This document shows, in pieces, positions 1 through 64,000 of a stretch of DNA of 64,000 nt. The position numbers and the translations under genes were made by a program. Below the pieces are notes generated by a model. That model was not told where the DNA came from and did no database searches. It saw only the letters and a list, made by a program, of their open reading frames with translations. How positions within the stretch are numbered: the stretch's first letter is position 1; each line of letters opens with the position of its first letter. The stretch is from Alphaproteobacteria bacterium. GTDB taxonomy: Bacteria; Pseudomonadota; Alphaproteobacteria; Caulobacterales; Maricaulaceae. The DNA lies in the NCBI GenBank assembly GCA_016124675.1, contig WGNG01000004.1:62001-126000 (forward strand), written 5' to 3'.

Positions 1-1
1 G

Positions 2-721
2 GAGCATCACCAGCGCGTGGTGGAGCTGGCCGCGCGTCACCGCATCGCCATCAACGCCCACGAGCCGATCAAGGATACCGGCCTGCGCCGCACCTGGCCG
101 AACTACATGACCCGCGAGGGCGTGCGCGGTCAGGAATTCAACGCCTGGGGCGACCCGCCCAACGGCCCGGCCCACACCCCGACCATCGCCTTCACCCGCA
201 TGCTGTCGGGTCCGGCTGACTTCACGCCGGGGATTTTCGACCTGACCTTCGAGCGGGCGGACGGACGGCGCGGCGTGCAGACCACGCTCGCCAAGCAGCT
301 GGCGCTCTATGTCGTGCTCTATTCGCCGATGCAGATGGCGGCGGACATGATCGAGAACTATGCCGCACATCCGGACATGTTCCAGTTCATCCGCGACGTG
401 CCGGCCGACTGGGAGGAGTCCATCGCGCTGGCGGGCGAGATCGGCGATCACGTCGTCCAGGTCCGCAAGGACCGCCATAGCGAGGACTGGTATCTGGGCG
501 CCATCACCGGCGAGGCGGCGCGCTCCATCGCGGTGGCGCTCGACTTCCTCGATGCGGGCCGGACCTACGAGGCGCAGATCTATCGCGACGGGCCGGACGC
601 GCACTGGTTCGACGCCCCGTACGACTATGTGGTGGAGACCCGCACCGTTACGGCGGACGACACGCTGGGCTTCGATCTTGCCGCCAGCGGCGGCGTCGCC
701 ATCCGGTTCGTGGCGCAGTGA
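2..721 (+). CDS. Glycoside hydrolase family 97 (alpha-glucosidase type), C-terminal part
   Basis: This is the C-terminal part of a GH97 enzyme, a periplasmic or surface alpha-glucosidase family that releases glucose from malto-oligosaccharides. The frame is open to the window edge, so the true start lies upstream; the ATG-like start at 17 in the ORF track is not real. Typical GH97 blocks are visible: INAHEPIKDTGLRRTWPN, then RGQEFNAWG, the TPFTRML-like TIAFTRMLSGPADFTPG, and ALYVVLYSPMQMAADMIENY, followed by a beta-rich C-terminal domain. Its stop overlaps the start of the downstream esterase, and both lie beside GH13 and Entner-Doudoroff genes, which fits alpha-glucan use. Family assignment is strong; exact substrate is inferred. 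Confidence 0.9.
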   Translation, partial: EHHQRVVELAARHRIAINAHEPIKDTGLRRTWPNYMTREGVRGQEFNAWGDPPNGPAHTPTIAFTRMLSGPADFTPGIFDLTFERADGRRGVQTTLAKQLALYVVLYSPMQMAADMIENYAAHPDMFQFIRDVPADWEESIALAGEIGDHVVQVRKDRHSEDWYLGAITGEAARSIAVALDFLDAGRTYEAQIYRDGPDAHWFDAPYDYVVETRTVTADDTLGFDLAASGGVAIRFVAQ

Positions 722-2013
722 TGCGCGCCCGGGTGCTTGCCGCAGCGGCGGCCGCGCTGGCGGGCGCGGCGCTGGCGGGTTGTCAGCCTGCCGGGGTTGA
801 CGCTGCGCCCGCCGCCGCCGCGCCTGCCGCTGCGCCGGAGAGGGCCGGGACCGTGCCCGTGCGCATCATCGCCCGCGTGCCGGAGAATGCCGGAGCGATC
901 TATATCGCCGCCAATGTGGAGGCGCTGGGTCCCTGGCGGGCTGACGGCCTCCTCATGGACGGCGAGGGCGCGCAGCGCACCGCGCTGATTGAACTTCCTG
1001 ACGGGTTCGAACTTGAATTCAAGCTCACGGGCGGCGCCTGGGACCTCGAAGGAACCGGACCGTCGGGCACGGTGCTTCCCAATTTCCGCCACAGCGTGGC
1101 GGCGGACGGGGAGAATATTGTGGAGGTTGCAATCGTCGATTTCAAGCGACCGCCCGAGGCCTATATCGCCGACCCTGCAGGGTCCGGCGTGCTGGGTGAG
1201 CTGATCTACTGGACCGATGTGCAGAGCGCCTTCCTCGATCAGACGCGTCATGTGTCGGTCTGGCTGCCGCCCGGCTATGGCGAGGATGCGGACCGGCGCT
1301 ACCCGGTCATCTACATGCATGACGGCCAGAACCTGTTCGATCCGCGCATCGCCAATACCGGGACCGACTGGGGCGTGGACGAGGCGATGATGCGCAATGC
1401 CGGGGCGGGGCTGCACGAGGCGGCCATCGTGGTGGGCGTGTGGAGCACCAGCCGGCGCGGCTACGAGCTCTCGCCCTGGCATGGCGGGCCGGACTATGCG
1501 CGCATGATCGTCGAGGAGATCAAGCCGCGCGTGGACGCACAGTTTCGCACGCGGCCTGATCGCGCCAGCACCTTCACCATGGGATCGTCCATGGGCGGGC
1601 TCATCTCGCTGTATCTGGTGCGCGCGCATCCTGACGTGTTCAGCGCCTGCGGCTGCGTGTCCACCCATGTGCCGCTGAGCCCGGCCATGGCGAGCGAGTT
1701 TCTGGGCCTCGAGCCGGGCGGCTGGCCGGACGCCGCCACGCCCTATCTGGTCCAGGAGGCCCGCGCCGGCGCCGAGCTGCCCGCCGATGTGCGGCTCTAT
1801 TTTGACTGGGGCACCACGACGCTCGACGCCAGCTATGGTCCGGTCATGGAGACGCTGCGCCCGTGGATCGAAGCCCAGGGCCTGGTGGCGGGCGAGACCT
1901 ATGCCTATCGCGCGTTTGAGGGCGCGCCCCATAACGAGGCCGCCTGGCGCGAGCGCGTGCATCTGCAACTCGCCTGGCTGCTGGGCGGCATCGATCCGGC
2001 GAGCGCGGATTAG
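721..2013 (+). CDS. Lipoprotein esterase (esterase D type) with starch-binding-like N-terminal domain
   Basis: The protein begins with a lipoprotein signal (LAGAALAGC lipobox), so it is probably anchored in a membrane on the periplasmic side. After an Ala/Pro-rich linker comes a region of about 100 residues (IYIAANVEALGPWRADG, then FKLTGGAWDLEGTG) that resembles CBM20/CBM48 starch-binding folds. The rest is a putative-esterase alpha/beta hydrolase with YPVIYMHDGQNLFD and the nucleophile elbow GSSMGG, and a late His in EGAPHNEAAW. The ATG at 721 overlaps the TGA of the GH97 gene (TGATG), so the two are translationally coupled. A GTG at 718 is an alternative start. The carbohydrate-binding assignment is my inference from pattern only. 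Confidence 0.8.
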   Translation: MRARVLAAAAAALAGAALAGCQPAGVDAAPAAAAPAAAPERAGTVPVRIIARVPENAGAIYIAANVEALGPWRADGLLMDGEGAQRTALIELPDGFELEFKLTGGAWDLEGTGPSGTVLPNFRHSVAADGENIVEVAIVDFKRPPEAYIADPAGSGVLGELIYWTDVQSAFLDQTRHVSVWLPPGYGEDADRRYPVIYMHDGQNLFDPRIANTGTDWGVDEAMMRNAGAGLHEAAIVVGVWSTSRRGYELSPWHGGPDYARMIVEEIKPRVDAQFRTRPDRASTFTMGSSMGGLISLYLVRAHPDVFSACGCVSTHVPLSPAMASEFLGLEPGGWPDAATPYLVQEARAGAELPADVRLYFDWGTTTLDASYGPVMETLRPWIEAQGLVAGETYAYRAFEGAPHNEAAWRERVHLQLAWLLGGIDPASAD

Positions 2014-2038
2014 AACCGGGCCGGCGCGCGGCGATTGT

Positions 2039-2671
2039 TCAGGGCTTCATCGCGGCGGCGGTGCGGGCGTTGGCGGTGACGCCGTCCCAGTCGCCGGCGG
2101 CGATCTGGGCGGGCGTCGCAATCCAGGAGCCGCCCACGCAGGCGACATTGGGCAGAGCGAGATAGTCCGGCGCGCGCGCCTCACTGATTGCCCCGGTGGG
2201 GCAGAAGACGAGGTCGGGCAGGGGGCCATGCAGCGCCTTGAGATAGGCGATGCCGCCCGCCGGTTCAGCCGGGAAGAACTTTAACGCCGCGAACCCGGCT
2301 TCGCGCGCGGCCATCGCTTCGCTGGCGGTGGCGACGCCCGGCAGGGCCGGCAGGCCGGTTCCCAGGAGGGCCCCCGCCAGACGCGGGGTCAGGCCGGGGC
2401 TTACCAGAAACGCCGCGCCGGCGCGCGCGCTGTCTGCCGCGTCCTGCGGGGTGCGGATCGTACCCATCCCCACGATCAGCGCCGGCGCGGCGTCCTGCAT
2501 GGCCTTGAGGGCGTCCAGGGCTGCGGGGGTGCGCAAGGTCAGCTCCACCACCCGCAGGCCGCCTGCCGCCAGCGCACGGGCGAGCGGCGCCGCGCTGGCG
2601 GCGTCCTCTACGGTGAGGACGGGGATCACGCTGGCGGCCGCCATGATGGCGCGTGTCGGATCAGTCATCAT
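2039..2671 (-). CDS. eda: KDPG aldolase (2-dehydro-3-deoxyphosphogluconate aldolase)
   Basis: Catalyses the last Entner-Doudoroff step, cleaving KDPG to pyruvate and glyceraldehyde 3-phosphate. It is a class I aldolase of about 210 residues. The catalytic Glu lies in VVELTLRT and the Schiff-base Lys in ALKFFPAE. The phosphate-binding end includes CPTGAISEA and VGGSWIA. It is the last gene of the zwf-pgl-edd-glk-eda operon; its ATG overlaps the glk stop (ATGA), which implies translational coupling. It converges with the esterase gene, with only about 25 bases between stops. Confidence 0.97.
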   Translation of the reverse strand: MMTDPTRAIMAAASVIPVLTVEDAASAAPLARALAAGGLRVVELTLRTPAALDALKAMQDAAPALIVGMGTIRTPQDAADSARAGAAFLVSPGLTPRLAGALLGTGLPALPGVATASEAMAAREAGFAALKFFPAEPAGGIAYLKALHGPLPDLVFCPTGAISEARAPDYLALPNVACVGGSWIATPAQIAAGDWDGVTANARTAAAMKP

Positions 2672-3647
2672 ACTCCCTCCGTTTCGGCCAGCGCCGCAGC
2701 GCCGAGCAAAGCCGCCGCGTCTGACAGGATCAGGCGCACCGGAATCGCTTCAACATAGCGCGTCATCGGGCCGCGCCGCACCCGGCGCGCGTCAAAAGCG
2801 CTCGCCTCCAGCAGCGGGCGGATGCGCGGCAGGATTCCTCCGGCGAGATAGGCGCCGCCCCGCGCGCCGGTGATCACGCAGACATCGCCGGTGTAGGCGC
2901 CGAGGCAAGCGCAGAACAGCATCACCACCCGGCCTTCGAGGCTCGCAGGATCGGCCATCGCGCCGGCGGTGATCTCTTCAGGGCGCGCGCCGGGCCAGAC
3001 CCGCCCCTCAATGGCGCACAGCGCGCGGTGGATGTTCACAAGGCCCCGTCCCGACAGGATGCGCTCCCAGCTGACGAAGCCGTGCTCGCGCGCGATGTAT
3101 TCGCCGACGGCGATTTCCTCTGCGGTGCGCGGGGCGAAGCCGGCATGGCCGCCTTCAGTGGCGATCACGCGCCAGCCGCCGGGGACGGGCGCCAGCAGGC
3201 CGAGGCCCAGGCCCGTGCCCGGTCCGAGTACGGCGACCGGCGCGTCCGGCGCGGCTTGGCCGGCATTCAGGACGGCGATCTGGTCGGCCGGGCAGAGCGG
3301 CGCGCCGCGCGCCTGGGCGGCGAAATCGTTCACCGCCACGAGGCGCTCGAGACCCAGCTCGCGCGCCAGCGCTTCGGGATCGAGCTTCCAGGTGGCGTTG
3401 GTCAGACGCACCTTGCCGGGCGTCACCGGCGCGGCGATGGCGAAACAGGCGCGCTGCGGGCGCTCTCCGCCACAGCTTTCCAGGAAGGCCAGCGCCGCAT
3501 CGCGCAGGTCCTCAAAGTCCTCATTGCGGAAGCGGCGCACATGGCTCAGCGTGAAGCCGGCCTCGCACGACCCGTGCGCCAGCGCGAACCTTGCATTGGT
3601 GCCGCCGATATCGGCGGCGAGATAGGTCGCGGCCCCGCGGGCAGGCT

Positions 3648-3651
<4 letters not shown>
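2668..3651 (-). CDS. glk: Glucokinase (bacterial ROK-independent type)
   Basis: Phosphorylates glucose to glucose 6-phosphate with ATP in the cytoplasm. The 327-residue protein has the N-terminal phosphate-binding motif [11 protein letters not shown], the substrate-binding [10 protein letters not shown] segment, the ATP site LGPGTGLG, and the [10 protein letters not shown] block with the Glu/His that contact glucose in E. coli Glk. It overlaps edd upstream and eda downstream by four bases each. Its presence inside the Entner-Doudoroff operon links sugar activation directly to the oxidative route. Confidence 0.96.
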
Positions 3652-5504
<1,853 letters not shown>

Positions 5505-5517
5505 GACGGCTCTCCTT

Positions 5518-6240
5518 TCAGGGCCACCAGCTGATCGACAGGGCCAGGCCGGGGTCGCGCAGGAGCGCGCGTACCGGCATCGCCTCGACCGGGCCGGGTA
5601 AATCCGCCGCCGCCAGTGCGTCGCGCTTGGCTGCGCCGTTGATGATGAGATCGGCGCGGCGCAGCCCGGTCAGGCAGGCGCGCGTCAGCGTCATGCGCCG
5701 GGTATGCGCGCCGGTCACGCGGGATTCGCGCGCCATCACGGCGCAGGCGAGCGGCCCGTCCGCGTCCAGCGCCTGATCAAGCCCCTCGGCGTGGGGAAAC
5801 CAGGACAGGGTGTGGCCGTCCTCGCCCATGCCCAGCACGGCAGCGTCGAACGGGCGCGGCAGCGACGCCAGCCGGGCGTTGACCGCCCCGGCGCCCGCCT
5901 GCGGCGTATCGTGCTCTGTCTTGAGGCCCGTCAGGCGCGCCCTGGCGGCGCGGCCGCGCAGCAGGGTTTCGCGGATGAACGCCTCGTTGGAGCCTGGCTG
6001 GTCAGGCGCCACCCAGCGTTCGTCAGCCAGCACCACGTGGATGCGCTCCCAGTCGAGATCAAGGCCTGACAGGGCCTGATAGACCGGACGGGGCGTGGAG
6101 CCGCCCGACGCTACCAGCACCGCCGCGCCGCGCGTGTGCAGCCCGGCCTGCAGCGCCTGTGCGATTCCGGCGGCCAGGGCCTCGGCGGCGGCTTGCGCGC
6201 TGGCGTGTTCGCGCATGCAGCTAGCGGTCATGGCTGTCAT
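5518..6240 (-). CDS. pgl: 6-phosphogluconolactonase (DevB type)
   Basis: Hydrolyses 6-phosphogluconolactone to 6-phosphogluconate. The SOL/DevB-type motifs [32 protein letters not shown] and [13 protein letters not shown] are all visible. I placed the start at the ATG at 6240 because a strong Shine-Dalgarno run (GGGAGGGAG) ends about five bases upstream; this start lies inside the last codons of zwf, giving a 20-base overlap. An ATG at 6255 is the ORF-track alternative. The loop GHT motif and length of 240 residues are typical. Confidence 0.95.
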
Positions 6241-7684
6241 ACCACTCCCTCCCATCGCGGGCCATCAGCTGCAGCGCCTGGGGCGGGCCGTCCGTGCCGG
6301 CGGGGTAGGGGTGCAGCGCCAGGCCCGCCTCGCGCCACGCGGCGACCACGGCGTCCGTCCAGCGCCAGGCCGATTCCACCTCGTCGCGGCGCATGAACAG
6401 GCCCAGATTGCCACGCACCACGGCCATCAGCAGCCGCTCGTATGCGTCGGGATACCCGGCTGCGAAGGCGTCGGCATAGCTGAGGTTCAAGGGCACGTAG
6501 CGCAGGCGCATGCCGCCCGGGCCGGGGTCCTTGGTCATCAGCATGAGCTTGACGCCCTCGTCGGGCTGCAGCCGGATCACCAGCCGGTTGGGCTGGAGCA
6601 GGCCGGCATCCGCCCGGATCAGGTCATGGGGCACCGGCTTGAACTGGATGACGATCTCCGAGCGGCGCTGCGCCATGCGCTTGCCCGTGCGCAGATAGAA
6701 GGGCGCGCCCGCCCAGCGCCAGTTGTCGATATCGGCGCGCAGCGCCACGAAGGTCTCGGTGCGAGTCGCCTCGCCGACTTCCTCGCCATAACCGGCCACC
6801 CGGTCCTGACCGATCACGCCGGGCCCGTACTGGCCGCGCACCACGCTGGCGCTGGCCGCGCCCGGGCTGACGAGGCGCAGGGCGCGCAGGACCTTGAGCT
6901 TTTCGGCGCGCACCGCGTCGCCCTCAAGGCTTGCCGGCGGCTCCATGGCCACCAGGCACAGAAGCTGGAGGAGATGGTTCTGCACCATGTCGCGTAGCGC
7001 GCCGGCGCGGTCATAATACGCCGCGCGCGTGCCTGCGCCGAGCGTCTCTGCCACGGTGATCTGGACATGATCCACGCCGGCGGCGTTCCACACCGGCTCA
7101 AACAGCATGTTGGCAAAGCGCAGCACCAGAAGGTTCTGGACGGTTTCCTTGCCGAGATAATGGTCGATGCGGAAGATGGCGTCCTCGCCGAAGACTGCGC
7201 CCACGGCCTCGTTGATGCTGCGGGCCGAATGGAAATCGTGCCCGATAGGCTTTTCCAGAACGATGCGGCTGCCCGGCGTGTTGAGGCCGTGGGCGCCGAT
7301 GGCGGCGCAGACCGAGCCGTAGATCGAGGGCGGAAGCGCCAGATAGAAGATGCGTACCTTGCCCGCCTCTGGCGCCAGCGCCGCCTTGAGCTCTGTCCAG
7401 CCGGGCGAGACGCCCGCCGCATCCACCGCCGTGTAGCTCACCTGCTTGCAGAACGCGTCCCAGGCATCCTTGCGGGCCGAGCCGTTGATGAATTCGCGCG
7501 CGCGCTCCAGAAACTCCGGCGTGCTCATCTCCTCGCGGGCCGCGGCGAGAATGCGCGAGGTCTGCGGGATCTGGCCGTCGCACCAGCGGTGGAACAGGGC
7601 GGGCAGAATCTTGCGCCGGGCCAGATCACCTGTGGCGCCGAACACCACCATGTCAAATGGCTGGACAGGAACCAGTTCGGCCAT
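6221..7684 (-). CDS. zwf: Glucose-6-phosphate 1-dehydrogenase
   Basis: Oxidises glucose 6-phosphate with NAD(P)+, the entry step to the Entner-Doudoroff and oxidative pentose routes. The 487-residue protein has the N-terminal dinucleotide motif VVFGATGDLARRKI, the substrate-binding signature RIDHYLGKETVQN, and FYLRTGKRM in the beta+alpha domain. It is the first gene of the five-gene operon and overlaps pgl. It is separated by only 14 bases from a small hypothetical gene upstream on the same strand. Confidence 0.97.
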   Translation of the reverse strand: MAELVPVQPFDMVVFGATGDLARRKILPALFHRWCDGQIPQTSRILAAAREEMSTPEFLERAREFINGSARKDAWDAFCKQVSYTAVDAAGVSPGWTELKAALAPEAGKVRIFYLALPPSIYGSVCAAIGAHGLNTPGSRIVLEKPIGHDFHSARSINEAVGAVFGEDAIFRIDHYLGKETVQNLLVLRFANMLFEPVWNAAGVDHVQITVAETLGAGTRAAYYDRAGALRDMVQNHLLQLLCLVAMEPPASLEGDAVRAEKLKVLRALRLVSPGAASASVVRGQYGPGVIGQDRVAGYGEEVGEATRTETFVALRADIDNWRWAGAPFYLRTGKRMAQRRSEIVIQFKPVPHDLIRADAGLLQPNRLVIRLQPDEGVKLMLMTKDPGPGGMRLRYVPLNLSYADAFAAGYPDAYERLLMAVVRGNLGLFMRRDEVESAWRWTDAVVAAWREAGLALHPYPAGTDGPPQALQLMARDGREWYDSHDR

Positions 7685-7698
7685 GGTGCGTGCGTCTC

Positions 7699-7962
7699 CT
7701 AACAGAACAAAGCGTACGGGCCGAACAGGCCGATCATTATGGCGATGATCGCCAGTCCGGCCAGATCAAATACCGGCTCGGCTGCGAAACGGATATCCTC
7801 CAGACGCACAGGCCGGCCCGGGCCCGGGGCCGGGGCCGGGGCCGGAGACGCCGCCCCCGTGCCGGTGACCGGGCACGCCCTGAAAGCAATCGGGCTTCCG
7901 ATTGCAAGGCGCAAGGGACGATGGATGTCCAGGGTGGAAAGGGTGCAGATCGGGTTCATCAT
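7699..7962 (-). CDS. Small hypothetical protein with C-terminal membrane segment
   Basis: An open frame of about 87 residues between the amylase and zwf on the same strand. It has a Pro/Ala/Gly-rich middle (PAPAPAPGPG) and one C-terminal hydrophobic helix (LAGLAIIAIMIGLFGPYALF), so it could be a tail-anchored membrane protein. I recognise no family. I placed the start at the tandem ATG at 7962/7959, after the amylase stop; the ORF-track start at 8019 would overlap the amylase. The ribosome binding site is weak, and the gene may be spurious. Confidence 0.4.
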   Translation of the reverse strand: MMNPICTLSTLDIHRPLRLAIGSPIAFRACPVTGTGAASPAPAPAPGPGRPVRLEDIRFAAEPVFDLAGLAIIAIMIGLFGPYALFC

Positions 7963-7993
7963 CGAGGCCGCAGTCCCGCCCGGGCGAATGCGC

Positions 7994-9403
7994 TCAGCGC
8001 GCCCCGGCGCCGCGCACATGGATGCGCCAGCCCCAGGCAGGCAGATCCACGACGTCGCCGGGCGCCAGCATCACCGTGTCAGCTGCGCCAAAGACGCGCC
8101 ACGCCCCGGCGAACGGCCCGTCCTCGAGCGTGACCTCGCGCGGTTCATCGGAAAAATTGAACACCGCGAACACCGCATCGCCGTCTTTGGCGCGCACGAA
8201 GGCCAGAACCGCCTCGCGGTCGCTGGTGACCACATCGGTCATCCGCCCGCCGGCGAGGCCATGCCAGAGCGCCTGATTGGTTTCGAGAAGCGCGAACAGG
8301 CCGGTGAACAGTTCCTCCAGCGGATGCTCGCGCCAGACGATGGGATCGCGCTCGAAGAAGGCGAGGCGGCGCTCATTGCCCGCCTCCTGCCCGTTATACA
8401 CCATGGGCACGCCTTCGCCCACGACCGACAGGGCGATCGCCGCCTCCAGGGCCGGACCGAAGCGTTCAAACTGGGTGGAGACCCAGGCGTTCTGGTCGTG
8501 ATTGCTGACATAGGTCAGGCGCATCGCATCCGCAGGCCAGGTATTGTGCTGGTCATAGAAGTAATACCCCCGCAGCCCCCCCGCATCGGCCCGGCCCATG
8601 GCCACATCGTGAAGCGTGTTGTTCCAGCTCCAGGCATAGCTGGCGCTGAAGGCGCGCCGGTGCAGATCGCGCTGCTCCCACTCGGCGAGCATGAAGACCG
8701 GCTTGATGGCGTTCAGCTCCGCGCGCAGCTCCTCCCAGAAATCCAGGGGAACGAAGCCCGCCACATCGGCGCGAAAGCCGTCAATCCCGACATCGGCGAC
8801 CCACCAGGCGATCACATCGGCCATGTAACGGCGCAGGTCCGCGTTGGAGAAATCGAGCTGGGCCACATCGGTCCAGTCTGTCCCCGACGGGGGGATCATC
8901 GCCCCTGACCAGTCGCGCGCATACCAGTCGGGATGCGCCTCAACGAGGGGGTTGTCCCAGGCGGTATGGTTGGCGACCCAGTCGAGGATCACCCGCATGT
9001 CCAGAGCATGGGCGTCAGCCACGAAGGCGCGCAAATCGTCCAGGGTTCCCAGTTCAGGGTTCACGCCGTAATAATCCCGGATCGAGTAAGGGCTGCCCAG
9101 CGAGCCCTTGCGCTGACGTTCGCCAATGGGATGCACAGGCATCAGCCAGACGATGTCCGCGCCCATGGCCGCGATACGCGGCAGTTCGGCGCGGGCCGCC
9201 TCGATACTGCCCTTGGGCGTGAACTGGCGGATGTTGATCTGATAGATCGCCGCATTCAGGGCCCAATCAGGGTGAGGTGTCTCCACCAGGGGGCGCGGCG
9301 CATGGCGCGCGCGCGCGGGCTCGGCCCCGGCGGCCGGATCGTCAGGCAGGGCCGGCAGCGCGGCGGTCAATGCGGCGGCGAGGGCAAGGAGCGTGGCGGC
9401 CAT
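7994..9403 (-). CDS. Alpha-amylase family (GH13) glycoside hydrolase, exported
   Basis: Acts on alpha-1,4-glucans; the N-terminal MAATLLALAAALTAALPALP looks like a signal peptide, so it is probably periplasmic or secreted. The four GH13 regions are visible: DWVANHT (region I), GFRADVAGF with the nucleophile Asp (region II), MLAEWE with the acid/base Glu (region III), and YVSNHDQNAW (region IV). A beta-sandwich domain follows (AVFNFSDEPREV). It lies upstream of the Entner-Doudoroff operon on the same strand, which would couple starch or maltodextrin breakdown to glucose use. Confidence 0.93.
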   Translation of the reverse strand: MAATLLALAAALTAALPALPDDPAAGAEPARARHAPRPLVETPHPDWALNAAIYQINIRQFTPKGSIEAARAELPRIAAMGADIVWLMPVHPIGERQRKGSLGSPYSIRDYYGVNPELGTLDDLRAFVADAHALDMRVILDWVANHTAWDNPLVEAHPDWYARDWSGAMIPPSGTDWTDVAQLDFSNADLRRYMADVIAWWVADVGIDGFRADVAGFVPLDFWEELRAELNAIKPVFMLAEWEQRDLHRRAFSASYAWSWNNTLHDVAMGRADAGGLRGYYFYDQHNTWPADAMRLTYVSNHDQNAWVSTQFERFGPALEAAIALSVVGEGVPMVYNGQEAGNERRLAFFERDPIVWREHPLEELFTGLFALLETNQALWHGLAGGRMTDVVTSDREAVLAFVRAKDGDAVFAVFNFSDEPREVTLEDGPFAGAWRVFGAADTVMLAPGDVVDLPAWGWRIHVRGAGAR

Positions 9404-9725
9404 GACCGGTCCTGATGGGCTGATTGGTTTCAGTCGTCTCCAGACAATGATCAGTTTTCATACTTTTGCAAAGCCCTTTATCGCGCGGTCCGGCAGACCG
9501 CTGCGTACATGCCAAGTCAATACAGGAGTGGCCGGGACGAAAGGGGGGGCGGCGGCCCCGAAACTTGTGGATCTTCTTGCAGTAATTTTCGGTCCGGCTT
9601 CCGCCAGCCGAGCGAACCGGGTGACGCCGCTGCAAACCGGCGCCTGCGGACACGCAAGACCGCTGTGACGCGAAACCGTCAGCCTGCTTTGTCCCGCAGC
9701 AGGCGGCGGCAGGAGCCTTGCGCGT
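9404..9725. other. Intergenic region, no gene seen
   Basis: About 320 bases without a credible gene. The part next to the amylase start (9404-9500) is AT-richer than its surroundings and probably holds the amylase promoter; I see no clear dyad that would identify a sugar regulator. The rest is GC-rich with short out-of-frame ORFs that look like shadows. Confidence 0.5.
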
Positions 9726-10436
9726 TCACCAGCGGGCGCGCAGGGCGATTCCCGCATAGTGTTCGTCTTCCTTCCACTCGCGCATCCCGTCGCGGTAGCG
9801 GCGCTGCTCGCGGACATAGCCGGCGGTGACGAAGACATCGCGCGCCAGCTCCACGCCGACGCCGAAATGCGCATCGCCGACGCTCGCCTCAACGCCAGCG
9901 GGCGCCAGCGTGTAGCTGAGCGCAGAACCCGGCGCGATCACATAGCTCTCGCGTCCGGCGCCGCCGACCAGAAACACGGGCGGCAGGTCGGCAAGCTGGC
10001 GCGTGGAGGCGGTCATCTGCACGCCGAGGGCCGAGCCCGACCAGCCCTCAGCCTGTGGCGCACCGGAGCGCGCGCGCACGGTGATGTCGGGTGTCAGGGC
10101 GATGGTTCCGGCCGGGGACTGGCCCGTCTCGCCGGGGATGTCCGGCGCCGCCGCCAGCCGCAGCGCCGTGGCCTGCCCGCCGAGCGCAGCGGCCACCGCC
10201 GCCCGGCTGCCGGCGGAGGCGTCGGAGCGTGCGAACTGGGCGAGATCGATGGCGGGCGAAGGCAGATCGGCCATACCCTCGCTCTGCGGCGCGGCGTCCG
10301 TGACAAACGTGGAGAACAACGCGCCTCCGGAGACCAGAGCGGCCAGAGACAGCTCAATGGCGCGCCGCTGCGTCAGACGCGGCCGCGCCGAACCTGCGCG
10401 CTCAAGCCTCGTGGCGCCTCGCCCAGCGTCGTTCAT
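9726..10436 (-). CDS. Hypothetical envelope protein with aromatic C-terminus
   Basis: Unrecognised protein of 236 residues. The N-terminus is polar and basic followed by a hydrophobic stretch (LSLAALVSGGALFSTFV), consistent with a signal anchor or long signal peptide. The C-terminal half has alternating residues (ASVGDAHFGVGVELARDVFVTAGYV) and ends in GIALRARW, a terminal aromatic residue as in outer-membrane beta barrels. I infer an outer-membrane or envelope location but give no function. It stands alone between the amylase and the initiator tRNA. Confidence 0.7.
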   Translation of the reverse strand: MNDAGRGATRLERAGSARPRLTQRRAIELSLAALVSGGALFSTFVTDAAPQSEGMADLPSPAIDLAQFARSDASAGSRAAVAAALGGQATALRLAAAPDIPGETGQSPAGTIALTPDITVRARSGAPQAEGWSGSALGVQMTASTRQLADLPPVFLVGGAGRESYVIAPGSALSYTLAPAGVEASVGDAHFGVGVELARDVFVTAGYVREQRRYRDGMREWKEDEHYAGIALRARW

Positions 10437-10589
10437 AACGCCCCCCGCCCCCTAAACCGCCCGAAGAAGGCTGAACTCCTCGCATCAGGCGTCCCGTTTA
10501 CGCATGTTAACACTATCTGAACGCCTGCGCCGCGGCAAGTCAAAACCGGCCCTGCCGGAGCCGGGGCCCTGCGACGCGCAGCCCGGATG

Positions 10590-10618
10590 TTGACGGCGCC
10601 GCCAGAGCGTCATAAACA
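10590..10618 (+). promoter_or_regulatory. Candidate sigma-70-type promoter for tRNA-fMet
   Basis: TTGACG (10590-10595), 17-base spacer, then TAAACA (10613-10618). The -35 matches the consensus in five positions; the -10 is weaker. It lies about 40 bases before the mature tRNA 5' end, a sensible place for a tRNA promoter. Confidence 0.45.
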
Positions 10619-10660
10619 GCGCCTCCCTTGGACGCGGCCAGCCCGCGCACACAGGTTTGA

Positions 10661-10737
<77 letters not shown>

Positions 10738-10777
10738 AATCTTCTGGTAAAATCAATGGGTAAAGCGGGTGTCATCT

Positions 10778-10789
10778 GCTGACGTCAGC
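10778..10789. promoter_or_regulatory. 12-bp perfect palindrome between tRNA-fMet and the oxidase gene
   Basis: GCTGACGTCAGC is a perfect 12-bp palindrome about 240 bases upstream of the alternative oxidase start. It could be an operator for that gene, but the distance is large and no regulator is adjacent. Nothing else recognisable was seen in 10738-11028. Confidence 0.25.
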
Positions 10790-11028
10790 CGCCCGGCGTG
10801 ATCGCGGCGAAGCATGGTTTCTCGACAGGCCCGCGCGCCGGGCGAGCCGCATGTGAGGCGACAGCCCTATCGCCGCGCCACAGGCTTGCCGGACAGCCGT
10901 GCCGGCGCTGGCGGCGGGACCCTGTTCGCCTCCCGCGTGCGACACATTATCCGGACATGTTGCGCGCGCCCGGGCTGCGCCCTAACTGCCATGTCAGACA
11001 AACCCGGCCATCCCAGGAGCGCCACACA

Positions 11029-11694
11029 ATGTCCGCCGGTTCCGACGCCAGCCCGATCACCCGGCGCGCGCCTGAGGGCGTGCGCGACCATATCGCGCTG
11101 GGCATGGTGCGCTTCATGCGCGTGTTCGCCGATCTGTTCTTCCGCAAGCGCTACAGCCATCGCGCCGTGGTGCTCGAGACGGTGGCGGCGGTGCCCGGCA
11201 TGGTGGGGGGGCTGCTCCAGCACCTCAAATGCCTGCGTCATATCTGCGAGGATCAGGGCTGGATCCGCGAACTGCTCGACGAAGCGGAAAACGAGCGCAT
11301 GCACCTCATGACGTTCATTCACATCGCCAAGCCGAGCGGGCTGGAGCGGGCGCTGATCATGATCGCCCAGGCGATTTTCTATAACGCCTATTTCTTTCTC
11401 TACCTGTTCGCGCCGCGCACCGCGCACCGCTTTGTCGCCTATCTCGAGGAAGAGGCGGTGGTGAGCTATACCCAGTTTCTGGAGGCGATTGACGCGGGGC
11501 GGATCGAAAACGTCGCGGCGCCGGGAATCGCGCGCGAGTACTGGACACTGCCCGCCAGCGCGCGGCTGCGCGATGTGGTCATCGAAGTGCGCGCCGACGA
11601 GGCCCGGCACCGCGATACCAATCATGCCTTTGCTGATACGCTGACGCGGCCGCGCCCGGCGGATGGGGCGGCGCAAGCCGGAACCCGCGCCTGA
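11029..11694 (+). CDS. aox: Alternative oxidase (cyanide-resistant ubiquinol oxidase)
   Basis: A di-iron membrane ubiquinol oxidase that reduces oxygen to water without pumping protons. The 221-residue protein has the AOX signature RAVVLETVAAVPGMVGG (Glu50), ENERMHL (Glu89, His92), LEEEAV (Glu140/141) and RADEARHRDTNH (Glu191, His194), so all di-iron ligand positions are filled. The hydrophobic part IAQAIFYNAYFFLYLFAP forms the membrane-binding region. I chose the ATG at 11029 because a Shine-Dalgarno-like CAGGAG precedes it by about nine bases; the ORF-track start at 10798 adds an Arg/Pro-rich unrelated stretch. It stands alone, not in a respiratory operon. Confidence 0.95.
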   Translation: MSAGSDASPITRRAPEGVRDHIALGMVRFMRVFADLFFRKRYSHRAVVLETVAAVPGMVGGLLQHLKCLRHICEDQGWIRELLDEAENERMHLMTFIHIAKPSGLERALIMIAQAIFYNAYFFLYLFAPRTAHRFVAYLEEEAVVSYTQFLEAIDAGRIENVAAPGIAREYWTLPASARLRDVVIEVRADEARHRDTNHAFADTLTRPRPADGAAQAGTRA

Positions 11695-11746
11695 CGCGAT
11701 CATGGCCTGCAGCGCTGTCGGGAGGGACCGGCTTTATGACCGCCGG

Positions 11747-12094
11747 TCAGCCCTGCGGCTCGCCGGCGGCGCGGGCGAACACCTCTTCGGTGCGCCGGAC
11801 CTGCGACCGGTCTTCGACGGTGTCGCGCGCCCGCGCGGCGGCGGCTTCGGTGACCAGGCTGGCGTAATCCGCCAGCGACCGGCCGACAGCGCAAACATGA
11901 CCGTGATCGGCGCAGAAGCCAGCTTCAACAGCGCCGCCTGTGTCCGCAGCGGCCATGGCCGCTTCGCGCGCCGGCGCCGACAGAATGGCGTGCGCCTCGC
12001 GAGCGAAGGCGCCGTTTTCGGGCGCACTGAACCCGGCGGGCACAAAAGCGGCCACCACGGCGATCCAGAAACCTGCCCTCAACATGAAAATCAT
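11747..12094 (-). CDS. DUF5330 family protein
   Basis: A 115-residue protein with an N-terminal hydrophobic segment (FWIAVVAAFVPAGFSA) and a paired-Cys motif FCADHGHVCAVGRSLADYASLV, matching my memory of the alphaproteobacterial DUF5330 family (a C-x(5-6)-CATG type pattern). Function of the family is unknown to me; the location is probably membrane or periplasm. A near-consensus CtrA-type site lies about 90 bases upstream. The family call rests on motif resemblance. Confidence 0.7.
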   Translation of the reverse strand: MIFMLRAGFWIAVVAAFVPAGFSAPENGAFAREAHAILSAPAREAAMAAADTGGAVEAGFCADHGHVCAVGRSLADYASLVTEAAAARARDTVEDRSQVRRTEEVFARAAGEPQG

Positions 12095-12180
12095 GTTCGC
12101 CTCGCTCTCTTGTCCTAGCCGAGCAAGAATGAGGCTAACGCGAAAAGGGCCGGAAAATCCAATCGTACCGACGCGAAAGG

Positions 12181-12195
12181 TAAATGGCGTGTTAA
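12181..12195 (-). promoter_or_regulatory. CtrA-like site upstream of the DUF5330 gene
   Basis: On the minus strand it reads TTAA-CACGCCA-TTTA, one mismatch from the TTAA-N7-TTAA consensus, with the correct seven-base spacing. It lies 87-101 bases before the start of the DUF5330 gene. Regulation is inferred only from the motif. Confidence 0.35.
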
Positions 12196-12245
12196 GCTTG
12201 GACGGTCGTGATGAATCCGGCTTTAACCCCTCGCGGCCAAGCGTT

Positions 12246-13319
12246 TCAGTTTGACACAGTGATATGATCGAGATTGCGCCGCTCGCGCTGCGCCGTCGTC
12301 AGGCACTGGGCGACGTCGTTGAGCGCATGGGCGGCGATGCAATAGCTGTCCTCATAGCGGAAGCTGCCGGCCGCGATGCATTGCTGCAGCATCAGGCGCG
12401 ACCACTCGATGCAGCGCTCCACCGCCGGATCGCCGAGCAGATTGTCGAGCACGGTCATGTCGCCGGTTTCAATGGATTGCAGGGCGGCCACCGCCAGGAA
12501 GCGGCCGACCCGCCGCTCGTCGGGCGTGATCTGCTGCTCGCCCACGGCGACCGACAGCTCGGGCAATTCGGGCAGGTTGGCGGGACGCTCGGCGAACATC
12601 GACACGGCTGACCCCAGGCGCCCGTCACGGGTCAGGCGCACGCTGGTCTGCGCGCCCGCTTCGGCGGCCGGGTCCGGGTCGGCGCGGCGGAAGCTGGTTT
12701 GCAGGCGCATGTGCGCGGTGTTCAGCGCCTCATTGCGTTCCTGGCGGTCGCGCTCGCGGCGCAGCGCCCAGGTCTCGCGCTGAAGCGAATAGGCCGCCTG
12801 CCGGTAGCGCTCGCCCACCTGGCGCATGTGAGTGACATCTTCCTCGATGGCGCCCACCACGCTTTCCTGGGCCAGATCAGCGCCCATGAAGCCGGTGACG
12901 AAGATCGGGTCGTGCAGCAGCGCCGCGCGCGCGGTTTCGAACCCGTAATAGTCGGCCACGGAGCGCACGGCATCGACAAACTCGGGGTGCTGGGCGGCGA
13001 CCAGGGCGGCGTAGGCGATCTGTGCGTCCACCAGCCGGTCGCCCTGATAATACGAGGCCAGCGAGTCCATCACCACGTCGAGGTCGGCGCCGGACCGAAG
13101 CTCGCGCAGGCCTGCGCGGTTCACATCCATGTGGAACGCGGCGTAGACCTCCGCCGTTTCCGTCAGGGGTCCCAGTTCAGGCCCCTCGGCCAGAACCGGC
13201 CCGTCCGCGGCTGCGGGGGCCGGGACCGGCGCAGATGAAGCGGCGGGTTCATCGGCTGCTGCGTGCGAGACAGCGGCGAGTGCGGCGGCGAGTGCGGCTA
13301 CGATCCGGGCGGTCTTCAT
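12246..13319 (-). CDS. Hypothetical exported protein
   Basis: A 357-residue protein with a clear signal peptide (MKTARIVAALAAALAAVSHAAA) followed by an Ala/Pro-rich linker and a mostly helical, charged body; the middle (LRRERDRQERNEALNTAHMRLQ) may be a coiled coil. Near the C-terminus there are several Cys (ERCIEWSRLMLQQCIAAG, SYCIAAHALNDVAQCLT) that may form disulfides in the periplasm. I do not recognise the family. The start is the ATG at 13319; the ORF track extends to 14168 only by running antisense through the histidine kinase. It is divergent from the kinase. Confidence 0.8.
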   Translation of the reverse strand: MKTARIVAALAAALAAVSHAAADEPAASSAPVPAPAAADGPVLAEGPELGPLTETAEVYAAFHMDVNRAGLRELRSGADLDVVMDSLASYYQGDRLVDAQIAYAALVAAQHPEFVDAVRSVADYYGFETARAALLHDPIFVTGFMGADLAQESVVGAIEEDVTHMRQVGERYRQAAYSLQRETWALRRERDRQERNEALNTAHMRLQTSFRRADPDPAAEAGAQTSVRLTRDGRLGSAVSMFAERPANLPELPELSVAVGEQQITPDERRVGRFLAVAALQSIETGDMTVLDNLLGDPAVERCIEWSRLMLQQCIAAGSFRYEDSYCIAAHALNDVAQCLTTAQRERRNLDHITVSN

Positions 13320-13418
13320 GGCGGAACCTGCTGAGCGGGGCTGAGGGCGGGCGGTGACGCAAGCTATCATGGCCGTGATCGGATTGCACGCAAGGGCGGA
13401 CCTGCGGATTAATGCCGA

Positions 13419-13433
13419 TTCAATAATTGTTAA
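13419..13433 (+). promoter_or_regulatory. CtrA-like site upstream of the histidine kinase
   Basis: TTCA-ATAATTG-TTAA, one mismatch from TTAA-N7-TTAA, in an AT-rich patch about 55 bases before the kinase start. It overlaps a GATTC, which is a GANTC site that would be methylated by CcrM in Caulobacter-like bacteria. The site lies between divergent genes. Confidence 0.4.
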
Positions 13434-13485
13434 CGCGCACGGCGCAGCGTGCGGGCGTTCTGGTCCCCTTGCGAGTCGGCCCCCA

Positions 13486-15234
13486 ATGCCTCCAGTTTCC
13501 ACGCCTGAGCCTCGTGCGCCCCGCTGGCTGGACCGCGCTACAGCGCCGATGGTCCATGGCGGATGGCTGCTGGTCTGCGCGGTCGCAGCCGCCGGCCTCG
13601 GCCCCTTGCCGGCGCCGGCGGCGGCTCTGGCGCTGGCTGCCGCCGCGCCTGGCCTGATCGGACTGTTTGTCAGCCCCGCCGCCGCCGAGGCCCGCGATGG
13701 CGGGCGTATCGTGCTGGCGCTGGCCTGGTGCCTGCCGGGCCTGGCCGCGTCCATCCTGTTCGCCAGCGCGCTGTCGCCGGCGGCTCTGGTGTTTGTGTGC
13801 GGCCCCATGGCGCTGGCGGCCTCGGGCGGGACACGCGCCGCGCGCCTGAGCGCCGTGGTTTCAGCCTGCGCCTTCCTGCTCGCAGGCGGGTTCAGCCTGC
13901 TGGGACCATCCGCGTTCGGCGCAGCGCCTGACGGGGCGCTGGCCGGACTGGCCGCGCTGGCGGCATTTTTCGCGCTGACCGGCCTGGCGGCTCGCGCCAG
14001 CCTGAGCGCACGGCTCGCCGCCGCCCGCCGCGAGCTGACGGCCATGCGGCCTGCAGCCGATGGCTTCACCCATGCTCCCTTGCCCTTGCTGGCGCTCGAC
14101 CCTGACGGCGTCATCACCGCCGCGTCGCGCGCGCTGCGCCGGGCCGCGCCGGGCGTGCCGCGCGACATGACGGGTCTGCCTGCTGACGGTCTGGGCTTTG
14201 ACGATGATCAGCAGGCCGCCTTGCGCAGCGGCCTCAAGGCGGCGCGCGCCGGGGGCGGCGCGGATGGCGGGCGCTTCACGTTCAAGGTCCGGGGGCGGCT
14301 CGGGCGCGAAAGCACGCTGGCGGCGCGCGCCGTGGCGACGCCGGCGGGTTATGTGCTCAGCCTGTCTGAGCCCGATGCCGCCGACGCCGGGGCGGAGCGC
14401 CGCCTGATCGCGGAACGTGACGCGGCGATCGCTGCGAGCCGGGCCAAGTCGGAGTTTCTGGCGGCGGTCAGTCATGAGCTGCGCACGCCGCTCAACGCCA
14501 TCATCGGTTTTTCCGATGTGATGAAGCAGCGCCTGTTCGGCCCGCTGCCCGCCCGCTACGCGGAGTATGGCGATCTGATCCACGAAAGCGGACGCCATCT
14601 TCTGGAGCTGATCGGCGATGTGCTGGACATGTCCAGGATCGAGGCCGACCGTTACGAGCTGTCGCTGGAGACGTTCGATGCGCGCGATGTGGCCGACATC
14701 TGCGCCAAGATGATGCGCCTGCGCGCCACCGAGCAGGGCGTGACGCTCTATGTCGATGCAGGTAATGCGCCGATAACGGTCAGCGCGGACCGCAAGGCGC
14801 TGCGCCAGATCCTGCTCAATCTCCTGTCCAACGCGGTAAAGTTCACGCCGGACGGCGGCGCGGTCGTGCTGATGGCCTGCGTGGAGGGACGCGAGCTGGT
14901 GATGGCCGTCGGCGATAGCGGCGTCGGCATCAGCGAGGATGAGATCGCCCGCCTGGGCCAGCCCTATGCCCAGAGCCAGTCGGGCCGGGATTCCACCGAG
15001 CGCAGCTCGGGCCTCGGCCTGGTCCTCGTGCGCCAGCTGGCGCAGCTGCATGGCGGGTCGATGACGATCGAGAGCCAGGCCGGCGAGGGCACCACGGTGA
15101 CCGTGCGCCTGCCCGTGCTCGCCGCGCCGCTGGGACAGACCGGCAATGTCGAACCGCTGGAAGTCCACCAGCGCATCCGCGCCGCCCAGACCGCCGTCGA
15201 CCAGATCGCCCGCACGAGTGAGGGCGTTGCCTGA
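13486..15234 (+). CDS. Membrane sensor histidine kinase (PleC/DivJ-like)
   Basis: A 582-residue protein: roughly the first 180 residues form about six hydrophobic membrane segments, followed by a PAS-like sensing domain (APLPLLALDPDGVITAAS) and a HisKA/HATPase core. The phosphorylated His is His330 in SHELRTPLNAIIGFSDVM; N box NLLSNAVKFT, G1 GDSGVGI and G2 SGLGLVLV are intact, so it should be an active kinase. The stretch MKQRLFGPLPARYAEYG and DVLDMSRIEADRYEL resemble PleC/DivJ kinases of cell-cycle control, but no adjacent regulator confirms this. The start at 13486 removes a basic N-terminal extension seen in the ORF track. Confidence 0.88.
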   Translation: MPPVSTPEPRAPRWLDRATAPMVHGGWLLVCAVAAAGLGPLPAPAAALALAAAAPGLIGLFVSPAAAEARDGGRIVLALAWCLPGLAASILFASALSPAALVFVCGPMALAASGGTRAARLSAVVSACAFLLAGGFSLLGPSAFGAAPDGALAGLAALAAFFALTGLAARASLSARLAAARRELTAMRPAADGFTHAPLPLLALDPDGVITAASRALRRAAPGVPRDMTGLPADGLGFDDDQQAALRSGLKAARAGGGADGGRFTFKVRGRLGRESTLAARAVATPAGYVLSLSEPDAADAGAERRLIAERDAAIAASRAKSEFLAAVSHELRTPLNAIIGFSDVMKQRLFGPLPARYAEYGDLIHESGRHLLELIGDVLDMSRIEADRYELSLETFDARDVADICAKMMRLRATEQGVTLYVDAGNAPITVSADRKALRQILLNLLSNAVKFTPDGGAVVLMACVEGRELVMAVGDSGVGISEDEIARLGQPYAQSQSGRDSTERSSGLGLVLVRQLAQLHGGSMTIESQAGEGTTVTVRLPVLAAPLGQTGNVEPLEVHQRIRAAQTAVDQIARTSEGVA

Positions 15235-15308
15235 GGCAGGGGTTGCTTCCCACTTGTTCTGCCTCGCCCGGGAACGGCAAAACCTTTTTCTGGTGCACCT
15301 CTCTCGCG

Positions 15309-15375
15309 CTTCCCCGGCGAAAGCCGGGGTCCATGCCAACCTTCGTAGCTGGGCCCCGGCTTTCGCCGGGGAAAC
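15309..15375. repeat. Inverted pair of REP-like palindromes
   Basis: Two hairpin units, CCCCGGCGAAAGCCGGGG (15312-15329) and CCCCGGCTTTCGCCGGGG (15354-15371), lie in opposite orientation about 25 bases apart, so the whole can fold into one long hairpin (a REPIN-like arrangement). Single copies of the same unit occur near 53215 and 62528. It follows the histidine kinase and may act as its transcript end. Confidence 0.8.
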
Positions 15376-15500
15376 GCAAATGGAGACGCAATCAGGCGCC
15401 TTTGTTGGCCCCCCGATGAACCAGCACCTTGGCGCAGCCCGTCTCATCCGCGATACACAGTCCGGACAAATGACGTGCGGCCGCGCAGGACAGGACCTTG

Positions 15501-16505
15501 ATGACTCCCACCATGCAGCAGGGCGTGCTGGGCGCGCCGCTTGAGCAGTCCCCGCGCGCGGGGGATTTCGCGATTGTCGAGACCGCGCGTCCGGCCTGCC
15601 CTGAGGGGGGTGTGCTGGTGCAGCTGAGCCATGTGTCCATGGACCCGTATGTGGGCGCGCGCCTGCGCGGGCGGCATATGGGAGAGGCGGCGCCCGAACC
15701 GATGCGGGACGCGATACCGGGCCACGGCGTAGGTGTCGTCGCCGAGAGCCGCTGTGCGATTGCTGAAGGCACACACGTGCACCTCATGGGCGCGGGCTGG
15801 CGCCAGTATGCGCCGGCGCTGGAAGGCGAGGTGCGGGTGATCAAGCCGGGGGCGCTGCCGCCCAGCGTCTTCCTTTCCGCCCTGGGCATGCCCGGCCTCA
15901 CGGCCTGGGCGGGGATGACGCAGCTTGCGCGGGTCGGCGCCGGCGATGTGGTGCTGGTGGATGCGGCCGCGGGCGCGGTGGGCGGCGCTGTCGGCCAGAT
16001 CGCCCGGGCGCGCGGCGCGGCGCGTGTGATCGGGATTGCCGGCGGGGCGGACAAGTGCGCGCTGGTTCGCGACACCTATGGCTTTGACGCCTGCATAGAT
16101 TATCGCGCCGACAGTTGGCGCGAGGCGCTGGCTGCAGAGCTGGCGGGCGGGATCAGCGTGCATTTCGAGAATGTGTCCAGCGAGCTGCTCACCCTCGCGC
16201 TGACCCACATGAAGCCTTACGGGCGCGCAGTGCTGTGCGGGCTGGCGGCCCATTATCAGAGCGATGCGCCGGCGCCCGGCATTCCGTTCGGCCTCATCAT
16301 CGGCAAGCGGGCGAGCCTGCACGGGCTGGTGGTGTATGATTTCTATGACCGGTGGGATGCGTTTCTGGCCGAGTGCCAGCCGCTGGCGCAAGCTGGCCGG
16401 CTGGTCATCGCCGAGGATGTTGCCGACGGCCTCGCCGCCGCGCCGGAGACGTTCGAGCGCCTGATGGCGGGGCGAAATCGCGGCAAGGCGCTGATCGCGC
16501 TATGA
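15501..16505 (+). CDS. NADP-dependent medium-chain oxidoreductase (CurA/leukotriene B4 dehydrogenase type)
   Basis: A zinc-independent medium-chain reductase of about 334 residues that probably reduces an activated double bond of an enone or similar substrate with NADPH. Visible features are VSMDPYVGARL, GHGVGVV, and the Rossmann region VLVDAAAGAVGGAVGQIARARGA. The family is known for reducing quinone-like, prostaglandin-like or curcumin-type enones; the natural substrate here is unknown. I chose the ATG at 15501, just inside the TTG reported at 15498. Its TGA overlaps the next ATG. Confidence 0.88.
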   Translation: MTPTMQQGVLGAPLEQSPRAGDFAIVETARPACPEGGVLVQLSHVSMDPYVGARLRGRHMGEAAPEPMRDAIPGHGVGVVAESRCAIAEGTHVHLMGAGWRQYAPALEGEVRVIKPGALPPSVFLSALGMPGLTAWAGMTQLARVGAGDVVLVDAAAGAVGGAVGQIARARGAARVIGIAGGADKCALVRDTYGFDACIDYRADSWREALAAELAGGISVHFENVSSELLTLALTHMKPYGRAVLCGLAAHYQSDAPAPGIPFGLIIGKRASLHGLVVYDFYDRWDAFLAECQPLAQAGRLVIAEDVADGLAAAPETFERLMAGRNRGKALIAL

Positions 16506-17581
16506 GCGCGCAATCCCATGCCTGGGGCCGGCGCGGCGCGGTACGGGTCAATGGCCGGGCGGTGCATTACCGGCGCATGGGACTGCCCGGCGCGCCCGCC
16601 GTGATCGCGCTCCACGGCTCGCCCGAAAGCGCCAGCGCGGTGCATGAGGCGGCGCGCGCCCTGGCGGCGCGGTTCTGCGTCATCGCGCCCGATACGCCGG
16701 GCAATGGATTGTCAGCGCCGCTGGATATTCCCGACCCTGCGCGGGAGGATTATGCGCGCCATCTCCTGGCCTTCTTGGACGCGCTGGGCGTGGCGCGCGC
16801 CGGGCTTTACGGCTTTCATACCGGAGCGGGCACGGCGATGGCGGCGGCGCTGATGGCGCCCGAGCGTGTGAGCGCGCTGGCGCTCGACGGGCTGGCGGTG
16901 TGGACGCAAGCGGAGCGGGCCGATCTGCTGGCGCGCTATTGCGTCGTTTATCCGCCGGTATGGGACGGGTCGCATCTGGCGCAGATCTGGGCGCGGCTGG
17001 AAGCGCAGCTCGCCTTCTTTCCCTGGTATGAGACGCGTCTTGAGGCGCGGATGAACCTCCCGCTCACGCCCATGGAGACGCGCCTGCGGCGCCTGCGCGA
17101 CTGGCTGACGGCGCATGAGCACTATCCCGCCCCCTATCGCGCCGCGTTCAAGGCGCGCGGCGAGGACGGGCCGGACCGGGTGACCGTTCCCACCCTCATC
17201 GGCGCCATGGAGCGCGATCCGTTGAGCGCGCATCTCGATCGCCTGCCAGCTTTGGCGTCCGGCGTGCGCCTCGCGCGCTGGGGCGAGGACCGGGCGGGTG
17301 CGCTTGATGCGGTCGTGCGCCATCTCGCCGCCTATCCGGGTGCGGCGGCGTCACGGCCCGATCCGTCAGACAAGGCACTGCTGGCCGGGCTTGCGGCGCC
17401 GGCCCTGCGACATGACTGGGCGCCGGACGCGCATGGCGGCTTCCTGTTGAAGCTCTGGCGGGATTTGCGCGATGAGGTGATCGCGACCGCGCGCGACCAG
17501 GCGGCGCTGGACGCCGGTCTCGACCCTTACGCCTTGCATGCGCGGGTCACGGCCGCGATCCAGGCGCGCACCGGCCTGTAA
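16502..17581 (+). CDS. Alpha/beta hydrolase-fold protein with altered nucleophile elbow
   Basis: The oxyanion region ALHGSPESASAV and the overall pattern fit an alpha/beta hydrolase. At the nucleophile elbow, however, the sequence is YGFHTGAGTAM: the usual G-x-S-x-G reads G-F-H-T-G, with no Ser, Cys or Asp at the central position. It may be a non-hydrolytic fold member or use another mechanism. ATGA overlap with the reductase gene implies coupled translation and a shared substrate. The ORF-track start at 16352 lies within the reductase and is rejected. Confidence 0.82.
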   Translation: MSAQSHAWGRRGAVRVNGRAVHYRRMGLPGAPAVIALHGSPESASAVHEAARALAARFCVIAPDTPGNGLSAPLDIPDPAREDYARHLLAFLDALGVARAGLYGFHTGAGTAMAAALMAPERVSALALDGLAVWTQAERADLLARYCVVYPPVWDGSHLAQIWARLEAQLAFFPWYETRLEARMNLPLTPMETRLRRLRDWLTAHEHYPAPYRAAFKARGEDGPDRVTVPTLIGAMERDPLSAHLDRLPALASGVRLARWGEDRAGALDAVVRHLAAYPGAAASRPDPSDKALLAGLAAPALRHDWAPDAHGGFLLKLWRDLRDEVIATARDQAALDAGLDPYALHARVTAAIQARTGL

Positions 17582-17586
17582 GCGGC

Positions 17587-18687
17587 TCAGGGCGTCTCCG
17601 CCTCCCGCGCCTTGCCGCTGACGAGATAGACCGCAAAGCTCGCCAGCCAGTGGCTGCCCTCATAGTGCTCTTCGGACACGGCCGCGACGCCGGCCTCAGC
17701 ATGCGCCGCCTCGGCGGCGTTGAGCGCAGGGATGCGCGGATCGCCGTCGGGCAGGCTGGCCGCGATGCCTTGCAGATTCCAGGCGCGCGACAGATTGACC
17801 CCGTCGAGATGGACGAGATGGCCGTCGGTGGGGTCCAGCACGATGCCCGGCGCCAGCCAGTCCGCCGAACCGTTCTCGGGAATGCCCGGCAGATAGGCCG
17901 AGAGCCAGGCTGGATAGTCCTCAGCCGGGATCACGCGGCGCATAAGGTCCGCCGTCATCAGGCAGGGAGACAGGAAGTCGGTCCCCGACGGCTCGTAATT
18001 GAGCGGGCAGTCGCGGTCATCGAGATGAAAGGCCAGCGATTTGGCGGCGATCAAATCGGCTAGCTCCGTGCGCCCGGCCGCGCGCGCCCAGTCCAGCGTC
18101 AGGGCGAAGCCGAAGGCGGTCTGGTTATGGGTGCCCGAGCGCACGGGGTAGACGAGATTGGGCAGCCAGGCGCGCCAGCGCGCTACGATCAGGTCTTCCA
18201 GCGGCGCGAGCACCTGCGCCCAGTCCTGCGCCTGCGGATCGTCCCAGGCGCGCAGTTCGGCGGTGAGCTGTAAAAACCAGGCCAGACCATAGGGCCGCTC
18301 GAAGGAGGCGCGGTCCTCGCGTGCAAGATAGGCAAGCTCGCCGGCGAGATTGTCCGCTGTGAAGCTTTGCGCCAGCGCCGCCCGGGCGTGCGCGGCGAAG
18401 GCCGCATCGGGGAATTGGCGCGCCAGCCGGGTCAGCAGCCAGTGGCCATGCACCGCCGAGTGCCAGTCAAAGCAGCCATAGAAGATAGGCGTGAGCTCGC
18501 GCGGCGGCCGGGCGTCTTCATCGCCCTCCATGACATGGGCGATCTTGTTGGGATATTCGCGATGAACGCAGTTGAGCGCCAGCTGGGCAAACCTGTTGGC
18601 TGCCGATTCGTCAAGCATCCCGGTCTCCTGTGCTCCACCTGCGGCCAGAGCCAGAGCTGCGGCCGCCATCATTCCCGCCAGACCCAT
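17587..18687 (-). CDS. DUF2891 domain protein, exported
   Basis: A 366-residue protein with an N-terminal hydrophobic leader (MGLAGMMAAAALALAAGGAQ). The segments LNCVHREYPNKIAHVM, FYGCFDWHSAVHGHWLL, SGTHNQTAFGF and HLDGVNLSRAWNLQGIA match the DUF2891 pattern, an alpha-toroid-like family of unknown activity. The conserved aromatic/His clusters suggest a ligand pocket. It converges with the hydrolase gene, with only five bases between stops. Function is unknown. Confidence 0.85.
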   Translation of the reverse strand: MGLAGMMAAAALALAAGGAQETGMLDESAANRFAQLALNCVHREYPNKIAHVMEGDEDARPPRELTPIFYGCFDWHSAVHGHWLLTRLARQFPDAAFAAHARAALAQSFTADNLAGELAYLAREDRASFERPYGLAWFLQLTAELRAWDDPQAQDWAQVLAPLEDLIVARWRAWLPNLVYPVRSGTHNQTAFGFALTLDWARAAGRTELADLIAAKSLAFHLDDRDCPLNYEPSGTDFLSPCLMTADLMRRVIPAEDYPAWLSAYLPGIPENGSADWLAPGIVLDPTDGHLVHLDGVNLSRAWNLQGIAASLPDGDPRIPALNAAEAAHAEAGVAAVSEEHYEGSHWLASFAVYLVSGKAREAETP

Positions 18688-18870
18688 CCTCTCATCTCCT
18701 CACCTGTTGCCGGCGCCACGCTAGACCAGGCGGGGGCGTGTGCAAACGGGCGGCGCCTTTTGCGCGCCTTGGAGGGGTGATTTCCCGGGCGCGCGGGTCT
18801 AGAAGACGTGTCAGGGACCGCCCCGACAGATGGGCGGCCGCACATCAGACATACCGTTATGGGGGACACC

Positions 18871-20466
18871 ATGGCTGACGGCCAGATACAGGCCCGGGAT
18901 CTGCGCGATCTCGGCGTTACAGACGCTGTTCTCAATTACAACTGGACCGAAGCGGCGCTCTACGAAGAGGCGGTGCGCCGCGGCGAGGGCCGCGTCGCCA
19001 AAGGCGGGGCGCTGGTGGTCGCCACCGGCCAGCACACCGGCCGCTCGGCGCGCGACAAGTTCACGGTGCGCGACGCCACGACCGAGAACACGGTCTGGTG
19101 GGACTTCAATGTGTCCATGGAGCCTGCGCACTTCGCCGCGCTATGGGCTGACGTGCGCGCCCATATGACGGGCAGGGAGCTGTTCGTTCAGGAACTGCAT
19201 GGCGGCGCCGATCCCGCCCACCGCCTGCCGGTGCGCGTGGTGACCGAGCTGGCCTGGCACGGCCTGTTCATCCGCCACCTTCTGCGCCGTCCGGATCGAA
19301 CCGAGCTTGCCCGTTTCGAACCGGGCTTCACCATCATCAATCTGCCCAGTTTCAAGGCGGACCCCGAGCGCCACGGCGTGCGGTCGGAAACCGTCATCGC
19401 CGTCAATTTCTCCGAGCGCCTGGTGATCATTGGCGGCACGTCCTATGCGGGCGAGACCAAGAAGGCGGTGTTCACGATCCTCAATTACCTCCTGCCTGAA
19501 AAACGCATCATGCCGATGCATTGCTCGGTGAATGTCGGCGAGGCGGGGGATGCGGCGGTGTTCTTCGGCCTGTCAGGCACGGGCAAGACCACGCTGTCGG
19601 CTGACCCAAGGCGCGTCCTGATCGGCGATGACGAGCATGGCTGGTCGCCCGACGGGTTGTTCAATTTCGAAGGCGGCTGCTACGCCAAGATGATCCGCCT
19701 GTCGGCCGAAGCCGAACCGCAGATCCACGCCACCACCCGCATGTGGGGCACGGTGCTGGAGAACGTGGTGATGGACCCGGCCACCCGCGAGCTCGATCTG
19801 GATGATGACTCGCTGGCGGAAAACTCGCGCGGCGCCTATCCGCTGCACTACATCCCCAATGCCTGCGATAAAAATGTCTGCGGCCATCCGCGCAATATCA
19901 TCATGCTGACCTGTGACGCGTTCGGCGTGATGCCGCCCATCGCCCGCCTGACGCCGTCCATGGCGATGTATCACTTCCTGTCGGGCTATACCGCCAAGGT
20001 GGCGGGCACGGAAAAGGGCGTCACCGAGCCCAGCGCCACCTTCTCCACCTGCTTTGGCGCGCCCTTCATGCCGCGCCATCCGGCCGAGTATGGCGCGCTT
20101 CTGAAAGAGCTGATCGCGCAGCACGGCGTCAATTGCTGGCTGGTCAATACCGGCTGGACCGGCGGGCCCTATGGCGCAGGAGAGCGCATGCCCATCAAGG
20201 TGACGCGCGCGCTGCTCAACGCGGCCCTGGACGGGTCGCTGGCCGAAGCGCAGATGCGCATTGATCCGGTGTTCGGATTTGACGTCCCCGCCGCCGTGCC
20301 GGGCGTCGATCCCAAACTCCTCGACCCGCGCCAGACCTGGGCCAACCCGTCCGACTATGACGCACAGGCGCGCAAGCTCGCCGACATGTTCGTGGCCAAT
20401 TTCGAAAAGTTCGAGGCTCATGTGGATGAAGGGGTTCGCGACGCAGCGCCGAAGGCGGGGGCTTAG
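18871..20466 (+). CDS. pckA: Phosphoenolpyruvate carboxykinase (ATP)
   Basis: Converts oxaloacetate to phosphoenolpyruvate with ATP, the gluconeogenic entry step. The protein has the kinase-1a P-loop [16 protein letters not shown], the metal-binding IGDDEHGW, and the [10 protein letters not shown] segment; the end of the active site is visible at [11 protein letters not shown] used the ATG at 18871 (531 residues, the usual length) because GGGGGA lies six bases before it; the ORF-track start at 18808 is 21 residues longer. In an organism using the Entner-Doudoroff route this gene supports growth on organic acids. Confidence 0.97.
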
Positions 20467-20624
20467 GGGAGCGGAGCCTCCAAGACGCCAGCGTATTGGC
20501 GCCCTTCTCCTCCGGGAAGGCGCCAACCCAAGTCTACCCGCTGCTTGCTCAAACACCCCCTTGCCAGCGGCCAGGCGCGGGCGCATCGGTCGCTGGTCAA
20601 GCCCGGCTTGTGGAGTCGCCGCCC

Positions 20625-20990
20625 ATGCCTGCCCTGTCATGGCCGCATATAGCGCCCGTTCTATTGCTGATAGGGTCCAACGCCTTCATGACGCTGGCCT
20701 GGTACGGGCATCTCAAGTTCAAGGCCACGCCGATCATGATGGTCATCCTGGTCAGCTGGGCGATTGCGTTTGTGGAATACTGCCTGGCCGTGCCGGCAAA
20801 CCGGTATGGGCATGCGGTCTATTCGGCGGCTGAGCTCAAGACCATGCAGGAGGTGATCACCCTTTCGGTTTTTGTCATCTTTTCATGGCTTTATCTTAAT
20901 GAACCGGTCACGGCGCGACACTTGGTCGGCTTTGCTTTGATCGCGGCGGGCGCCGGCGTGATCTTTCTCAAGCCGTCGGTTGCACCCTGA
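20625..20990 (+). CDS. DMT family membrane protein (DUF486)
   Basis: A 121-residue membrane protein with four hydrophobic helices (APVLLLIGSNAFMTLAWYGHL, IMMVILVSWAIAFVEYCLAV, VITLSVFVIFSWLYL, LVGFALIAAGAGVIFL). The sequence around PANRYGHAVYSAAELKTMQEVI matches the DUF486/DMT small-transporter family. The substrate is unknown. I set the start at the ATG at 20625; the ORF-track start is longer by 43 unrelated residues. A GC-rich hairpin at about 20498-20524 separates it from pckA but lacks a T-tract. Confidence 0.87.
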   Translation: MPALSWPHIAPVLLLIGSNAFMTLAWYGHLKFKATPIMMVILVSWAIAFVEYCLAVPANRYGHAVYSAAELKTMQEVITLSVFVIFSWLYLNEPVTARHLVGFALIAAGAGVIFLKPSVAP

Positions 20991-21002
20991 AAGGAGGCGG
21001 CC

Positions 21003-21236
21003 ATGACCAAGCCGGTCAATCTGCGCCAGTACAGGAAGGCGAAGGCGCGCGCGGACAAGGCGCGCGTGGCGGATGTGAACCGCGTCGTTCACGGCGCGCC
21101 CAAGGCTGTCCGGGAGCTGGAACAGGCGCGTCAGGACCAGGCGGCGCGGGCGCTCGAGGCGCACCGGCGCACGACACATGACGGTACAAGCGGGTTTGCG
21201 GACGGCGCACCGGCGCGCGATGACGGGACAGAATGA
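21003..21236 (+). CDS. DUF4169 family small basic protein
   Basis: A 77-residue highly charged protein beginning MTKPVNLRQYRKAKARADKARVADVNRVVHG, which matches the DUF4169 family found in alphaproteobacteria. The body is probably one long amphipathic helix. A very strong ribosome binding site (AAAGGAGG) precedes the ATG. Its TGA overlaps the next gene's ATG, so it is coupled to the ribbon-helix-helix protein; the pair is usually found together in this class, by my recollection. Function unknown. Confidence 0.85.
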   Translation: MTKPVNLRQYRKAKARADKARVADVNRVVHGAPKAVRELEQARQDQAARALEAHRRTTHDGTSGFADGAPARDDGTE

Positions 21237-21463
21237 TGCTTCGCAAGCGTTCCATCACCCTGGCGGGCCACGCCACCTCGCTGGCGCTGGAGGCGGATTT
21301 CTGGCGGGAGCTGGACGCGGCGGCCGAGGCGGAGGGCGCGCCGCTGGCGCGGCTCATCGCGCGCATTGATGAAGAGCGGGCGCAAAACGATCCCGAAGCG
21401 CCACTATCGAGCGCGTGCCGGGTCTGGGTGTTGCGCCGGGTGCAGTCGCGGGGCCAGGCTTAG
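21233..21463 (+). CDS. Ribbon-helix-helix domain protein
   Basis: A 76-residue protein with the RHH_4-type pattern KRSITLAGHATSLALEADFWRELDAAAEAEGAPLARLIARIDEE: a short N-terminal strand, then two helices, likely a dimeric DNA-binding domain. It overlaps the DUF4169 gene by ATGA. No toxin gene follows, so a toxin-antitoxin role is not supported; a transcriptional role is likely but the target is unknown. The C-terminal part RVWVLRRVQ is typical of the family. Confidence 0.85.
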   Translation: MMLRKRSITLAGHATSLALEADFWRELDAAAEAEGAPLARLIARIDEERAQNDPEAPLSSACRVWVLRRVQSRGQA

Positions 21464-21474
21464 CCCCGCCTGGC

Positions 21475-22374
21475 TCAGCCTTGCGCGCGCCAGGCCTCGC
21501 CGCCGTCCGCGTCGCGCAGATTCACCCAGCGCCAGGCGCCGGTGTCCGCCAGCAGCGCGCCCAGGGCGCGGGCGTTCAGGCCATGGCCGGGACGTATGGC
21601 GCGGTAGAGGCCGAGGATCGGCGCGCCGGCGAGATAAAGATCGCCCAGCACGTCCAGCGCCTTGTGGCGTACGAACTCGTCAGCGAAGCGCAGGCCTTCG
21701 GGATTCTCCACCCCTGCCTCGGTGAGCACGACCGAATTGTCCAGCGAGCTGCCGCGCGCCAGCCCTGCGCTGAGAAGCGCGCCGAGATCGCGGCGGAAGC
21801 CGAAGGTGCGCGCAGGGGCCACCAAAGTGCGGAAATTCTCGCGGGTCACTTCAAAGACGAAGGCCTGGCGCCCGATGGCCGGGTCGCTGAAATCAATCTC
21901 GATATCGATGGTCTGTCTGAGCGCCGGCAGGAACTCGGCCTGGCGCGCGCCGTCAGTGACCGAAACCGGGCGCAGCACCTGAATGGCGCGGCGCGGCGCG
22001 GCGCAGGTCTTGAGCCCCGCATGCAGCATCAGCTCCACAAACGGCGCGGACGAGCCGTCCATGGCGGGCGCTTCGGGACCGTCAAGCTCGATGAGGACAT
22101 CATCCACGCCGAGCCCGGCCAGAGCCGCCATGAGGTGCTCGACGGTCGCCACCGAGGCGCCGGCGCCGTTGACCAGCGTGGTGCCAAGATCGGTCGAGCG
22201 CACATACTCGCGCCGCGCCGGAATGCGCGTGTCGTCGAGATCAAGATCGGTGCGGTCAAACACGATGCCCGAACCTACCGCGGCAGGCTTCATCACCATG
22301 CGCACGCGGGCGCCGGTGTGCAGGCCGATGCCAGCGCAAACGGCCGGAGCCGCCAGTGTGGTGCGTTCCATCAT
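21475..22374 (-). CDS. lpxC: UDP-3-O-acyl-N-acetylglucosamine deacetylase
   Basis: The committed zinc-dependent deacetylation step of lipid A synthesis in the cytoplasm. The 299-residue protein has GIGLHTGARV at the N-terminus, the zinc/His motif VEHLMAALAG, the FEVTRENFRT block and the second zinc motif RHKALDVLGDLYLAG. Its position downstream of ftsZ on the same strand follows the common ftsZ-lpxC order, but here one unknown gene and two hairpin terminators intervene. Start at 22374 with a second ATG at 22371. Confidence 0.96.
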   Translation of the reverse strand: MMERTTLAAPAVCAGIGLHTGARVRMVMKPAAVGSGIVFDRTDLDLDDTRIPARREYVRSTDLGTTLVNGAGASVATVEHLMAALAGLGVDDVLIELDGPEAPAMDGSSAPFVELMLHAGLKTCAAPRRAIQVLRPVSVTDGARQAEFLPALRQTIDIEIDFSDPAIGRQAFVFEVTRENFRTLVAPARTFGFRRDLGALLSAGLARGSSLDNSVVLTEAGVENPEGLRFADEFVRHKALDVLGDLYLAGAPILGLYRAIRPGHGLNARALGALLADTGAWRWVNLRDADGGEAWRAQG

Positions 22375-22471
22375 ATCGTTCGTCCAGCTTGTCCTGTCTT
22401 GCCCGCCGCACGCGCCCCCGCGCCTGTTGATCGACGGACAACACCCCTCAATGAGGCCTCAACATAGGGGT

Positions 22472-22488
22472 TTGCTGCAACACAGCAA
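22472..22488 (-). promoter_or_regulatory. Inverted repeat upstream of lpxC
   Basis: TTGCTG-CAACA-CAGCAA is a six-base inverted repeat with a five-base spacer, about 100 bases before the lpxC start, in an AT-richer stretch that probably carries the lpxC promoter. No known regulator is assigned. Confidence 0.3.
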
Positions 22489-22560
22489 TTAAACGATTGT
22501 TGCACCATGTTACGAAAGCGGGGCCGGACGCCGGTGCGCCGCCCCGAAACGCTTCGCATG

Positions 22561-22591
22561 CAAAAAGGGCCGCCGGGCGAACCCGGCGGCC
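22561..22591 (-). terminator. Rho-independent terminator for the unknown gene 22653-23003
   Basis: A perfect ten-base-pair GC stem (GGCCGCCGGG / CCCGGCGGCC) with a four-base loop. Read on the minus strand it is followed by CTTTTTG. It ends the transcript of the unknown gene before lpxC. Confidence 0.85.
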
Positions 22592-22652
22592 GTAAAGACA
22601 GCGATCGACGCAGCCTGTCGGCGCGGTGTGCGCATGGGCTCCGCCCAGCTCG

Positions 22653-23003
22653 TCAGCACTTGCCGAAGGTTTCCGAATAGACTTGCTCGCCCGCCACGCT
22701 GATCGTGAGGCGCAGGCCGGTGGGAATGCCGAATTTAGTGCAGATGTTGATGCACGCGTTGGCCACGGTGCCGTCCGGGAAGTGCACAGGCAACGAGACG
22801 CAGTGATTTCCCAAGCCCAGCGGCAGGTGTACGCAGACCTTTCCATCCTTGATGGTGACGCTGACGCAGCCGCCGGAGATGGAGATGTCTGACGTGGTGA
22901 ACGACAAGGCGCTGCTGTTGGTCTCGCGTTCACTGTGTGTTTTAGCCGCTGCGTCCAGGGCGTTCTGGATGCGTTTGGAGTCAAAGGACGGAGTGCTGGC
23001 CAT
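22653..23003 (-). CDS. Unknown small Cys-containing protein between ftsZ and lpxC
   Basis: A 116-residue protein of unknown family. The first 45 residues are polar and charged, then follows a beta-rich domain: ISGGCVSVTIKDGKVCVHLP, GNHCVSLPVHFPDG, ACINICTKFGIPTG and the end YSETFGKC. It has six Cys in the last 75 residues but no signal peptide, so they may bind metal rather than form disulfides. Start at 23003 is supported by GGGAG nine bases upstream; the ORF-track start at 23039 is longer. Terminators on both sides make it a single-gene transcript. Confidence 0.75.
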   Translation of the reverse strand: MASTPSFDSKRIQNALDAAAKTHSERETNSSALSFTTSDISISGGCVSVTIKDGKVCVHLPLGLGNHCVSLPVHFPDGTVANACINICTKFGIPTGLRLTISVAGEQVYSETFGKC

Positions 23004-23140
23004 GATTTCGTCTCCCAATTTATGGATGCGGTATTGCAACCGAAGGGAGTTAGTCAGAGGCTGCCGTTGATTTCAATCAAAAAGTGTGTAGCGCCATGAT
23101 GCCAGCAACGCGCCCGGTCCGGCGAAAGGCCTTATGCAAC

Positions 23141-23177
23141 AAAACAGGCCGCCGGAGGATGTCCGGCGGCCTGTTTG
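23141..23177 (-). terminator. Rho-independent terminator of ftsZ
   Basis: A 15-base inverted repeat (AAACAGGCCGCCGGA / TCCGGCGGCCTGTTT) with a five-base loop. On the minus strand it ends in TGTTTTGTTG, about 20 bases after the ftsZ stop. It is nearly symmetric, so it may also work on the plus strand. Confidence 0.85.
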
Positions 23178-23197
23178 CGGCTGAGGGGGCTGTCGCG

Positions 23198-24799
23198 CTA
23201 GTTGGCCTGGCGGCGCAGGAAGGCGGGAATCTCAAGCTCGCCTTCGTCCAGCGCTTCACCGAACAAATCACCGCGCGGCGCCGGCTGGACCTGACGCACG
23301 GCCTGGGCGGACGGGCGCGGGGCGGGACGGGGCGCGGGCTGCTCGGCGTAGGGCGCAGCGTCTTCCAAAGTACGCGAGCTCAGCGGATCGCGCTTGACCG
23401 GCGCCGGGGCCGGCTTGGCGCGGCGGCCAAACAGCGAGCGCAGGCCGCGTGGCGCTTCAGCCTGCGGCGCGGGGGCCGTGGCGGGCGCTGCTGGCCGCGG
23501 CGTATTCACTTCGCGGGCCAGACGCTCCTGGGCCTGGATTACAGCCGGCTTGACCGGCGCTTCGGGGATGTCGTCCCAGACGTGCGCTTCGTTGTAAGGC
23601 TCGTCAGCGGCAGGAGCGGCAGCGAAGGCCGCCGGCTCATGACGGGCCGCGATCGGGCTTGGCGTGTGCGCTGCCGGCGCAGGGGCGGCGCGCGGGGTTT
23701 CGTTGACCGCGACGGCGTCGGCGGTGCGCCGCACCAGCGGCTCGGCCTGACGCTGCGGGCGGGTTTCGCGGATTTTCCAGGCGGGCGTGACTTCGGCGCC
23801 GGCGCGCCGGCGCGGGTCGGCGGCCTGCAGGGCTTCGCCGTCAATGCCGGTGGCGACCACGGAGACGCGGATTACGCCTTCAAGCGCTTCGTCGAAAGTC
23901 GATCCGACGATGATGTTGGCGTCCTCGTCCACTTCGTCGCGGATGCGGTTGGCGGCCTCGTCAACCTCGTAAAGCGTCATATCCATGCCGCCGGTGATGT
24001 TGATGAGCACGCCCCGGGCGCCCTTCATCGAGACGTCGTCGAGCAGCGGATTATTGATGGCGTTGTTGGCGGCCTCGATGGCGCGCTTGTCGCCGGTGGC
24101 CTGGCCGGTGCCCATCATCGCCTTGCCCATCTCGTTCATCACGGTGCGCACATCGGCGAAGTCGAGATTGATGAGTCCCGGCATGACCATCAGGTCGGTG
24201 ATGCCGCGAACCCCCGAATGCAGCACCTGGTCGGCCAGGGCGAACGCCTCGGCGAAGGTGGTCTTCTCGGTGGCGATGCGGAACAGGTTCTGGTTGGGGA
24301 TGATGATCAGCGTGTCGACATGCTGCTGCAGCCGCTCAATGCCTTCCTCGGCAAGGCGCATCCGGCGCAAGCCTTCAAACTGGAACGGCTTGGTGATGAC
24401 GCCGACGGTGAGAATGTTCTGCTCGCGCGCGGCGCGGGCGATGACGGGCGCCGCACCGGTGCCGGTGCCGCCGCCCATGCCCGCGGTGATGAACACCATG
24501 TGCGCGCCCTGGAGCTGCTCGTTGATTTCGGCCAGGGAATCCTCGGCTGCCTGCTGGCCGACTTCCGGACGGGCCCCCGCGCCCAGACCCTCGGTGATGC
24601 CGGCGCCCATCTGAATGCGCCGCTCGGCGCGCGAGCGCGCCAGAGCCTGGGCGTCCGTGTTGGCCACGACGAAGTCCACGCCCTCCAGCGAGGCGTCGAT
24701 CATGTTGTTGACGGCGTTGCCGCCGGCGCCGCCGACGCCGAACACAAGAATGCGCGGCTTGAGTTCGGTGGATTGCGGCGCGGACAGTTTGAGGGGCAT
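23198..24799 (-). CDS. ftsZ: Cell division protein FtsZ
   Basis: The tubulin-like GTPase that forms the division ring. The GTPase core has [25 protein letters not shown], and the tubulin signature [15 protein letters not shown], with [11 protein letters not shown] and the T7 region following. After about residue 320 comes a long Pro/Ala-rich linker of some 190 residues, typical of alphaproteobacterial FtsZ, and the C-terminal conserved peptide [14 protein letters not shown]-type (here [14 protein letters not shown]) that binds FtsA and other partners. Start at 24799 has GGAG ten bases upstream. No ftsQ or ftsA lies upstream; an SDR gene does. CtrA and DnaA-like sites precede it. Confidence 0.97.
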
Positions 24800-24839
24800 G
24801 GATCGGGGCTCCAGCGTGGATGACGGCTTTAAGGCCTTG

Positions 24840-24848
24840 TTATCCACC
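24840..24848 (-). promoter_or_regulatory. DnaA-box-like site upstream of ftsZ
   Basis: TTATCCACC differs from the DnaA box TTATCCACA at the last base. It lies 41-49 bases before the ftsZ ATG. DnaA is known to activate ftsZ in Caulobacter; its action here is inferred from the motif. The same 9-mer also occurs by chance-like placement at about 57840, so the motif alone is weak. Confidence 0.4.
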
Positions 24849-24866
24849 AACCATGCGCCGCGTTGT

Positions 24867-24881
24867 TTAATCGGGCGTTAA
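24867..24881 (-). promoter_or_regulatory. CtrA box upstream of ftsZ
   Basis: A perfect TTAA-TCGGGCG-TTAA, 68-82 bases before the ftsZ start. CtrA represses ftsZ in Caulobacter swarmer cells, and this matches the full consensus with the exact seven-base spacing. A GAGTC (GANTC) lies further upstream at 24936-24940. Confidence 0.7.
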
Positions 24882-24961
24882 GCCAAGCCTCGGACTGCGA
24901 AGGGATTTTGCGGAACGCTTCGGGAACGAAGCAGCGAGTCGGCCGGCCCGGGGCGACAGCG

Positions 24962-25801
24962 TCAAGACGGATCAATTGCGAACAGCTCGGCCAGCGGCTT
25001 GAACACGCCCTGCTGCGAATCGGGGACCTGCCCCGCAGTCAGCCCGCCATCGACGCAGAAGCTTTGCCCTGTCACAAAGCGCGCCGCGCCGCTGGCCAGA
25101 TAGAGTACAGCTTCGGCGATATCGCGGCCGGCCCCGGCGACACGGAGCGGCTGCATCAGCGGGGCGAACCCGGTCAGGACGGCGGCCTTCTCTTCGCTGG
25201 CTTCCTGATCCAGCCCCAGGGCGCGCCCGAAAATGGCGGTGGCGATCACGCCGGGCTGGATGGCGTTGACGCGCACCCCATCGGCGGCGAGGCGTACCGC
25301 CGCGAGCCGTGTCATGTGCAGAACCGCCGCCTTGGCGATGGAATACAGGATCGGGCCATACGCGGTCCCGATCGCCGCGACCGAGCTTGTGGTGATGATG
25401 CTGCCCGACTTCTGCGCGCGCATGTGGGTTTCGGCGTGCTTGATCCCGTAGAGGGCGCTGGCCAGATGCAGCTGCATGACGTGATTGAAGCCGGCCTCGT
25501 CAATGGCGGCGAAGCCGCCGTCGGGCTCGGCTGCGCCCGCATTGTTGAACAGGATGTCGATGCGCCCGAAGGTCTCTACCGCGCGGTCAATGAGCGCCTT
25601 GACGTCGGCTTCGCGCGTCACGTCGGCGTGCTGATAGACGGCGTTGGGCGAGGCCTGGGCAACGCTGGCGCCGAGCTCGTCCTGGATGTCGCCGATGACC
25701 ACGTTGGCCCCTTCGGCCAGGAAGAGCTCCACCGTGGCGCGGCCGATGCCGCTGGCGCCGCCCGTGATCACCGCCGTTTTGCCGCTCAGCCGTCCGCTCA
25801 T
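24962..25801 (-). CDS. SDR family NAD(P)-dependent oxidoreductase
   Basis: A classical short-chain dehydrogenase of 279 residues. The cofactor motif is TGGASGIGR, with Asp in GDIQ after beta-2 suggesting NAD preference; NNAGA, the catalytic Ser in TTSSVAAIG and the YSIAK motif complete the active site. The C-terminal FVTGQSFCVDGGLTAGQ is typical. The substrate is unknown. It lies upstream of ftsZ on the same strand, 160 bases away, where ftsA would usually be; I see no functional link. Confidence 0.92.
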   Translation of the reverse strand: MSGRLSGKTAVITGGASGIGRATVELFLAEGANVVIGDIQDELGASVAQASPNAVYQHADVTREADVKALIDRAVETFGRIDILFNNAGAAEPDGGFAAIDEAGFNHVMQLHLASALYGIKHAETHMRAQKSGSIITTSSVAAIGTAYGPILYSIAKAAVLHMTRLAAVRLAADGVRVNAIQPGVIATAIFGRALGLDQEASEEKAAVLTGFAPLMQPLRVAGAGRDIAEAVLYLASGAARFVTGQSFCVDGGLTAGQVPDSQQGVFKPLAELFAIDPS

Positions 25802-25879
25802 GCGCTCGCTCCTTCAGTCTGGATGACGCGCGCAGGCAATCATGGCGGCGCGCGCCGGGCAAGGCGAAATGAACGGCGT

Positions 25880-27028
25880 TTACTCCTGTGCTGCGGTCTC
25901 GTGCGGGACGAACCGGTCCAGACCCGGCGGCGGGGCGAGGCCGGGCGAGGCGAAGGCGATCACCTTGAACAGGGCGCCCATCTCCTCCGGCGCGCTGAGC
26001 CTCGCGGTCTGGCGCGCGAGCCGGGCGCGGCCTGCCGTGTCCTGGGCCTTCGCCAGCAGGGCGGCGCGCACATCGAGGCCGAGGCCTTTGAGGAACGGCC
26101 CCTGGCCGGCGGGACCGAATACCTGCAACCCGGCGTCCAGCGCGGCGTGGGCGAGCGCGCCGAACGCCACCCAGGCGGTGAGGTCGGCCGTTCCGGGCGC
26201 ATCCAGCGGATCGACTTTCTCATGACGGCGGATGGCCTGCAGCGTGTCGCCATGGTCGGGCTCCGTCGCGCCATAGTCGATGAACAGGGCGTAGCCGGGA
26301 TAGGCGCTGAGACGCTCAGCAAGAGCGCCGATCACCGCCGCGTCGGCGGGGCGCAGCTCCACCAGCGAGCCGTCCGGCAGATCGCGCAGAGGGGCGGGGA
26401 TCCGGGCGAGGTCGGGCGCGCTGAGGGCGGCGCCGAGCACGAAGGCGAAGCGCTCACTTTCGTCCGGGTGCATGGCCACGCAGCGCTCGCGCCAGACCCC
26501 TTCATGCTTCACCGCCTGCCGGATGGGCAGGCAATCGAGGAATTCGTTGGCCAGAAGCAGGGTGGGTCCGGGCCGAACGGCTTCCAGACGCGGCGCCCAG
26601 CGGATCGGCACGGGCGCTCCGGCGAGCGTGCGCCCCTGAACCATTTTCAGCGCCGGGCTCACCTCCACCAGCGTGGCCTCGGCAGCGTTGATGAGGCCCG
26701 GTGCGGCGCGCAGGACGCGCACGACATCGCTCATCATGCGTCCCGTGCCGGGGCCGAGCTCGATGAGCTGGACCTTGCCGGGGGAACCCATCTGACTCCA
26801 GCACTCCACCGCCCACAGACCGATCAGCTCGCCGAACATCTGGCTGATTTCCGGTGCGGTGATGAAGTCGTTATGGGCGCCGAGCGGGTCCTTGGTGGCA
26901 TAGAAGCCCGCCATGGGATCGAACAGCGCCTCCATCATGTAGACGCTGACGGGCAGGGGGCCTTCGCTGGCGATCCGGGCGCGCAGGCGCGCGGCGAGCG
27001 CTTCGGCGGGGCGGAAGTCCTCGGTCAT
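25880..27028 (-). CDS. MidA-family SAM-dependent methyltransferase (NDUFAF7-like)
   Basis: A 382-residue class I methyltransferase of the MidA/NDUFAF7 family; in mitochondria the homologue methylates an Arg of a complex I subunit. Visible blocks are GFYATKDPLGAHNDFITAPEISQMFGE, the SAM site IELGPGTGRMMSDVVRVL, LLANEFLDCLPIRQ and FIDYGATEP. It lies 12 bases downstream of lgt in the same direction, an arrangement common in alphaproteobacteria. Role in complex I assembly is inferred by homology. Confidence 0.92.
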   Translation of the reverse strand: MTEDFRPAEALAARLRARIASEGPLPVSVYMMEALFDPMAGFYATKDPLGAHNDFITAPEISQMFGELIGLWAVECWSQMGSPGKVQLIELGPGTGRMMSDVVRVLRAAPGLINAAEATLVEVSPALKMVQGRTLAGAPVPIRWAPRLEAVRPGPTLLLANEFLDCLPIRQAVKHEGVWRERCVAMHPDESERFAFVLGAALSAPDLARIPAPLRDLPDGSLVELRPADAAVIGALAERLSAYPGYALFIDYGATEPDHGDTLQAIRRHEKVDPLDAPGTADLTAWVAFGALAHAALDAGLQVFGPAGQGPFLKGLGLDVRAALLAKAQDTAGRARLARQTARLSAPEEMGALFKVIAFASPGLAPPPGLDRFVPHETAAQE

Positions 27029-27040
27029 GTCAGACGCGGA

Positions 27041-27892
27041 TCAGGCCCTGGCTGCGGGCTGGCTGCGGGCGCGCCAGACCAGCCAGACGCCCGCGAGGAT
27101 CATCGGGACGCACAGGAGCATGCCCATGGTGACATAGCCCTGCAGGGCTTCGGGCATCTGCCGGTCGGGCTCACGCACCAGCTCCACGCCGGCGCGGAAC
27201 ACGCCATAGCCGATGAGGAAGGCGCCGGTGACGAAGCCGGGCCGCGCCAGCGCGCGGAAACGCCAGACCAGCACGGCCAGGATCGCCAGCAGCACGGCGC
27301 CTTCCAGGAAGGCTTCGTAAAGCTGGCTCGGATGGCGCGCCAGGCACAGGGGATCCGCGGCGAAGGTCATCGCCCAGGGCAGGTCCGGCGCCGGGCGGCC
27401 CCACAGTTCGCCATTGATGAAATTGGCCAGCCGCCCCAGCAACAGGCCGATGGGCGTGGCCAGCGCCACGGCGTCCGCCACGCGCAGGAGCGGGGCGCCA
27501 TGGGCGCGCGCGGTGAAATACATCGCCAGCGCCACGCCGATCAGCCCGCCATGGAAACTCATCCCGCCTTGCGTGATGCCGGTGACGATGCGCAGCGGCT
27601 CCTCCCAGATCATGCTGGTCTGATAGAACAGCACAAAGCCGAGACGCCCGCCGGCGATCACGCCGACCATCACCCACAAGAGCAGGTCCTCGACGAATTT
27701 CGCATCGAACGGCGCAGCCTGTGTGTTTGCAGTTGTCCCCCAGAGGGCGGGCCGTTTGATGACGTGCAGCACCAGCGCATAGCCGAGGAACAGCCCGGCG
27801 ATATAGGCCAGCGCATACCAGCGCAGCTCGAAGGGCCCGATGGAGAACAGCACCGGATCGATCAGATCGAAACTCGATTGGCAGGGCTGCAT
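27041..27892 (-). CDS. lgt: Prolipoprotein diacylglyceryl transferase
   Basis: Transfers diacylglycerol from phosphatidylglycerol to the lipobox Cys of prolipoproteins in the inner membrane. The protein of about 283 residues has seven or so hydrophobic helices, the essential His in MSFHGGLIGV and the Lgt signature GRLANFINGELWGR. I chose the ATG at 27892, with CGGAG nine bases upstream; the ORF-track start at 27946 is 18 residues longer and polar. Lipoproteins predicted in this window (esterase, CpcT-like) are substrates of this enzyme. Confidence 0.95.
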   Translation of the reverse strand: MQPCQSSFDLIDPVLFSIGPFELRWYALAYIAGLFLGYALVLHVIKRPALWGTTANTQAAPFDAKFVEDLLLWVMVGVIAGGRLGFVLFYQTSMIWEEPLRIVTGITQGGMSFHGGLIGVALAMYFTARAHGAPLLRVADAVALATPIGLLLGRLANFINGELWGRPAPDLPWAMTFAADPLCLARHPSQLYEAFLEGAVLLAILAVLVWRFRALARPGFVTGAFLIGYGVFRAGVELVREPDRQMPEALQGYVTMGMLLCVPMILAGVWLVWRARSQPAARA

Positions 27893-27999
27893 GGACGAGC
27901 TCCGGTCATTTGGTTTCAAGGGTGCGGCGCCGCGCACATTGCACAAGGGCGGGGCCAGCGCCTATATACCGCTTTAATAGCAGAGCAGGTGGTGATGTC

Positions 28000-28302
28000 A
28001 TGCAGTCTCGCAGTCCCTTGTTCGCCGATTTCGCCAACCTGATGACGGACGCGTTCAGCGCCGCTCAGGCCGCCGGAGAAGAGGCGCGCGCGGTGTTCCG
28101 CGCCCAGGCCGAACGCATGGCGTCCGAGCTGGATCTGGTCAGCCGTGACGAGGTGGAGAGCCTTCGCGCCCAGGCCGACGCCGCGCAGGCTGAAATCGAA
28201 TCACTCAAGGCCCGTCTGGCGGCGCTGGAAGCCGCCGCATCGCCCAAAGCCGCCGCCGCCAAACCGGCAGCCAAATCGACTGCGGCAAAAAAGCCAAAGT
28301 AA
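28000..28302 (+). CDS. ubiK: UbiK-type accessory factor (BMFP)
   Basis: A 100-residue protein beginning MQSRSPLFADFANLMTDAFSAAQAAGEEARAVFRAQAERM, then a coiled coil (EVESLRAQADAAQAEIESLKARLAALE) and a Lys/Ala-rich tail. This is the BMFP/UbiK family, which in E. coli supports aerobic ubiquinone synthesis by helping the lipid-binding factor UbiJ. The start is the ATG at 28000, following GCAGGTGG. It is divergent from lgt. The Ala/Lys tail resembles histone-like tails but is common in this family. Confidence 0.88.
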   Translation: MQSRSPLFADFANLMTDAFSAAQAAGEEARAVFRAQAERMASELDLVSRDEVESLRAQADAAQAEIESLKARLAALEAAASPKAAAAKPAAKSTAAKKPK

Positions 28303-28423
28303 ACAAGCACCTTGCAGCAAGGCTCCAATGCGCTGTTGCGCGCGTGTCCAGCGGCGGCTTACCGTCCCGACATGCGCTGACCCCTGCGTTCTGAGTCGCG
28401 CGCTGCAAGGGGAGAGGACCGGC

Positions 28424-28921
28424 ATGGATCTCAATACCCAGGAAGTCTCGGGCGTGTACGATCCGCTCGAATCCATCGAACAGGCCGTTGTGGCCGAACA
28501 ATATCCTTATGAGCGCGACGAGCTTGAGCTGCACATGGCCGTGCCAGGGGCCTGGCGCGACCACCAGATCTGGTTTGCATACCGCCCCGAGCTTGACGTC
28601 ATCCACATCTGCGCCAGCCTGGAGCTGAAGGCGCCCGATAACCGGCTGCGCGACGTCTGCGAGCTGATCACGCGGCTCAATGAGCGGCTGTGGATCGGGC
28701 ATTTCGACGTCTGGAGCGATGACGGCTCGATCGTCTTCCGCCATGCCCTGACGCTGCCCGAAATCGACCGGGTGTCGGAGGCGCAGGCAGCGGCGCTGAT
28801 CGTCGCCGCCAAGGAGGCTGGCGAGCGTCTGTATCCGGCGTTCCACTATCTCTTGTGGAGCGGAAAAACCCCCGCCGAAGCGGTGGCGGCGGCGATGTTT
28901 GATACGGTCGGGGAAGCCTGA
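28424..28921 (+). CDS. YbjN domain protein
   Basis: A 165-residue cytoplasmic protein matching the YbjN family (type III secretion chaperone-like fold): DPLESIEQAVVAEQYPYERDELELHMAVPG, ICASLELKAPDNRLRDVCELITRLNERLWIGHFD and LIVAAKEAGERLYPAFHYLLWSGKTPAEA. Its molecular role is not established; E. coli YbjN affects motility and stress traits. The start at 28424 has AAGGGGAGAGG upstream. It is six bases before proC and probably cotranscribed, an order common in alphaproteobacteria. Confidence 0.9.
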   Translation: MDLNTQEVSGVYDPLESIEQAVVAEQYPYERDELELHMAVPGAWRDHQIWFAYRPELDVIHICASLELKAPDNRLRDVCELITRLNERLWIGHFDVWSDDGSIVFRHALTLPEIDRVSEAQAAALIVAAKEAGERLYPAFHYLLWSGKTPAEAVAAAMFDTVGEA

Positions 28922-28927
28922 ACCGAC

Positions 28928-29767
28928 ATGACGGGACACACAGGTCTGATCGCGCTGCTCGGGGCCGGGCGCATGGGCGCGGCGCTGGCGGCGGGGTGGC
29001 TCAAGGCATCCCGCAACCGGGTCGATCCGGCGCGGATCGTGTTCATTGATCCGCGGCTGAGCGAAGCGGCCCGGGCGCTGGCGGAGGCCAATGGCGTGCG
29101 TTGCGAGGCGGCGCTGACGCCGGCGCTGGCGGGCGAGGTCAGCGATCTTGTGGTCGCGGTGAAGCCGGCGATCGTCTCCAAGGTGCTGGCGCCGCTGAAC
29201 GATTCTTTGCCTGCGGACGCGCTGGTGGTGTCGATCGCCGCCGGGGTTCCGCTGCGCACGCTGGGCCGGGCGCTGCCGGGCCGCCCCGCCGTGCGCGCCA
29301 TGCCCAACACGCCCGGGGCCATCGGCAAGGGCGTGTCGGTCTGCGTGGCCAACGAGGCGGCGGACGGCGCGGACCAGCGCGCGCGCGCCGAGCGGCTCCT
29401 CAAACCGGCCGGGCCGGTGGAATGGGTCGAGGATGAGCGCCTGATGGACGTGGTCACGGCCGTGTCCGGCTCGGGCCCCGCCTATGTTTTCCTGTTCTGC
29501 GAGGCGCTGGCCGCCGCGGCCGAGGCAGAAGGCCTGCCGCGCGAGCTGGCCAAGACGCTGGCGGTGCGCACGGTGGCGGGCTCGGGCGCGCTGCTGACCA
29601 GCGGCCAGGGCGACGCCAGCGAGCTGCGCCGCATGGTGACCTCGCCGGGCGGGACCACCCAGGCCGGCCTCGACGCCCTGATGGGCGGAAGCGGGCTGCC
29701 TGGCCTGGTGCGCAATGCGGTGGCCGCAGCGGCCAGGCGCTCGCGTCAGCTGGGGTCGGACAGCTAA
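28928..29767 (+). CDS. proC: Pyrroline-5-carboxylate reductase
   Basis: Reduces pyrroline-5-carboxylate to proline with NAD(P)H. The Rossmann motif is ALLGAGRMGAALAAGWL; VVAVKPAIV, RAMPNTPGAIGKGVSV, and the C-terminal signature SGSGPAYVFLFCEALAAAAEAEGLP with TSPGGTTQAGLDAL are all present. At 279 residues it has normal length. It lies directly after the ybjN gene and 50 bases before the methyltransferase gene. Confidence 0.96.
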   Translation: MTGHTGLIALLGAGRMGAALAAGWLKASRNRVDPARIVFIDPRLSEAARALAEANGVRCEAALTPALAGEVSDLVVAVKPAIVSKVLAPLNDSLPADALVVSIAAGVPLRTLGRALPGRPAVRAMPNTPGAIGKGVSVCVANEAADGADQRARAERLLKPAGPVEWVEDERLMDVVTAVSGSGPAYVFLFCEALAAAAEAEGLPRELAKTLAVRTVAGSGALLTSGQGDASELRRMVTSPGGTTQAGLDALMGGSGLPGLVRNAVAAAARRSRQLGSDS

Positions 29768-29817
29768 AGCGGGCGCCGCGCCACACCGCCGCGCTTCGCG
29801 CAGACGCGCAACGCGCT

Positions 29818-30993
29818 ATGCTGGCGATCATGGCGGCTGATTCCCGATACGGATTCTATGAGTTCTTCTGCGGCGGCGGCATGGCGCGGCTGGGGCTGGG
29901 GCGTCATTGGCGGTGTGATTTCGCCAATGACATCCATCCGGCCAAGATCGCGGCCTACTCTGAAAACTTCGGCTCGGACGTGCTGCGCCCCGGCGATGTG
30001 GGCGAGGTGGCGCCGGGCGAACTGCCAGGCTGCGCCGATCTGGCGTGGGCGAGCTTTCCCTGTCAGGATTTGTCGCTGGCCGGCCCTCGCGGCGGTCTGA
30101 AGGCGGCGCGCTCGGGCGTGTTCTACGGTTTCTGGCGCCTGATCGAGGCGCTGCAGAGCGAGGGCCGTGCGCCGCGCCTGATCGGGCTGGAGAATGTGCC
30201 GGGCCTTCTGACGTGCTCCGGCGGCGCCGACTTCACAGCGCTGTGCGAGGCGCTGGATGCGGGCGGCTACCGCTTCGGGGCGGTGGAGATCGATGCGCGC
30301 TGGTTCACGCCGCAATCGCGTCCGCGCCTGTTCGTGCTGGCGCTGCGCAAGGACATCCCGATCCCCGCCGATCTGGCGCTCGGCGCCGAGCCGGACCATT
30401 TCTCACCCTTCCATACCGGCGCGATCAGCCGGGCGGCGGCGCGCCTGCCCGACCGGCTCAAGGCGAGCTGGGTGTGGTGGGCGCTGCCCGTGCCGCCGCG
30501 TCCCAACGAGTCGTTGATCCATGTGCTGGAGCCCGCGCGCGCCGCGCCCTGGCACAGCCCGGAAGAGACCAGGCGCCTCATCGCCATGATGAGCGCGCCG
30601 TCGCGCGCGCGCCTGGCGCAGGCACGCAAGGAGGCTGAACCGTCCGCCGGGGCGCTGTACCGGCGCATGCGGGTAGAGAACGGCGTCAAGGTCCAGCGCG
30701 CCGAGGTGCGCTTTGACGGGCTGGCGGGGTGCCTGCGCACGCCCGGCGGCGGGTCGTCGCGCCAGTTTGTCGTCTGGGTGCAGGGCGGCAAGGTGCGCAC
30801 CCGGCCCATGACCGCGCGCGAGTATGCCCGCTTGATGGGGCTGCCTGAAGATTACAGACTGCCCGAGCGCAACAGCGCCGCGCTGCATCTGGCCGGCGAC
30901 GGCGTGTCGGTGGACGCCGTGGCGTTTCTGCGCGAAAGCCTGTTCGAGCCGGTGCTGGAGCACGCCCGCATCGCGGCGCTGGCGGCGGAGTAG
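29818..30993 (+). CDS. DNA (cytosine-5) methyltransferase
   Basis: Methylates cytosine C5 in DNA using SAM. Motif I is FYEFFCGGGMARLGLG, motif IV ASFPCQDLSLAG with the catalytic Cys82, motif VI GLENVPGLL, motif VIII PQSRPRLF, and the C-terminal motifs RPMTAREYARLMGLPEDY and GDGVSVDAV. The target sequence cannot be read from the protein. There is no adjacent restriction endonuclease; four bases downstream is a FAD monooxygenase gene, then vsr. The start could also be the ATG at 29830. It is likely an orphan or Dcm-like enzyme. Confidence 0.93.
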   Translation: MLAIMAADSRYGFYEFFCGGGMARLGLGRHWRCDFANDIHPAKIAAYSENFGSDVLRPGDVGEVAPGELPGCADLAWASFPCQDLSLAGPRGGLKAARSGVFYGFWRLIEALQSEGRAPRLIGLENVPGLLTCSGGADFTALCEALDAGGYRFGAVEIDARWFTPQSRPRLFVLALRKDIPIPADLALGAEPDHFSPFHTGAISRAAARLPDRLKASWVWWALPVPPRPNESLIHVLEPARAAPWHSPEETRRLIAMMSAPSRARLAQARKEAEPSAGALYRRMRVENGVKVQRAEVRFDGLAGCLRTPGGGSSRQFVVWVQGGKVRTRPMTAREYARLMGLPEDYRLPERNSAALHLAGDGVSVDAVAFLRESLFEPVLEHARIAALAAE

Positions 30994-30997
30994 GGCG

Positions 30998-32179
30998 GTG
31001 CGCGCGGCGGTGGTCGGCAGCGGCATAGCCGGGCTCGCCAGCGCCGCCCATCTCGCCCGCGCGGGCCATCAGGTCACGATTTTCGAGCGCTTCGACGCGC
31101 CCCGCCCCGTGGGCGCGGGCCTGCTTCTGCAGCCCAGCGGGCTGATGGCGCTGGACGGGCTGGGTTTGCGGGCAGCCGCCATGGACCGGGGCGCGCGGGT
31201 CAGCCGGCTGATCGGGCGCAATGCGCGCGGGCGTACGGTGCTCGACCTGCGCTACAGTGATGCCCGCAAGAGCGATTACGGCGTCGGCATCCATCGCGCC
31301 AGCCTGTTCAATCTCCTGCTGGATGCGGCGCGGGAGGCGGGCGCGCACTGGCGAACGGGATCGGAAGTTTTTGATATCTCAGGGCCAGACACCGATACGC
31401 CCTGCCTTCACCTGGCCGATGGCGAGACCACGGCGCCGTTTGATCTTGTTCTCATATGCGACGGCGCCCATTCGCGCCTGCGCCGCGTCGTCTGCCCGCG
31501 AGCGCGAGAGCGTGTCTTCCCCTGGGGGGCATTCTGGGCGATCCGGCCGGACCCGGATGGCGCGCGCGAGGGCGAGCTTGAGCAGGTCTATGACGGCTGC
31601 CGCATCATGATCGGGCTCCTGCCCGTGGGCGACAATCCGGCTGACCCGCAGGGGCGCCCCGGGGTGAGCGTGTTCTGGTCAGTGCGCGGTACGCAGCGCG
31701 ACGCGGTCCTGGCCGCCGGCGATGACGCCTTCCGCACCGGGTTCGCCCGCTACTGGCCGCGCGCCAGGTTGGCGGTGGGCGAGGCGGGGCTGGGCGATTT
31801 CGCCTACGCCTCCTATCAGGACACGCTGTGCCCGGACTGGCGCCGGGGCCGGATCATGCTGCTGGGCGATGCCGCCCATGCCATGAGCCCTCAGCTCGGC
31901 CAGGGAGCCAATCTGGCGCTGTGCGACGCGGCGGCGCTGGCCGCAGCGATGGCGGACCATGGGCCGGTGCAGCATGCCCTCAAAGCCGCCGAACGCGCGC
32001 GGCGGCCCGCCACGACCTATTATGGCCTGATGAGCCGCGCACTGACGCCGGTCTTCCAGTCGTCGTCCCGGCTTCTGGGCTGGGCGCGCGATATCGTGTT
32101 CAACCTGTCCTCCCGCCTGCCTGGCTTGCGTCACTGGATGGGCTGGACGCTGACGGGGCGCGGGCGGATGCCGTGGTGA
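30998..32179 (+). CDS. FAD-dependent aromatic-ring-type monooxygenase
   Basis: A 393-residue group A flavoprotein monooxygenase. The FAD motif VVGSGIAGLASAAHLARAG is at the very N-terminus (GTG start), followed by GIHRASLFNLLLDAA, DLVLICDGAHSRLR (DG motif) and the late FAD motif IMLLGDAAHAMSPQLGQGANLAL. Such enzymes hydroxylate phenols, ubiquinone precursors or other planar rings; the substrate is unknown. It is tightly packed between the cytosine methyltransferase and vsr (four-base gap before, overlap after), which is an unusual place. Confidence 0.9.
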   Translation: MRAAVVGSGIAGLASAAHLARAGHQVTIFERFDAPRPVGAGLLLQPSGLMALDGLGLRAAAMDRGARVSRLIGRNARGRTVLDLRYSDARKSDYGVGIHRASLFNLLLDAAREAGAHWRTGSEVFDISGPDTDTPCLHLADGETTAPFDLVLICDGAHSRLRRVVCPRARERVFPWGAFWAIRPDPDGAREGELEQVYDGCRIMIGLLPVGDNPADPQGRPGVSVFWSVRGTQRDAVLAAGDDAFRTGFARYWPRARLAVGEAGLGDFAYASYQDTLCPDWRRGRIMLLGDAAHAMSPQLGQGANLALCDAAALAAAMADHGPVQHALKAAERARRPATTYYGLMSRALTPVFQSSSRLLGWARDIVFNLSSRLPGLRHWMGWTLTGRGRMPW

Positions 32180-32619
32180 CAGGCAGCGACGTCTTCACGC
32201 CCATGCAGCGCTCGGCGGTGATGGCGGCGGTCAAGGGGCGTGGCACCAGGCCGGAGATGATCGTGCGCCGGCTCGCCCACGCTTTGGGCTATCGCTACCG
32301 CCTGCACCGCAAGGATTTGCCCGGCCATCCTGATCTGGTGTTTGCCGGACGCGGGGCCGTGATCTTCGTGCATGGCTGTTTCTGGCATGGCCATGATTGC
32401 CCGCGCGGCGCCCGCCAGCCCAAACAGAACGCCGCGTTCTGGACGGCCAAGATCGCCCGCAACCGGGCGCGCGACGCCGCCAGCGAGGCGGCGCTGGCGC
32501 AGGCGGGCTGGCGCGTCCTGACGGTGTGGGAGTGCCAGATGAAGGACACAGGCGCGCTGGCCGGGCGGCTCAAAGCGTTTCTGGGTCCGTCTGGCGGGTC
32601 ATCAGCGCGGCGCGTTTGA
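32176..32619 (+). CDS. vsr: Very short patch repair endonuclease
   Basis: Nicks DNA next to T:G mismatches that arise from deamination of 5-methylcytosine. The 147-residue protein has FTPMQRSAVMAAVKGRGTRPEMIVRRLAHALGYRYRLH, the catalytic Asp in PGHPDLVF, IFVHGCFWHGHDCPRG (zinc and metal-site residues) and the late VLTVWECQMKD. A GTG start (32176, or 32173) overlaps the monooxygenase stop. It serves the methyltransferase two genes upstream. Confidence 0.95.
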   Translation: MTGSDVFTPMQRSAVMAAVKGRGTRPEMIVRRLAHALGYRYRLHRKDLPGHPDLVFAGRGAVIFVHGCFWHGHDCPRGARQPKQNAAFWTAKIARNRARDAASEAALAQAGWRVLTVWECQMKDTGALAGRLKAFLGPSGGSSARRV

Positions 32620-32682
32620 CGCCTGAGCCCAGCCGGTCTAAAGCCCGCCATCCCTTGATCCTGCAGCAGGCTGCGTCCCGCA

Positions 32683-34029
32683 ATGACCGTCAAAGTCCGC
32701 TTCGCCCCGAGCCCGACCGGGCGCATCCATGTGGGCAATGTGCGTACCGCGCTGATGAACGTCTTGTTTGCGCGCGGGCAGGGCGGGCAGGTGCTCCTGC
32801 GCATCGATGATACCGATCTGGAGCGCTCCACGGCCGAGTATGAGCAGGGCATCAAGGACGATCTGACCTGGCTGGGCCTGCACTGGGACGAGACGTTCAA
32901 CCAGTCGCATCACTTTGACCGCTATGAAGCGGCCAAGGCGCGCCTGGTCGAGGCGGGCTATCTCTATCCTTGCTACGAGACCGAGGAGGAGATCGACCGC
33001 AAGCGCAAGATCCAGCGCGCGCAAGGCAAGCCGCCGGTCTATGACCGCGCCGCGCTGAACCTCACCGACGCCGACCGCGCCGCGCTGGAAGCCGAGGGGC
33101 GCAAACCGCACTGGCGCTTCAAGCTGTCGGGCGGGCGCATCGAATGGACCGATCTGGTGCGCGGACCGAGCCATATCGAAACCAGCTCGGTATCCGATCC
33201 GGTCCTGATCCGCGCCGATGGCAGCTATCTCTACACCCTGCCCAGCGTGGTGGATGATCTTGAGGCGGGCATCACCCACATCATCCGCGGCGAGGACCAC
33301 GTCACCAATTCGGCCGCCCAGATCGAGATTTTCGAGGCGCTGGGCGGCAAAGGCGCCTCTCCGCGGCTCGGCCATCATCCGCTGCTGATGGGCAAGGACG
33401 GGGAGAAGCTCTCCAAGCGCATCGGCTCGCTGTCGGTCAAGGGCCTGCGCGAGGAGGAAGACATCGAGCCGATGGCGGTTCTGTCCCTGCTGGCCAAGCT
33501 CGGCACCTCCGACCCGGTGGAGGCGCGCAGCTCGCTGGAAGCGCTGGCGTCCGACTTTGATCTCGGCAAGCTGTCGCGCACGCCCGCGCGCTTTGACCCG
33601 GCTGACCTTGAGCGCCTGAACGCCAAGCTGGTTCACGAGATGACCTATCCGGATGTGAAGGACCGGCTCGCCGCCCTCAACGCCGATAGCGGCGAGGCGT
33701 TCTGGAACGCCGTGCGCGACAATCTGGTGCGCGTGCGCGATGTCGCCGAATGGCGCCAGCTCATCGACGGCCCGGTCACCCCGGTGATCGAGGATGCAGG
33801 CTTCGCCAAGGCCGCCGCCGACCTGCTCCCCGAGGGTCCGCTGGATGCGACCAGCTGGAGCGCTTGGACCGGCGCGGTGAAGGACGCCACCGGGCGCAAG
33901 GGCAAGGATCTCTTCATGCCCCTGCGACTGGCGCTGACCGGCCAGCCGCGCGGGCCGGAAATGGCGGTGCTGCTGCCCCTGATCGGCGCCGACACGGCGC
34001 GGGCGCGGCTGCTGGGTCAGGCGCGATAG
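32683..34029 (+). CDS. gltX: Glutamyl-tRNA synthetase
   Basis: Charges tRNA-Glu (and possibly tRNA-Gln in organisms with GatCAB) with glutamate. The class I HIGH-like motif is SPTGRIHVGNVRTAL and the KMSKS-like motif is GEKLSKRIGS. At 448 residues it is of the shorter alphaproteobacterial type. The LRIDDTDLERS block and RGEDHVTNSAAQIEIFEALG are typical. Many alphaproteobacteria carry two gltX genes, so this may be one of a pair. Confidence 0.95.
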   Translation: MTVKVRFAPSPTGRIHVGNVRTALMNVLFARGQGGQVLLRIDDTDLERSTAEYEQGIKDDLTWLGLHWDETFNQSHHFDRYEAAKARLVEAGYLYPCYETEEEIDRKRKIQRAQGKPPVYDRAALNLTDADRAALEAEGRKPHWRFKLSGGRIEWTDLVRGPSHIETSSVSDPVLIRADGSYLYTLPSVVDDLEAGITHIIRGEDHVTNSAAQIEIFEALGGKGASPRLGHHPLLMGKDGEKLSKRIGSLSVKGLREEEDIEPMAVLSLLAKLGTSDPVEARSSLEALASDFDLGKLSRTPARFDPADLERLNAKLVHEMTYPDVKDRLAALNADSGEAFWNAVRDNLVRVRDVAEWRQLIDGPVTPVIEDAGFAKAAADLLPEGPLDATSWSAWTGAVKDATGRKGKDLFMPLRLALTGQPRGPEMAVLLPLIGADTARARLLGQAR

Positions 34030-34039
34030 GCCACCCTCG

Positions 34040-34576
34040 CTAACCGCCGCGTGGCCGCCACAGCACCAGCGTGTCGTGATCGCCGAGCCTGGCGGTCTGC
34101 GTATCGCGATAGCCGAGCTTGCGCGCGACATTGAGTGAGGCGGCATTGCCCGGATCGATCAGGCAGCATGTGCGCTCGGCGGTGAGCGTCGCATCCGCCC
34201 AGTCCAGAACGGCGCGCATGGCTTCGGTGGCGTAGCCGCGCCCGTGCACGGAGGGGCTGAGCACCCAGCCGGCTTCCGGCACGCCAGTGATATCCACGCT
34301 GAGATCACGCTTGAAATCAGCCAGACCGACCTGGCCCGCGAAGTCGCCGGTTTCGCGCTCCTCCAGCGTCCAGTAGCCATAGCCCAGGAGCGCCCACAGC
34401 CCCGGAAAGCGCAGCATGCGCCCCCAGCTTTCTGATGGCGTAGACACGCGACCGCCGATATGGCGCACCACGCGTTCGTCGCCCCATAGCGCGGCGCACG
34501 CTTCAAAATCCTCCGCGCGGGTTTCGCGCAAGGTGAGGCGGGGCGTGTGAAGCACGGGGGTGAGCGGGAGGCTCAA
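34040..34576 (-). CDS. GNAT family N-acetyltransferase (RimJ/RimL type)
   Basis: A 178-residue acetyltransferase of the Acetyltransf_3 subgroup: HTPRLTLRETRAEDFEACAALWGDERVVRHIGGRV, then VGLADFKRDLSVD, and the acetyl-CoA loop VHGRGYATEAMRAVLDWAD with CCLIDPGNAASLNVARKLGY. It probably acetylates an amino group on a protein N-terminus or small molecule. It converges with gltX, ten bases between stops. Confidence 0.92.
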   Translation of the reverse strand: MSLPLTPVLHTPRLTLRETRAEDFEACAALWGDERVVRHIGGRVSTPSESWGRMLRFPGLWALLGYGYWTLEERETGDFAGQVGLADFKRDLSVDITGVPEAGWVLSPSVHGRGYATEAMRAVLDWADATLTAERTCCLIDPGNAASLNVARKLGYRDTQTARLGDHDTLVLWRPRGG

Positions 34577-34583
34577 GGCAGGC

Positions 34584-35033
34584 TCACTCGGACGGTGCAG
34601 GCAGAGCCGGGATCAGCACCACGTTGAAATCGCCCCATTCGCCGTCAATGCGGGCATTGGCCAGGGTGCGGTAATCGGGATCCTCCCAGAAATCGCGCGC
34701 CGACTGCATGTCCGGCCAGCGGCTGAGCACGATGGACTGAAAGCCGGTCTCGCCCTCCAGCGTCTCGACCTCGCCGGTGACTGCCATATAGCGGCCGCCA
34801 TGGCGCTCATACAGCGCAGGGAGGCCGGGCATATAGCCGGAGAAGAAGGCCGGGCGGTCATGGACCGTGCCCATCACGATCATGTAGGCGCCGTCCGGCA
34901 GCGGCGCGGCGGGTTCGGCCGCCGAGGCGGAGGAGGCGCCGGCGAACACATGGCCCTTGCCCAGCACCAGCCCCAGCGCCAGGCCGGCCACGCCGGCCCC
35001 GGCGGCGATCATAACGCTTCGCATCACGCTCAT
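34584..35033 (-). CDS. DUF1330 domain protein with N-terminal membrane leader
   Basis: A 149-residue protein. The leader MSVMRSVMIAAGAGVAGLALGLVLGKG is a signal or anchor segment, followed by a DUF1330 (dimeric ferredoxin-like) domain: GAYMIVMGTVHDRPAFFSGYMPGLPALYERHGGRYMAVTGE and VLSRWPDMQSARDFWEDPDYRTLANAR. Exported DUF1330 proteins are less usual. Start 35033 has GAGGGA upstream. It is divergent from the DUF1838-like gene across an 18-bp perfect palindrome, so the two are likely co-regulated. Confidence 0.85.
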   Translation of the reverse strand: MSVMRSVMIAAGAGVAGLALGLVLGKGHVFAGASSASAAEPAAPLPDGAYMIVMGTVHDRPAFFSGYMPGLPALYERHGGRYMAVTGEVETLEGETGFQSIVLSRWPDMQSARDFWEDPDYRTLANARIDGEWGDFNVVLIPALPAPSE

Positions 35034-35089
35034 GGCACACTTGCTCCCTCTGTCTGGTCCGGCGACCATGCCCCGGAGAGGGGGCTGCT

Positions 35090-35107
35090 GAAAAGATATA
35101 TCTTTTC
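35090..35107. promoter_or_regulatory. 18-bp perfect palindrome in a divergent intergenic region
   Basis: GAAAAGATATATCTTTTC is a perfect palindrome, AT-rich in a GC-rich background, between the divergent DUF1330 and DUF1838-like genes. It is placed 57 bases from one start and 93 from the other, a typical operator position for a dimeric repressor. A second short palindrome, TGTCCGGACA, lies at 35139-35148. No regulator gene is adjacent. Confidence 0.65.
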
Positions 35108-35199
35108 CATTCCCTCTTGCGCCGGTCTTGCTATCCTTGTCCGGACACGTGGCGGGACTCAAGGCGCTCGCGGCACACCGCAGGGAGGCATTGCGCATC

Positions 35200-36003
35200 A
35201 TGGTTATCAGACTGCTTGCGACGTTCGGCCTGATGGCCGTTGCGCTGAGCTGGAGTGCGGCGGCGTCAGCCGAGGAGACCGGCGAGTTCAAGCAGGAGAT
35301 TTTCGATACCTGGATCGAGGCGCGCGCAGGCACCGGCGCGCCGGTTTACTGGTATTCCACCGGCACGGTGCGCGCCTATCCGTCCGGCGAGCTTCTGTAC
35401 ACGATGGAAGGGTTTGATACGGCGGTGGCCTACCGGCCCGAGGGGCGCGGCGCCCCCATCGCCCACCAATATGGCCGCAAGATATTCATCTATCGCGACC
35501 CGGCCACCGGCGAGGTGGCGCGCGAGGCGGGCGGCATGGTCATCGACCCCATCGCCTATCCGTACCAGTTCATCGAGTATCGCCTGGAGGAGGGCGACGT
35601 CATCGCCGTGGTCGAACAGGGCTCGGGCGGGCGCATCCAGTCCATCGAGGCCGAGCCGATGAGCTGGCGGCGCCTCGGCGACACCTACATCTTCACCGCG
35701 CCGCTATTTCTCGACTTTGCGATCCCGGGGACCGACCGGCGGATCGAGGCGTGGGAGAATTATGACTTCTTCATCCAGCCCGAAGGCGTGGAGCGGCGCC
35801 ACCAGCTGAGCTGGGCGCGCATTGGCCGCATGCCGCCCTGGGCGGGCGGGCAGATGGCGGTGCTGCATCTCGTCAACTGGCGGGTGGACACCTATGAGGA
35901 GCTGCCCGCTTCCATTCGTGAGTATGTCGAGGCCGAAGCGCCGCTCTGGCTGTCGCCGCCGGCTGATCTCGCCGCCATACGCGCGCTGCAAGAAAGGGAG
36001 TGA
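35200..36003 (+). CDS. Exported DUF1838-like protein
   Basis: A 267-residue protein with a signal peptide (MVIRLLATFGLMAVALSWSAAASA). The mature part is beta-rich and rich in aromatic residues: GAPVYWYSTGTVRAYPSGELLYTMEGFDTAVAYRPE, GGMVIDPIAYPYQFIEYRLEEG, and WENYDFFIQPEGVERRHQLSWARIG. This resembles the DUF1838 family; I am moderately sure. Function is unknown. Start 35200 has GGGAGG upstream. It is the first gene of the amidohydrolase-type cluster, six bases before nitrilase homologue 1. Confidence 0.75.
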   Translation: MVIRLLATFGLMAVALSWSAAASAEETGEFKQEIFDTWIEARAGTGAPVYWYSTGTVRAYPSGELLYTMEGFDTAVAYRPEGRGAPIAHQYGRKIFIYRDPATGEVAREAGGMVIDPIAYPYQFIEYRLEEGDVIAVVEQGSGGRIQSIEAEPMSWRRLGDTYIFTAPLFLDFAIPGTDRRIEAWENYDFFIQPEGVERRHQLSWARIGRMPPWAGGQMAVLHLVNWRVDTYEELPASIREYVEAEAPLWLSPPADLAAIRALQERE

Positions 36004-36008
36004 CCGCC

Positions 36009-37208
36009 ATGGGCACAGACATCGACCGCCGCCGCCTGTTTTATGCCGCCGCTGCGTTGAGCGCACTGGGCGCGGCCGGGGCGAGCGTACCTGCGCTGGC
36101 GCGCGTCCGGGACGAAACACAGGATGGGCCGAGCCCGCTGCCCGACCGGGGCCTGGACCCCGGCGTGCCGGCAGATGGCGATTACGCCAGGGTGGAGCTT
36201 GCCAAACCCGTCGTGACGCTGGGCGTGGTGCAGAGCCGGGTGCGCGGCGTCGACGCCTCCACGGACCGCACCGCGCGACGGGCCCGGGCCGATAATCTCA
36301 ACCACATGCTCGATCTGATCGATGCGAGCTTCGGCTGGGGCGGGCCAAAGGACATATTGTTCTTCCACGAGTTTCCCATCACCGGCTACCGGGCGAGCTG
36401 GGGCCGGGCGGACACGCTGCGCGCAGCCATCGAGATTCCCGGCGAGGAGACCGAGGCCATCGCGCGCAAGGCGCGCCAGTATAATTGCTGGATCGTGTTC
36501 GGCTCCTATGTGCGCGATGACAGCTGGCCCAACCATGTCCTGTCCATCACCAGCGTCATGGACAATACCGGAACCATCGTCGACAAGCACTGGAAAGCCC
36601 GTAATATCAAGGGCCTGTTCGGGCCGGGCTTTGAGCTGTTCACCACCACGATCTATGACGTGCTGGACGAGTATATCGAGCGCTACGGGCTCGATCACGT
36701 CATGCCGGTGACCCGCACCCCGCTGGGCAATATCGTCACCAGCTCGGTCCAGCGCGAGCCGGAACTGATGCGCGCCTTCGCGATGAAGGGCGGGGAGATT
36801 TTCCTGCGCACCGCCACGGGCGGGTTCACGCAGACCGATATCGCCTCCACCAGCGTCCATAACGGCGTCTACACCGCCATCGTCAACAACGCGATCTCGC
36901 CGGGCAATCCGGGCTTTTTTGAAGATCCGGGCAATTCGGGCGGTTCGACCATTTATGGCCCTGACGGCGCGGTGCTGGCGCAGGCCGGCTCGCAGTTTGA
37001 AACCATCGTCAATGCGCGCCTGCCCATGGCGCAGTTCCGCCAGCGCCACACCATCCCCTACGTCCACATGGACCTCTACCGGCCGATCTTCGACGCCTAT
37101 CGCAACCGCTTCCCGCCCAATCTGTTCACCGATTATCAGCCCACAGATACGGCGGATGCGGCGCGCTATCTCGCCAATAAAGGCGTGTGGGCGATGGACC
37201 GGCGATGA
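36009..37208 (+). CDS. Tat-exported nitrilase-superfamily protein lacking the catalytic Cys (homologue 1)
   Basis: A 399-residue carbon-nitrogen hydrolase fold protein. A twin-arginine signal (DRRRLFYAAAALSALGAAGASVPALA) points to folded export to the periplasm. The catalytic Glu is in FFHEFPITGY and the Lys in VDKHWKARN, but where the family has C-Y-D-x-R-F-P-E the sequence reads TSSVQREPEL, placing Ser245 at the Cys position. The only Cys in the protein (YNCWIVFG) is at a structural site. It may be inactive, Ser-dependent or a binding protein. ATGA overlap with the CpcT-like gene. Confidence 0.85.
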   Translation: MGTDIDRRRLFYAAAALSALGAAGASVPALARVRDETQDGPSPLPDRGLDPGVPADGDYARVELAKPVVTLGVVQSRVRGVDASTDRTARRARADNLNHMLDLIDASFGWGGPKDILFFHEFPITGYRASWGRADTLRAAIEIPGEETEAIARKARQYNCWIVFGSYVRDDSWPNHVLSITSVMDNTGTIVDKHWKARNIKGLFGPGFELFTTTIYDVLDEYIERYGLDHVMPVTRTPLGNIVTSSVQREPELMRAFAMKGGEIFLRTATGGFTQTDIASTSVHNGVYTAIVNNAISPGNPGFFEDPGNSGGSTIYGPDGAVLAQAGSQFETIVNARLPMAQFRQRHTIPYVHMDLYRPIFDAYRNRFPPNLFTDYQPTDTADAARYLANKGVWAMDRR

Positions 37209-37897
37209 GGGGCGGGGCGGTCAGGACTGCGCTCGCCGCGCTTGCCGTGTCCGCGTGCAGCAGCGCGGTGTATGCAGGCGGCGCGCTCGCGGCCGGGCCG
37301 GACGCCGGCCTGACCGGCGAGGCGCTGGCGCGCCTGATGACCGGGCGGTTCGACAATGAAGCGCAGGCCGCCGCCGACGGCCGCACCCGCCTGCATGTCA
37401 TCCATGAGCGGGCGGCGAGCGACACGATGCAAGGCGTGCTGATCTACGCCCAGCTTCACACGGGCGGGCCGGACGGACCGGTCTACCGCCAGCGCATCTA
37501 CCAGTTCGCCGCCGCGCCGGACGCGGACGGACGCCTGCCCATGGCGGTGTGGACGCTGCACGCGCCCGAGGCGTTTGCAGATCCTGGCGAGCGGCCGGCT
37601 CGGCTGGCGGGTGTAACGCCCGGCGCGCTGGAGCGGTTTGACCCGGGCTGCGACTTCTACTGGACGGGCGGGGGTGCGCTGTATCGTGGCGCGATCGCCG
37701 ATGGCGACTGCCGGATGGACTCCCGGCGGACCGGGCGCACGCTGGTCATCACCGCCGAGTTCACGATCTCGGCGGAGCTGTTCACCCATGGCGAGGCCGG
37801 ACGATACCAGGATGACGGCGAGTACGCGTTTGCGCCCGAGGGCGGCGTCGCCAATCATTATGTCCGGGCATCGGACCCGGGCGAGCAAGGACCGTAA
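37205..37897 (+). CDS. CpcT/CpeT-like lipoprotein
   Basis: A 230-residue protein with a lipobox (LAVSAC) in its signal peptide. The body follows the CpcT/CpeT (chromophore lyase/DUF1001) pattern: LARLMTGRFDNEAQAAADG, VLIYAQLHTGGPDGPVYRQRIYQFAA, and DPGCDFYWTGGGALYRGAIADGDCR. In cyanobacteria these calycin-like proteins attach bilins to phycobiliproteins; heterotrophic homologues have no known role. Start overlaps the nitrilase stop (ATGA), and it is three bases before the isochorismatase gene, so all belong to one transcript. Confidence 0.78.
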   Translation: MRGGAVRTALAALAVSACSSAVYAGGALAAGPDAGLTGEALARLMTGRFDNEAQAAADGRTRLHVIHERAASDTMQGVLIYAQLHTGGPDGPVYRQRIYQFAAAPDADGRLPMAVWTLHAPEAFADPGERPARLAGVTPGALERFDPGCDFYWTGGGALYRGAIADGDCRMDSRRTGRTLVITAEFTISAELFTHGEAGRYQDDGEYAFAPEGGVANHYVRASDPGEQGP

Positions 37898-37900
37898 GGC

Positions 37901-38599
37901 ATGACCCAGCGCTTCGAGCCGACCATGATCCGCTCTGACCAGACGGCGCGGGAGATTTTCGAGGAAGTGCGCGCCAATCCGGCCCGTGCCCGCTTCGGCT
38001 TTGGCGAGCGGCTCGCCATCATCAATGTGGACCCGCAAAAGGCCTATACCCGCCCCGACCTGTTTCCCAGGACCGCTTATGTGACGGACCCTGACCAGCT
38101 GACCCATATCAATGCGATTTCCAAAGCCGCGCGCGCCAGGGGCCTGCCGGTTGTCTGGACCCATGTCGCCTATATGGAGAATGCCGCCGATGCGGGCGTG
38201 TGGGGCACGCGCACCGACACGCCCGACAGTTTGCAGAACATCAGATACGGCTCGGACCGGCACGCCTTTGATGACCGGGTGGAGATCGATGCGCGTGTGG
38301 ACGCCGTCTACACCAAGCGCATGCCGAGCGCGTTCTTCGAAACCCCGCTGGCGAGCTTTCTGACCTGGCATCGCGTGGACACGGTGGTGGTCACGGGCGG
38401 GTCGACCTCTGGCTGCGTGCGCGCCACGGCGGTGGACGCGCTGTCCCATGGCTACCGCACCATCGTTCCTATCGAGTGCGTGGCCGACAAGCATGAAAGC
38501 TATCACTTCGCCAACCTCACCGACCTGCTGATCAAATACGCCGACGTGGTGGCGGTGCAGGAGGTGTATGAGTGGATCGAGGGGTATGGGGGTTCCTAG
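37901..38599 (+). CDS. Isochorismatase-superfamily amidase (N-carbamoylsarcosine amidase-like)
   Basis: A 232-residue cytoplasmic cysteine hydrolase. The catalytic triad is visible: Asp44 in NVDPQKAY, Lys139 in YTKRMPSAF and Cys172 in STSGCVRATAVDA, with the cis-peptide region VVVTGGSTSG. The closest group I recognise is N-carbamoylsarcosine amidohydrolase, which releases ammonia and CO2 from a ureido compound. It differs from the two nitrilase homologues in keeping an intact active site, so it is likely the working amidase of this cluster. AAGGA precedes the start. Confidence 0.9.
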   Translation: MTQRFEPTMIRSDQTAREIFEEVRANPARARFGFGERLAIINVDPQKAYTRPDLFPRTAYVTDPDQLTHINAISKAARARGLPVVWTHVAYMENAADAGVWGTRTDTPDSLQNIRYGSDRHAFDDRVEIDARVDAVYTKRMPSAFFETPLASFLTWHRVDTVVVTGGSTSGCVRATAVDALSHGYRTIVPIECVADKHESYHFANLTDLLIKYADVVAVQEVYEWIEGYGGS

Positions 38600-38611
38600 G
38601 CGCAAGTCTTT

Positions 38612-38772
38612 TTTCCCTCCCCCTTGTGGGGAGGGTGGCTGAGCGTCAGCGAAGCCGGGTGGGGGCGCCGCCGAAGGCGGCAGCTCAAAATCCTGCACCG
38701 GGCGGCGCCTCACCCCACCCGACCCGGGGCTTCGCCCCGGCCCACCCTCCCCATCAAGGGGAGGGAAAAGGA
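38612..38772. repeat. Composite palindromic repeat (family B), about 160 bases
   Basis: A dispersed element of nested palindromes: CCTCCCCCTTGTGGGGAGG at the left end, a central GGCGCC-rich dyad and CCCTCCCCATCAAGGGGAGGG at the right end. The same element occurs at 62585-62712, and a partial inverted copy at 53255-53352. It separates the isochorismatase gene from the first PuuE-like gene and may form a strong RNA hairpin between them. Confidence 0.85.
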
Positions 38773-38777
38773 GCCTG

Positions 38778-38810
38778 ATGGCGCTGAAGATTGAGCAAAT
38801 TGAGCGATGA
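38778..38810 (+). other. Ten-codon mini-ORF overlapping the PuuE-like start
   Basis: ATG at 38778 follows AAAAGGAG at good spacing and encodes MALKIEQIER before a TGA that overlaps the ATG of the next gene (CGATGA). The downstream gene lacks a clear ribosome binding site of its own, so the mini-ORF may drive its translation by coupling. The sequence arises at the edge of the repeat. Confidence 0.4.
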
Positions 38811-39769
38811 CCGAAGTCATGACCACCGACCCCAATCTCTACGACTACAACCCGTATTCAGGCCGCCCGAAAATCGAATGGCCGGGCGGCAAAAAGCTCG
38901 CCTTCTGGATCGCGCCCAATATCGAGTTCTATGAATTCAATCCGCCGAAAAATCCCAAACGCCCCGGCTGGCCAAGGCCTTCACCGGATGTGACGGCCTA
39001 TTCCCAGCGCGACTATGGCAATAGGGTCGGGCATTGGCGCCTGATGGAGATGATGGACCGGCACGGGCTGCGCGGCTCGGTGAGCCTGAACGTCGCCATG
39101 TGCGACCACTGCCCGGAAATCATCGAGGCGTGCGCGGCGCGCGGCTGGGAGTTCTTCTCCCACGGCATTTACAACACGCGCTTCTCCTATGAGATGGATG
39201 AGGCGCAGGAGCGCGCAGTGCTGGCCGATTCCATCGCCACGGTGGAGGCCGCCACCGGCCAGCGCATTCGCGGCTATCTGGCGCCGGCGCTGACTCATAC
39301 GACCCGGACGCTGGACCTGATCGCCGAGCACGACTTCTGGTACACTTGCGATCTGTTCCAGGATGACCAGCCCCAGCCGGTGAAAACGAAAACCGGCAGG
39401 CTCGTCTCCATGCCCTATTCGCTGGAGGTCAATGATGTCATCACCTACGGCCAGCTGGCCATGGACCCGTGGCGCTATGCCGATGTGCTCAAACGCCAGT
39501 TCGACCAGCTGCTGCGCGAGGGCGAGGAGAGCGGCACGGTGATGTGCGTCCCGCTGCACGCCTATCTGGTCAGCCAGCCGCACAGGCTGCGGGCGTTTGA
39601 AACCGCGCTGGCCCACATCACCGGCCACACGGACGATGTCTGGTTCGCCACCGCGCAGGAGATCGCCGGGCATTTCCGCGAGCATTACTGGGACGCGGTG
39701 CAGGACGATCTCGACGAGAAGGGCCTTAAGGCCGGCGGAACAGCGTTCGACGCGTGGGCCGCGCCATGA
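38807..39769 (+). CDS. PuuE-like polysaccharide-deacetylase-fold hydrolase 1
   Basis: A 320-residue NodB-fold protein of the PuuE allantoinase/cyclic imidase type, probably cytoplasmic. Visible are WIAPNIEFYEFNPP, SQRDYGNRVGHWRLMEMMDRHGLRGSVSLNVAMC, FFSHGIYNTRFSYEMDEAQERAVLADSIATVEAATG, and the late HAYLVSQPHRL with the catalytic-type His. In PuuE these replace the metal ligands of true deacetylases and act on a cyclic ureide. The substrate here is unknown. A second ATG at 38819 is possible. Its stop overlaps the toxin-antitoxin operator. Confidence 0.87.
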   Translation: MTEVMTTDPNLYDYNPYSGRPKIEWPGGKKLAFWIAPNIEFYEFNPPKNPKRPGWPRPSPDVTAYSQRDYGNRVGHWRLMEMMDRHGLRGSVSLNVAMCDHCPEIIEACAARGWEFFSHGIYNTRFSYEMDEAQERAVLADSIATVEAATGQRIRGYLAPALTHTTRTLDLIAEHDFWYTCDLFQDDQPQPVKTKTGRLVSMPYSLEVNDVITYGQLAMDPWRYADVLKRQFDQLLREGEESGTVMCVPLHAYLVSQPHRLRAFETALAHITGHTDDVWFATAQEIAGHFREHYWDAVQDDLDEKGLKAGGTAFDAWAAP

Positions 39770-39787
39770 TATCATCACGTGATATCA
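39767..39787. promoter_or_regulatory. Tandem TGATATCA operator of the toxin-antitoxin module
   Basis: Two copies of the palindrome TGATATCA (39767-39774 and 39780-39787), 13 bases apart, flanking CACG. Tandem short palindromes at about one helical turn are typical binding sites for ribbon-helix-helix antitoxins, and the antitoxin starts 23 bases later. Confidence 0.65.
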
Positions 39788-39809
39788 CTTTCGTTCCGGA
39801 GGCGAGCCC

Positions 39810-40097
39810 GTGTCAGCCATCACCATCCGCAAGCTGCCCGATCACGTCCATGACGCGCTGCGCAGGCGCGCCAAGGAAGAGGGAAAATCGGTGGAGGCTG
39901 TCGCGCGTGACGCGCTGGAGAAGTATGCGGGAACTCCCTCCTCGACGATGGAAACCCTCCTTGAAACCCTTGACCGCCGCCGGCGCGAGTTGGGCGTTGA
40001 GGCGATCGGGGACCGCTGGCAGGAGGAGTTTGATGACCCGGCGTTCAGCCGGGAGGTCCTCGGTCTCGACAAGGATGACGAGAAGGATGATGTGTGA
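39810..40097 (+). CDS. VapB/FitA-like ribbon-helix-helix antitoxin
   Basis: A 95-residue protein: N-terminal Arc/FitA-type DNA-binding part SAITIRKLPDHVHDALRRRAKEEGKSVEAVARDALEKY and an acidic C-terminal tail (FDDPAFSREVLGLDKDDEKDD) that would cover the toxin's active site. The GTG start has GGAGG upstream. It overlaps the toxin gene (GTGA), the standard type II arrangement, and tandem palindromes precede it. Confidence 0.9.
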   Translation: MSAITIRKLPDHVHDALRRRAKEEGKSVEAVARDALEKYAGTPSSTMETLLETLDRRRRELGVEAIGDRWQEEFDDPAFSREVLGLDKDDEKDDV

Positions 40098-40501
40098 CCC
40101 GGCTTTTGCTGGACACGCATTATGTCATCTACCTTGCGGGCGATCAGGATCGCTTGAGCCGGGCCGAAGAGGCGGTGCTCGATCAGGTGGATCAGCGGCT
40201 TCTGGTCAGCGCTGTTTCGATCTGGGAAATCCGGCTCAAATGGCATGCGCGCAATCGGTTGGGACAACGCAAAGGTCCGATTTCTCCCGAAATGGCGCTC
40301 AGCATACTGAAATCCCGCACCGACCGCTTTCAGCTCGTGCCCTTGCGGGTCGAGCAGCCAACGTGCCCGCCCCTCGATCCCCCGCTCCCGCATGCCGATC
40401 CGTTCGACGAAATGTTGCTGATCCAGGCCGAGGCGGAAGGCGCTGTCCTGCTCAGCCGCGACCGCAAACTCGTTGGTCATCGGCTGGTGATGTCCGTCTA
40501 G
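40094..40501 (+). CDS. VapC-like PIN-domain toxin
   Basis: A 135-residue PIN-domain ribonuclease of the PIN_Sll0205-like group: LLLDTHYVIYLAG with the first Asp, LLVSAVSIWEIRLKWHAR with the Glu, DPFDEMLLIQAEAEGAVLLSRDRKLV with further acidic residues. Such toxins cleave tRNA or rRNA. It starts with GTG overlapping the antitoxin stop. The junction after it (40502-40550) is AT-rich compared with the neighbours, in line with insertion of the module into the operon. Confidence 0.9.
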   Translation: MTRLLLDTHYVIYLAGDQDRLSRAEEAVLDQVDQRLLVSAVSIWEIRLKWHARNRLGQRKGPISPEMALSILKSRTDRFQLVPLRVEQPTCPPLDPPLPHADPFDEMLLIQAEAEGAVLLSRDRKLVGHRLVMSV

Positions 40502-40550
40502 GATTTCGTTTTTGGTTTCCGGCGGACCAGTATTTTCAGAGGGTTGCGCC

Positions 40551-41474
40551 ATGAGCCTCGATCCCGCCTATCTCGAATACCCCAGGCGCGGCTATGGCCA
40601 GGACATGGAGCGCTATGACTGGGCGCTGGCGAAGGATCGCGCGCCGGTGGCGCTGGCGTCAGGCGCTCAGGTGGCGGCGATGATCGTGGTGGCGTGCGAG
40701 CATCATGTCATCGATCCGAATAAATCGCCCTTCGCCCATCCCCATGGAATGGTTACGCCTTTTCCGGACTTGCGCCATTTCACCTCGCGTGATTACGGCA
40801 ACCGGGTGGGGGTGTTCCGCATTCTCAAGGCGCTGCGCGAGCGTGGACTCAGGGCGACGTTCGCCGTGTCGGCGGCGCTTCTATCCCGCGCGGCGCCGTT
40901 GATAGATGCGATTTTGAATGATGGACACGAGATCGCCGCGGCGGGCCTGCATGGCGATTCTATCCATCATTCAGGTGACGAAAAAGACGCTGAGCGTGAC
41001 AAGATCGGCCATATTCGGGTCATGTTCGAGGCCGCTGGGGTCATCCCGGTGACCTGGATGTCTCCCGCCCGTCAGCAGAGCTTCAACACGCCCGACCTGC
41101 TCACCGAAGCCGGCTTCACCCGGGTGCTCGACTGGGAGAGCGACAGCGTTCCGCTCAGTCTTCGCACCGCGCACGGCCCGCTCGCCGCCCTGCCGCTCCT
41201 CAACGAGCTGGAGGATTTCAAACTGCTGGTGGAGCGCAAGCAGGAGGAGGCGTCCTGGGTGCGCCAGATTCTCGAAGCGAAGGATTACCTCAAGAGCGAG
41301 CACGCGGCACGCGGCGCGTCGGTGCTGGGCTTTCAGCTCACCCCGTTCGTGGCCGGTCAACCCTTCCGCATCACCGCGCTGGAAGCGCTGCTGGATGGCC
41401 TCGCCGGGGATGAGGCGGTTTGGTGTGCGGGGGCCGATGAGATTGCCGGTGCGTTCGAGGGAGCGGGCCCGTGA
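40551..41474 (+). CDS. PuuE-like polysaccharide-deacetylase-fold protein 2 (diverged)
   Basis: A 307-residue paralogue of the gene at 38807 with the shared FTSRDYGNRVGVFRILKALRERGLRATFAVS block. Active-site regions differ: SHG of the paralogue is GLHG (AAAGLHGDSIHH), and the late LHAYLVSQPHR becomes LTPFVAGQPFR, without that His. EHHVIDP replaces IEFYEF. It may act on another substrate or be non-catalytic. AGAGGG precedes the ATG at 40551. Overlaps the MmcQ gene by four bases. Confidence 0.84.
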   Translation: MSLDPAYLEYPRRGYGQDMERYDWALAKDRAPVALASGAQVAAMIVVACEHHVIDPNKSPFAHPHGMVTPFPDLRHFTSRDYGNRVGVFRILKALRERGLRATFAVSAALLSRAAPLIDAILNDGHEIAAAGLHGDSIHHSGDEKDAERDKIGHIRVMFEAAGVIPVTWMSPARQQSFNTPDLLTEAGFTRVLDWESDSVPLSLRTAHGPLAALPLLNELEDFKLLVERKQEEASWVRQILEAKDYLKSEHAARGASVLGFQLTPFVAGQPFRITALEALLDGLAGDEAVWCAGADEIAGAFEGAGP

Positions 41475-41872
41475 GCGCCGTGCGCGGATGGGAGGATCTG
41501 CGCGCCTTTGCGCTGGCGCTGGACCTGCCGGGGGTGGAGGACAGCGTGTCCTGGGGCAATCCGGGGCTGAAAGCCCACGGCAAGCTGTGGACCTGGTGGG
41601 CGCCCCGGCAATACGCCGACGCGCCGGTTTTCAAGGTGGCGCGCGAGGAGCAGGCGTTTCTGCTCGAGGCCGCGCCGGCGGTGTTCTTCATCACCGATCA
41701 TCACAAGCCCCACGGTCTCATCCTGATGCGCCCCGAGGCGTTCGACGCCGGCTGGGCGCGCAGCAATCTGTTCAAGGTCTGGCGCCGGCAGGCGCCGAGG
41801 CGCTTCCTGAAAGACTGGGATGAGGCCAATCGCGAGCGATTGCAGGAGTTCGGCCATGACGACACGGCGTGA
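41471..41872 (+). CDS. MmcQ/YjbR family protein
   Basis: A 133-residue protein of the MmcQ/YjbR double-wing fold: LDLPGVEDSVSWGNPGLKAHGKLWTW, FKVAREEQAFLLEAAPAVFFITDHHKPHGLILMRPEAF and WRRQAPRRFLKDWDEANR. The family is called DNA-binding by fold resemblance, but the function is not established. GTG start overlaps the upstream stop; its end overlaps the start of nitrilase homologue 2 by 17 bases. It may be a passenger in the operon. Confidence 0.88.
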   Translation: MSAVRGWEDLRAFALALDLPGVEDSVSWGNPGLKAHGKLWTWWAPRQYADAPVFKVAREEQAFLLEAAPAVFFITDHHKPHGLILMRPEAFDAGWARSNLFKVWRRQAPRRFLKDWDEANRERLQEFGHDDTA

Positions 41873-42998
41873 TCTGGTCACGGGCGCAGGCGCGCTGGCG
41901 CTCTCTGCGGCCGCTGCGGCGGCCTTGCCCGGCGCAGCGCGCGGGCAGGCGCCCGATCCGCGCTATTCGGCCTGCGCGCTGCAGGTCGTGTGCGATGCCG
42001 TCAATCAGGATGCGAGCGTGGAGGCGGCGCGCGCGCGCATGATGGCCTCGATCGCGCGCATTGGCGGTCAGATCGCGGCGTCCAAGGGTTTCCTGCGCAC
42101 CTTCAACGGAACCGAGCTCAAGCTCGTCTGCCTGCCCGAATACTTCCTTACCGGTTTTCCGCTGCGCGAAAGCCGCGAGGAATGGAAGGCCAAGGCGGCG
42201 CTCGACATTGGCGGCGCCGAATATGAGGCGCTGGCGGCGCTGGCGCAGCGTCATGGCGTGTATCTGGGCGGCAACGCCTATGAGAACGACGAGAACTTCC
42301 CGCAGCTCTACTTCCAGACCAACTTCCTGATCGCCCCAAGTGGCGAGACCGTGCTGCGCTACCGGCGCATGATCTCGCTCTACACGCCCACGCCCTTTGA
42401 TGTCTGGGACCGGTATCTCGACATTTACGGGTATGACGCGGTGTTTCCCGTGGCGCGCACCGAGCTTGGCGTGATCGGCTCGATTGCGTCGGAAGAGATA
42501 CTGTATCCCGAGATCGCGCGCATGCAGGCGCTCAAGGGCGCTGAAATCTTCCTCCACCCGACCTCGGAGGTCGGCTCGCCCCAGCTCACCGTCAAGGACC
42601 TCGCCAAGCGCGCGCGGGCCATCGAGAACATGGCCTATGTGGTGTCAGCCAACTCCGCAGAAATCACCGGCACGCCGGTGCCGTCCGCGTCCACCGACGC
42701 CATGAGCAAGATCGTCGACTGGAACGGGCGAGTGCTGGCCGAGGCGGGTCCGGGCGAGAGCCTCAACGCCAATGCGATCCTGGACCTGCCTGCCCTGCGC
42801 GCGGCCCGCGACCGCACCGGCATGAGCAATCTGCTCACCCGCCTGCCGCTGGCGGCGTTTGCGCCGGGCTATGAGAGCGGCGTCTCTCAGGAACCCAACG
42901 CCATGGCGGATGGGCGGATGCTGACGCAAGGCGAGGCGATAGAGCGCCAGCGGGCCCGGATTGAGGCTTTACGCGAGGCCGGGATGTTCGGCGGGTAA
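41856..42998 (+). CDS. Tat-exported nitrilase-superfamily protein lacking the catalytic Cys (homologue 2)
   Basis: A 380-residue carbon-nitrogen hydrolase fold protein with a twin-arginine signal (TTRRDLVTGAGALALSAAAAAALPGAA). The Glu site is CLPEYFLTGF. The Lys site reads LRYRRMISLYTP (Arg in place of Lys), and the Cys site reads IASEEILYPEIAR, placing Ser212 at the Cys position. So two of three catalytic residues are changed. ALKGAEIFLHPTS and ENMAYVVSANSAE are normal family motifs. Start 41856 has AGGAG upstream. It probably ends the operon. Confidence 0.85.
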   Translation: MTTRRDLVTGAGALALSAAAAAALPGAARGQAPDPRYSACALQVVCDAVNQDASVEAARARMMASIARIGGQIAASKGFLRTFNGTELKLVCLPEYFLTGFPLRESREEWKAKAALDIGGAEYEALAALAQRHGVYLGGNAYENDENFPQLYFQTNFLIAPSGETVLRYRRMISLYTPTPFDVWDRYLDIYGYDAVFPVARTELGVIGSIASEEILYPEIARMQALKGAEIFLHPTSEVGSPQLTVKDLAKRARAIENMAYVVSANSAEITGTPVPSASTDAMSKIVDWNGRVLAEAGPGESLNANAILDLPALRAARDRTGMSNLLTRLPLAAFAPGYESGVSQEPNAMADGRMLTQGEAIERQRARIEALREAGMFGG

Positions 42999-43011
42999 GG
43001 GGCCTGCGGGC

Positions 43012-43050
43012 GAATAAACCGGGCGCGGCGCCCGTGAGACGCCGCGCCCC
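43012..43050 (-). terminator. Minus-strand terminator after a broken gene
   Basis: Stem GGGCGCGGCG / CGCCGCGCCC with a nine-base loop (43021-43049). Read on the minus strand it is followed by GGTTTATTCG. It lies just beyond the stop of the start-less reading frame 43078-43309 and fits as its original terminator. Confidence 0.6.
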
Positions 43051-43077
43051 GTCAAGGCGATTCAGTCTGCCCGGCCG

Positions 43078-43309
43078 TCAGGTTCTGATGAGCCGGTCTT
43101 CCAGACCGTCACGTTCGCGTCCGCCGAACACGGCCGCTGCGCAGGCGGCGAAGGCGCCGATCAGCAGGGCGAGAGCGGTGGCGATGGCGAGCGTGGCGCT
43201 GGCCGCGCGGGCTTCATCGACGGTTTCCCGGGTTTCGGCATGGGCGGTGCCGATCGCATCGAACGCTTCCTTGACACGCCCGTCAGCCTGAAAGGAGGCG
43301 CCGGCGCGC
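43078..43309 (-). pseudogene. C-terminal remnant of a membrane protein gene (no start codon)
   Basis: On the minus strand a frame reads GRVKEAFDAIGTAHAETRETVDEARAASATLAIATALALLIGAFAACAAAVFGGRERDGLEDRLIRT and stops at 43078. It has one hydrophobic helix followed by GGRERD, like the C-terminal end of a family of multi-helix alphaproteobacterial membrane proteins. The frame is closed by TAG about 25 codons upstream of this quoted part and has no ATG, GTG or TTG. The ORF track therefore misses it. I read it as a truncated gene with its terminator still in place. Confidence 0.55.
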
Positions 43310-43380
43310 GGCGTTGATTTCGCTCCCCGCCGCGCCGGTTTGCGTGTAGACTATTCGCCTCACGGGACAGGGAGGCGGCG

Positions 43381-44412
43381 TTGAGCGGATTGCCGGACTG
43401 GCGCAAGGCGGTGTCTGAGAACGATGCGGAACGCCGTTCCATTGCGGCCATGCGCGAGGAGATGGCGGTCTTGCGCGCCGCGCTGGACCTGCAGGTCCCG
43501 GCCAAGCGGGCTGTGGGGCGCAATCTTCTGGTGGCGACGTGGAATGTGCGCGCCTTTGGCGGCCTGACGCAGGCCTGGCGCTCGGAAGACAATGACAGCC
43601 CCAAGCGCAACTGGCGGGGCCTGGCCTATATCGCCGAGATCGTGTCGCGCTTTGACGTGATCGCCCTGCAGGAGGTGCGCGGCGAGTTCAAGGGCCTGCG
43701 CGAGCTGATGAAGACGCTGGGGCCGGGCTGGCAATTCCTGATGACCGACGTCAATCGCGGCGCGGCGGGCAATGATGAGCGCATGGCCTATGTGTTCGAC
43801 GCGGCGCGGGTGCGGCTGTCGGGCCTGGCCGGCGAGCTGACCGTGCCGGACGATGACAAGGTGCTGGCCCGGCTGGGCGTGGAGCCCGGCTCGCCGTTCC
43901 GCCAGTTTGCCCGCAGCCCCTATGCGGTGAGCTTCCAGGCGGGGCGCGAAACCTTCATCCTGGTCACCATGCATGTGCTCTACGGCAAGGGCTATGCCGA
44001 CCGGACGCCGGAGCTCAAGGCCATCGCGGCCTGGCTGAAAGACTGGGCCAAGGACACGGCGAGCTGGGGCCATTCGCTGATGGTGCTGGGCGATTTCAAT
44101 ATCGACCAGCAGGGCGATGTGAACGATCTGGCTTTCCGCTCCACCGGGCTCTACGTGCCGCCCGAGCTCGACGGCCTGCCGCGCACGGTCAGCTTCAAGG
44201 CCGACGGCAAGCCGCCCAAATATTACGACCAGATCGCCTGGTTCTGCGAGGAGGCCGGGGAGTTTGCGCTGGGCATGGAATTCCTGAGCGCCGGCGGCTT
44301 CAATTTCAGGGACTTGCTGTTCCAGGACGAACCCAAACTCACCGCCTAATCGATGAGCTGGCGGGTGAGCGATCATCTGCCGCTCTGGTGTGAATTTGCG
44401 GCGAGGCGGTAG
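43381..44412 (+). pseudogene. Endonuclease/exonuclease/phosphatase family protein, interrupted near its 3' end
   Basis: An EEP-fold nuclease or phosphatase: ATWNVRAFGG, the Glu in VIALQEVRG, LVTMHVLYG, and GDFNIDQQGD are all present. The frame stops at TAA (44347-44349), but the same frame continues SMSWRVSDHLPLWCEFAARR before TAG at 44410. SDHLPLW is the conserved final EEP motif that carries the catalytic Asp-His. So a single nonsense codon separates the catalytic His from the rest. The 322-residue product (43381-44349) would lack activity unless the stop is read through. A TTG start at 43381 follows GGGAGG. Confidence 0.7.
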
Positions 44413-44418
44413 GGGGGC

Positions 44419-46092
44419 TCACCCGCCCGCCCCCATCTGCGCCAGCGCGGCGTGAATATCGCTGACCGTCACCGAGCCTTCGCCCACGGCGCTGGCGACG
44501 CGCTTGACCGAGAGGGCGCGTACATCGCCCACGGCGTAGACGCGTTCCAGGCTGGTCTCGTAGGGGCTGGGCGGGCGGTTGCGGCGCCAGCCTGCGGCGG
44601 CGAGATCGTCCGGAGTGAGGGCGGCGCCGGTCTTGACGAAGCCGCGCGCGTCGCGCGCGATCCTGCCGGGCAGCCATGCGGTGAAGGGCGCCGCGCCGAT
44701 GAACAGGAAGGCGAACGGGGTGTCGAGGCGCACTTCGCCGCCGGGCGTGGCGAGGGTGACAGCGGTCAGGCGCAGATCTTCGGGCCGGGCAGCGCCGTTT
44801 GAGTGGAGGGCGGAGATTTCGGCCTCCGGGTGGAGGGTGATGTTGGAAGTCTCTTTGAGCCGGCGCACGAGATATTCCGACATGGTCTCGCGCAAATCCG
44901 GGCGCCGGTAGATCACGTGGACGCGCTTTGCGGTGCGCGCCAGAAACACCGCGCCCTGGCCGGCGGAATTGCCTGCGCCCACCACGCATACTTCCGCGCC
45001 GGCGCACAGCTGTCCTTCCAGCGCCGAGGCGCCGTAATAAATGCCCGCGCCCTCCAGCGCCTCGAGGCCTTCAAGGGGCAGGCGGCGGTATTGCGCGCCG
45101 GTGGCGATCACCACGGCGCGGGCGATCAGCGTGCGCCCGTCGCGCATGGTCAGGGCGTAACGGCCGTCATCGCGCGGCTCCAGCGCCGCGGCGCGCACGG
45201 GCGCGGCCAGGCGCACGCCGAATTTCTGGGCCTGGACGGCGGCGCGCTCGGCGAGCTCGCGGCCCGACACGCCGGTGGGAAAGCCCAGATAGTTTTCGAT
45301 CTTGGAGGAGGATCCGGCCTGACCGCCGGGCGCCTCGGCGTCCAGCACGACAACCGACAGGCCTTCGGACCCGGCATAGACCGAAGCGGCCAGACCCGCA
45401 GGCCCGGCGCCGACCACCACCACATCCACCTCGGCCTCGTCTGGCAGGAGGCCATAGCCCAGCGCCTCGGCAAGCGCGTCCACATCCGGCTGGCGCATCA
45501 CCCGGGCCGCGCCCAGCACCACGGCCGGCAGGTCAGCGCGGGCCAGGCCCATCGCCTCCATCACCGGCTCCGCCAGCGGGTCGCTCTCAGGATCGAGCCA
45601 GGCGTGGGGCGCGCCCTGGCGGGTGAGAAAGTCGCGAAGGGCGAAGAGCTGGCGGTCATAGGGCGCGCCGATGACGATGAGGGCGCCGGAGCGCGACGAC
45701 ACGGCGAAGGCGCGCCGGGCGGTGAGGGTGCGCACGAAAATGTCGGACAGCTCGCTGTCTTCCACCAGCAGGCGCTGGAAGCGGGCGAACGGGATGTGCA
45801 GCACTTCGCCAGCCTTGCCCATCAGGGTGCGCGCCATCACGGACGCGCCGGTGAGCACAGAGATGTCGCCCGCGAACTGGCCGCGCTCCATCCAGCCGCG
45901 CCGCACCGGACCGGTGGGGGAATCGATGAAGATGTGGGTTTCGCCCGAAAGCGTGACGAGCATGTCCACGCAGCGCTCTCCAAAGGCCGACAGGACCGCG
46001 CCCGCCTCATGGCGGCGCACCTCGCCCCAGGCCGTCAGGCGGGCGAGCTGTTCATCAGTAAAGGTGTAATTGATGTCCGGTGTTGGCTGCAT
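44419..46092 (-). CDS. FAD/NAD(P)-dependent thioredoxin-reductase-like protein with cyclic-nucleotide-binding domain
   Basis: A 557-residue fusion. Residues 1-130 form a CRP-type cNMP-binding domain (MLVTLSGETHIFIDSP, RGQFAGDISVLTG), then a glutaredoxin-like bridge (SGALIVIGAPYDRQLFALRDFL), then a thioredoxin-reductase-like flavoprotein (VVVGAGPAGLAASVYAGSEGLSVVVLD, VVGAGNSAGQGAVFLA, YAVGDVRALSVKRVASAVGEG). The redox CxxC of true TrxB is absent (IYYGASALEGQLC). The electron acceptor is unknown. Start at 46092 has GGGAG upstream. Confidence 0.92.
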   Translation of the reverse strand: MQPTPDINYTFTDEQLARLTAWGEVRRHEAGAVLSAFGERCVDMLVTLSGETHIFIDSPTGPVRRGWMERGQFAGDISVLTGASVMARTLMGKAGEVLHIPFARFQRLLVEDSELSDIFVRTLTARRAFAVSSRSGALIVIGAPYDRQLFALRDFLTRQGAPHAWLDPESDPLAEPVMEAMGLARADLPAVVLGAARVMRQPDVDALAEALGYGLLPDEAEVDVVVVGAGPAGLAASVYAGSEGLSVVVLDAEAPGGQAGSSSKIENYLGFPTGVSGRELAERAAVQAQKFGVRLAAPVRAAALEPRDDGRYALTMRDGRTLIARAVVIATGAQYRRLPLEGLEALEGAGIYYGASALEGQLCAGAEVCVVGAGNSAGQGAVFLARTAKRVHVIYRRPDLRETMSEYLVRRLKETSNITLHPEAEISALHSNGAARPEDLRLTAVTLATPGGEVRLDTPFAFLFIGAAPFTAWLPGRIARDARGFVKTGAALTPDDLAAAGWRRNRPPSPYETSLERVYAVGDVRALSVKRVASAVGEGSVTVSDIHAALAQMGAGG

Positions 46093-46193
46093 CGTCCGCT
46101 CCCGCTGCGGCGACAGCGCCGTAAGGGCGAATATGGCGGGGCGGGCGGGCAAGCGCCAGAGGGCGATGGGGCCAGGGGCACAGGCGGTGATCG

Positions 46194-46469
46194 TCACTGG
46201 TTGTCGTCCTGATCGCCCTTGTCCGGCGGCGCCATGGGGTCGTGCTTGCGGCTGGGCGGGAACATCACGGCGATGGCGATCTGCACGCTGATGAAGGTGG
46301 ACGAGATCAGGAAGACGAGCATCAGGCGCAGGACCGTCCCTTCAGTGCTGGCGCGGGTAAGGGTGCGGATCGCGCCCACGTCGAGGACGAGGATCAGGGT
46401 GGTGAACGTCACCCCGATACAAAAGCCGATCAGGCCGTGGCGCAGGATGAAGCGGATCAGCGGCGGCAT
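46194..46469 (-). CDS. Small two-helix membrane protein, unknown
   Basis: A 91-residue protein with two hydrophobic helices (LIGFCIGVTFTTLILVLDV and LRLMLVFLISSTFISVQIAIAVMF) and a polar C-terminal tail (PPDKGDQDDNQ). I recognise no named family, although similar short inner-membrane proteins are common in alphaproteobacteria. It lies upstream of the cNMP-binding flavoprotein gene on the same strand and may be cotranscribed with it. Confidence 0.75.
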   Translation of the reverse strand: MPPLIRFILRHGLIGFCIGVTFTTLILVLDVGAIRTLTRASTEGTVLRLMLVFLISSTFISVQIAIAVMFPPSRKHDPMAPPDKGDQDDNQ

Positions 46470-46665
46470 GGTCGGGCTTTCCTGTCGGCGGATGGTGGAA
46501 CGCAGGCGTGCCGCGTCAGTGTGCCACGCGCTCCGTCGCGGCGATGTCAGGACGTAGAGCGGCTATAAAGCTAGACTGGCGGGTGCGGCTGGACATGCGG
46601 TCCATGCGCGCACGCGCCCTGTGCCAAGCACGGGCCGGGCGACGCCGCGAACCTCCGAGGTTGAT

Positions 46666-47124
46666 ATGAAACATGTGCTGACAGCGCTGGCCCTCTCCAC
46701 CATCGCCCCTGCCGCCATGGCCATCGAAGATGCCGCTGAACCCGTCGCTACAGCCCCGCGCCCGCTGGTGACCATTGTCACCGCCGCCGATCCGCAGACC
46801 CAGCTGATGGCCCTGGTGCTGACCGCCGCCTCGGTGCGCCAGGGGGCGCAGGCGCATGTCATGCTGTGCGGACCGGCCGGCGACATCGCCCTGCGCGATG
46901 CACCCGCCAGCGCCACGGACGGCCAGGCGCCGCGCGGCGCCAGCCCGCAAGGCCGGTTGCAGAGCCTGATGGCGGACCATGGCGTGACGGTCGAGGTGTG
47001 CGCCATCTACCTGCCGGGGCTGGGCGCCGACGCCTCGGTCCTGCTGGACGGTGTGACGCCCGCCTCGCCCGACGCCATGGCGGCGCGGCTGATGGCGCCG
47101 GACGCAGCGGTGCTGACGTTTTAG
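46666..47124 (+). CDS. Exported DsrE-like protein
   Basis: A 152-residue protein with a signal peptide (MKHVLTALALSTIAPAAMA). The mature part looks like a DsrE/F-fold protein: PLVTIVTAADPQTQLMALVLTAASVRQGAQAHVMLCGPAGDIAL and LMADHGVTVEVCAIYLPGLG, with a Cys at the position used for sulfur carriage in some DsrE proteins. Periplasmic DsrE-like proteins are poorly known. Start 46666 has GAGG upstream. It is monocistronic. Confidence 0.75.
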   Translation: MKHVLTALALSTIAPAAMAIEDAAEPVATAPRPLVTIVTAADPQTQLMALVLTAASVRQGAQAHVMLCGPAGDIALRDAPASATDGQAPRGASPQGRLQSLMADHGVTVEVCAIYLPGLGADASVLLDGVTPASPDAMAARLMAPDAAVLTF

Positions 47125-47608
47125 GGGGTGGGCTTCTCATCGCCGCCTGCGGGGGAGAGATCGGCCCGGGTTCCTGTGAAAGGCGACCGCATCTCTCCGA
47201 TGCTCCTGGCAATGCCATTTTCGCAAGCGTCGCAGGCTGTCAAGGACGGCCCTGCGGGCCGCCGCCGTGCGGCGACCGGGCATGAAGGCCAGCCCGCCTG
47301 GTCCAGATGCGATCACCCCTGCCGCAAGCGGGGAAGACGGACGCGCGTGCATCCCCATCTATCGCCTTGCTTTCGCCTTCAAAGCCGGTCATAGAGCGGC
47401 CATCGCATGAAGCGCGGGCGTAGAGGCGGATCAAACCGCCCACGGGCTTCGATCGGATCGGCAAGGCGGCCGCGGGCCGCCATGATTCAGTCCGGGCGAG
47501 GGCCTTGAAGGCCCGTCGACGGCGGCTGATCTGCGCGGACGCTTTCCCATAACTGTTTGAATGGCCGGCTGGCGCATGCGCGCCCCCGGGCCAGAAGGAA
47601 TATCTGTT
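47125..47608. other. Long intergenic region upstream of the DEAD-box helicase
   Basis: About 480 bases without a credible gene; the ORFs here are short, Arg-rich shadows. It contains several short GC hairpins (for example GGCCCTGCGGGCC near 47250) and presumably the helicase promoter and a long leader. DEAD-box helicase genes often have long 5' untranslated regions, but I see no known riboswitch. Confidence 0.45.
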
Positions 47609-49114
47609 TTGACCACTTTCTCCCAGCTCGGTCTGGCCGAGCCCGTTTTGCGCGCCGTCACTGCCGAAGGCTATGAAGTTCCCACACCGATCCAGGCGCG
47701 CGCCATCCCGCTGTTTCTCACCGGGCGCGACATGGTGGGTCTCGCCCAGACCGGCACCGGCAAGACGGCGGCCTTCGTGCTGCCGCTGCTGACCCGTCTT
47801 CTGGCGGACAACAAGAAAGCCCCCGGCCTGTCGTGCCGTGCGCTGATCCTGGCGCCGACGCGCGAACTGGCCGCGCAGATCGGCGCGTCCGTCGCCGCCT
47901 ATGGCAAGTTCACCGGCCTGACTCACACGGTCGTTTATGGCGGCGCGAAAGCTGGCCCGCAAATCCGCGCCCTGGCGCGCGGCGTTGACGTGCTGGTGGC
48001 CACGCCCGGCCGTCTGCTCGATCACATGCAGGCGGGCAAGCTGCGTCTTGACCTCACCCGCACGGTGGTTCTGGACGAAGCCGACCAGATGCTCGATCTC
48101 GGCTTCATGCCGGCGATCCGCCGCATCCTGCAGGCTGCGGCGCGTCCGCGCACCACGGTGATGTTCTCGGCCACCATGCCCCAGGCGATCCGCCAGCTGG
48201 CGGACGATTTCCTGGACGATCCCGCCACCATCTCGGTGTCGGCGCCGTCGCGCCCCATCGAAGCCATCACCCAGAGCGTGTTCTACGTGGATGGCGGCGC
48301 CAAGCCGGAGGCGCTAATCGACCTCCTGGCCCCGGAAGCGGGCCGCCGGGCGATCATCTTCACGCGCACCAAGCGCGGCGCCGACAAGGTCACCAAGCGC
48401 CTGGTGGAATACGGCCACAAGGCTGCAGCCATTCATGGCAACAAGACGCAAGGCCAGCGCGAGCGCGCCCTGGCGGCGTTCCGTTCGGGCGCTGCGCCGG
48501 TGCTGGTGGCCACCGATATCGCTGCGCGTGGCATTGATGTCGACGGCATCGAGCTGGTGGTCAATTACGAGCTGCCCAACGTGGCTGAAAGCTATGTCCA
48601 CCGCATCGGCCGCACGGCGCGGGCGGGGGCGACAGGCCGGGCGGTGTCGCTGGTGGCGCCCGATGAGCGGGGCCTCCTGAAAGACATCGAGAAGCTGACC
48701 GGCAAACCCATCGCCGGACTGAACGAAGCGCCGCCGATGGCGCGCGGGGCTGCGGCCCGTCCGGCACGTCCGCAGCAGAAGCGTGGCGGCGGCGGTGGTG
48801 GCGGCGGTGGCGGCCGTCCGCGCGCGGCAGGTTCGGGCGGCGGTGAGCGCGGTGAACGCAGCGCTAAAGGCGGCCAGGGCGGCGGCGAGCGGCATGCCGA
48901 GCGCAGCGGCCAGGGCGGCGCAAGCCGGAGTGGCCAGGGCGGCGGCGAGCGCAACGGGCAAGGCGGCGGCAGCCGCGGCGGTCCGGGCGGCAATCGCGGC
49001 GGCCAGGGCGGCCCGCGTGGCGGCCAAGGCGGTTCGCGTGGCGGTCCGGGCGGCAATCGCGGCGGTCAGGGCGGCGGCGGCCAGGGCCGCAGCAAGCAGC
49101 GCGCCGAGGCCTGA
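47609..49114 (+). CDS. rhlE: DEAD-box RNA helicase (RhlE type) with RGG-rich tail
   Basis: An ATP-dependent RNA helicase of about 501 residues. Motifs in order: PTPIQARAIP (Q), AQTGTGKT (I), PTRELAAQ (Ia), ATPGRLLDH (Ib), DEADQM (II), SATMP (III), IIFTRTKRGAD (IV), ATDIAARGIDV (V), HRIGRTARAG (VI). The last 115 residues are a Gly/Arg/Ser/Gln-rich low-complexity tail (repeats like GGNRGGQGG) that should bind RNA and may favour condensate formation. I prefer the TTG at 47609 (AAGGA nine bases upstream; homologues begin TTFSQLGL); an ATG at 47561 adds 16 residues. Confidence 0.93.
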   Translation: MTTFSQLGLAEPVLRAVTAEGYEVPTPIQARAIPLFLTGRDMVGLAQTGTGKTAAFVLPLLTRLLADNKKAPGLSCRALILAPTRELAAQIGASVAAYGKFTGLTHTVVYGGAKAGPQIRALARGVDVLVATPGRLLDHMQAGKLRLDLTRTVVLDEADQMLDLGFMPAIRRILQAAARPRTTVMFSATMPQAIRQLADDFLDDPATISVSAPSRPIEAITQSVFYVDGGAKPEALIDLLAPEAGRRAIIFTRTKRGADKVTKRLVEYGHKAAAIHGNKTQGQRERALAAFRSGAAPVLVATDIAARGIDVDGIELVVNYELPNVAESYVHRIGRTARAGATGRAVSLVAPDERGLLKDIEKLTGKPIAGLNEAPPMARGAAARPARPQQKRGGGGGGGGGGRPRAAGSGGGERGERSAKGGQGGGERHAERSGQGGASRSGQGGGERNGQGGGSRGGPGGNRGGQGGPRGGQGGSRGGPGGNRGGQGGGGQGRSKQRAEA

Positions 49115-49207
49115 ACCGGCCTATCGGTCGCAGACGCGTGAATTGACCCGGGCGCTCCGGGCCGTCAGTTAGTCCGTACTGGATGCTGACGCAGCAAGGG
49201 GCGCCCG

Positions 49208-50599
49208 ATGGCCGATTTCGACTATGACCTGTTCACGATTGGCGCCGGGTCTGGCGGGGTGCGCGCGTCGCGCCTCGCCAGCCTGTCCGGCGCGAAGACG
49301 GCGGTGGCCGAGGAATACCGGCCGGGCGGCACCTGCGTGATCCGCGGCTGCGTGCCCAAGAAATTCATGGTCTACGCCTCCAGTTTCGCCAAGACCTTCC
49401 GCCAGGCGCAAGGCTATGGCTGGAGCCTGGGCGAGGCGCAGTTCGACTGGCCGGCGTTTCGCGACGCCATGCTGGGCGAGGTGGACCGATTGTCGGGCAT
49501 CTACGCCAAGAACCTGGCCAATGCCGGGGTAGAGCTGATCGAGGACCGCGCCGAGCTGGCCGGTCCCCACGAAATCCGCCTGGTCAAATCCGGGCGCACT
49601 GTCACGGCGCGCAATATCCTGATCGCCACGGGCGGCGTACCGAACCGGCCCGAGGGCCTGGCTGGCGCCGAGCACGCGATCACCTCCAACGAACTGTTCC
49701 ATCTCGACACACTGCCCGAGCACCTGGTCATCGCCGGGGGCGGGTATATCGCGTGCGAGTTTGCGCAGGTCTTCGCCGGGCTGGGCGTGAAGACGTGCCT
49801 CATCTATCGCGGCGACACGGTGCTGCGCGGGTTCGATGACGATGTGCGCGCCTTCGTCCACGAGCAGCTGAAGGAAAGCGGCGTGCGGGTGATCACCCAT
49901 GCGGTGTTCACATCGATCGAGCCGTCGGCGCGCGAGGGCTTTTACACCGTGCGCCTCGACACCGGCGATGTGCTGGAGTCCGATGCGGTGGTGCTGGCCA
50001 CCGGGCGCGATCCCTACACTGCCGGGCTGGGCCTGGAGGCTGCCGGGGTGGAGGTGCTGGAGAGCGGCGCCATCAAGGTGGATGCCTATTCGCGCACCAG
50101 CGTGGACCACATCTACGCCGTGGGCGACGTGACCAACCGGGTCAATCTCACGCCTGTGGCGATCCGCGAGGCGATGGCGTTTGTCGAGACAGTGTTCCGC
50201 GGCCGCCCCACCGCCTATGACCATGGCGACATCGCGTCGGCCGTGTTCACCCAGCCGCCCGTGGGCAGCGTGGGCCTGAGCGAAGCCGATGCGCGCCGCC
50301 AGCATGGCAAGATCGACATCTACAAGAGCAAGTTCCGGCCGATGAAGGGGATGCTGACCGCCAAGCCCGACTGGATGCTGATGAAGCTGGTGGTGCGCGC
50401 CGAGGACCAGGTGGTGGTGGGCGTGCATATCGTCGGCGATGACGCGCCGGAAATCATCCAGGCGGTGGGCATTGCGGTCAAAGCCAAGCTCACCAAGGCG
50501 CAGTTCGACGCGGCCTGCGCCGTGCATCCCACCGTCGCCGAGGAGCTGGTGACGATGCGCGAGAAATGGGTGGACCCGACCTTGAGCGCGGCGGAGTAA
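49208..50599 (+). CDS. gor: Glutathione-disulfide reductase
   Basis: Reduces glutathione disulfide with NADPH in the cytoplasm. The 463-residue flavoprotein has the FAD motif TIGAGSGGVRASRLAS, the redox pair Cys43/Cys48 in GGTCVIRGCVPKK, the NADPH motif VIAGGGYIACEFAQVFAGLG, YAVGDVTNRVNLTPVAI and the C-terminal catalytic HPTVAEELVTMR. GG-type spacing and length are normal. It follows the helicase in the same direction but has its own intergenic space of about 90 bases. Confidence 0.96.
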   Translation: MADFDYDLFTIGAGSGGVRASRLASLSGAKTAVAEEYRPGGTCVIRGCVPKKFMVYASSFAKTFRQAQGYGWSLGEAQFDWPAFRDAMLGEVDRLSGIYAKNLANAGVELIEDRAELAGPHEIRLVKSGRTVTARNILIATGGVPNRPEGLAGAEHAITSNELFHLDTLPEHLVIAGGGYIACEFAQVFAGLGVKTCLIYRGDTVLRGFDDDVRAFVHEQLKESGVRVITHAVFTSIEPSAREGFYTVRLDTGDVLESDAVVLATGRDPYTAGLGLEAAGVEVLESGAIKVDAYSRTSVDHIYAVGDVTNRVNLTPVAIREAMAFVETVFRGRPTAYDHGDIASAVFTQPPVGSVGLSEADARRQHGKIDIYKSKFRPMKGMLTAKPDWMLMKLVVRAEDQVVVGVHIVGDDAPEIIQAVGIAVKAKLTKAQFDAACAVHPTVAEELVTMREKWVDPTLSAAE

Positions 50600-50628
50600 T
50601 CCGCCGCGCCTGAGGGGCGCCGGGCGTT

Positions 50629-51111
50629 CTAGTCGTGCTCGTGCTCGCCCATCTGCGACTGCATGTAGCGTTCCTCGCCGATCCTCTCGATCAGCCCGAG
50701 CTGGGTTTCGAGGAAGTCGATATGCTCCTCCTCCGATCTCAGGATGGAGTCAAACAGCTGGCGCGAGACGTGATCGCCCGAGACATGGCAATAGGCGACC
50801 GCTTCCTTGTAGACCGGATGGGCGCGGCGCTCGGCTTCAAGATCGCACTCGAGGATCTCCTTCACGGTCTCGCCGATCAGCACCTTGCCCAGATCCTGGA
50901 CATTGGGCAGGCCCTCAAGGAACAGAATCCGCTCGATCAGCGCGTCGGCGTGCTTCATCTCGTCGATGGATTCTTTATACTCGATTTTGGCGAGGCGATG
51001 GAAACCCCAGTCCTTCAGCATGCGCGCATGCAGGAAATACTGGTTGACCGTGGTCAGCTCCAGCTTCAGCGCCTTGTTGAGGTGCTCGATGACTTTGGGA
51101 TCGCCCTTCAT
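50629..51111 (-). CDS. bfr: Bacterioferritin
   Basis: A 160-residue haem-containing ferritin that stores iron as ferric mineral in a 24-mer. The start is [36 protein letters not shown], with ferroxidase ligands in the [15 protein letters not shown] and [11 protein letters not shown] segments, and the haem-ligand Met in [20 protein letters not shown]. The ORF-track start is 21 residues longer; the ATG at 51111 has GGAG upstream. The upstream region (51170-51200) is AT-rich and probably contains the promoter; I cannot assign an iron box. Confidence 0.95.
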
Positions 51112-51317
51112 GGAATCGGCTCCGGTGCAGGAAACAGGTTGGACGCAATGTAGCATCAAACCCTTCCGCGCCAAGTGATTGAAAAATATTTATTAAGTCA
51201 CTGAGAAGCATTCGCGCGCCTTCACTGCGATGCGTTTGCAGAGCGCCGTTGCGGTGCGGACGCGGCGCCGCAGGGTCTCGACGCGGGCGTCATCAGCTTG
51301 TATCAAGCGCGTCCCTT

Positions 51318-51391
51318 GCGGGTGTAGTTCAATGGTAGAACGTCAGCCTTCCAAGCTGAATATGTCGGTTCGATCCCGTCCACCCGCTCCA
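51318..51391 (+). tRNA. tRNA-Gly (TCC)
   Basis: Cloverleaf with acceptor GCGGGTG / CACCCGC, D arm, anticodon arm TCAGC-CTTCCAA-GCTGA (anticodon TCC), T arm with GTTCGATCC, discriminator T and encoded CCA. Reads GGA and GGG glycine codons. No other tRNA is nearby. Confidence 0.96.
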
Positions 51392-51471
51392 GATTTTCCG
51401 CCTCATCCCTGACACCTGCCCACAGCCCAAACCCCCTGCATCGCCGGGCGCTGCGCGCTATACCGGCAGGC

Positions 51472-53070
51472 ATGGAGCGCTTCGCCCGCCTGCTCGACAC
51501 GCTGGCCTTCACCCCGCAGCGGACCGCCAAGCTTCGCGCGCTGGAGGTGTATTTCGGGCAGACGCCAGACCCGGAGCGGGGCCTGGCGCTGGCGGCGCTC
51601 ACAGGCGCGCTGGCGTTTCGCGGCGCCAAGGCGGGGGTGATCCGGGCGCTGGCGGCGCAGCGCACCGACCCGGTCCTGTTCGCCCTGTCCTATGACTATG
51701 TCGGAGACCTCGCCGAAACCGTGGCGCTGATCTGGACCGTGCGGCCCGGCGCCAACCGGGCGCCCGATCTGGCCGAGGTGATCGACACCCTGCAAACCAT
51801 TACCCGGGCGCAGGCGCCGGCGCAGATCGAGGCCTGGCTGGATGCGCTGGACGCCACCGGGCGCTGGGCGCTCTTGAAACTGGTGACAGGCGGGCTGCGC
51901 GTGGGCGTCTCCGCGCGCCTGGCGAAAACCGCGCTGGCGCAATATGGCGCCATGCCGGTCAATGAGATCGAGGAAATCTGGCACGGGCTGGAACCGCCCT
52001 ATGAAAGCCTGTTCGCCTGGCTGGACGGCAAGGCGCCCCGCCCCGAGAGCGCCGCGAAAGCCCCCTTCCGCCCGGTCATGCTGTCCCATCCGGTGGAGCC
52101 GCGCGATCTGGGGGCGCTGGCGCCGCAGGACGTGCAGGCGGAATGGAAGTGGGACGGCATACGCGTGCAGGCGGTGAGCGAGGGCGGGGTGCGCCGGCTC
52201 TACACCCGCACGGGCGACGATATCTCCCACACGTTTCCCGATGTGCTGGCGGCGCTTGATTTTGACGGCGCGATCGATGGCGAGCTGCTGGTGCGCGGGA
52301 GCGATGGCGGGCCGGCGCCTTTCAGTGCTCTGCAGCAGCGCCTGAACCGCAAGACCGTGTCAAAGGCTCAGATGGCGCGCCACCCGGCCTTTGTCCGCGC
52401 CTATGATCTTCTGGTGGAGGGTGAGGCGGATTTGCGCGCGCTGCCGTTTGCACAGCGCCGGGTGCGGCTGGAGGCATTGGTGGCGGGCCTAGGCTCGGAC
52501 CGGATCGATCTGTCGGCGCCCATTGCTTTTGACAGCTGGGACGCGCTGGACACGCTGCGCGCGAGCCCGCCCCACGCCCATGCCGAGGGCGTGATGATCA
52601 AGCGCCTGGCCGGTCCCTACCTGCCCGGACGTCCCCGCGGGGAATGGTTCAAGTGGAAGCGCGATCCGTTCCTGGTGGACGCCGTGCTGATGTACGCCCA
52701 GCGCGGCCACGGCAAGCGGTCGAGTTATTATTCCGACTTCACCTTCGGCGTCTGGCGCGCGGGCGGGGACGGTGAGGTGCTGACCCCCGTGGGCAAGGCG
52801 TATTTCGGCTTCACCGACGCGGAACTCAAACAGCTCGACGCGTTTGTGAAGGCGCATACCGTGGAGCGCTTCGGGCCCGTGCGGGCGGTGCAGGCGGGGC
52901 GGGAGTTCGGCCTGGTGCTGGAGGTCGCGTTCGAGGGGCTCAACCGCTCGCCGCGCCACAAATCCGGGATCGCCATGCGCTTTCCGCGCATCCACCGCAT
53001 CCGCTGGGACAAGCCCGCGGCGGAGGCCGACCGGCTGGAGACGCTGGAGGCGATGCTGGGGGATGGGTGA
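51472..53070 (+). CDS. ATP-dependent DNA ligase
   Basis: A 532-residue ATP-dependent ligase. N-terminal alpha-helical ligase domain (residues 1-190), then the adenylation core with the AMP-accepting Lys226 in EWKWDGIRV, GELLVRG, EGVMIKRL and WFKWKRDP, and an OB-fold end (FGLVLEVAFEGLNRSPRHKSGIAMRFPRI). This type occurs in alphaproteobacteria in addition to the NAD-dependent LigA and is often beside a lhr helicase and a metallo-beta-lactamase exonuclease; those partners are not here. Role in a repair pathway is inferred. Confidence 0.94.
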   Translation: MERFARLLDTLAFTPQRTAKLRALEVYFGQTPDPERGLALAALTGALAFRGAKAGVIRALAAQRTDPVLFALSYDYVGDLAETVALIWTVRPGANRAPDLAEVIDTLQTITRAQAPAQIEAWLDALDATGRWALLKLVTGGLRVGVSARLAKTALAQYGAMPVNEIEEIWHGLEPPYESLFAWLDGKAPRPESAAKAPFRPVMLSHPVEPRDLGALAPQDVQAEWKWDGIRVQAVSEGGVRRLYTRTGDDISHTFPDVLAALDFDGAIDGELLVRGSDGGPAPFSALQQRLNRKTVSKAQMARHPAFVRAYDLLVEGEADLRALPFAQRRVRLEALVAGLGSDRIDLSAPIAFDSWDALDTLRASPPHAHAEGVMIKRLAGPYLPGRPRGEWFKWKRDPFLVDAVLMYAQRGHGKRSSYYSDFTFGVWRAGGDGEVLTPVGKAYFGFTDAELKQLDAFVKAHTVERFGPVRAVQAGREFGLVLEVAFEGLNRSPRHKSGIAMRFPRIHRIRWDKPAAEADRLETLEAMLGDG

Positions 53071-53207
53071 GGGGGCATCTCCAGATTCTGCTTTCCCGGA
53101 ATTTGCGCAGCGCTTATCCGGCTCTTACGCCCGGGGATCCATCAGCCTGCGTCCCGCAGCCAATATCGCACAATCGCAATACACAGGGATCCTGACGCGC
53201 CCGCGTT

Positions 53208-53352
53208 CCTGGGACCCCGGCTTGCGCCGGGGAAGCGCGGGGATGGGTGGACGCTTTCCCTCCCCTTTATCGCGAGAGTCCGGCGCGCAGCGCCGGGGGT
53301 GGGGTGAGGCGCCGCCCGATGCAGGCGCCCTTCCAAAAAAGGGGAGGGGACG
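53208..53352. repeat. Repeat cluster: one REP-like unit (family A) and a partial inverted family B element
   Basis: CCCCGGCTTGCGCCGGGG at 53215-53232 is a family A unit (compare 15312 and 62528). From about 53255 to 53352 runs a partial, inverted copy of the family B element, from TTTCCCTCCCC to AAAGGGGAGGGG. The flanking gene-free region 53071-53455 holds nothing else I can identify apart from the terminator. Confidence 0.75.
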
Positions 53353-53391
53353 AGGCCGCCTTGTCTGCCCGTGGCGCGCGCGGTGAGAACC

Positions 53392-53426
53392 AAAGAGAAA
53401 GCCCCGGCGCGTCACCGCGCCGGGGC
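53392..53426 (-). terminator. Rho-independent terminator of the beta-oxidation operon
   Basis: An 11-base-pair stem (GCCCCGGCGCG / CGCGCCGGGGC) with a TCAC loop at 53401-53426. On the minus strand it is followed by TTTCTCTTTGG. It lies about 30 bases after the fadJ-like stop. Confidence 0.85.
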
Positions 53427-53455
53427 TCTTCAGTCACAGAATCAAACCCTGAGCC

Positions 53456-55654
53456 CTAAGCCGCCTGCCTGGGAGCAAACTGGCCGTAGAACGTCTCGCC
53501 CCTGGCCGCCATGTCGCGCAGCAGGTTCGGGACCTCGAACGGCTTTCCGTATTTGGCTTTCAGCTCATCGGCGCGCTTGACGAAGGCCGCCGCGCCCACC
53601 GTGTCGATGAAGGACAGGACGCCGCCGGTATAGGGCGCAAAGCCCCAGCCCAGGATGGAGCCGACATCGGCTTCGCGCGGGTCGGCGACGATGCCTTCTT
53701 CCATGGTGCGGGCCGCCTCGATGGCTTGCGCGTAGAGGATGCGGTCCCTGATCTCGTCCACAGTCGGCTGCTGGCCGTCGCCGAGAACAGCGCCGTTAGG
53801 GGCGAACTGGCCGAGCTCGTCCCACAGACGCTTGGACTTGCCCTCATAGACGTAGAAGCCCTTGGCGTTCTTGCGGCCATAGCGGCCGAGCTCGTACATT
53901 TTTTCGATGACGCGCGCGTTGGGCGTGTCCTCGAATTTGTCGCCCAGATCCTTCTTGGTCTGCTGGAGCACCTTGTAGCCCAGATCAATGGCCACCTCGT
54001 CCTGCAACGAGAGCGGGCCGACCGGCATGCCGGCCATGCGCGCGCCATTCTCGATCAGGGCGGGCTTCACGCCCTCGGTGAGCATGTACATGCCCTGCTC
54101 GATGAAGCGCATGACGCAGCGATTGGCGTAGAAGCCGCGCGTGTCCGACACCACGATCGGGGTCTTCTTGATCTTGGAGACGAAATCGATGGCGCGCGAC
54201 ACCGCCGCATCGCCGGTCTTCTCGCCCACGATCAGTTCCACCAGCATCATCTTGTCGACCGGCGAGAAGAAGTGGATGCCGATGAAGTTTTCCGGCCGCG
54301 ATGAGGCTTGCGCCAGCGAGGTGATCGGAATGGTGGAGGTGTTGGACCCGAAAATGGCGTCCTTGGGCAGGTGCTCTTCAGCCGCCCTGGTGATCTGGTG
54401 CTTCAGCTCGGAGTTTTCGAACACCGCTTCCACCACCAGGTCCACGTCCTTAAGGTGCGTGTAATCGGTGGTCGCGGTGACCCGATCGCCCATGGCTTTC
54501 GCCTTGGCTTCGGACAGCTTGCCGCGCTGCACGCCCTTGGCGAAATGGTCGAGCACGTGCTGCTTGCCCTTGTCGGCGCCCTCCTGGTCGCGGTCGATCA
54601 GCACCACGTCGATGCCGGCCTGGGCCGACACAAGGGCCACGCCCGCACCCATGAAGCCCGCGCCGATGACGGCGATCTTGCGGATGTCGGATTTCGACTG
54701 GCCCGCCGGGCGGCGGCCGCCCTTTTCCAGCGCCTGCTTGGAGAGGAAGAGCGAGCGGATCATGTTGCGGCTTTCAGGCCGCATCAGGAGCTTGGTGAAA
54801 TACCGGCTCTCGATGCGCAGCGCCGCGTCCATGGGCAGCTGGAGCCCTTCATAGACGCACGACAGGATATAGCGCTGGGCCGGGTAATTGCCGTAGGTCT
54901 CTTTGAGGAGCATGGGGCTCGCCGCGCCGAACACCTGCATGCCCTGGGGGTGGTAGGGTCCGCCGCCGGGGATTTTGAACTTGTCCTGGTCCCAGGGCTG
55001 TTTGGAGCCCAGCGGATTGGCCTTCACCAGCGCCTTTGCCTTTTCGACGATCTCGGCCACCGGGGCGATCTCGTCGACCACGCCTTGTGCCCTGGCGGTC
55101 TCAGCGTCGAATTGCTGGCCCTGCAGCATGACGGGCGCGGCGTTCATGACGCCGATGAGGCGCGGCAGGCGCTGGGTGCCGCCGCCGCCGGGCAGCACGC
55201 CCACCAGGCTTTCAGGCAGGCCCAGCTTGGCGCCGGTATCGCTGGCCATCACGCGGTAATGGCAGGCCAGCGTCACCTCGAACCCGCCGCCAAGGGCCAG
55301 GCCGTTGATCGCCGCGGCGATCGGCTTGCCGCAGGTCTCCAGCGCCCGCAGCGAGGCGTTGAGCCGGTAGGCGATGTCGAACAGTTTCTGCTTGGCCTCG
55401 TCCTCGGACAGGCCTTTGAGATCGGCCATGCCCGCGCCCAGCTCGGTCAGATCGGCGCCCGCACAGAATGCGGACTTGCCTGACGTGATGACCGCGCCCT
55501 TGATGGCGTCCTCGCCCTGGATGCGCGCGATAATCTGGCCCATCTCGGCCATCACGCTGGCGGACAAGACGTTCATGGACACGTTGGGTGAGTCAAAGGT
55601 GATCAGGGCGATCCCGTCGCCGTCGACCTCGAATTTGAAATGTGTGTAGCTCAT
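53456..55654 (-). CDS. fadJ: Fatty acid oxidation complex alpha subunit (enoyl-CoA hydratase / 3-hydroxyacyl-CoA dehydrogenase)
   Basis: A 732-residue bifunctional beta-oxidation enzyme. The N-terminal crotonase domain has SAFCAGADLTELG and AINGLALGGGFEVTLACHYRV with LGLPESLVGVLPGGGGTQRL. The dehydrogenase part begins IAVIGAGFMGAGVALVSAQAGIDVVLID and includes SNTSTIPITSLA and IGIHFFSPVDKMMLVE with the catalytic His. It is downstream of the thiolase and a small membrane protein on the same strand. The symbol fadJ versus fadB cannot be decided by reading. Confidence 0.94.
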   Translation of the reverse strand: MSYTHFKFEVDGDGIALITFDSPNVSMNVLSASVMAEMGQIIARIQGEDAIKGAVITSGKSAFCAGADLTELGAGMADLKGLSEDEAKQKLFDIAYRLNASLRALETCGKPIAAAINGLALGGGFEVTLACHYRVMASDTGAKLGLPESLVGVLPGGGGTQRLPRLIGVMNAAPVMLQGQQFDAETARAQGVVDEIAPVAEIVEKAKALVKANPLGSKQPWDQDKFKIPGGGPYHPQGMQVFGAASPMLLKETYGNYPAQRYILSCVYEGLQLPMDAALRIESRYFTKLLMRPESRNMIRSLFLSKQALEKGGRRPAGQSKSDIRKIAVIGAGFMGAGVALVSAQAGIDVVLIDRDQEGADKGKQHVLDHFAKGVQRGKLSEAKAKAMGDRVTATTDYTHLKDVDLVVEAVFENSELKHQITRAAEEHLPKDAIFGSNTSTIPITSLAQASSRPENFIGIHFFSPVDKMMLVELIVGEKTGDAAVSRAIDFVSKIKKTPIVVSDTRGFYANRCVMRFIEQGMYMLTEGVKPALIENGARMAGMPVGPLSLQDEVAIDLGYKVLQQTKKDLGDKFEDTPNARVIEKMYELGRYGRKNAKGFYVYEGKSKRLWDELGQFAPNGAVLGDGQQPTVDEIRDRILYAQAIEAARTMEEGIVADPREADVGSILGWGFAPYTGGVLSFIDTVGAAAFVKRADELKAKYGKPFEVPNLLRDMAARGETFYGQFAPRQAA

Positions 55655-55914
55655 TGGGAGTTCTCCTCCTTTGATGCGTCCGTGCCGGGCGCATCCGGTG
55701 AATTCTGTTTCGATTTGGTCCGGGAGGCGCCGAAGGCCGGGGCCAGCGCAACACCGAAGGCGACGCCAAAGGCGAGACCGAGCGCGATGTCGTCGAACGC
55801 CACGCCGATCGCGACGCCGATCGCCATGCCGGCGCCGATACCGATCGGCAAGCCTGCCACAAAGGCAGTCTGACCTGTCTTGGCTTCTTCGCGCTTGCCC
55901 CCGCCTTCGGCCAT
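55651..55914 (-). CDS. Small glycine-zipper membrane protein in the beta-oxidation operon
   Basis: An 87-residue protein with a hydrophobic core in which Gly recurs every few residues (LPIGIGAGMAIGVAIGVAFDDIALGLAFGVAFGVALAP), a glycine-zipper pattern that could form a membrane hairpin, between charged ends. No family is recognised. It lies between thiolase and fadJ, with five bases and a four-base overlap to its neighbours, so it is clearly part of the operon. Confidence 0.75.
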   Translation of the reverse strand: MAEGGGKREEAKTGQTAFVAGLPIGIGAGMAIGVAIGVAFDDIALGLAFGVAFGVALAPAFGASRTKSKQNSPDAPGTDASKEENSQ

Positions 55915-55918
55915 CGGC

Positions 55919-57127
55919 CTAAACCCGCTCGATGATCGTTGCGGTGCCCATGCCGCCGCCGACGCAGAGCGTGGCCAGCGCCGTGCCCTTGCCGGTGCGC
56001 TCCAGCTCGTCGAGCAGCGTGCCCAGGATCATGGCCCCGGTGGCGCCCAGCGGATGGCCCAGCGCGATGGCGCCGCCATTGACGTTGACCTTGTCGTGGG
56101 GGACGCCGAGATCTTCCATGAAGCGCAGCACCACCGCGGCGAAGGCTTCATTCATCTCGTAAAGATCAATGTCCTTCTCGCTCATGCCGGCTTTCTTCAG
56201 CGCCTTGCGCGCCGAGGGGGCCGGGCCGGTGAGCATGATGGTCGGCTCCGACCCGATGGAGGCCATGGAGCGGATGCGCGCGCGGGGCTTCAGGCCCAGC
56301 CGCTCGCCCATTTCCCTGGTGCCCACCAGGATGGCTGCGGCGCCGTCCACGATCCCGGACGAGTTACCGGCATGGTGGACGAAATTGATCGTCTCAAGGT
56401 CCGGGTATCGCTGGATCGCCACCTTGTCGAGGCCGACAAAGGCCGCCAGGTCGGCAAAGGCGGGCTTCAGGCTCGCCAGCGACTGCATGTCGGTGCCCGG
56501 GCGCATGTATTCGTCATGGTCAAGCTGGGTCAGGCCCAGCTGGTTCTTCACCGGCACCACGCCCTTGCTGAAGCGGCCCTCTTTCCAGGCCCGCTCGGCG
56601 CGCTTCTGGCTCTCCACGGCATAGGCGTCCACATCATCGCGGCTATAGCCGTATTTCGACGCGATCAGATCGGCCGAAATGCCCTGGGGCACGAAGTAAT
56701 GGTCGAACGCCATTTCCGGGTCGACCACCATGGCGCCGCCATCGGAGCCCATGGGCACGCGGCTCATGGCCTCCACCCCGCCGCCAATGGCCATGTCCGC
56801 CTCGCCGGACATGACTTTCGCGGCGGCCAGGTTCACCGCTTCCAGCCCCGAGGCGCAGAACCGGTTGACCTGAAAGCCCGAAACGGACTCCGCATAGCCT
56901 GCATTCAGGGCCGCCGCGCGCGCGATATTGGCGCCCTGCTCGCCCACCGGCGACACGCAGCCCATCACCACATCATCAATGACGCTGGTGTCGAGATGAT
57001 TGCGGTCCCGGATCGCTTCCAGCTGCTGGGTCGCCAGCTGCAGCGCCGTGATCTCGTGCAGCGATCCGTTCTTCTTGCCCCTGCCGCGCGGCGTGCGGCA
57101 GGCGTCATAGATGTAAGCGTCGGTCAT
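55919..57127 (-). CDS. fadA: Acetyl-CoA C-acyltransferase (thiolase)
   Basis: A 402-residue thiolase that carries out the last beta-oxidation step. The nucleophilic Cys91 lies in [16 protein letters not shown]; the [22 protein letters not shown] and LCVGGGMG motifs complete the active site. It is in an operon with the fadJ-like gene and shares ATGA overlap with the upstream DUF559 gene. Biosynthetic versus degradative use is decided here by context (acyl-CoA dehydrogenases and hydratase nearby). Confidence 0.93.
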
Positions 57128-57570
57128 AAACTCAGTCTCCCGTTGGAATCAAAGGATCCGGCGTCAGTTTTCCTCCCCCGCTTGCGGGGGAGGTGTCCCG
57201 GAGCATGCTCCGGGACGGAGGGGGGAAGCGCGGCAATGATCGTTTCCAGAACCCCGTCCAGATTGTCGTAAACGTCATTGTTCCAGACGCGCAGTTCGTG
57301 AAAGCCGCGCGCACGGATGAAAGCGGTGCGTCGTTGATCGCGGGCCAGTTCGGCTGACCGCCAGTGCGTTTCACCATCGATTTCAATTGTGAGCCTGGCG
57401 GGCAAGCAAGCGAAATCCACCACATAGGGACCGATCGGGTGCTGGCGCCGGAAGCGCACGCCGTTGAGGCGGCCCGACTTCAGCCGCGACCACAAAATGG
57501 TCTCTGCATTGGTCAGGCGCTGGCGCAGATGGCGCGCAAACGGCCGCGACCTCGCCTCTCCTTCACGCAT
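57124..57570 (-). CDS. DUF559 endonuclease-fold protein with repeat-encoded tail
   Basis: A 148-residue protein of the DUF559 family (restriction-endonuclease-like fold, related to Vsr): [57 protein letters not shown] and [25 protein letters not shown]. The D..E.D residues of the nuclease core appear in VDFAC and IEIDG. The last 30 or so residues ([18 protein letters not shown]) are encoded by a palindromic repeat and are probably not part of the original fold. It overlaps the thiolase start and is surrounded by repeats. Confidence 0.85.
57168..57228. repeat. Family C palindromic repeat inside the DUF559 gene
   Basis: TTTTCCTCCCCCGCTTGCGG starts the element, followed by a second dyad (GTCCCGGAGCATGCTCCGGGAC) and GGAGGGGGGAAG. 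It lies wholly within the 3' end of the DUF559 reading frame. Related copies occur upstream at 57593-57823. Confidence 0.85.
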
Positions 57571-57592
57571 GGCAGCCTCCGTTCATACGGCG

Positions 57593-57823
57593 CATCCCCC
57601 CTCCGTCTGGCGCTACGCGCCAGCCACCTCCCCCGCAAGCGGTGGAGGAAAGAAGATCGCCTTCGCCGCCAGACCCTTTCCTCCCCCGTTTACGGGGGAG
57701 GTGTCCCGGGCGCAGCCCGAGGCCGAGGGGGGGAAGCGGCGGAACGATCATCCTGAAACCTCGCAGAAGCGTCATCCCCCCTCCGTCCGCTTCGCGGACA
57801 CCGCCCCCGCAAGCGGGGGAGGA
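57593..57823. repeat. Three tandem-spaced family C palindromic repeats
   Basis: Copies at about 57593-57652, 57677-57736 and 57772-57823, each with a CCTCCCCCG...CGGGGGAGG hairpin and a second variable dyad; the first and third are in one orientation, the second in the other. They fill most of the 280 bases between the DUF559 gene and the acyl-CoA dehydrogenase gene. Confidence 0.85.
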
Positions 57824-57852
57824 CGAGGTGCGAATGTTCTTATCCACCACGA

Positions 57853-59019
57853 TCACAGCGTCCTTGCGATCAGCACTTTCATGATCTCGTTGGTGCCGCC
57901 ATAGATGCGCTGGACGCGCGCGTCGCGCCACATGCGGGCGATCGGATATTCATTCATGAAGCCGTAGCCGCCATGGAGCTGGACGCATTCGTCCACCAGC
58001 TCGCACTGGATGTCGGTGACCCAGTATTTGGCCATGGAGGCCGTGGCTGCATCCAGCTTGCCGTCGATCAGAAGCTGCGAGCAGTGCTGGCAGAACACCT
58101 CGGCGATGGTGGCTTTGGTCTTGAGCTCGGCGAGCTTGAACTGGGTGTTCTGGAAATCGATGACCGCCTTGCCGAAGGCCTTGCGCTCCTTGACGTAATT
58201 GATCGTCTCGGCCAGCGCCCGCTTCATCATGCCCACGCCCTGCACCGCGATCTGCAGGCGCTCCTGGGGCAATTGCTCCATCAGCTGGACAAAGCCGCGC
58301 CCCTCGTCCTGACCCAGCAGGGCTTCGGCGGGCACCCACATGTCCTCGAAGAACAATTCCGCGGTGTCCTGGGCTTTCAGGCCCACCTTGTCGAGATTGC
58401 GGCCGCGCCGGAAGCCGTCCAGCCCGTCGGTTTCGATGAGGAAGAGCGAGGTGCCTTTCGCCCCGGCCCTGGGGTCGGTCTTGGCCACCAGAACGATGAG
58501 ATTGGCCGTGCCGCCATTGGTGATGAAGGTCTTGGAGCCATTGATGCGATAGCCATTGCCATCGCGCACGGCCGTGGTCTTCACGCCCTGCAGGTCCGAG
58601 CCTGCGCCGGGCTCGGTCATGGCGATGGCGCCGACATACTCGCCGGTCAGCATTTTGGGCAGGATGCGCTGCTTCTGCTCTTCCGAGCCGTAATGCCAGA
58701 CATAGGGAGCCACGATGGAGTTATGCAAAGACGCGCCCCAGCCGTCCACGCCCAGCTCCGCCACCGCCATGTGGAAGGCGTAGTCATGGCGCCAGTCCCC
58801 GCCCGCACCGCCGTATTCCTCAGGGCAGGCCGGGCACAGCAGGCCCGCTTCGCCCGCCTTGGTCCAGACATCGCGGTCGACCTGGCCCTCTTTCTCCCAG
58901 CGGTCGCCGTGGGGCAGGCATTCCCTGGTCAGGAAGCCGCGCACGGCGTGGTCGAACATGTTCACATCCTCCTGGTCGAGCCAGGCAGGCTTGGGCGTGT
59001 TGAGGATCTGGGCGGTCAT
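57853..59019 (-). CDS. Acyl-CoA dehydrogenase 1
   Basis: A 388-residue flavoenzyme that introduces the alpha-beta double bond in acyl-CoA. Motifs: GAIAMTEPGAGSDLQGVKT (FAD/substrate), KTFITNGGTANLIVLVAKTD, and the end RDARVQRIYGGTNEIMKVLIARTL, with the catalytic Glu expected at the GGTNEI-adjacent position typical for short/long-chain types. Chain-length preference cannot be read. It follows acyl-CoA dehydrogenase 2 by about 30 bases on the same strand. Confidence 0.94.
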   Translation of the reverse strand: MTAQILNTPKPAWLDQEDVNMFDHAVRGFLTRECLPHGDRWEKEGQVDRDVWTKAGEAGLLCPACPEEYGGAGGDWRHDYAFHMAVAELGVDGWGASLHNSIVAPYVWHYGSEEQKQRILPKMLTGEYVGAIAMTEPGAGSDLQGVKTTAVRDGNGYRINGSKTFITNGGTANLIVLVAKTDPRAGAKGTSLFLIETDGLDGFRRGRNLDKVGLKAQDTAELFFEDMWVPAEALLGQDEGRGFVQLMEQLPQERLQIAVQGVGMMKRALAETINYVKERKAFGKAVIDFQNTQFKLAELKTKATIAEVFCQHCSQLLIDGKLDAATASMAKYWVTDIQCELVDECVQLHGGYGFMNEYPIARMWRDARVQRIYGGTNEIMKVLIARTL

Positions 59020-59050
59020 GGTCGTGTCTCCAGTCTGCCGGGAAGCCGGG

Positions 59051-60838
59051 CTAGAAGGCTTCGGCGTCGAGCGCCATCAGGGACGATGCGCCGCTTTCGA
59101 TGCGCGCCAGATGGGCGTCCGCGTCGGGCAGCCAGCGCTCGACGAAGTATTGCGCGGTGACGAGCTTGGACTTGTAGATCGGATCGCTGTCACCAGCTGC
59201 CACCCGCGCCGCGGCGACCTTGGCCATCTTCGCCCATTTCCAGGCAAAGCAGGTCAGGCCGAACAGGTGCAGGTAGTCGGTCGAGGCCGCGCCGGCATTG
59301 TCGAAGTTCTCCAGCCCCTTCTCCACCAGCCAGTTGGTGGCGCGCTTGAGCTTGGCAGTGACCGCTTCCAGCCCCTCCACAGACGACGCGATGGCTGTGT
59401 CGCCCTTGTTCTCGGCGACGAAGGCGTCGAGCGCCGCGAAGAAATTATTGATCGGGCGCATGCCGTTCATGGCCAGCTTGCGGCCCACCAGATCGAGCGC
59501 CTGCACGCCATTGGTGCCTTCATAGATCAGGGTGATGCGCGCATCACGCAGGAGCTGGGACATGCCCCACTCCTCGGTGAAGCCCGACCCGCCATGGATC
59601 TGCAGGCCCTTGGAGACGCTGTCATAACCCTTGTCGGTGAGATAGGCTTTGATCACCGGGGTCAGCAGCGCCATGTAGTCGCCTGCGGTTTCGCGCGCCT
59701 TCGCGTCCTCGCCGCGGTGCTCGAGGTCGCCCTGCAGCGCGGTCCAGTAGGCCAGCGCCCGCGCGCCCTCCACGAAGACTTTCTGGTCCATCAGCATGCG
59801 CCGCACGTCCGGGTGCACGATGATCGGATCGGCCGGGCCGTCGGGATTTTTCGGCCCCGTCAGCGAGCGGCCCTGGAGGCGCTCCTTGGCGAAGCTGAGC
59901 GAGAACTGATAGGCGGTTTCGGCCAGGCCCAGACCCTGCAGGCCCACGCCCAGGCGCGCCTCGTTCATCATGACGAACATGATGCGCAGGCCCTTGTTCT
60001 CCTCGCCCACCAGCCAGCCGGTGGCCTCGTCATAATCCATCACGCAGGTGGCATTGCCGTGGATGCCCATCTTGTGCTCCAGCCCGCCGCACTGAAGCGT
60101 ATTGCGCTGGCCGGGCGCGCCGTTGTCATCGGGGATGAATTTGGGCACCACGAAGAGCGAAATGCCCTTCACGCCGGCCGGCGCGCCTTCAATGCGGGCC
60201 AGCACCAGGTGGACGATATTCTGCGACAGGCCGTGCTCGCCGGCCGAGATCCAGATCTTCTGTCCGGTGATGCGGTAGGAGCCGTCGCCATTGGGCACGG
60301 CCTTGGTGCGCAGCATGCCCAGATCCGTGCCGCAATGGGGCTCGGTCAGATTCATCGTGCCCGACCATTCGCCCGAAATCATCCTGGGCAGGTAGAGCGC
60401 CTTCTGCTCATCCGAGCCGCCCACCACCAGCGCATGCACCGCGCCGCCGGTGAGGCCCGGATACATGCCGAACGCCATGTTGGCGCTGGTCACCATCTCG
60501 TTGAAGGCGAGGTTGAGATAATGCGGCAGGCCCTGGCCGCCATATTTCGGATCGCCCGAAATCGCCGTCCAGCCGCCCTCGGTCATCTGGGCGTAGGCGT
60601 CCTTGAAGCCGTCCGGCGTCGTCACGACACCGTCTTTGAGCGTGCAGCCCTGCACGTCGCCGGTCTTGTTCAGCGGCGCCAGCACGTTCTCGCACAGCTT
60701 GGCGCCCTCTTCCAGAATGGCCTCGACAATGTCGGGCGTGGCGTCGGAAAAGCCGTCAAGATGGCTGTATTGCTGGACATCCAGAAGATCGTTGAGGACG
60801 AATTTCTGGTCACGAAGCGGGGCGCGGTACTGGGGCAT
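59051..60838 (-). CDS. Acyl-CoA dehydrogenase 2 (large, FadE type)
   Basis: A 595-residue acyl-CoA dehydrogenase of the long type with N- and C-terminal extensions: MPQYRAPLRDQKFVLNDLLD (N-terminal ACAD_N_3-like), GTMNLTEPHCGTDLGMLRTKAV, KIWISAGEHGLSQNIVHLVLARIEG, LQIHGGSGFTEEWGMSQLLRDARITLIYEGTNGVQALDLVGRKL, and a C-terminal helical domain. Start at 60838 with GGAGA upstream; the ORF-track start is 13 residues longer. It is 100 bases downstream of the MerR gene and probably in its operon. Confidence 0.94.
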   Translation of the reverse strand: MPQYRAPLRDQKFVLNDLLDVQQYSHLDGFSDATPDIVEAILEEGAKLCENVLAPLNKTGDVQGCTLKDGVVTTPDGFKDAYAQMTEGGWTAISGDPKYGGQGLPHYLNLAFNEMVTSANMAFGMYPGLTGGAVHALVVGGSDEQKALYLPRMISGEWSGTMNLTEPHCGTDLGMLRTKAVPNGDGSYRITGQKIWISAGEHGLSQNIVHLVLARIEGAPAGVKGISLFVVPKFIPDDNGAPGQRNTLQCGGLEHKMGIHGNATCVMDYDEATGWLVGEENKGLRIMFVMMNEARLGVGLQGLGLAETAYQFSLSFAKERLQGRSLTGPKNPDGPADPIIVHPDVRRMLMDQKVFVEGARALAYWTALQGDLEHRGEDAKARETAGDYMALLTPVIKAYLTDKGYDSVSKGLQIHGGSGFTEEWGMSQLLRDARITLIYEGTNGVQALDLVGRKLAMNGMRPINNFFAALDAFVAENKGDTAIASSVEGLEAVTAKLKRATNWLVEKGLENFDNAGAASTDYLHLFGLTCFAWKWAKMAKVAAARVAAGDSDPIYKSKLVTAQYFVERWLPDADAHLARIESGASSLMALDAEAF

Positions 60839-60938
60839 GTCGGTCTCCGGAAAAACTGGGCCGGCGGTCGATGTCATCGGGCCGGCTGCAAGGAAGGCCG
60901 CCAGCCCGGTGCGGGTCTGGCGTGAACGGTATCGGGCG

Positions 60939-61421
60939 TCAGTCTGGCGGGCCGGCGGCCCATTCGGTCATGCGCGCCGCCGCGAGCGCCTCGAAGGCGC
61001 GGGCGCGGCGCTTGATGTCGTCAGGCGGCTCACGGTTGGCCAGCCGGTCCTCCAGCCAGCGCGTTCCGGCGTGCAGCTCGGCCAGCGCCGCCTCGATATC
61101 CTCGCGCTGGCGCTCCAGAACGGCGATGCGCTCGCGCATCCGCTCCAGCGCCAGGCCCAGATGGGCGCGCGAGCCGTGATCAAGCTGCTCGATCTCCAGC
61201 ATCTCACGCACATCATCGAGGGAAAAGCCCACCCGCCGGCCCCGCAGGATCAGCTCCAGCCGGGCGCAATCGGCCGCCGTGTACAGCCGCGCCGCCCCGC
61301 GCCGGCGCGGTTTGAGCAGGCCCTTCTGCTCGTAAAAGCGCAGCGTGCGCGCCGTAACGTCAAAGCGTTCGGCAAGCTCTCGTATGGTGAAGAGCGAGTC
61401 AGGCGCGGGCGTGTGCTTCAT
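60939..61421 (-). CDS. MerR family transcriptional regulator
   Basis: A 160-residue regulator. The N-terminal winged helix reads LFTIRELAERFDVTARTLRFYEQKGLLKPRRRGAARLYTAADCARLELILRGRRVGFSLDDV, followed by a coiled-coil dimerisation helix (ALERMRERIAVLERQREDIEAALAELH). No metal-binding Cys, so it probably senses an acyl-CoA or another organic ligand, as LiuR-type MerR regulators of acyl-CoA catabolism do. I prefer the ATG at 61421 with GGTGG upstream; 61433 is the alternative. A strong dyad lies just upstream, suggesting autoregulation. Confidence 0.92.
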   Translation of the reverse strand: MKHTPAPDSLFTIRELAERFDVTARTLRFYEQKGLLKPRRRGAARLYTAADCARLELILRGRRVGFSLDDVREMLEIEQLDHGSRAHLGLALERMRERIAVLERQREDIEAALAELHAGTRWLEDRLANREPPDDIKRRARAFEALAAARMTEWAAGPPD

Positions 61422-61441
61422 GGCGACCACCATCTACCAGC

Positions 61442-61463
61442 TTGACGTTCACGTCAACGTCAA
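61442..61463. promoter_or_regulatory. MerR operator candidate (dyad plus extra half-site)
   Basis: TTGACGTTCACGTCAA (61442-61457) is a perfect seven-base inverted repeat with a two-base spacer, followed by another CGTCAA half-site ending at 61463. It lies about 20 bases upstream of the MerR start and 66 bases before the divergent gene at 61529, so both could be controlled. Confidence 0.65.
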
Positions 61464-61528
61464 TCTGGCCGAGCTGGCGCGAGCGGCGATCCTAGGCGCT
61501 GCGGGCGACTCGCGCCAATGCTGACACG

Positions 61529-62416
61529 ATGAACGCTCGCCCCCACATCTGCCTGATCGCGCTCGCCGCGCTCAGCCTGTCGGCGCCCGCCCAGGCGCAA
61601 TTGCATGACGTGCTCCTCGTGGAGCGCGAAGGCGGCCCGCATCTCTGGCTCGCCTTCGGCCGCCAGCCTGCGGCGCTGCTGATGGAGGGCGGTGCATTGC
61701 ATGTCATCGGCGTGGACGCCGAGGCGGCGCGCAGCATCATTCCCGCCAGCCCGGCGCCCTTCGCTGGCTTGCGCCTGGCGCCGGAAGCCGGCGGCGTCAG
61801 CATCACACTCGACGGCGTGGCGATCAGCACCGCCGAGCTGCGCGCAGGCGGCGTATGGCTGACGCTGGACGCCGCCGGCTGGACCGCGCCGCCGCCCGCG
61901 CCCATCGCTGCGGCCTCCACCCCCTTTGCGCCGCCGCGTCCGCCGGCGGCGGTTGCGAACGCCCGCGCCGACGCTCCGCCTGCGGATCCGTCGCCGTCGA
62001 ACCCTGCGCCCGAGCAAACGCAGGCGCTGTCACCTGCGCCAGCGCCGGCAATCCCGGCCCCTGAAGCGCCCGCCACGCCCGCCGCGCGCGCCGCCGCCGT
62101 GAACCCCGCCTGCGCCGGCGTCGCGGAGGAGCTGGAGGATGCGCCCTGGGACCTTGATCTCATCGCCGCGCAGGGCGCGTGCCTCGCCCAGGCCGGCGAC
62201 AGCGCGGATGCGCGTGTCCAATACGAACGCGTGCTCGCCTTCGAGCCTGAGCACGCCCGCGCGGCGCTGGGTCTGGCGCGTCTGCAAGAAGCCGCCGGCG
62301 AGCTCACCGCGGCCGCCGAGCTCTACGAGATAGCTGCGCGCAACGCCCGCACCGACGGCGAAGCCCTCGAAGCCATGGCGGCGGCCCGGCGGTTGAGAGA
62401 GGCGTCGGGGGGTTAG
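61529..62416 (+). CDS. Exported hypothetical protein with C-terminal TPR-like repeats
   Basis: A 295-residue protein: signal peptide (MNARPHICLIALAALSLSAPAQA), a beta-rich region of about 95 residues with HDVLLVEREGGPHLWLAFGRQPAALLMEGG, a Pro/Ala-rich linker of some 70 residues, and a C-terminal helical part (ACLAQAGDSADARVQYERVLAFEPEHARAALGLARLQEAAGELTAAAELYEIAARNA) with two TPR-like repeats. The domain order suggests a periplasmic scaffold. No specific family recognised. It is divergent from merR. Confidence 0.8.
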   Translation: MNARPHICLIALAALSLSAPAQAQLHDVLLVEREGGPHLWLAFGRQPAALLMEGGALHVIGVDAEAARSIIPASPAPFAGLRLAPEAGGVSITLDGVAISTAELRAGGVWLTLDAAGWTAPPPAPIAAASTPFAPPRPPAAVANARADAPPADPSPSNPAPEQTQALSPAPAPAIPAPEAPATPAARAAAVNPACAGVAEELEDAPWDLDLIAAQGACLAQAGDSADARVQYERVLAFEPEHARAALGLARLQEAAGELTAAAELYEIAARNARTDGEALEAMAAARRLREASGG

Positions 62417-62525
62417 GTTTTTTCCACCGCGCACCAAACCTGCCTTCCTGGAAGCCGCGAAGCGGCTATCTGTGACCCATCCACCGAATTTCCCAGCCGC
62501 CGAAGCGGTTTGGAGGTGTCGGGAT

Positions 62526-62552
62526 GGGTCCCGGCTTGCGCCGGGAGAACGC
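62526..62552. repeat. REP-like unit (family A)
   Basis: GGTCCCGGCTTGCGCCGGGA followed by GAACGCAATG, a slightly diverged single copy of the family A hairpin seen at 15312 and 53215, with the same flanking bases (GGG before, AACGC after). Confidence 0.7.
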
Positions 62553-62584
62553 AATGAGGGCGCGAATGGAGTGATGTCCCGCCA

Positions 62585-62712
62585 CGCGTCGGGAGGGTGG
62601 CTGAGCGCAGGCGAAGCCGGGTGGGGCGGCGCCGTCAAAATTATGCATGGGGCGGCGCCTCACCCCACCCCCGGCGCAGCGCGCCGCACCCTCCCCATCA
62701 AGGGGAGGGAAA
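62585..62712. repeat. Composite palindromic repeat (family B), second full copy
   Basis: From GGGAGGGTGGCTGAGCG to CCCTCCCCATCAAGGGGAGGG, closely matching 38630-38772, including the shared GGGCGGCGCCTCACCCCACCC core. It fills most of the gap 62417-62780 between two plus-strand genes; I see no gene there. Confidence 0.85.
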
Positions 62713-62780
62713 GAAATCGGCGCTGATCCTGTCCCCGCTCCCGCTTGCCGCTCGCCGCGCAGCGGGTTAGGTCTGACGTC

Positions 62781-63554
62781 ATGAGCGAGCGAGTCTTTCC
62801 CCTGTCCGGCGTGTATAATTTTCGCCGCTTCGGCGCCTATCCGGCGGCGGGGGGCGGGCATGTCGCGGACCGGCTGTACCGGTCCGGGCAGTTTTCGCGC
62901 GCCACGCCGGACGACCAGACGCGCCTGGACGGGCTGAACATCCAGGTGGTGGCCGATCTGCGCCGTCCGCGCGAGCGCGAGGCCGAGCCGAGCTTCTGGG
63001 TTGAGCGCACAGGCGTGCGGGTGCTCGCCAGCGACCATGCCGGGCATGTCGAGCCGCCGCACATGGTTTTCCTGCGCGAGAGCGATATGAGTCTGGGCTC
63101 GATCCGCCAGTTCATGACGCAGACCTACAAGCGCCTGCCGTTCGACGAAGGCAATATGAGCGTCTTCCGCGCCGGGTTCGTGGCGCTGGCCGAGGCCGAT
63201 GACGCGGCGGGTTTCGTGGTCCATTGCGCGGCCGGCAAGGACCGCACCGGGATATTCTGCGCCTTCCTGCTGATGGAGCTGGGCGTGGACGCCGGGACGG
63301 CGCGTGAGGATTACCTCATGACCAATACGGCGGTCGATTATGACGAACTCGCCCCGAAAGTGCAGGCGCGCCTGCTCGAGCAGATGGGAAAGCGCGTCGG
63401 CGACCGTGAAGTACGCGCCTTTCTGGGCGTGGAAGGCGAGTATCTCGATGCGGCCATGGCGGCGGTGGGCGATGTCCACAGCTATCTGCGCGGGCCGCTG
63501 GGCCTGTCGGAGGCCACGCTGGAGGCGGTGAGGGCGAGGCTGATCGCGCCGTGA
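62781..63554 (+). CDS. Tyrosine-protein phosphatase (lipid/protein phosphatase, PTP3 type)
   Basis: A 257-residue phosphatase with the P-loop VHCAAGKDRTG (Cys149, Arg155), preceded by the family's N-terminal NFRRFGAYPAAGG and YRSGQFSRATPDDQTRL and ADLRRPREREAEPS. These enzymes act on phosphotyrosine or phosphoinositides; in bacteria the target is often unknown. The start is the ATG at 62781 (the ORF track starts 12 residues earlier). GTGA overlap with the next gene. Confidence 0.9.
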   Translation: MSERVFPLSGVYNFRRFGAYPAAGGGHVADRLYRSGQFSRATPDDQTRLDGLNIQVVADLRRPREREAEPSFWVERTGVRVLASDHAGHVEPPHMVFLRESDMSLGSIRQFMTQTYKRLPFDEGNMSVFRAGFVALAEADDAAGFVVHCAAGKDRTGIFCAFLLMELGVDAGTAREDYLMTNTAVDYDELAPKVQARLLEQMGKRVGDREVRAFLGVEGEYLDAAMAAVGDVHSYLRGPLGLSEATLEAVRARLIAP

Positions 63555-64000
63555 GCGCCGTGGGTCTGGACCGCTGGATTGATCCCGATGCGGCGCTGGA
63601 CGCCTTTGACGGCGCGCCCTTCACGCTCCTGATGCGGGGTGGCGGGACGGATGTGCGCGGCCGGTACAGCTATCTGTGCGCGCAGCCTGACTTTATCGTG
63701 ATGGATGACGACCCTGCGCGCGGCTTTGCGCGCTTGCGCGCCGGTTTCAGGCCGCGGCGGACCGGTCAGGGTGGCGAGGACGGTTTCAGCGGCGGCTATG
63801 CCGGGCTTCTGGCCTATGATCTCGGCCGTGCGTTTGAAGCCGTGCCGGCTTTGGCGCCAGGCCTTGCGCCCTGGCCGGCGCTCGCCATGGGCTGGTACGC
63901 GGCGGTCATCCGTTTTGATCACGCGGCGCGCGAGGTCGTGGTGCGTGGCGACAGCGAGGCGGCGCGGCGTCTGGCGGCGCGGATCGAGGGCGCATCGGGC
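63551..64000 (+). CDS. pabB: Aminodeoxychorismate synthase component I, N-terminal part
   Basis: A reading frame that runs off the window end and is not in the ORF track because it has no stop. The GTG at 63551 overlaps the phosphatase TGA. The translation has the anthranilate-synthase-type N-terminal domain: APFTLLMRGGGTDVRGRYSYLCAQPDFIV and GGYAGLLAYDLGRAFEAVPAL. The Trp-site-like DLGR...E region fits PabB or TrpE; I favour PabB from the short N-terminal section before GGYAG and the stand-alone context. The catalytic C-terminal domain lies outside. Confidence 0.75.
   Translation, partial: MSAVGLDRWIDPDAALDAFDGAPFTLLMRGGGTDVRGRYSYLCAQPDFIVMDDDPARGFARLRAGFRPRRTGQGGEDGFSGGYAGLLAYDLGRAFEAVPALAPGLAPWPALAMGWYAAVIRFDHAAREVVVRGDSEAARRLAARIEGASG

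Follow-up and report, generated by a model that had tools for sequence, protein, structure and literature searches.

A probable recent nonsense mutation ahead of the SDH motif of an EEP/DNase-I-like gene

The window, a 64,000-nucleotide stretch of a Maricaulaceae genome, carries a gene of the EEP (endonuclease/exonuclease/phosphatase, DNase-I-like) family in which a TAA codon interrupts the reading frame just before the catalytic SDH motif. The stop is probably a recent nonsense mutation private to this lineage, in which one C-to-T transition converted CAA to TAA in a dispensable and patchily distributed gene. A preliminary description had reported a nonsense codon ahead of the SDH motif of an EEP frame, and the DNA, the coordinates, and the reading are as it gave them. 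The features concerned are the following:

43381 to 44349, plus strand: truncated EEP open reading frame, TTG start, 322 amino acids, ending at TAA
44347 to 44349, plus strand: premature TAA, a Gln codon in close orthologues (CAA in genomes G011 and G012)
44350 to 44409, plus strand: former C-terminal coding segment of 20 codons, with the SDH motif (residues D331 and H332) as well as the last beta strand
44410 to 44412, plus strand: original stop codon TAG (TAA in G011, TAG in G012)

Origin of the premature stop

The DNA at the site reads ...CTC ACC GCC TAA TCG ATG AGC TGG CGG GTG AGC GAT CAT CTG CCG CTC TGG TGT GAA TTT GCG GCG AGG CGG TAG. Past the TAA at 44347-44349, the EEP frame stays open for 20 codons, SMSWRVSDHLPLWCEFAARR, up to the TAG at 44410-44412, and the 20 residues encoded there are exactly the C-terminus of the orthologue in G011, the closest relative. 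The orthologues in the congeneric genomes G011 and G012 are 94% and 93% identical, respectively, over the whole protein and have frames open to the common C-terminus, and the orthologue in G028, from another genus of the family, is 83% identical over the whole protein, is likewise open to that C-terminus, and has Gln at the site with no stop. The comparison with relatives, proposed in the preliminary description, thus found an open frame with a Gln codon at the site in all three. Because the 20 codons after the TAA match the C-terminus in G011 and three orthologues are open with Gln, the interruption is not a matter of chance.

The codons around the site are GCC CAA TCC in G011, CCG CAA TCC in G012, and GCC TAA TCG in the window. 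Since the relatives carry CAA or Gln, the stop appears to have been made by one C-to-T transition on the window's own branch. In a family search of 137 genomes, 25 had a match, and an internal stop was found only in the window's copy and in none of the other 24. Moreover, a stop at the window's site was absent from the 97 other homologues examined. Of the 97 extracted homologue reading frames, a single one, that of Neolewinella aurantiaca (L034), lacks an in-frame SDH-type C-terminal ending, and the motif as searched fits 95 among these homologues plus G028; two of the three homologues outside it carry the variants SNHLP and SDHQL. Three options had been offered in the preliminary description, namely a recent nonsense mutation, a sequencing error, and a readthrough site. 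With an ancestral CAA in the relatives and a stop private to the window, the first option (or the second) is supported and the third is disfavoured.

The age of the stop was approached by polarising changes with G011 and G012. Over codons 1 to 322, synonymous and non-synonymous changes number 21 and 9 on the window branch and 52 and 18 on the other two branches together; the ratios are the same (Fisher p=0.81), and therefore decay has not yet accumulated. After the stop, the window branch has 5 synonymous and 0 non-synonymous changes, with a P of ~0.001 if all were neutral. Thus, most of these changes arose while the segment was translated, and the counts, which bear no sign of relaxation after the stop, are compatible with a very recent event. 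From the sequence, the 5:0 pattern would mean a very recent stop, an erroneous one, or continued translation of the segment.

Consequences for the EEP enzyme

What the truncated product lacks can be read from the family to which it belongs. Pfam, the family alignment, and the predicted fold all back the reading of the gene as EEP, made in the preliminary description, and the loss of the SDH motif. The 322-residue product matches Pfam PF03372 (Exo_endo_phos) with 31.4 bits (cut-off, 24.5; E=2.1e-7), and it matches an NCBIfam nuclease model weakly, far under that model's cut-off. Two further PF03372 genes are present in the window's genome, and each outscores the interrupted gene. In an alignment of 37 homologues, W54, N55, Q97, E98, H198, G237-N240, and D283 are invariant and are present in the window, and the N-terminal EEP motifs Asn (WN), Glu (QE), LVT.H, GDFN, and YDQI are all there. 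All 36 other aligned homologues have H332, and nearly all have D331. The C-terminal S-D-H motif of the window, by contrast, lies outside the translated frame, after the TAA, where it can be reached only by readthrough.

The AlphaFold2 model of the read-through form (pLDDT 87, pTM 0.90) is a two-layer beta-sandwich of the EEP fold. A Foldseek search with this model matched DNase1L3, TDP2, and CNOT6L, and a sequence-profile search with the EEP protein found DNase I. The last strand of the model, residues 335 to 340, is encoded after the stop together with D331 and H332. It is established for DNase I, APE1, and exonuclease III that the His of the SDH motif takes part in catalysis at the active site as a general acid/base and that the Asp sets the orientation of the His. 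We infer with some force that the 322-residue product is inactive, as both the general-base His and the last strand of the beta-sandwich are missing, and perhaps it is unstable too. The start of the gene differs as well, being TTG at 43381-43383 in the window and ATG at the same place in both G011 and G012. The TTG is possibly a further sign of weakening, and expression may be lower.

Taken in order, a recent nonsense mutation would act as follows. A C-to-T transition would have turned the ancestral Gln codon CAA into TAA on the window lineage alone, and translation would end at UAAU. The resulting product of 322 residues would be without the catalytic Asp-His pair and the last strand and would be inactive, and the EEP gene would stand at the start of pseudogenisation.

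Sequencing error, readthrough, and reinitiation

An error in base calling or assembly, or a variant picked up in culture passage, is an unlikely source of the stop; the real codon would then be CAA and the enzyme intact. That the whole gene, post-stop segment included, otherwise looks functional speaks for such an error, as does the draft state of the assembly (23 contigs). The genome is, however, 99.95% complete, and the neighbouring aligned genes, over ~19 kb, are free of other stops and frameshifts in real genes. The EEP gene is the sole interrupted one among the neighbouring window genes alignable to relatives, in a census that covered the stretches fetched from those relatives; one other stop listed in the comparison belongs to a frame that lies antisense to a stronger gene candidate. 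A consensus sequence seldom carries single-base substitution errors. A frameshift or larger mis-assembly was rejected, as window, G011, and G012 are collinear over all 343 codons with zero indels.

Readthrough or suppression of the stop, by which a minor active long form would be made and the stop would lower expression while function was kept, is quite unlikely. The excess of synonymous changes after the stop favours it, and many in-frame stops in bacterial genes are reported to keep dN/dS below 1 and have been argued to be tolerated through readthrough (Belinky et al. 2021, PMC7918605). A stable hairpin just downstream of the stop (z=-3.3) also seemed to favour it, but the same hairpin is found in G011, which has CAA. 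Thus, the hairpin did not arise for recoding, and although significant, it was rejected as a recoding signal and belongs to the coding sequence itself. The context of the stop, moreover, is not weak: UAA followed by U is described as the signal at which bacteria terminate most efficiently (Wei and Xia, PMC5289835). Nor was a suppressor found, as none of the 39 tRNA genes called by ARAGORN, a set that is incomplete (Trp and Ile tRNAs missing), has a UAA-reading anticodon. Finally, no relative shares the stop, so the conservation expected of a programmed site is absent. In a narrower form of the same idea, low-level readthrough of UAAU would supply enough active enzyme, the stop would serve to reduce dose, and the C-terminus would still be under selection, which we regard as very unlikely.

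Two other routes to readthrough were considered and rejected. Stop reassignment across the genome does not fit, as TAA also terminates the neighbouring CN_hydrolase gene (42996-42998) and a tRNA reading UAA was not found. A low-scoring tRNA candidate on contig C3 of the window's genome (~184-245 of locus L149) was discounted as a suppressor; it corresponds to a tRNA's 3' half with the anticodon TGT (Thr; loop TTTGTAA), and ARAGORN did not call it. This candidate may be what an integrated element left behind at its attachment site.

Termination followed by reinitiation at ATG 44353, so that a separate 19-residue C-terminal peptide complemented the truncated body, is barely credible: the ATG does begin 4 nt past the end of the TAA, but its Met is simply inherited from the intact protein (G011, G012, and G028 have it too), a Shine-Dalgarno-like sequence is absent ahead of the ATG, and a peptide of 19 residues with a single beta strand is not likely to fold by itself.

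An accessory gene compared with known systems

A recent nonsense mutation, which we favour, would sit in a gene that most members of the genus lack. A close EEP copy was found in 2 of 14 genus mates (G011 and G012) and was missing from the other 12. G011 has the downstream neighbours of the EEP gene in common with the window. Homology to G012 covers the gene only (43339-44421), as does homology to G028 (43339-44401), and the immediate surroundings are otherwise unrelated in the stretches compared. We note that the EEP gene (43339-44421) is thus a gene-sized block of homology whose surroundings differ in G012 and G028, as though it had been transferred as a single-gene cassette. There is nothing remarkable in a patchily distributed accessory gene being lost through a nonsense mutation.

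The flanks of the gene hold two further frames. On the minus strand at 43081-43293, a 71-residue frame has a hydrophobic tail and lacks a clear start codon; it resembles what is left of the 3' end of a gene for a membrane protein, and it had zero matches in the 14 genus mates. On the same strand at 44419-46197 lies a thioredoxin-reductase-like flavoprotein gene, the N-terminal part of which has a weak cyclic-nucleotide-binding match under the Pfam cut-off.

Compared with the EEP superfamily (PF03372), the intact relatives have the expected residues, N55, E98, H198, D238/N240, D283, and S-D331-H332 in window numbering, and the fold matches those of DNase1L3, TDP2, CNOT6L, and Bacteroides EEP structures. 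The window copy differs in that it stops before D331 and H332 and thus is without the defining catalytic motif in its normal frame. A second interrupted member of the family is found in Neolewinella aurantiaca (L034, ~3560-3600), where TAA stands in place of the TAC of relatives before GDFNI (WATDINA, the stop, and then DQNLICLGDFNI) and the frame is otherwise open, running to SDHYPLWTEFSIR. As in the window, one TAA interrupts an otherwise open EEP-family frame; unlike in the window, the site lies before GDFNI and the lineage is another, so the event is independent. Single stops occur now and then in the EEP family at unrelated places, as expected of an accessory gene.

A nonsense pseudogene is expected to have a private stop where its relatives keep the ancestral sense codon, and the window's copy has this pattern. 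We conclude that the gene should be annotated as a probable nonsense pseudogene and as neither an active EEP enzyme nor a readthrough site. The case shows cleanly the very early inactivation of an accessory gene that is missing from most congeners, and it is otherwise ordinary. Like the bacterial single-nonsense pseudogenes described by Belinky et al. (2021, PMC7918605), it has a private in-frame stop, with the rest intact under past purifying selection. Among such pseudogenes the window case is nothing unusual; its stop falls, by coincidence, 20 codons before the end, where it removes the catalytic His.
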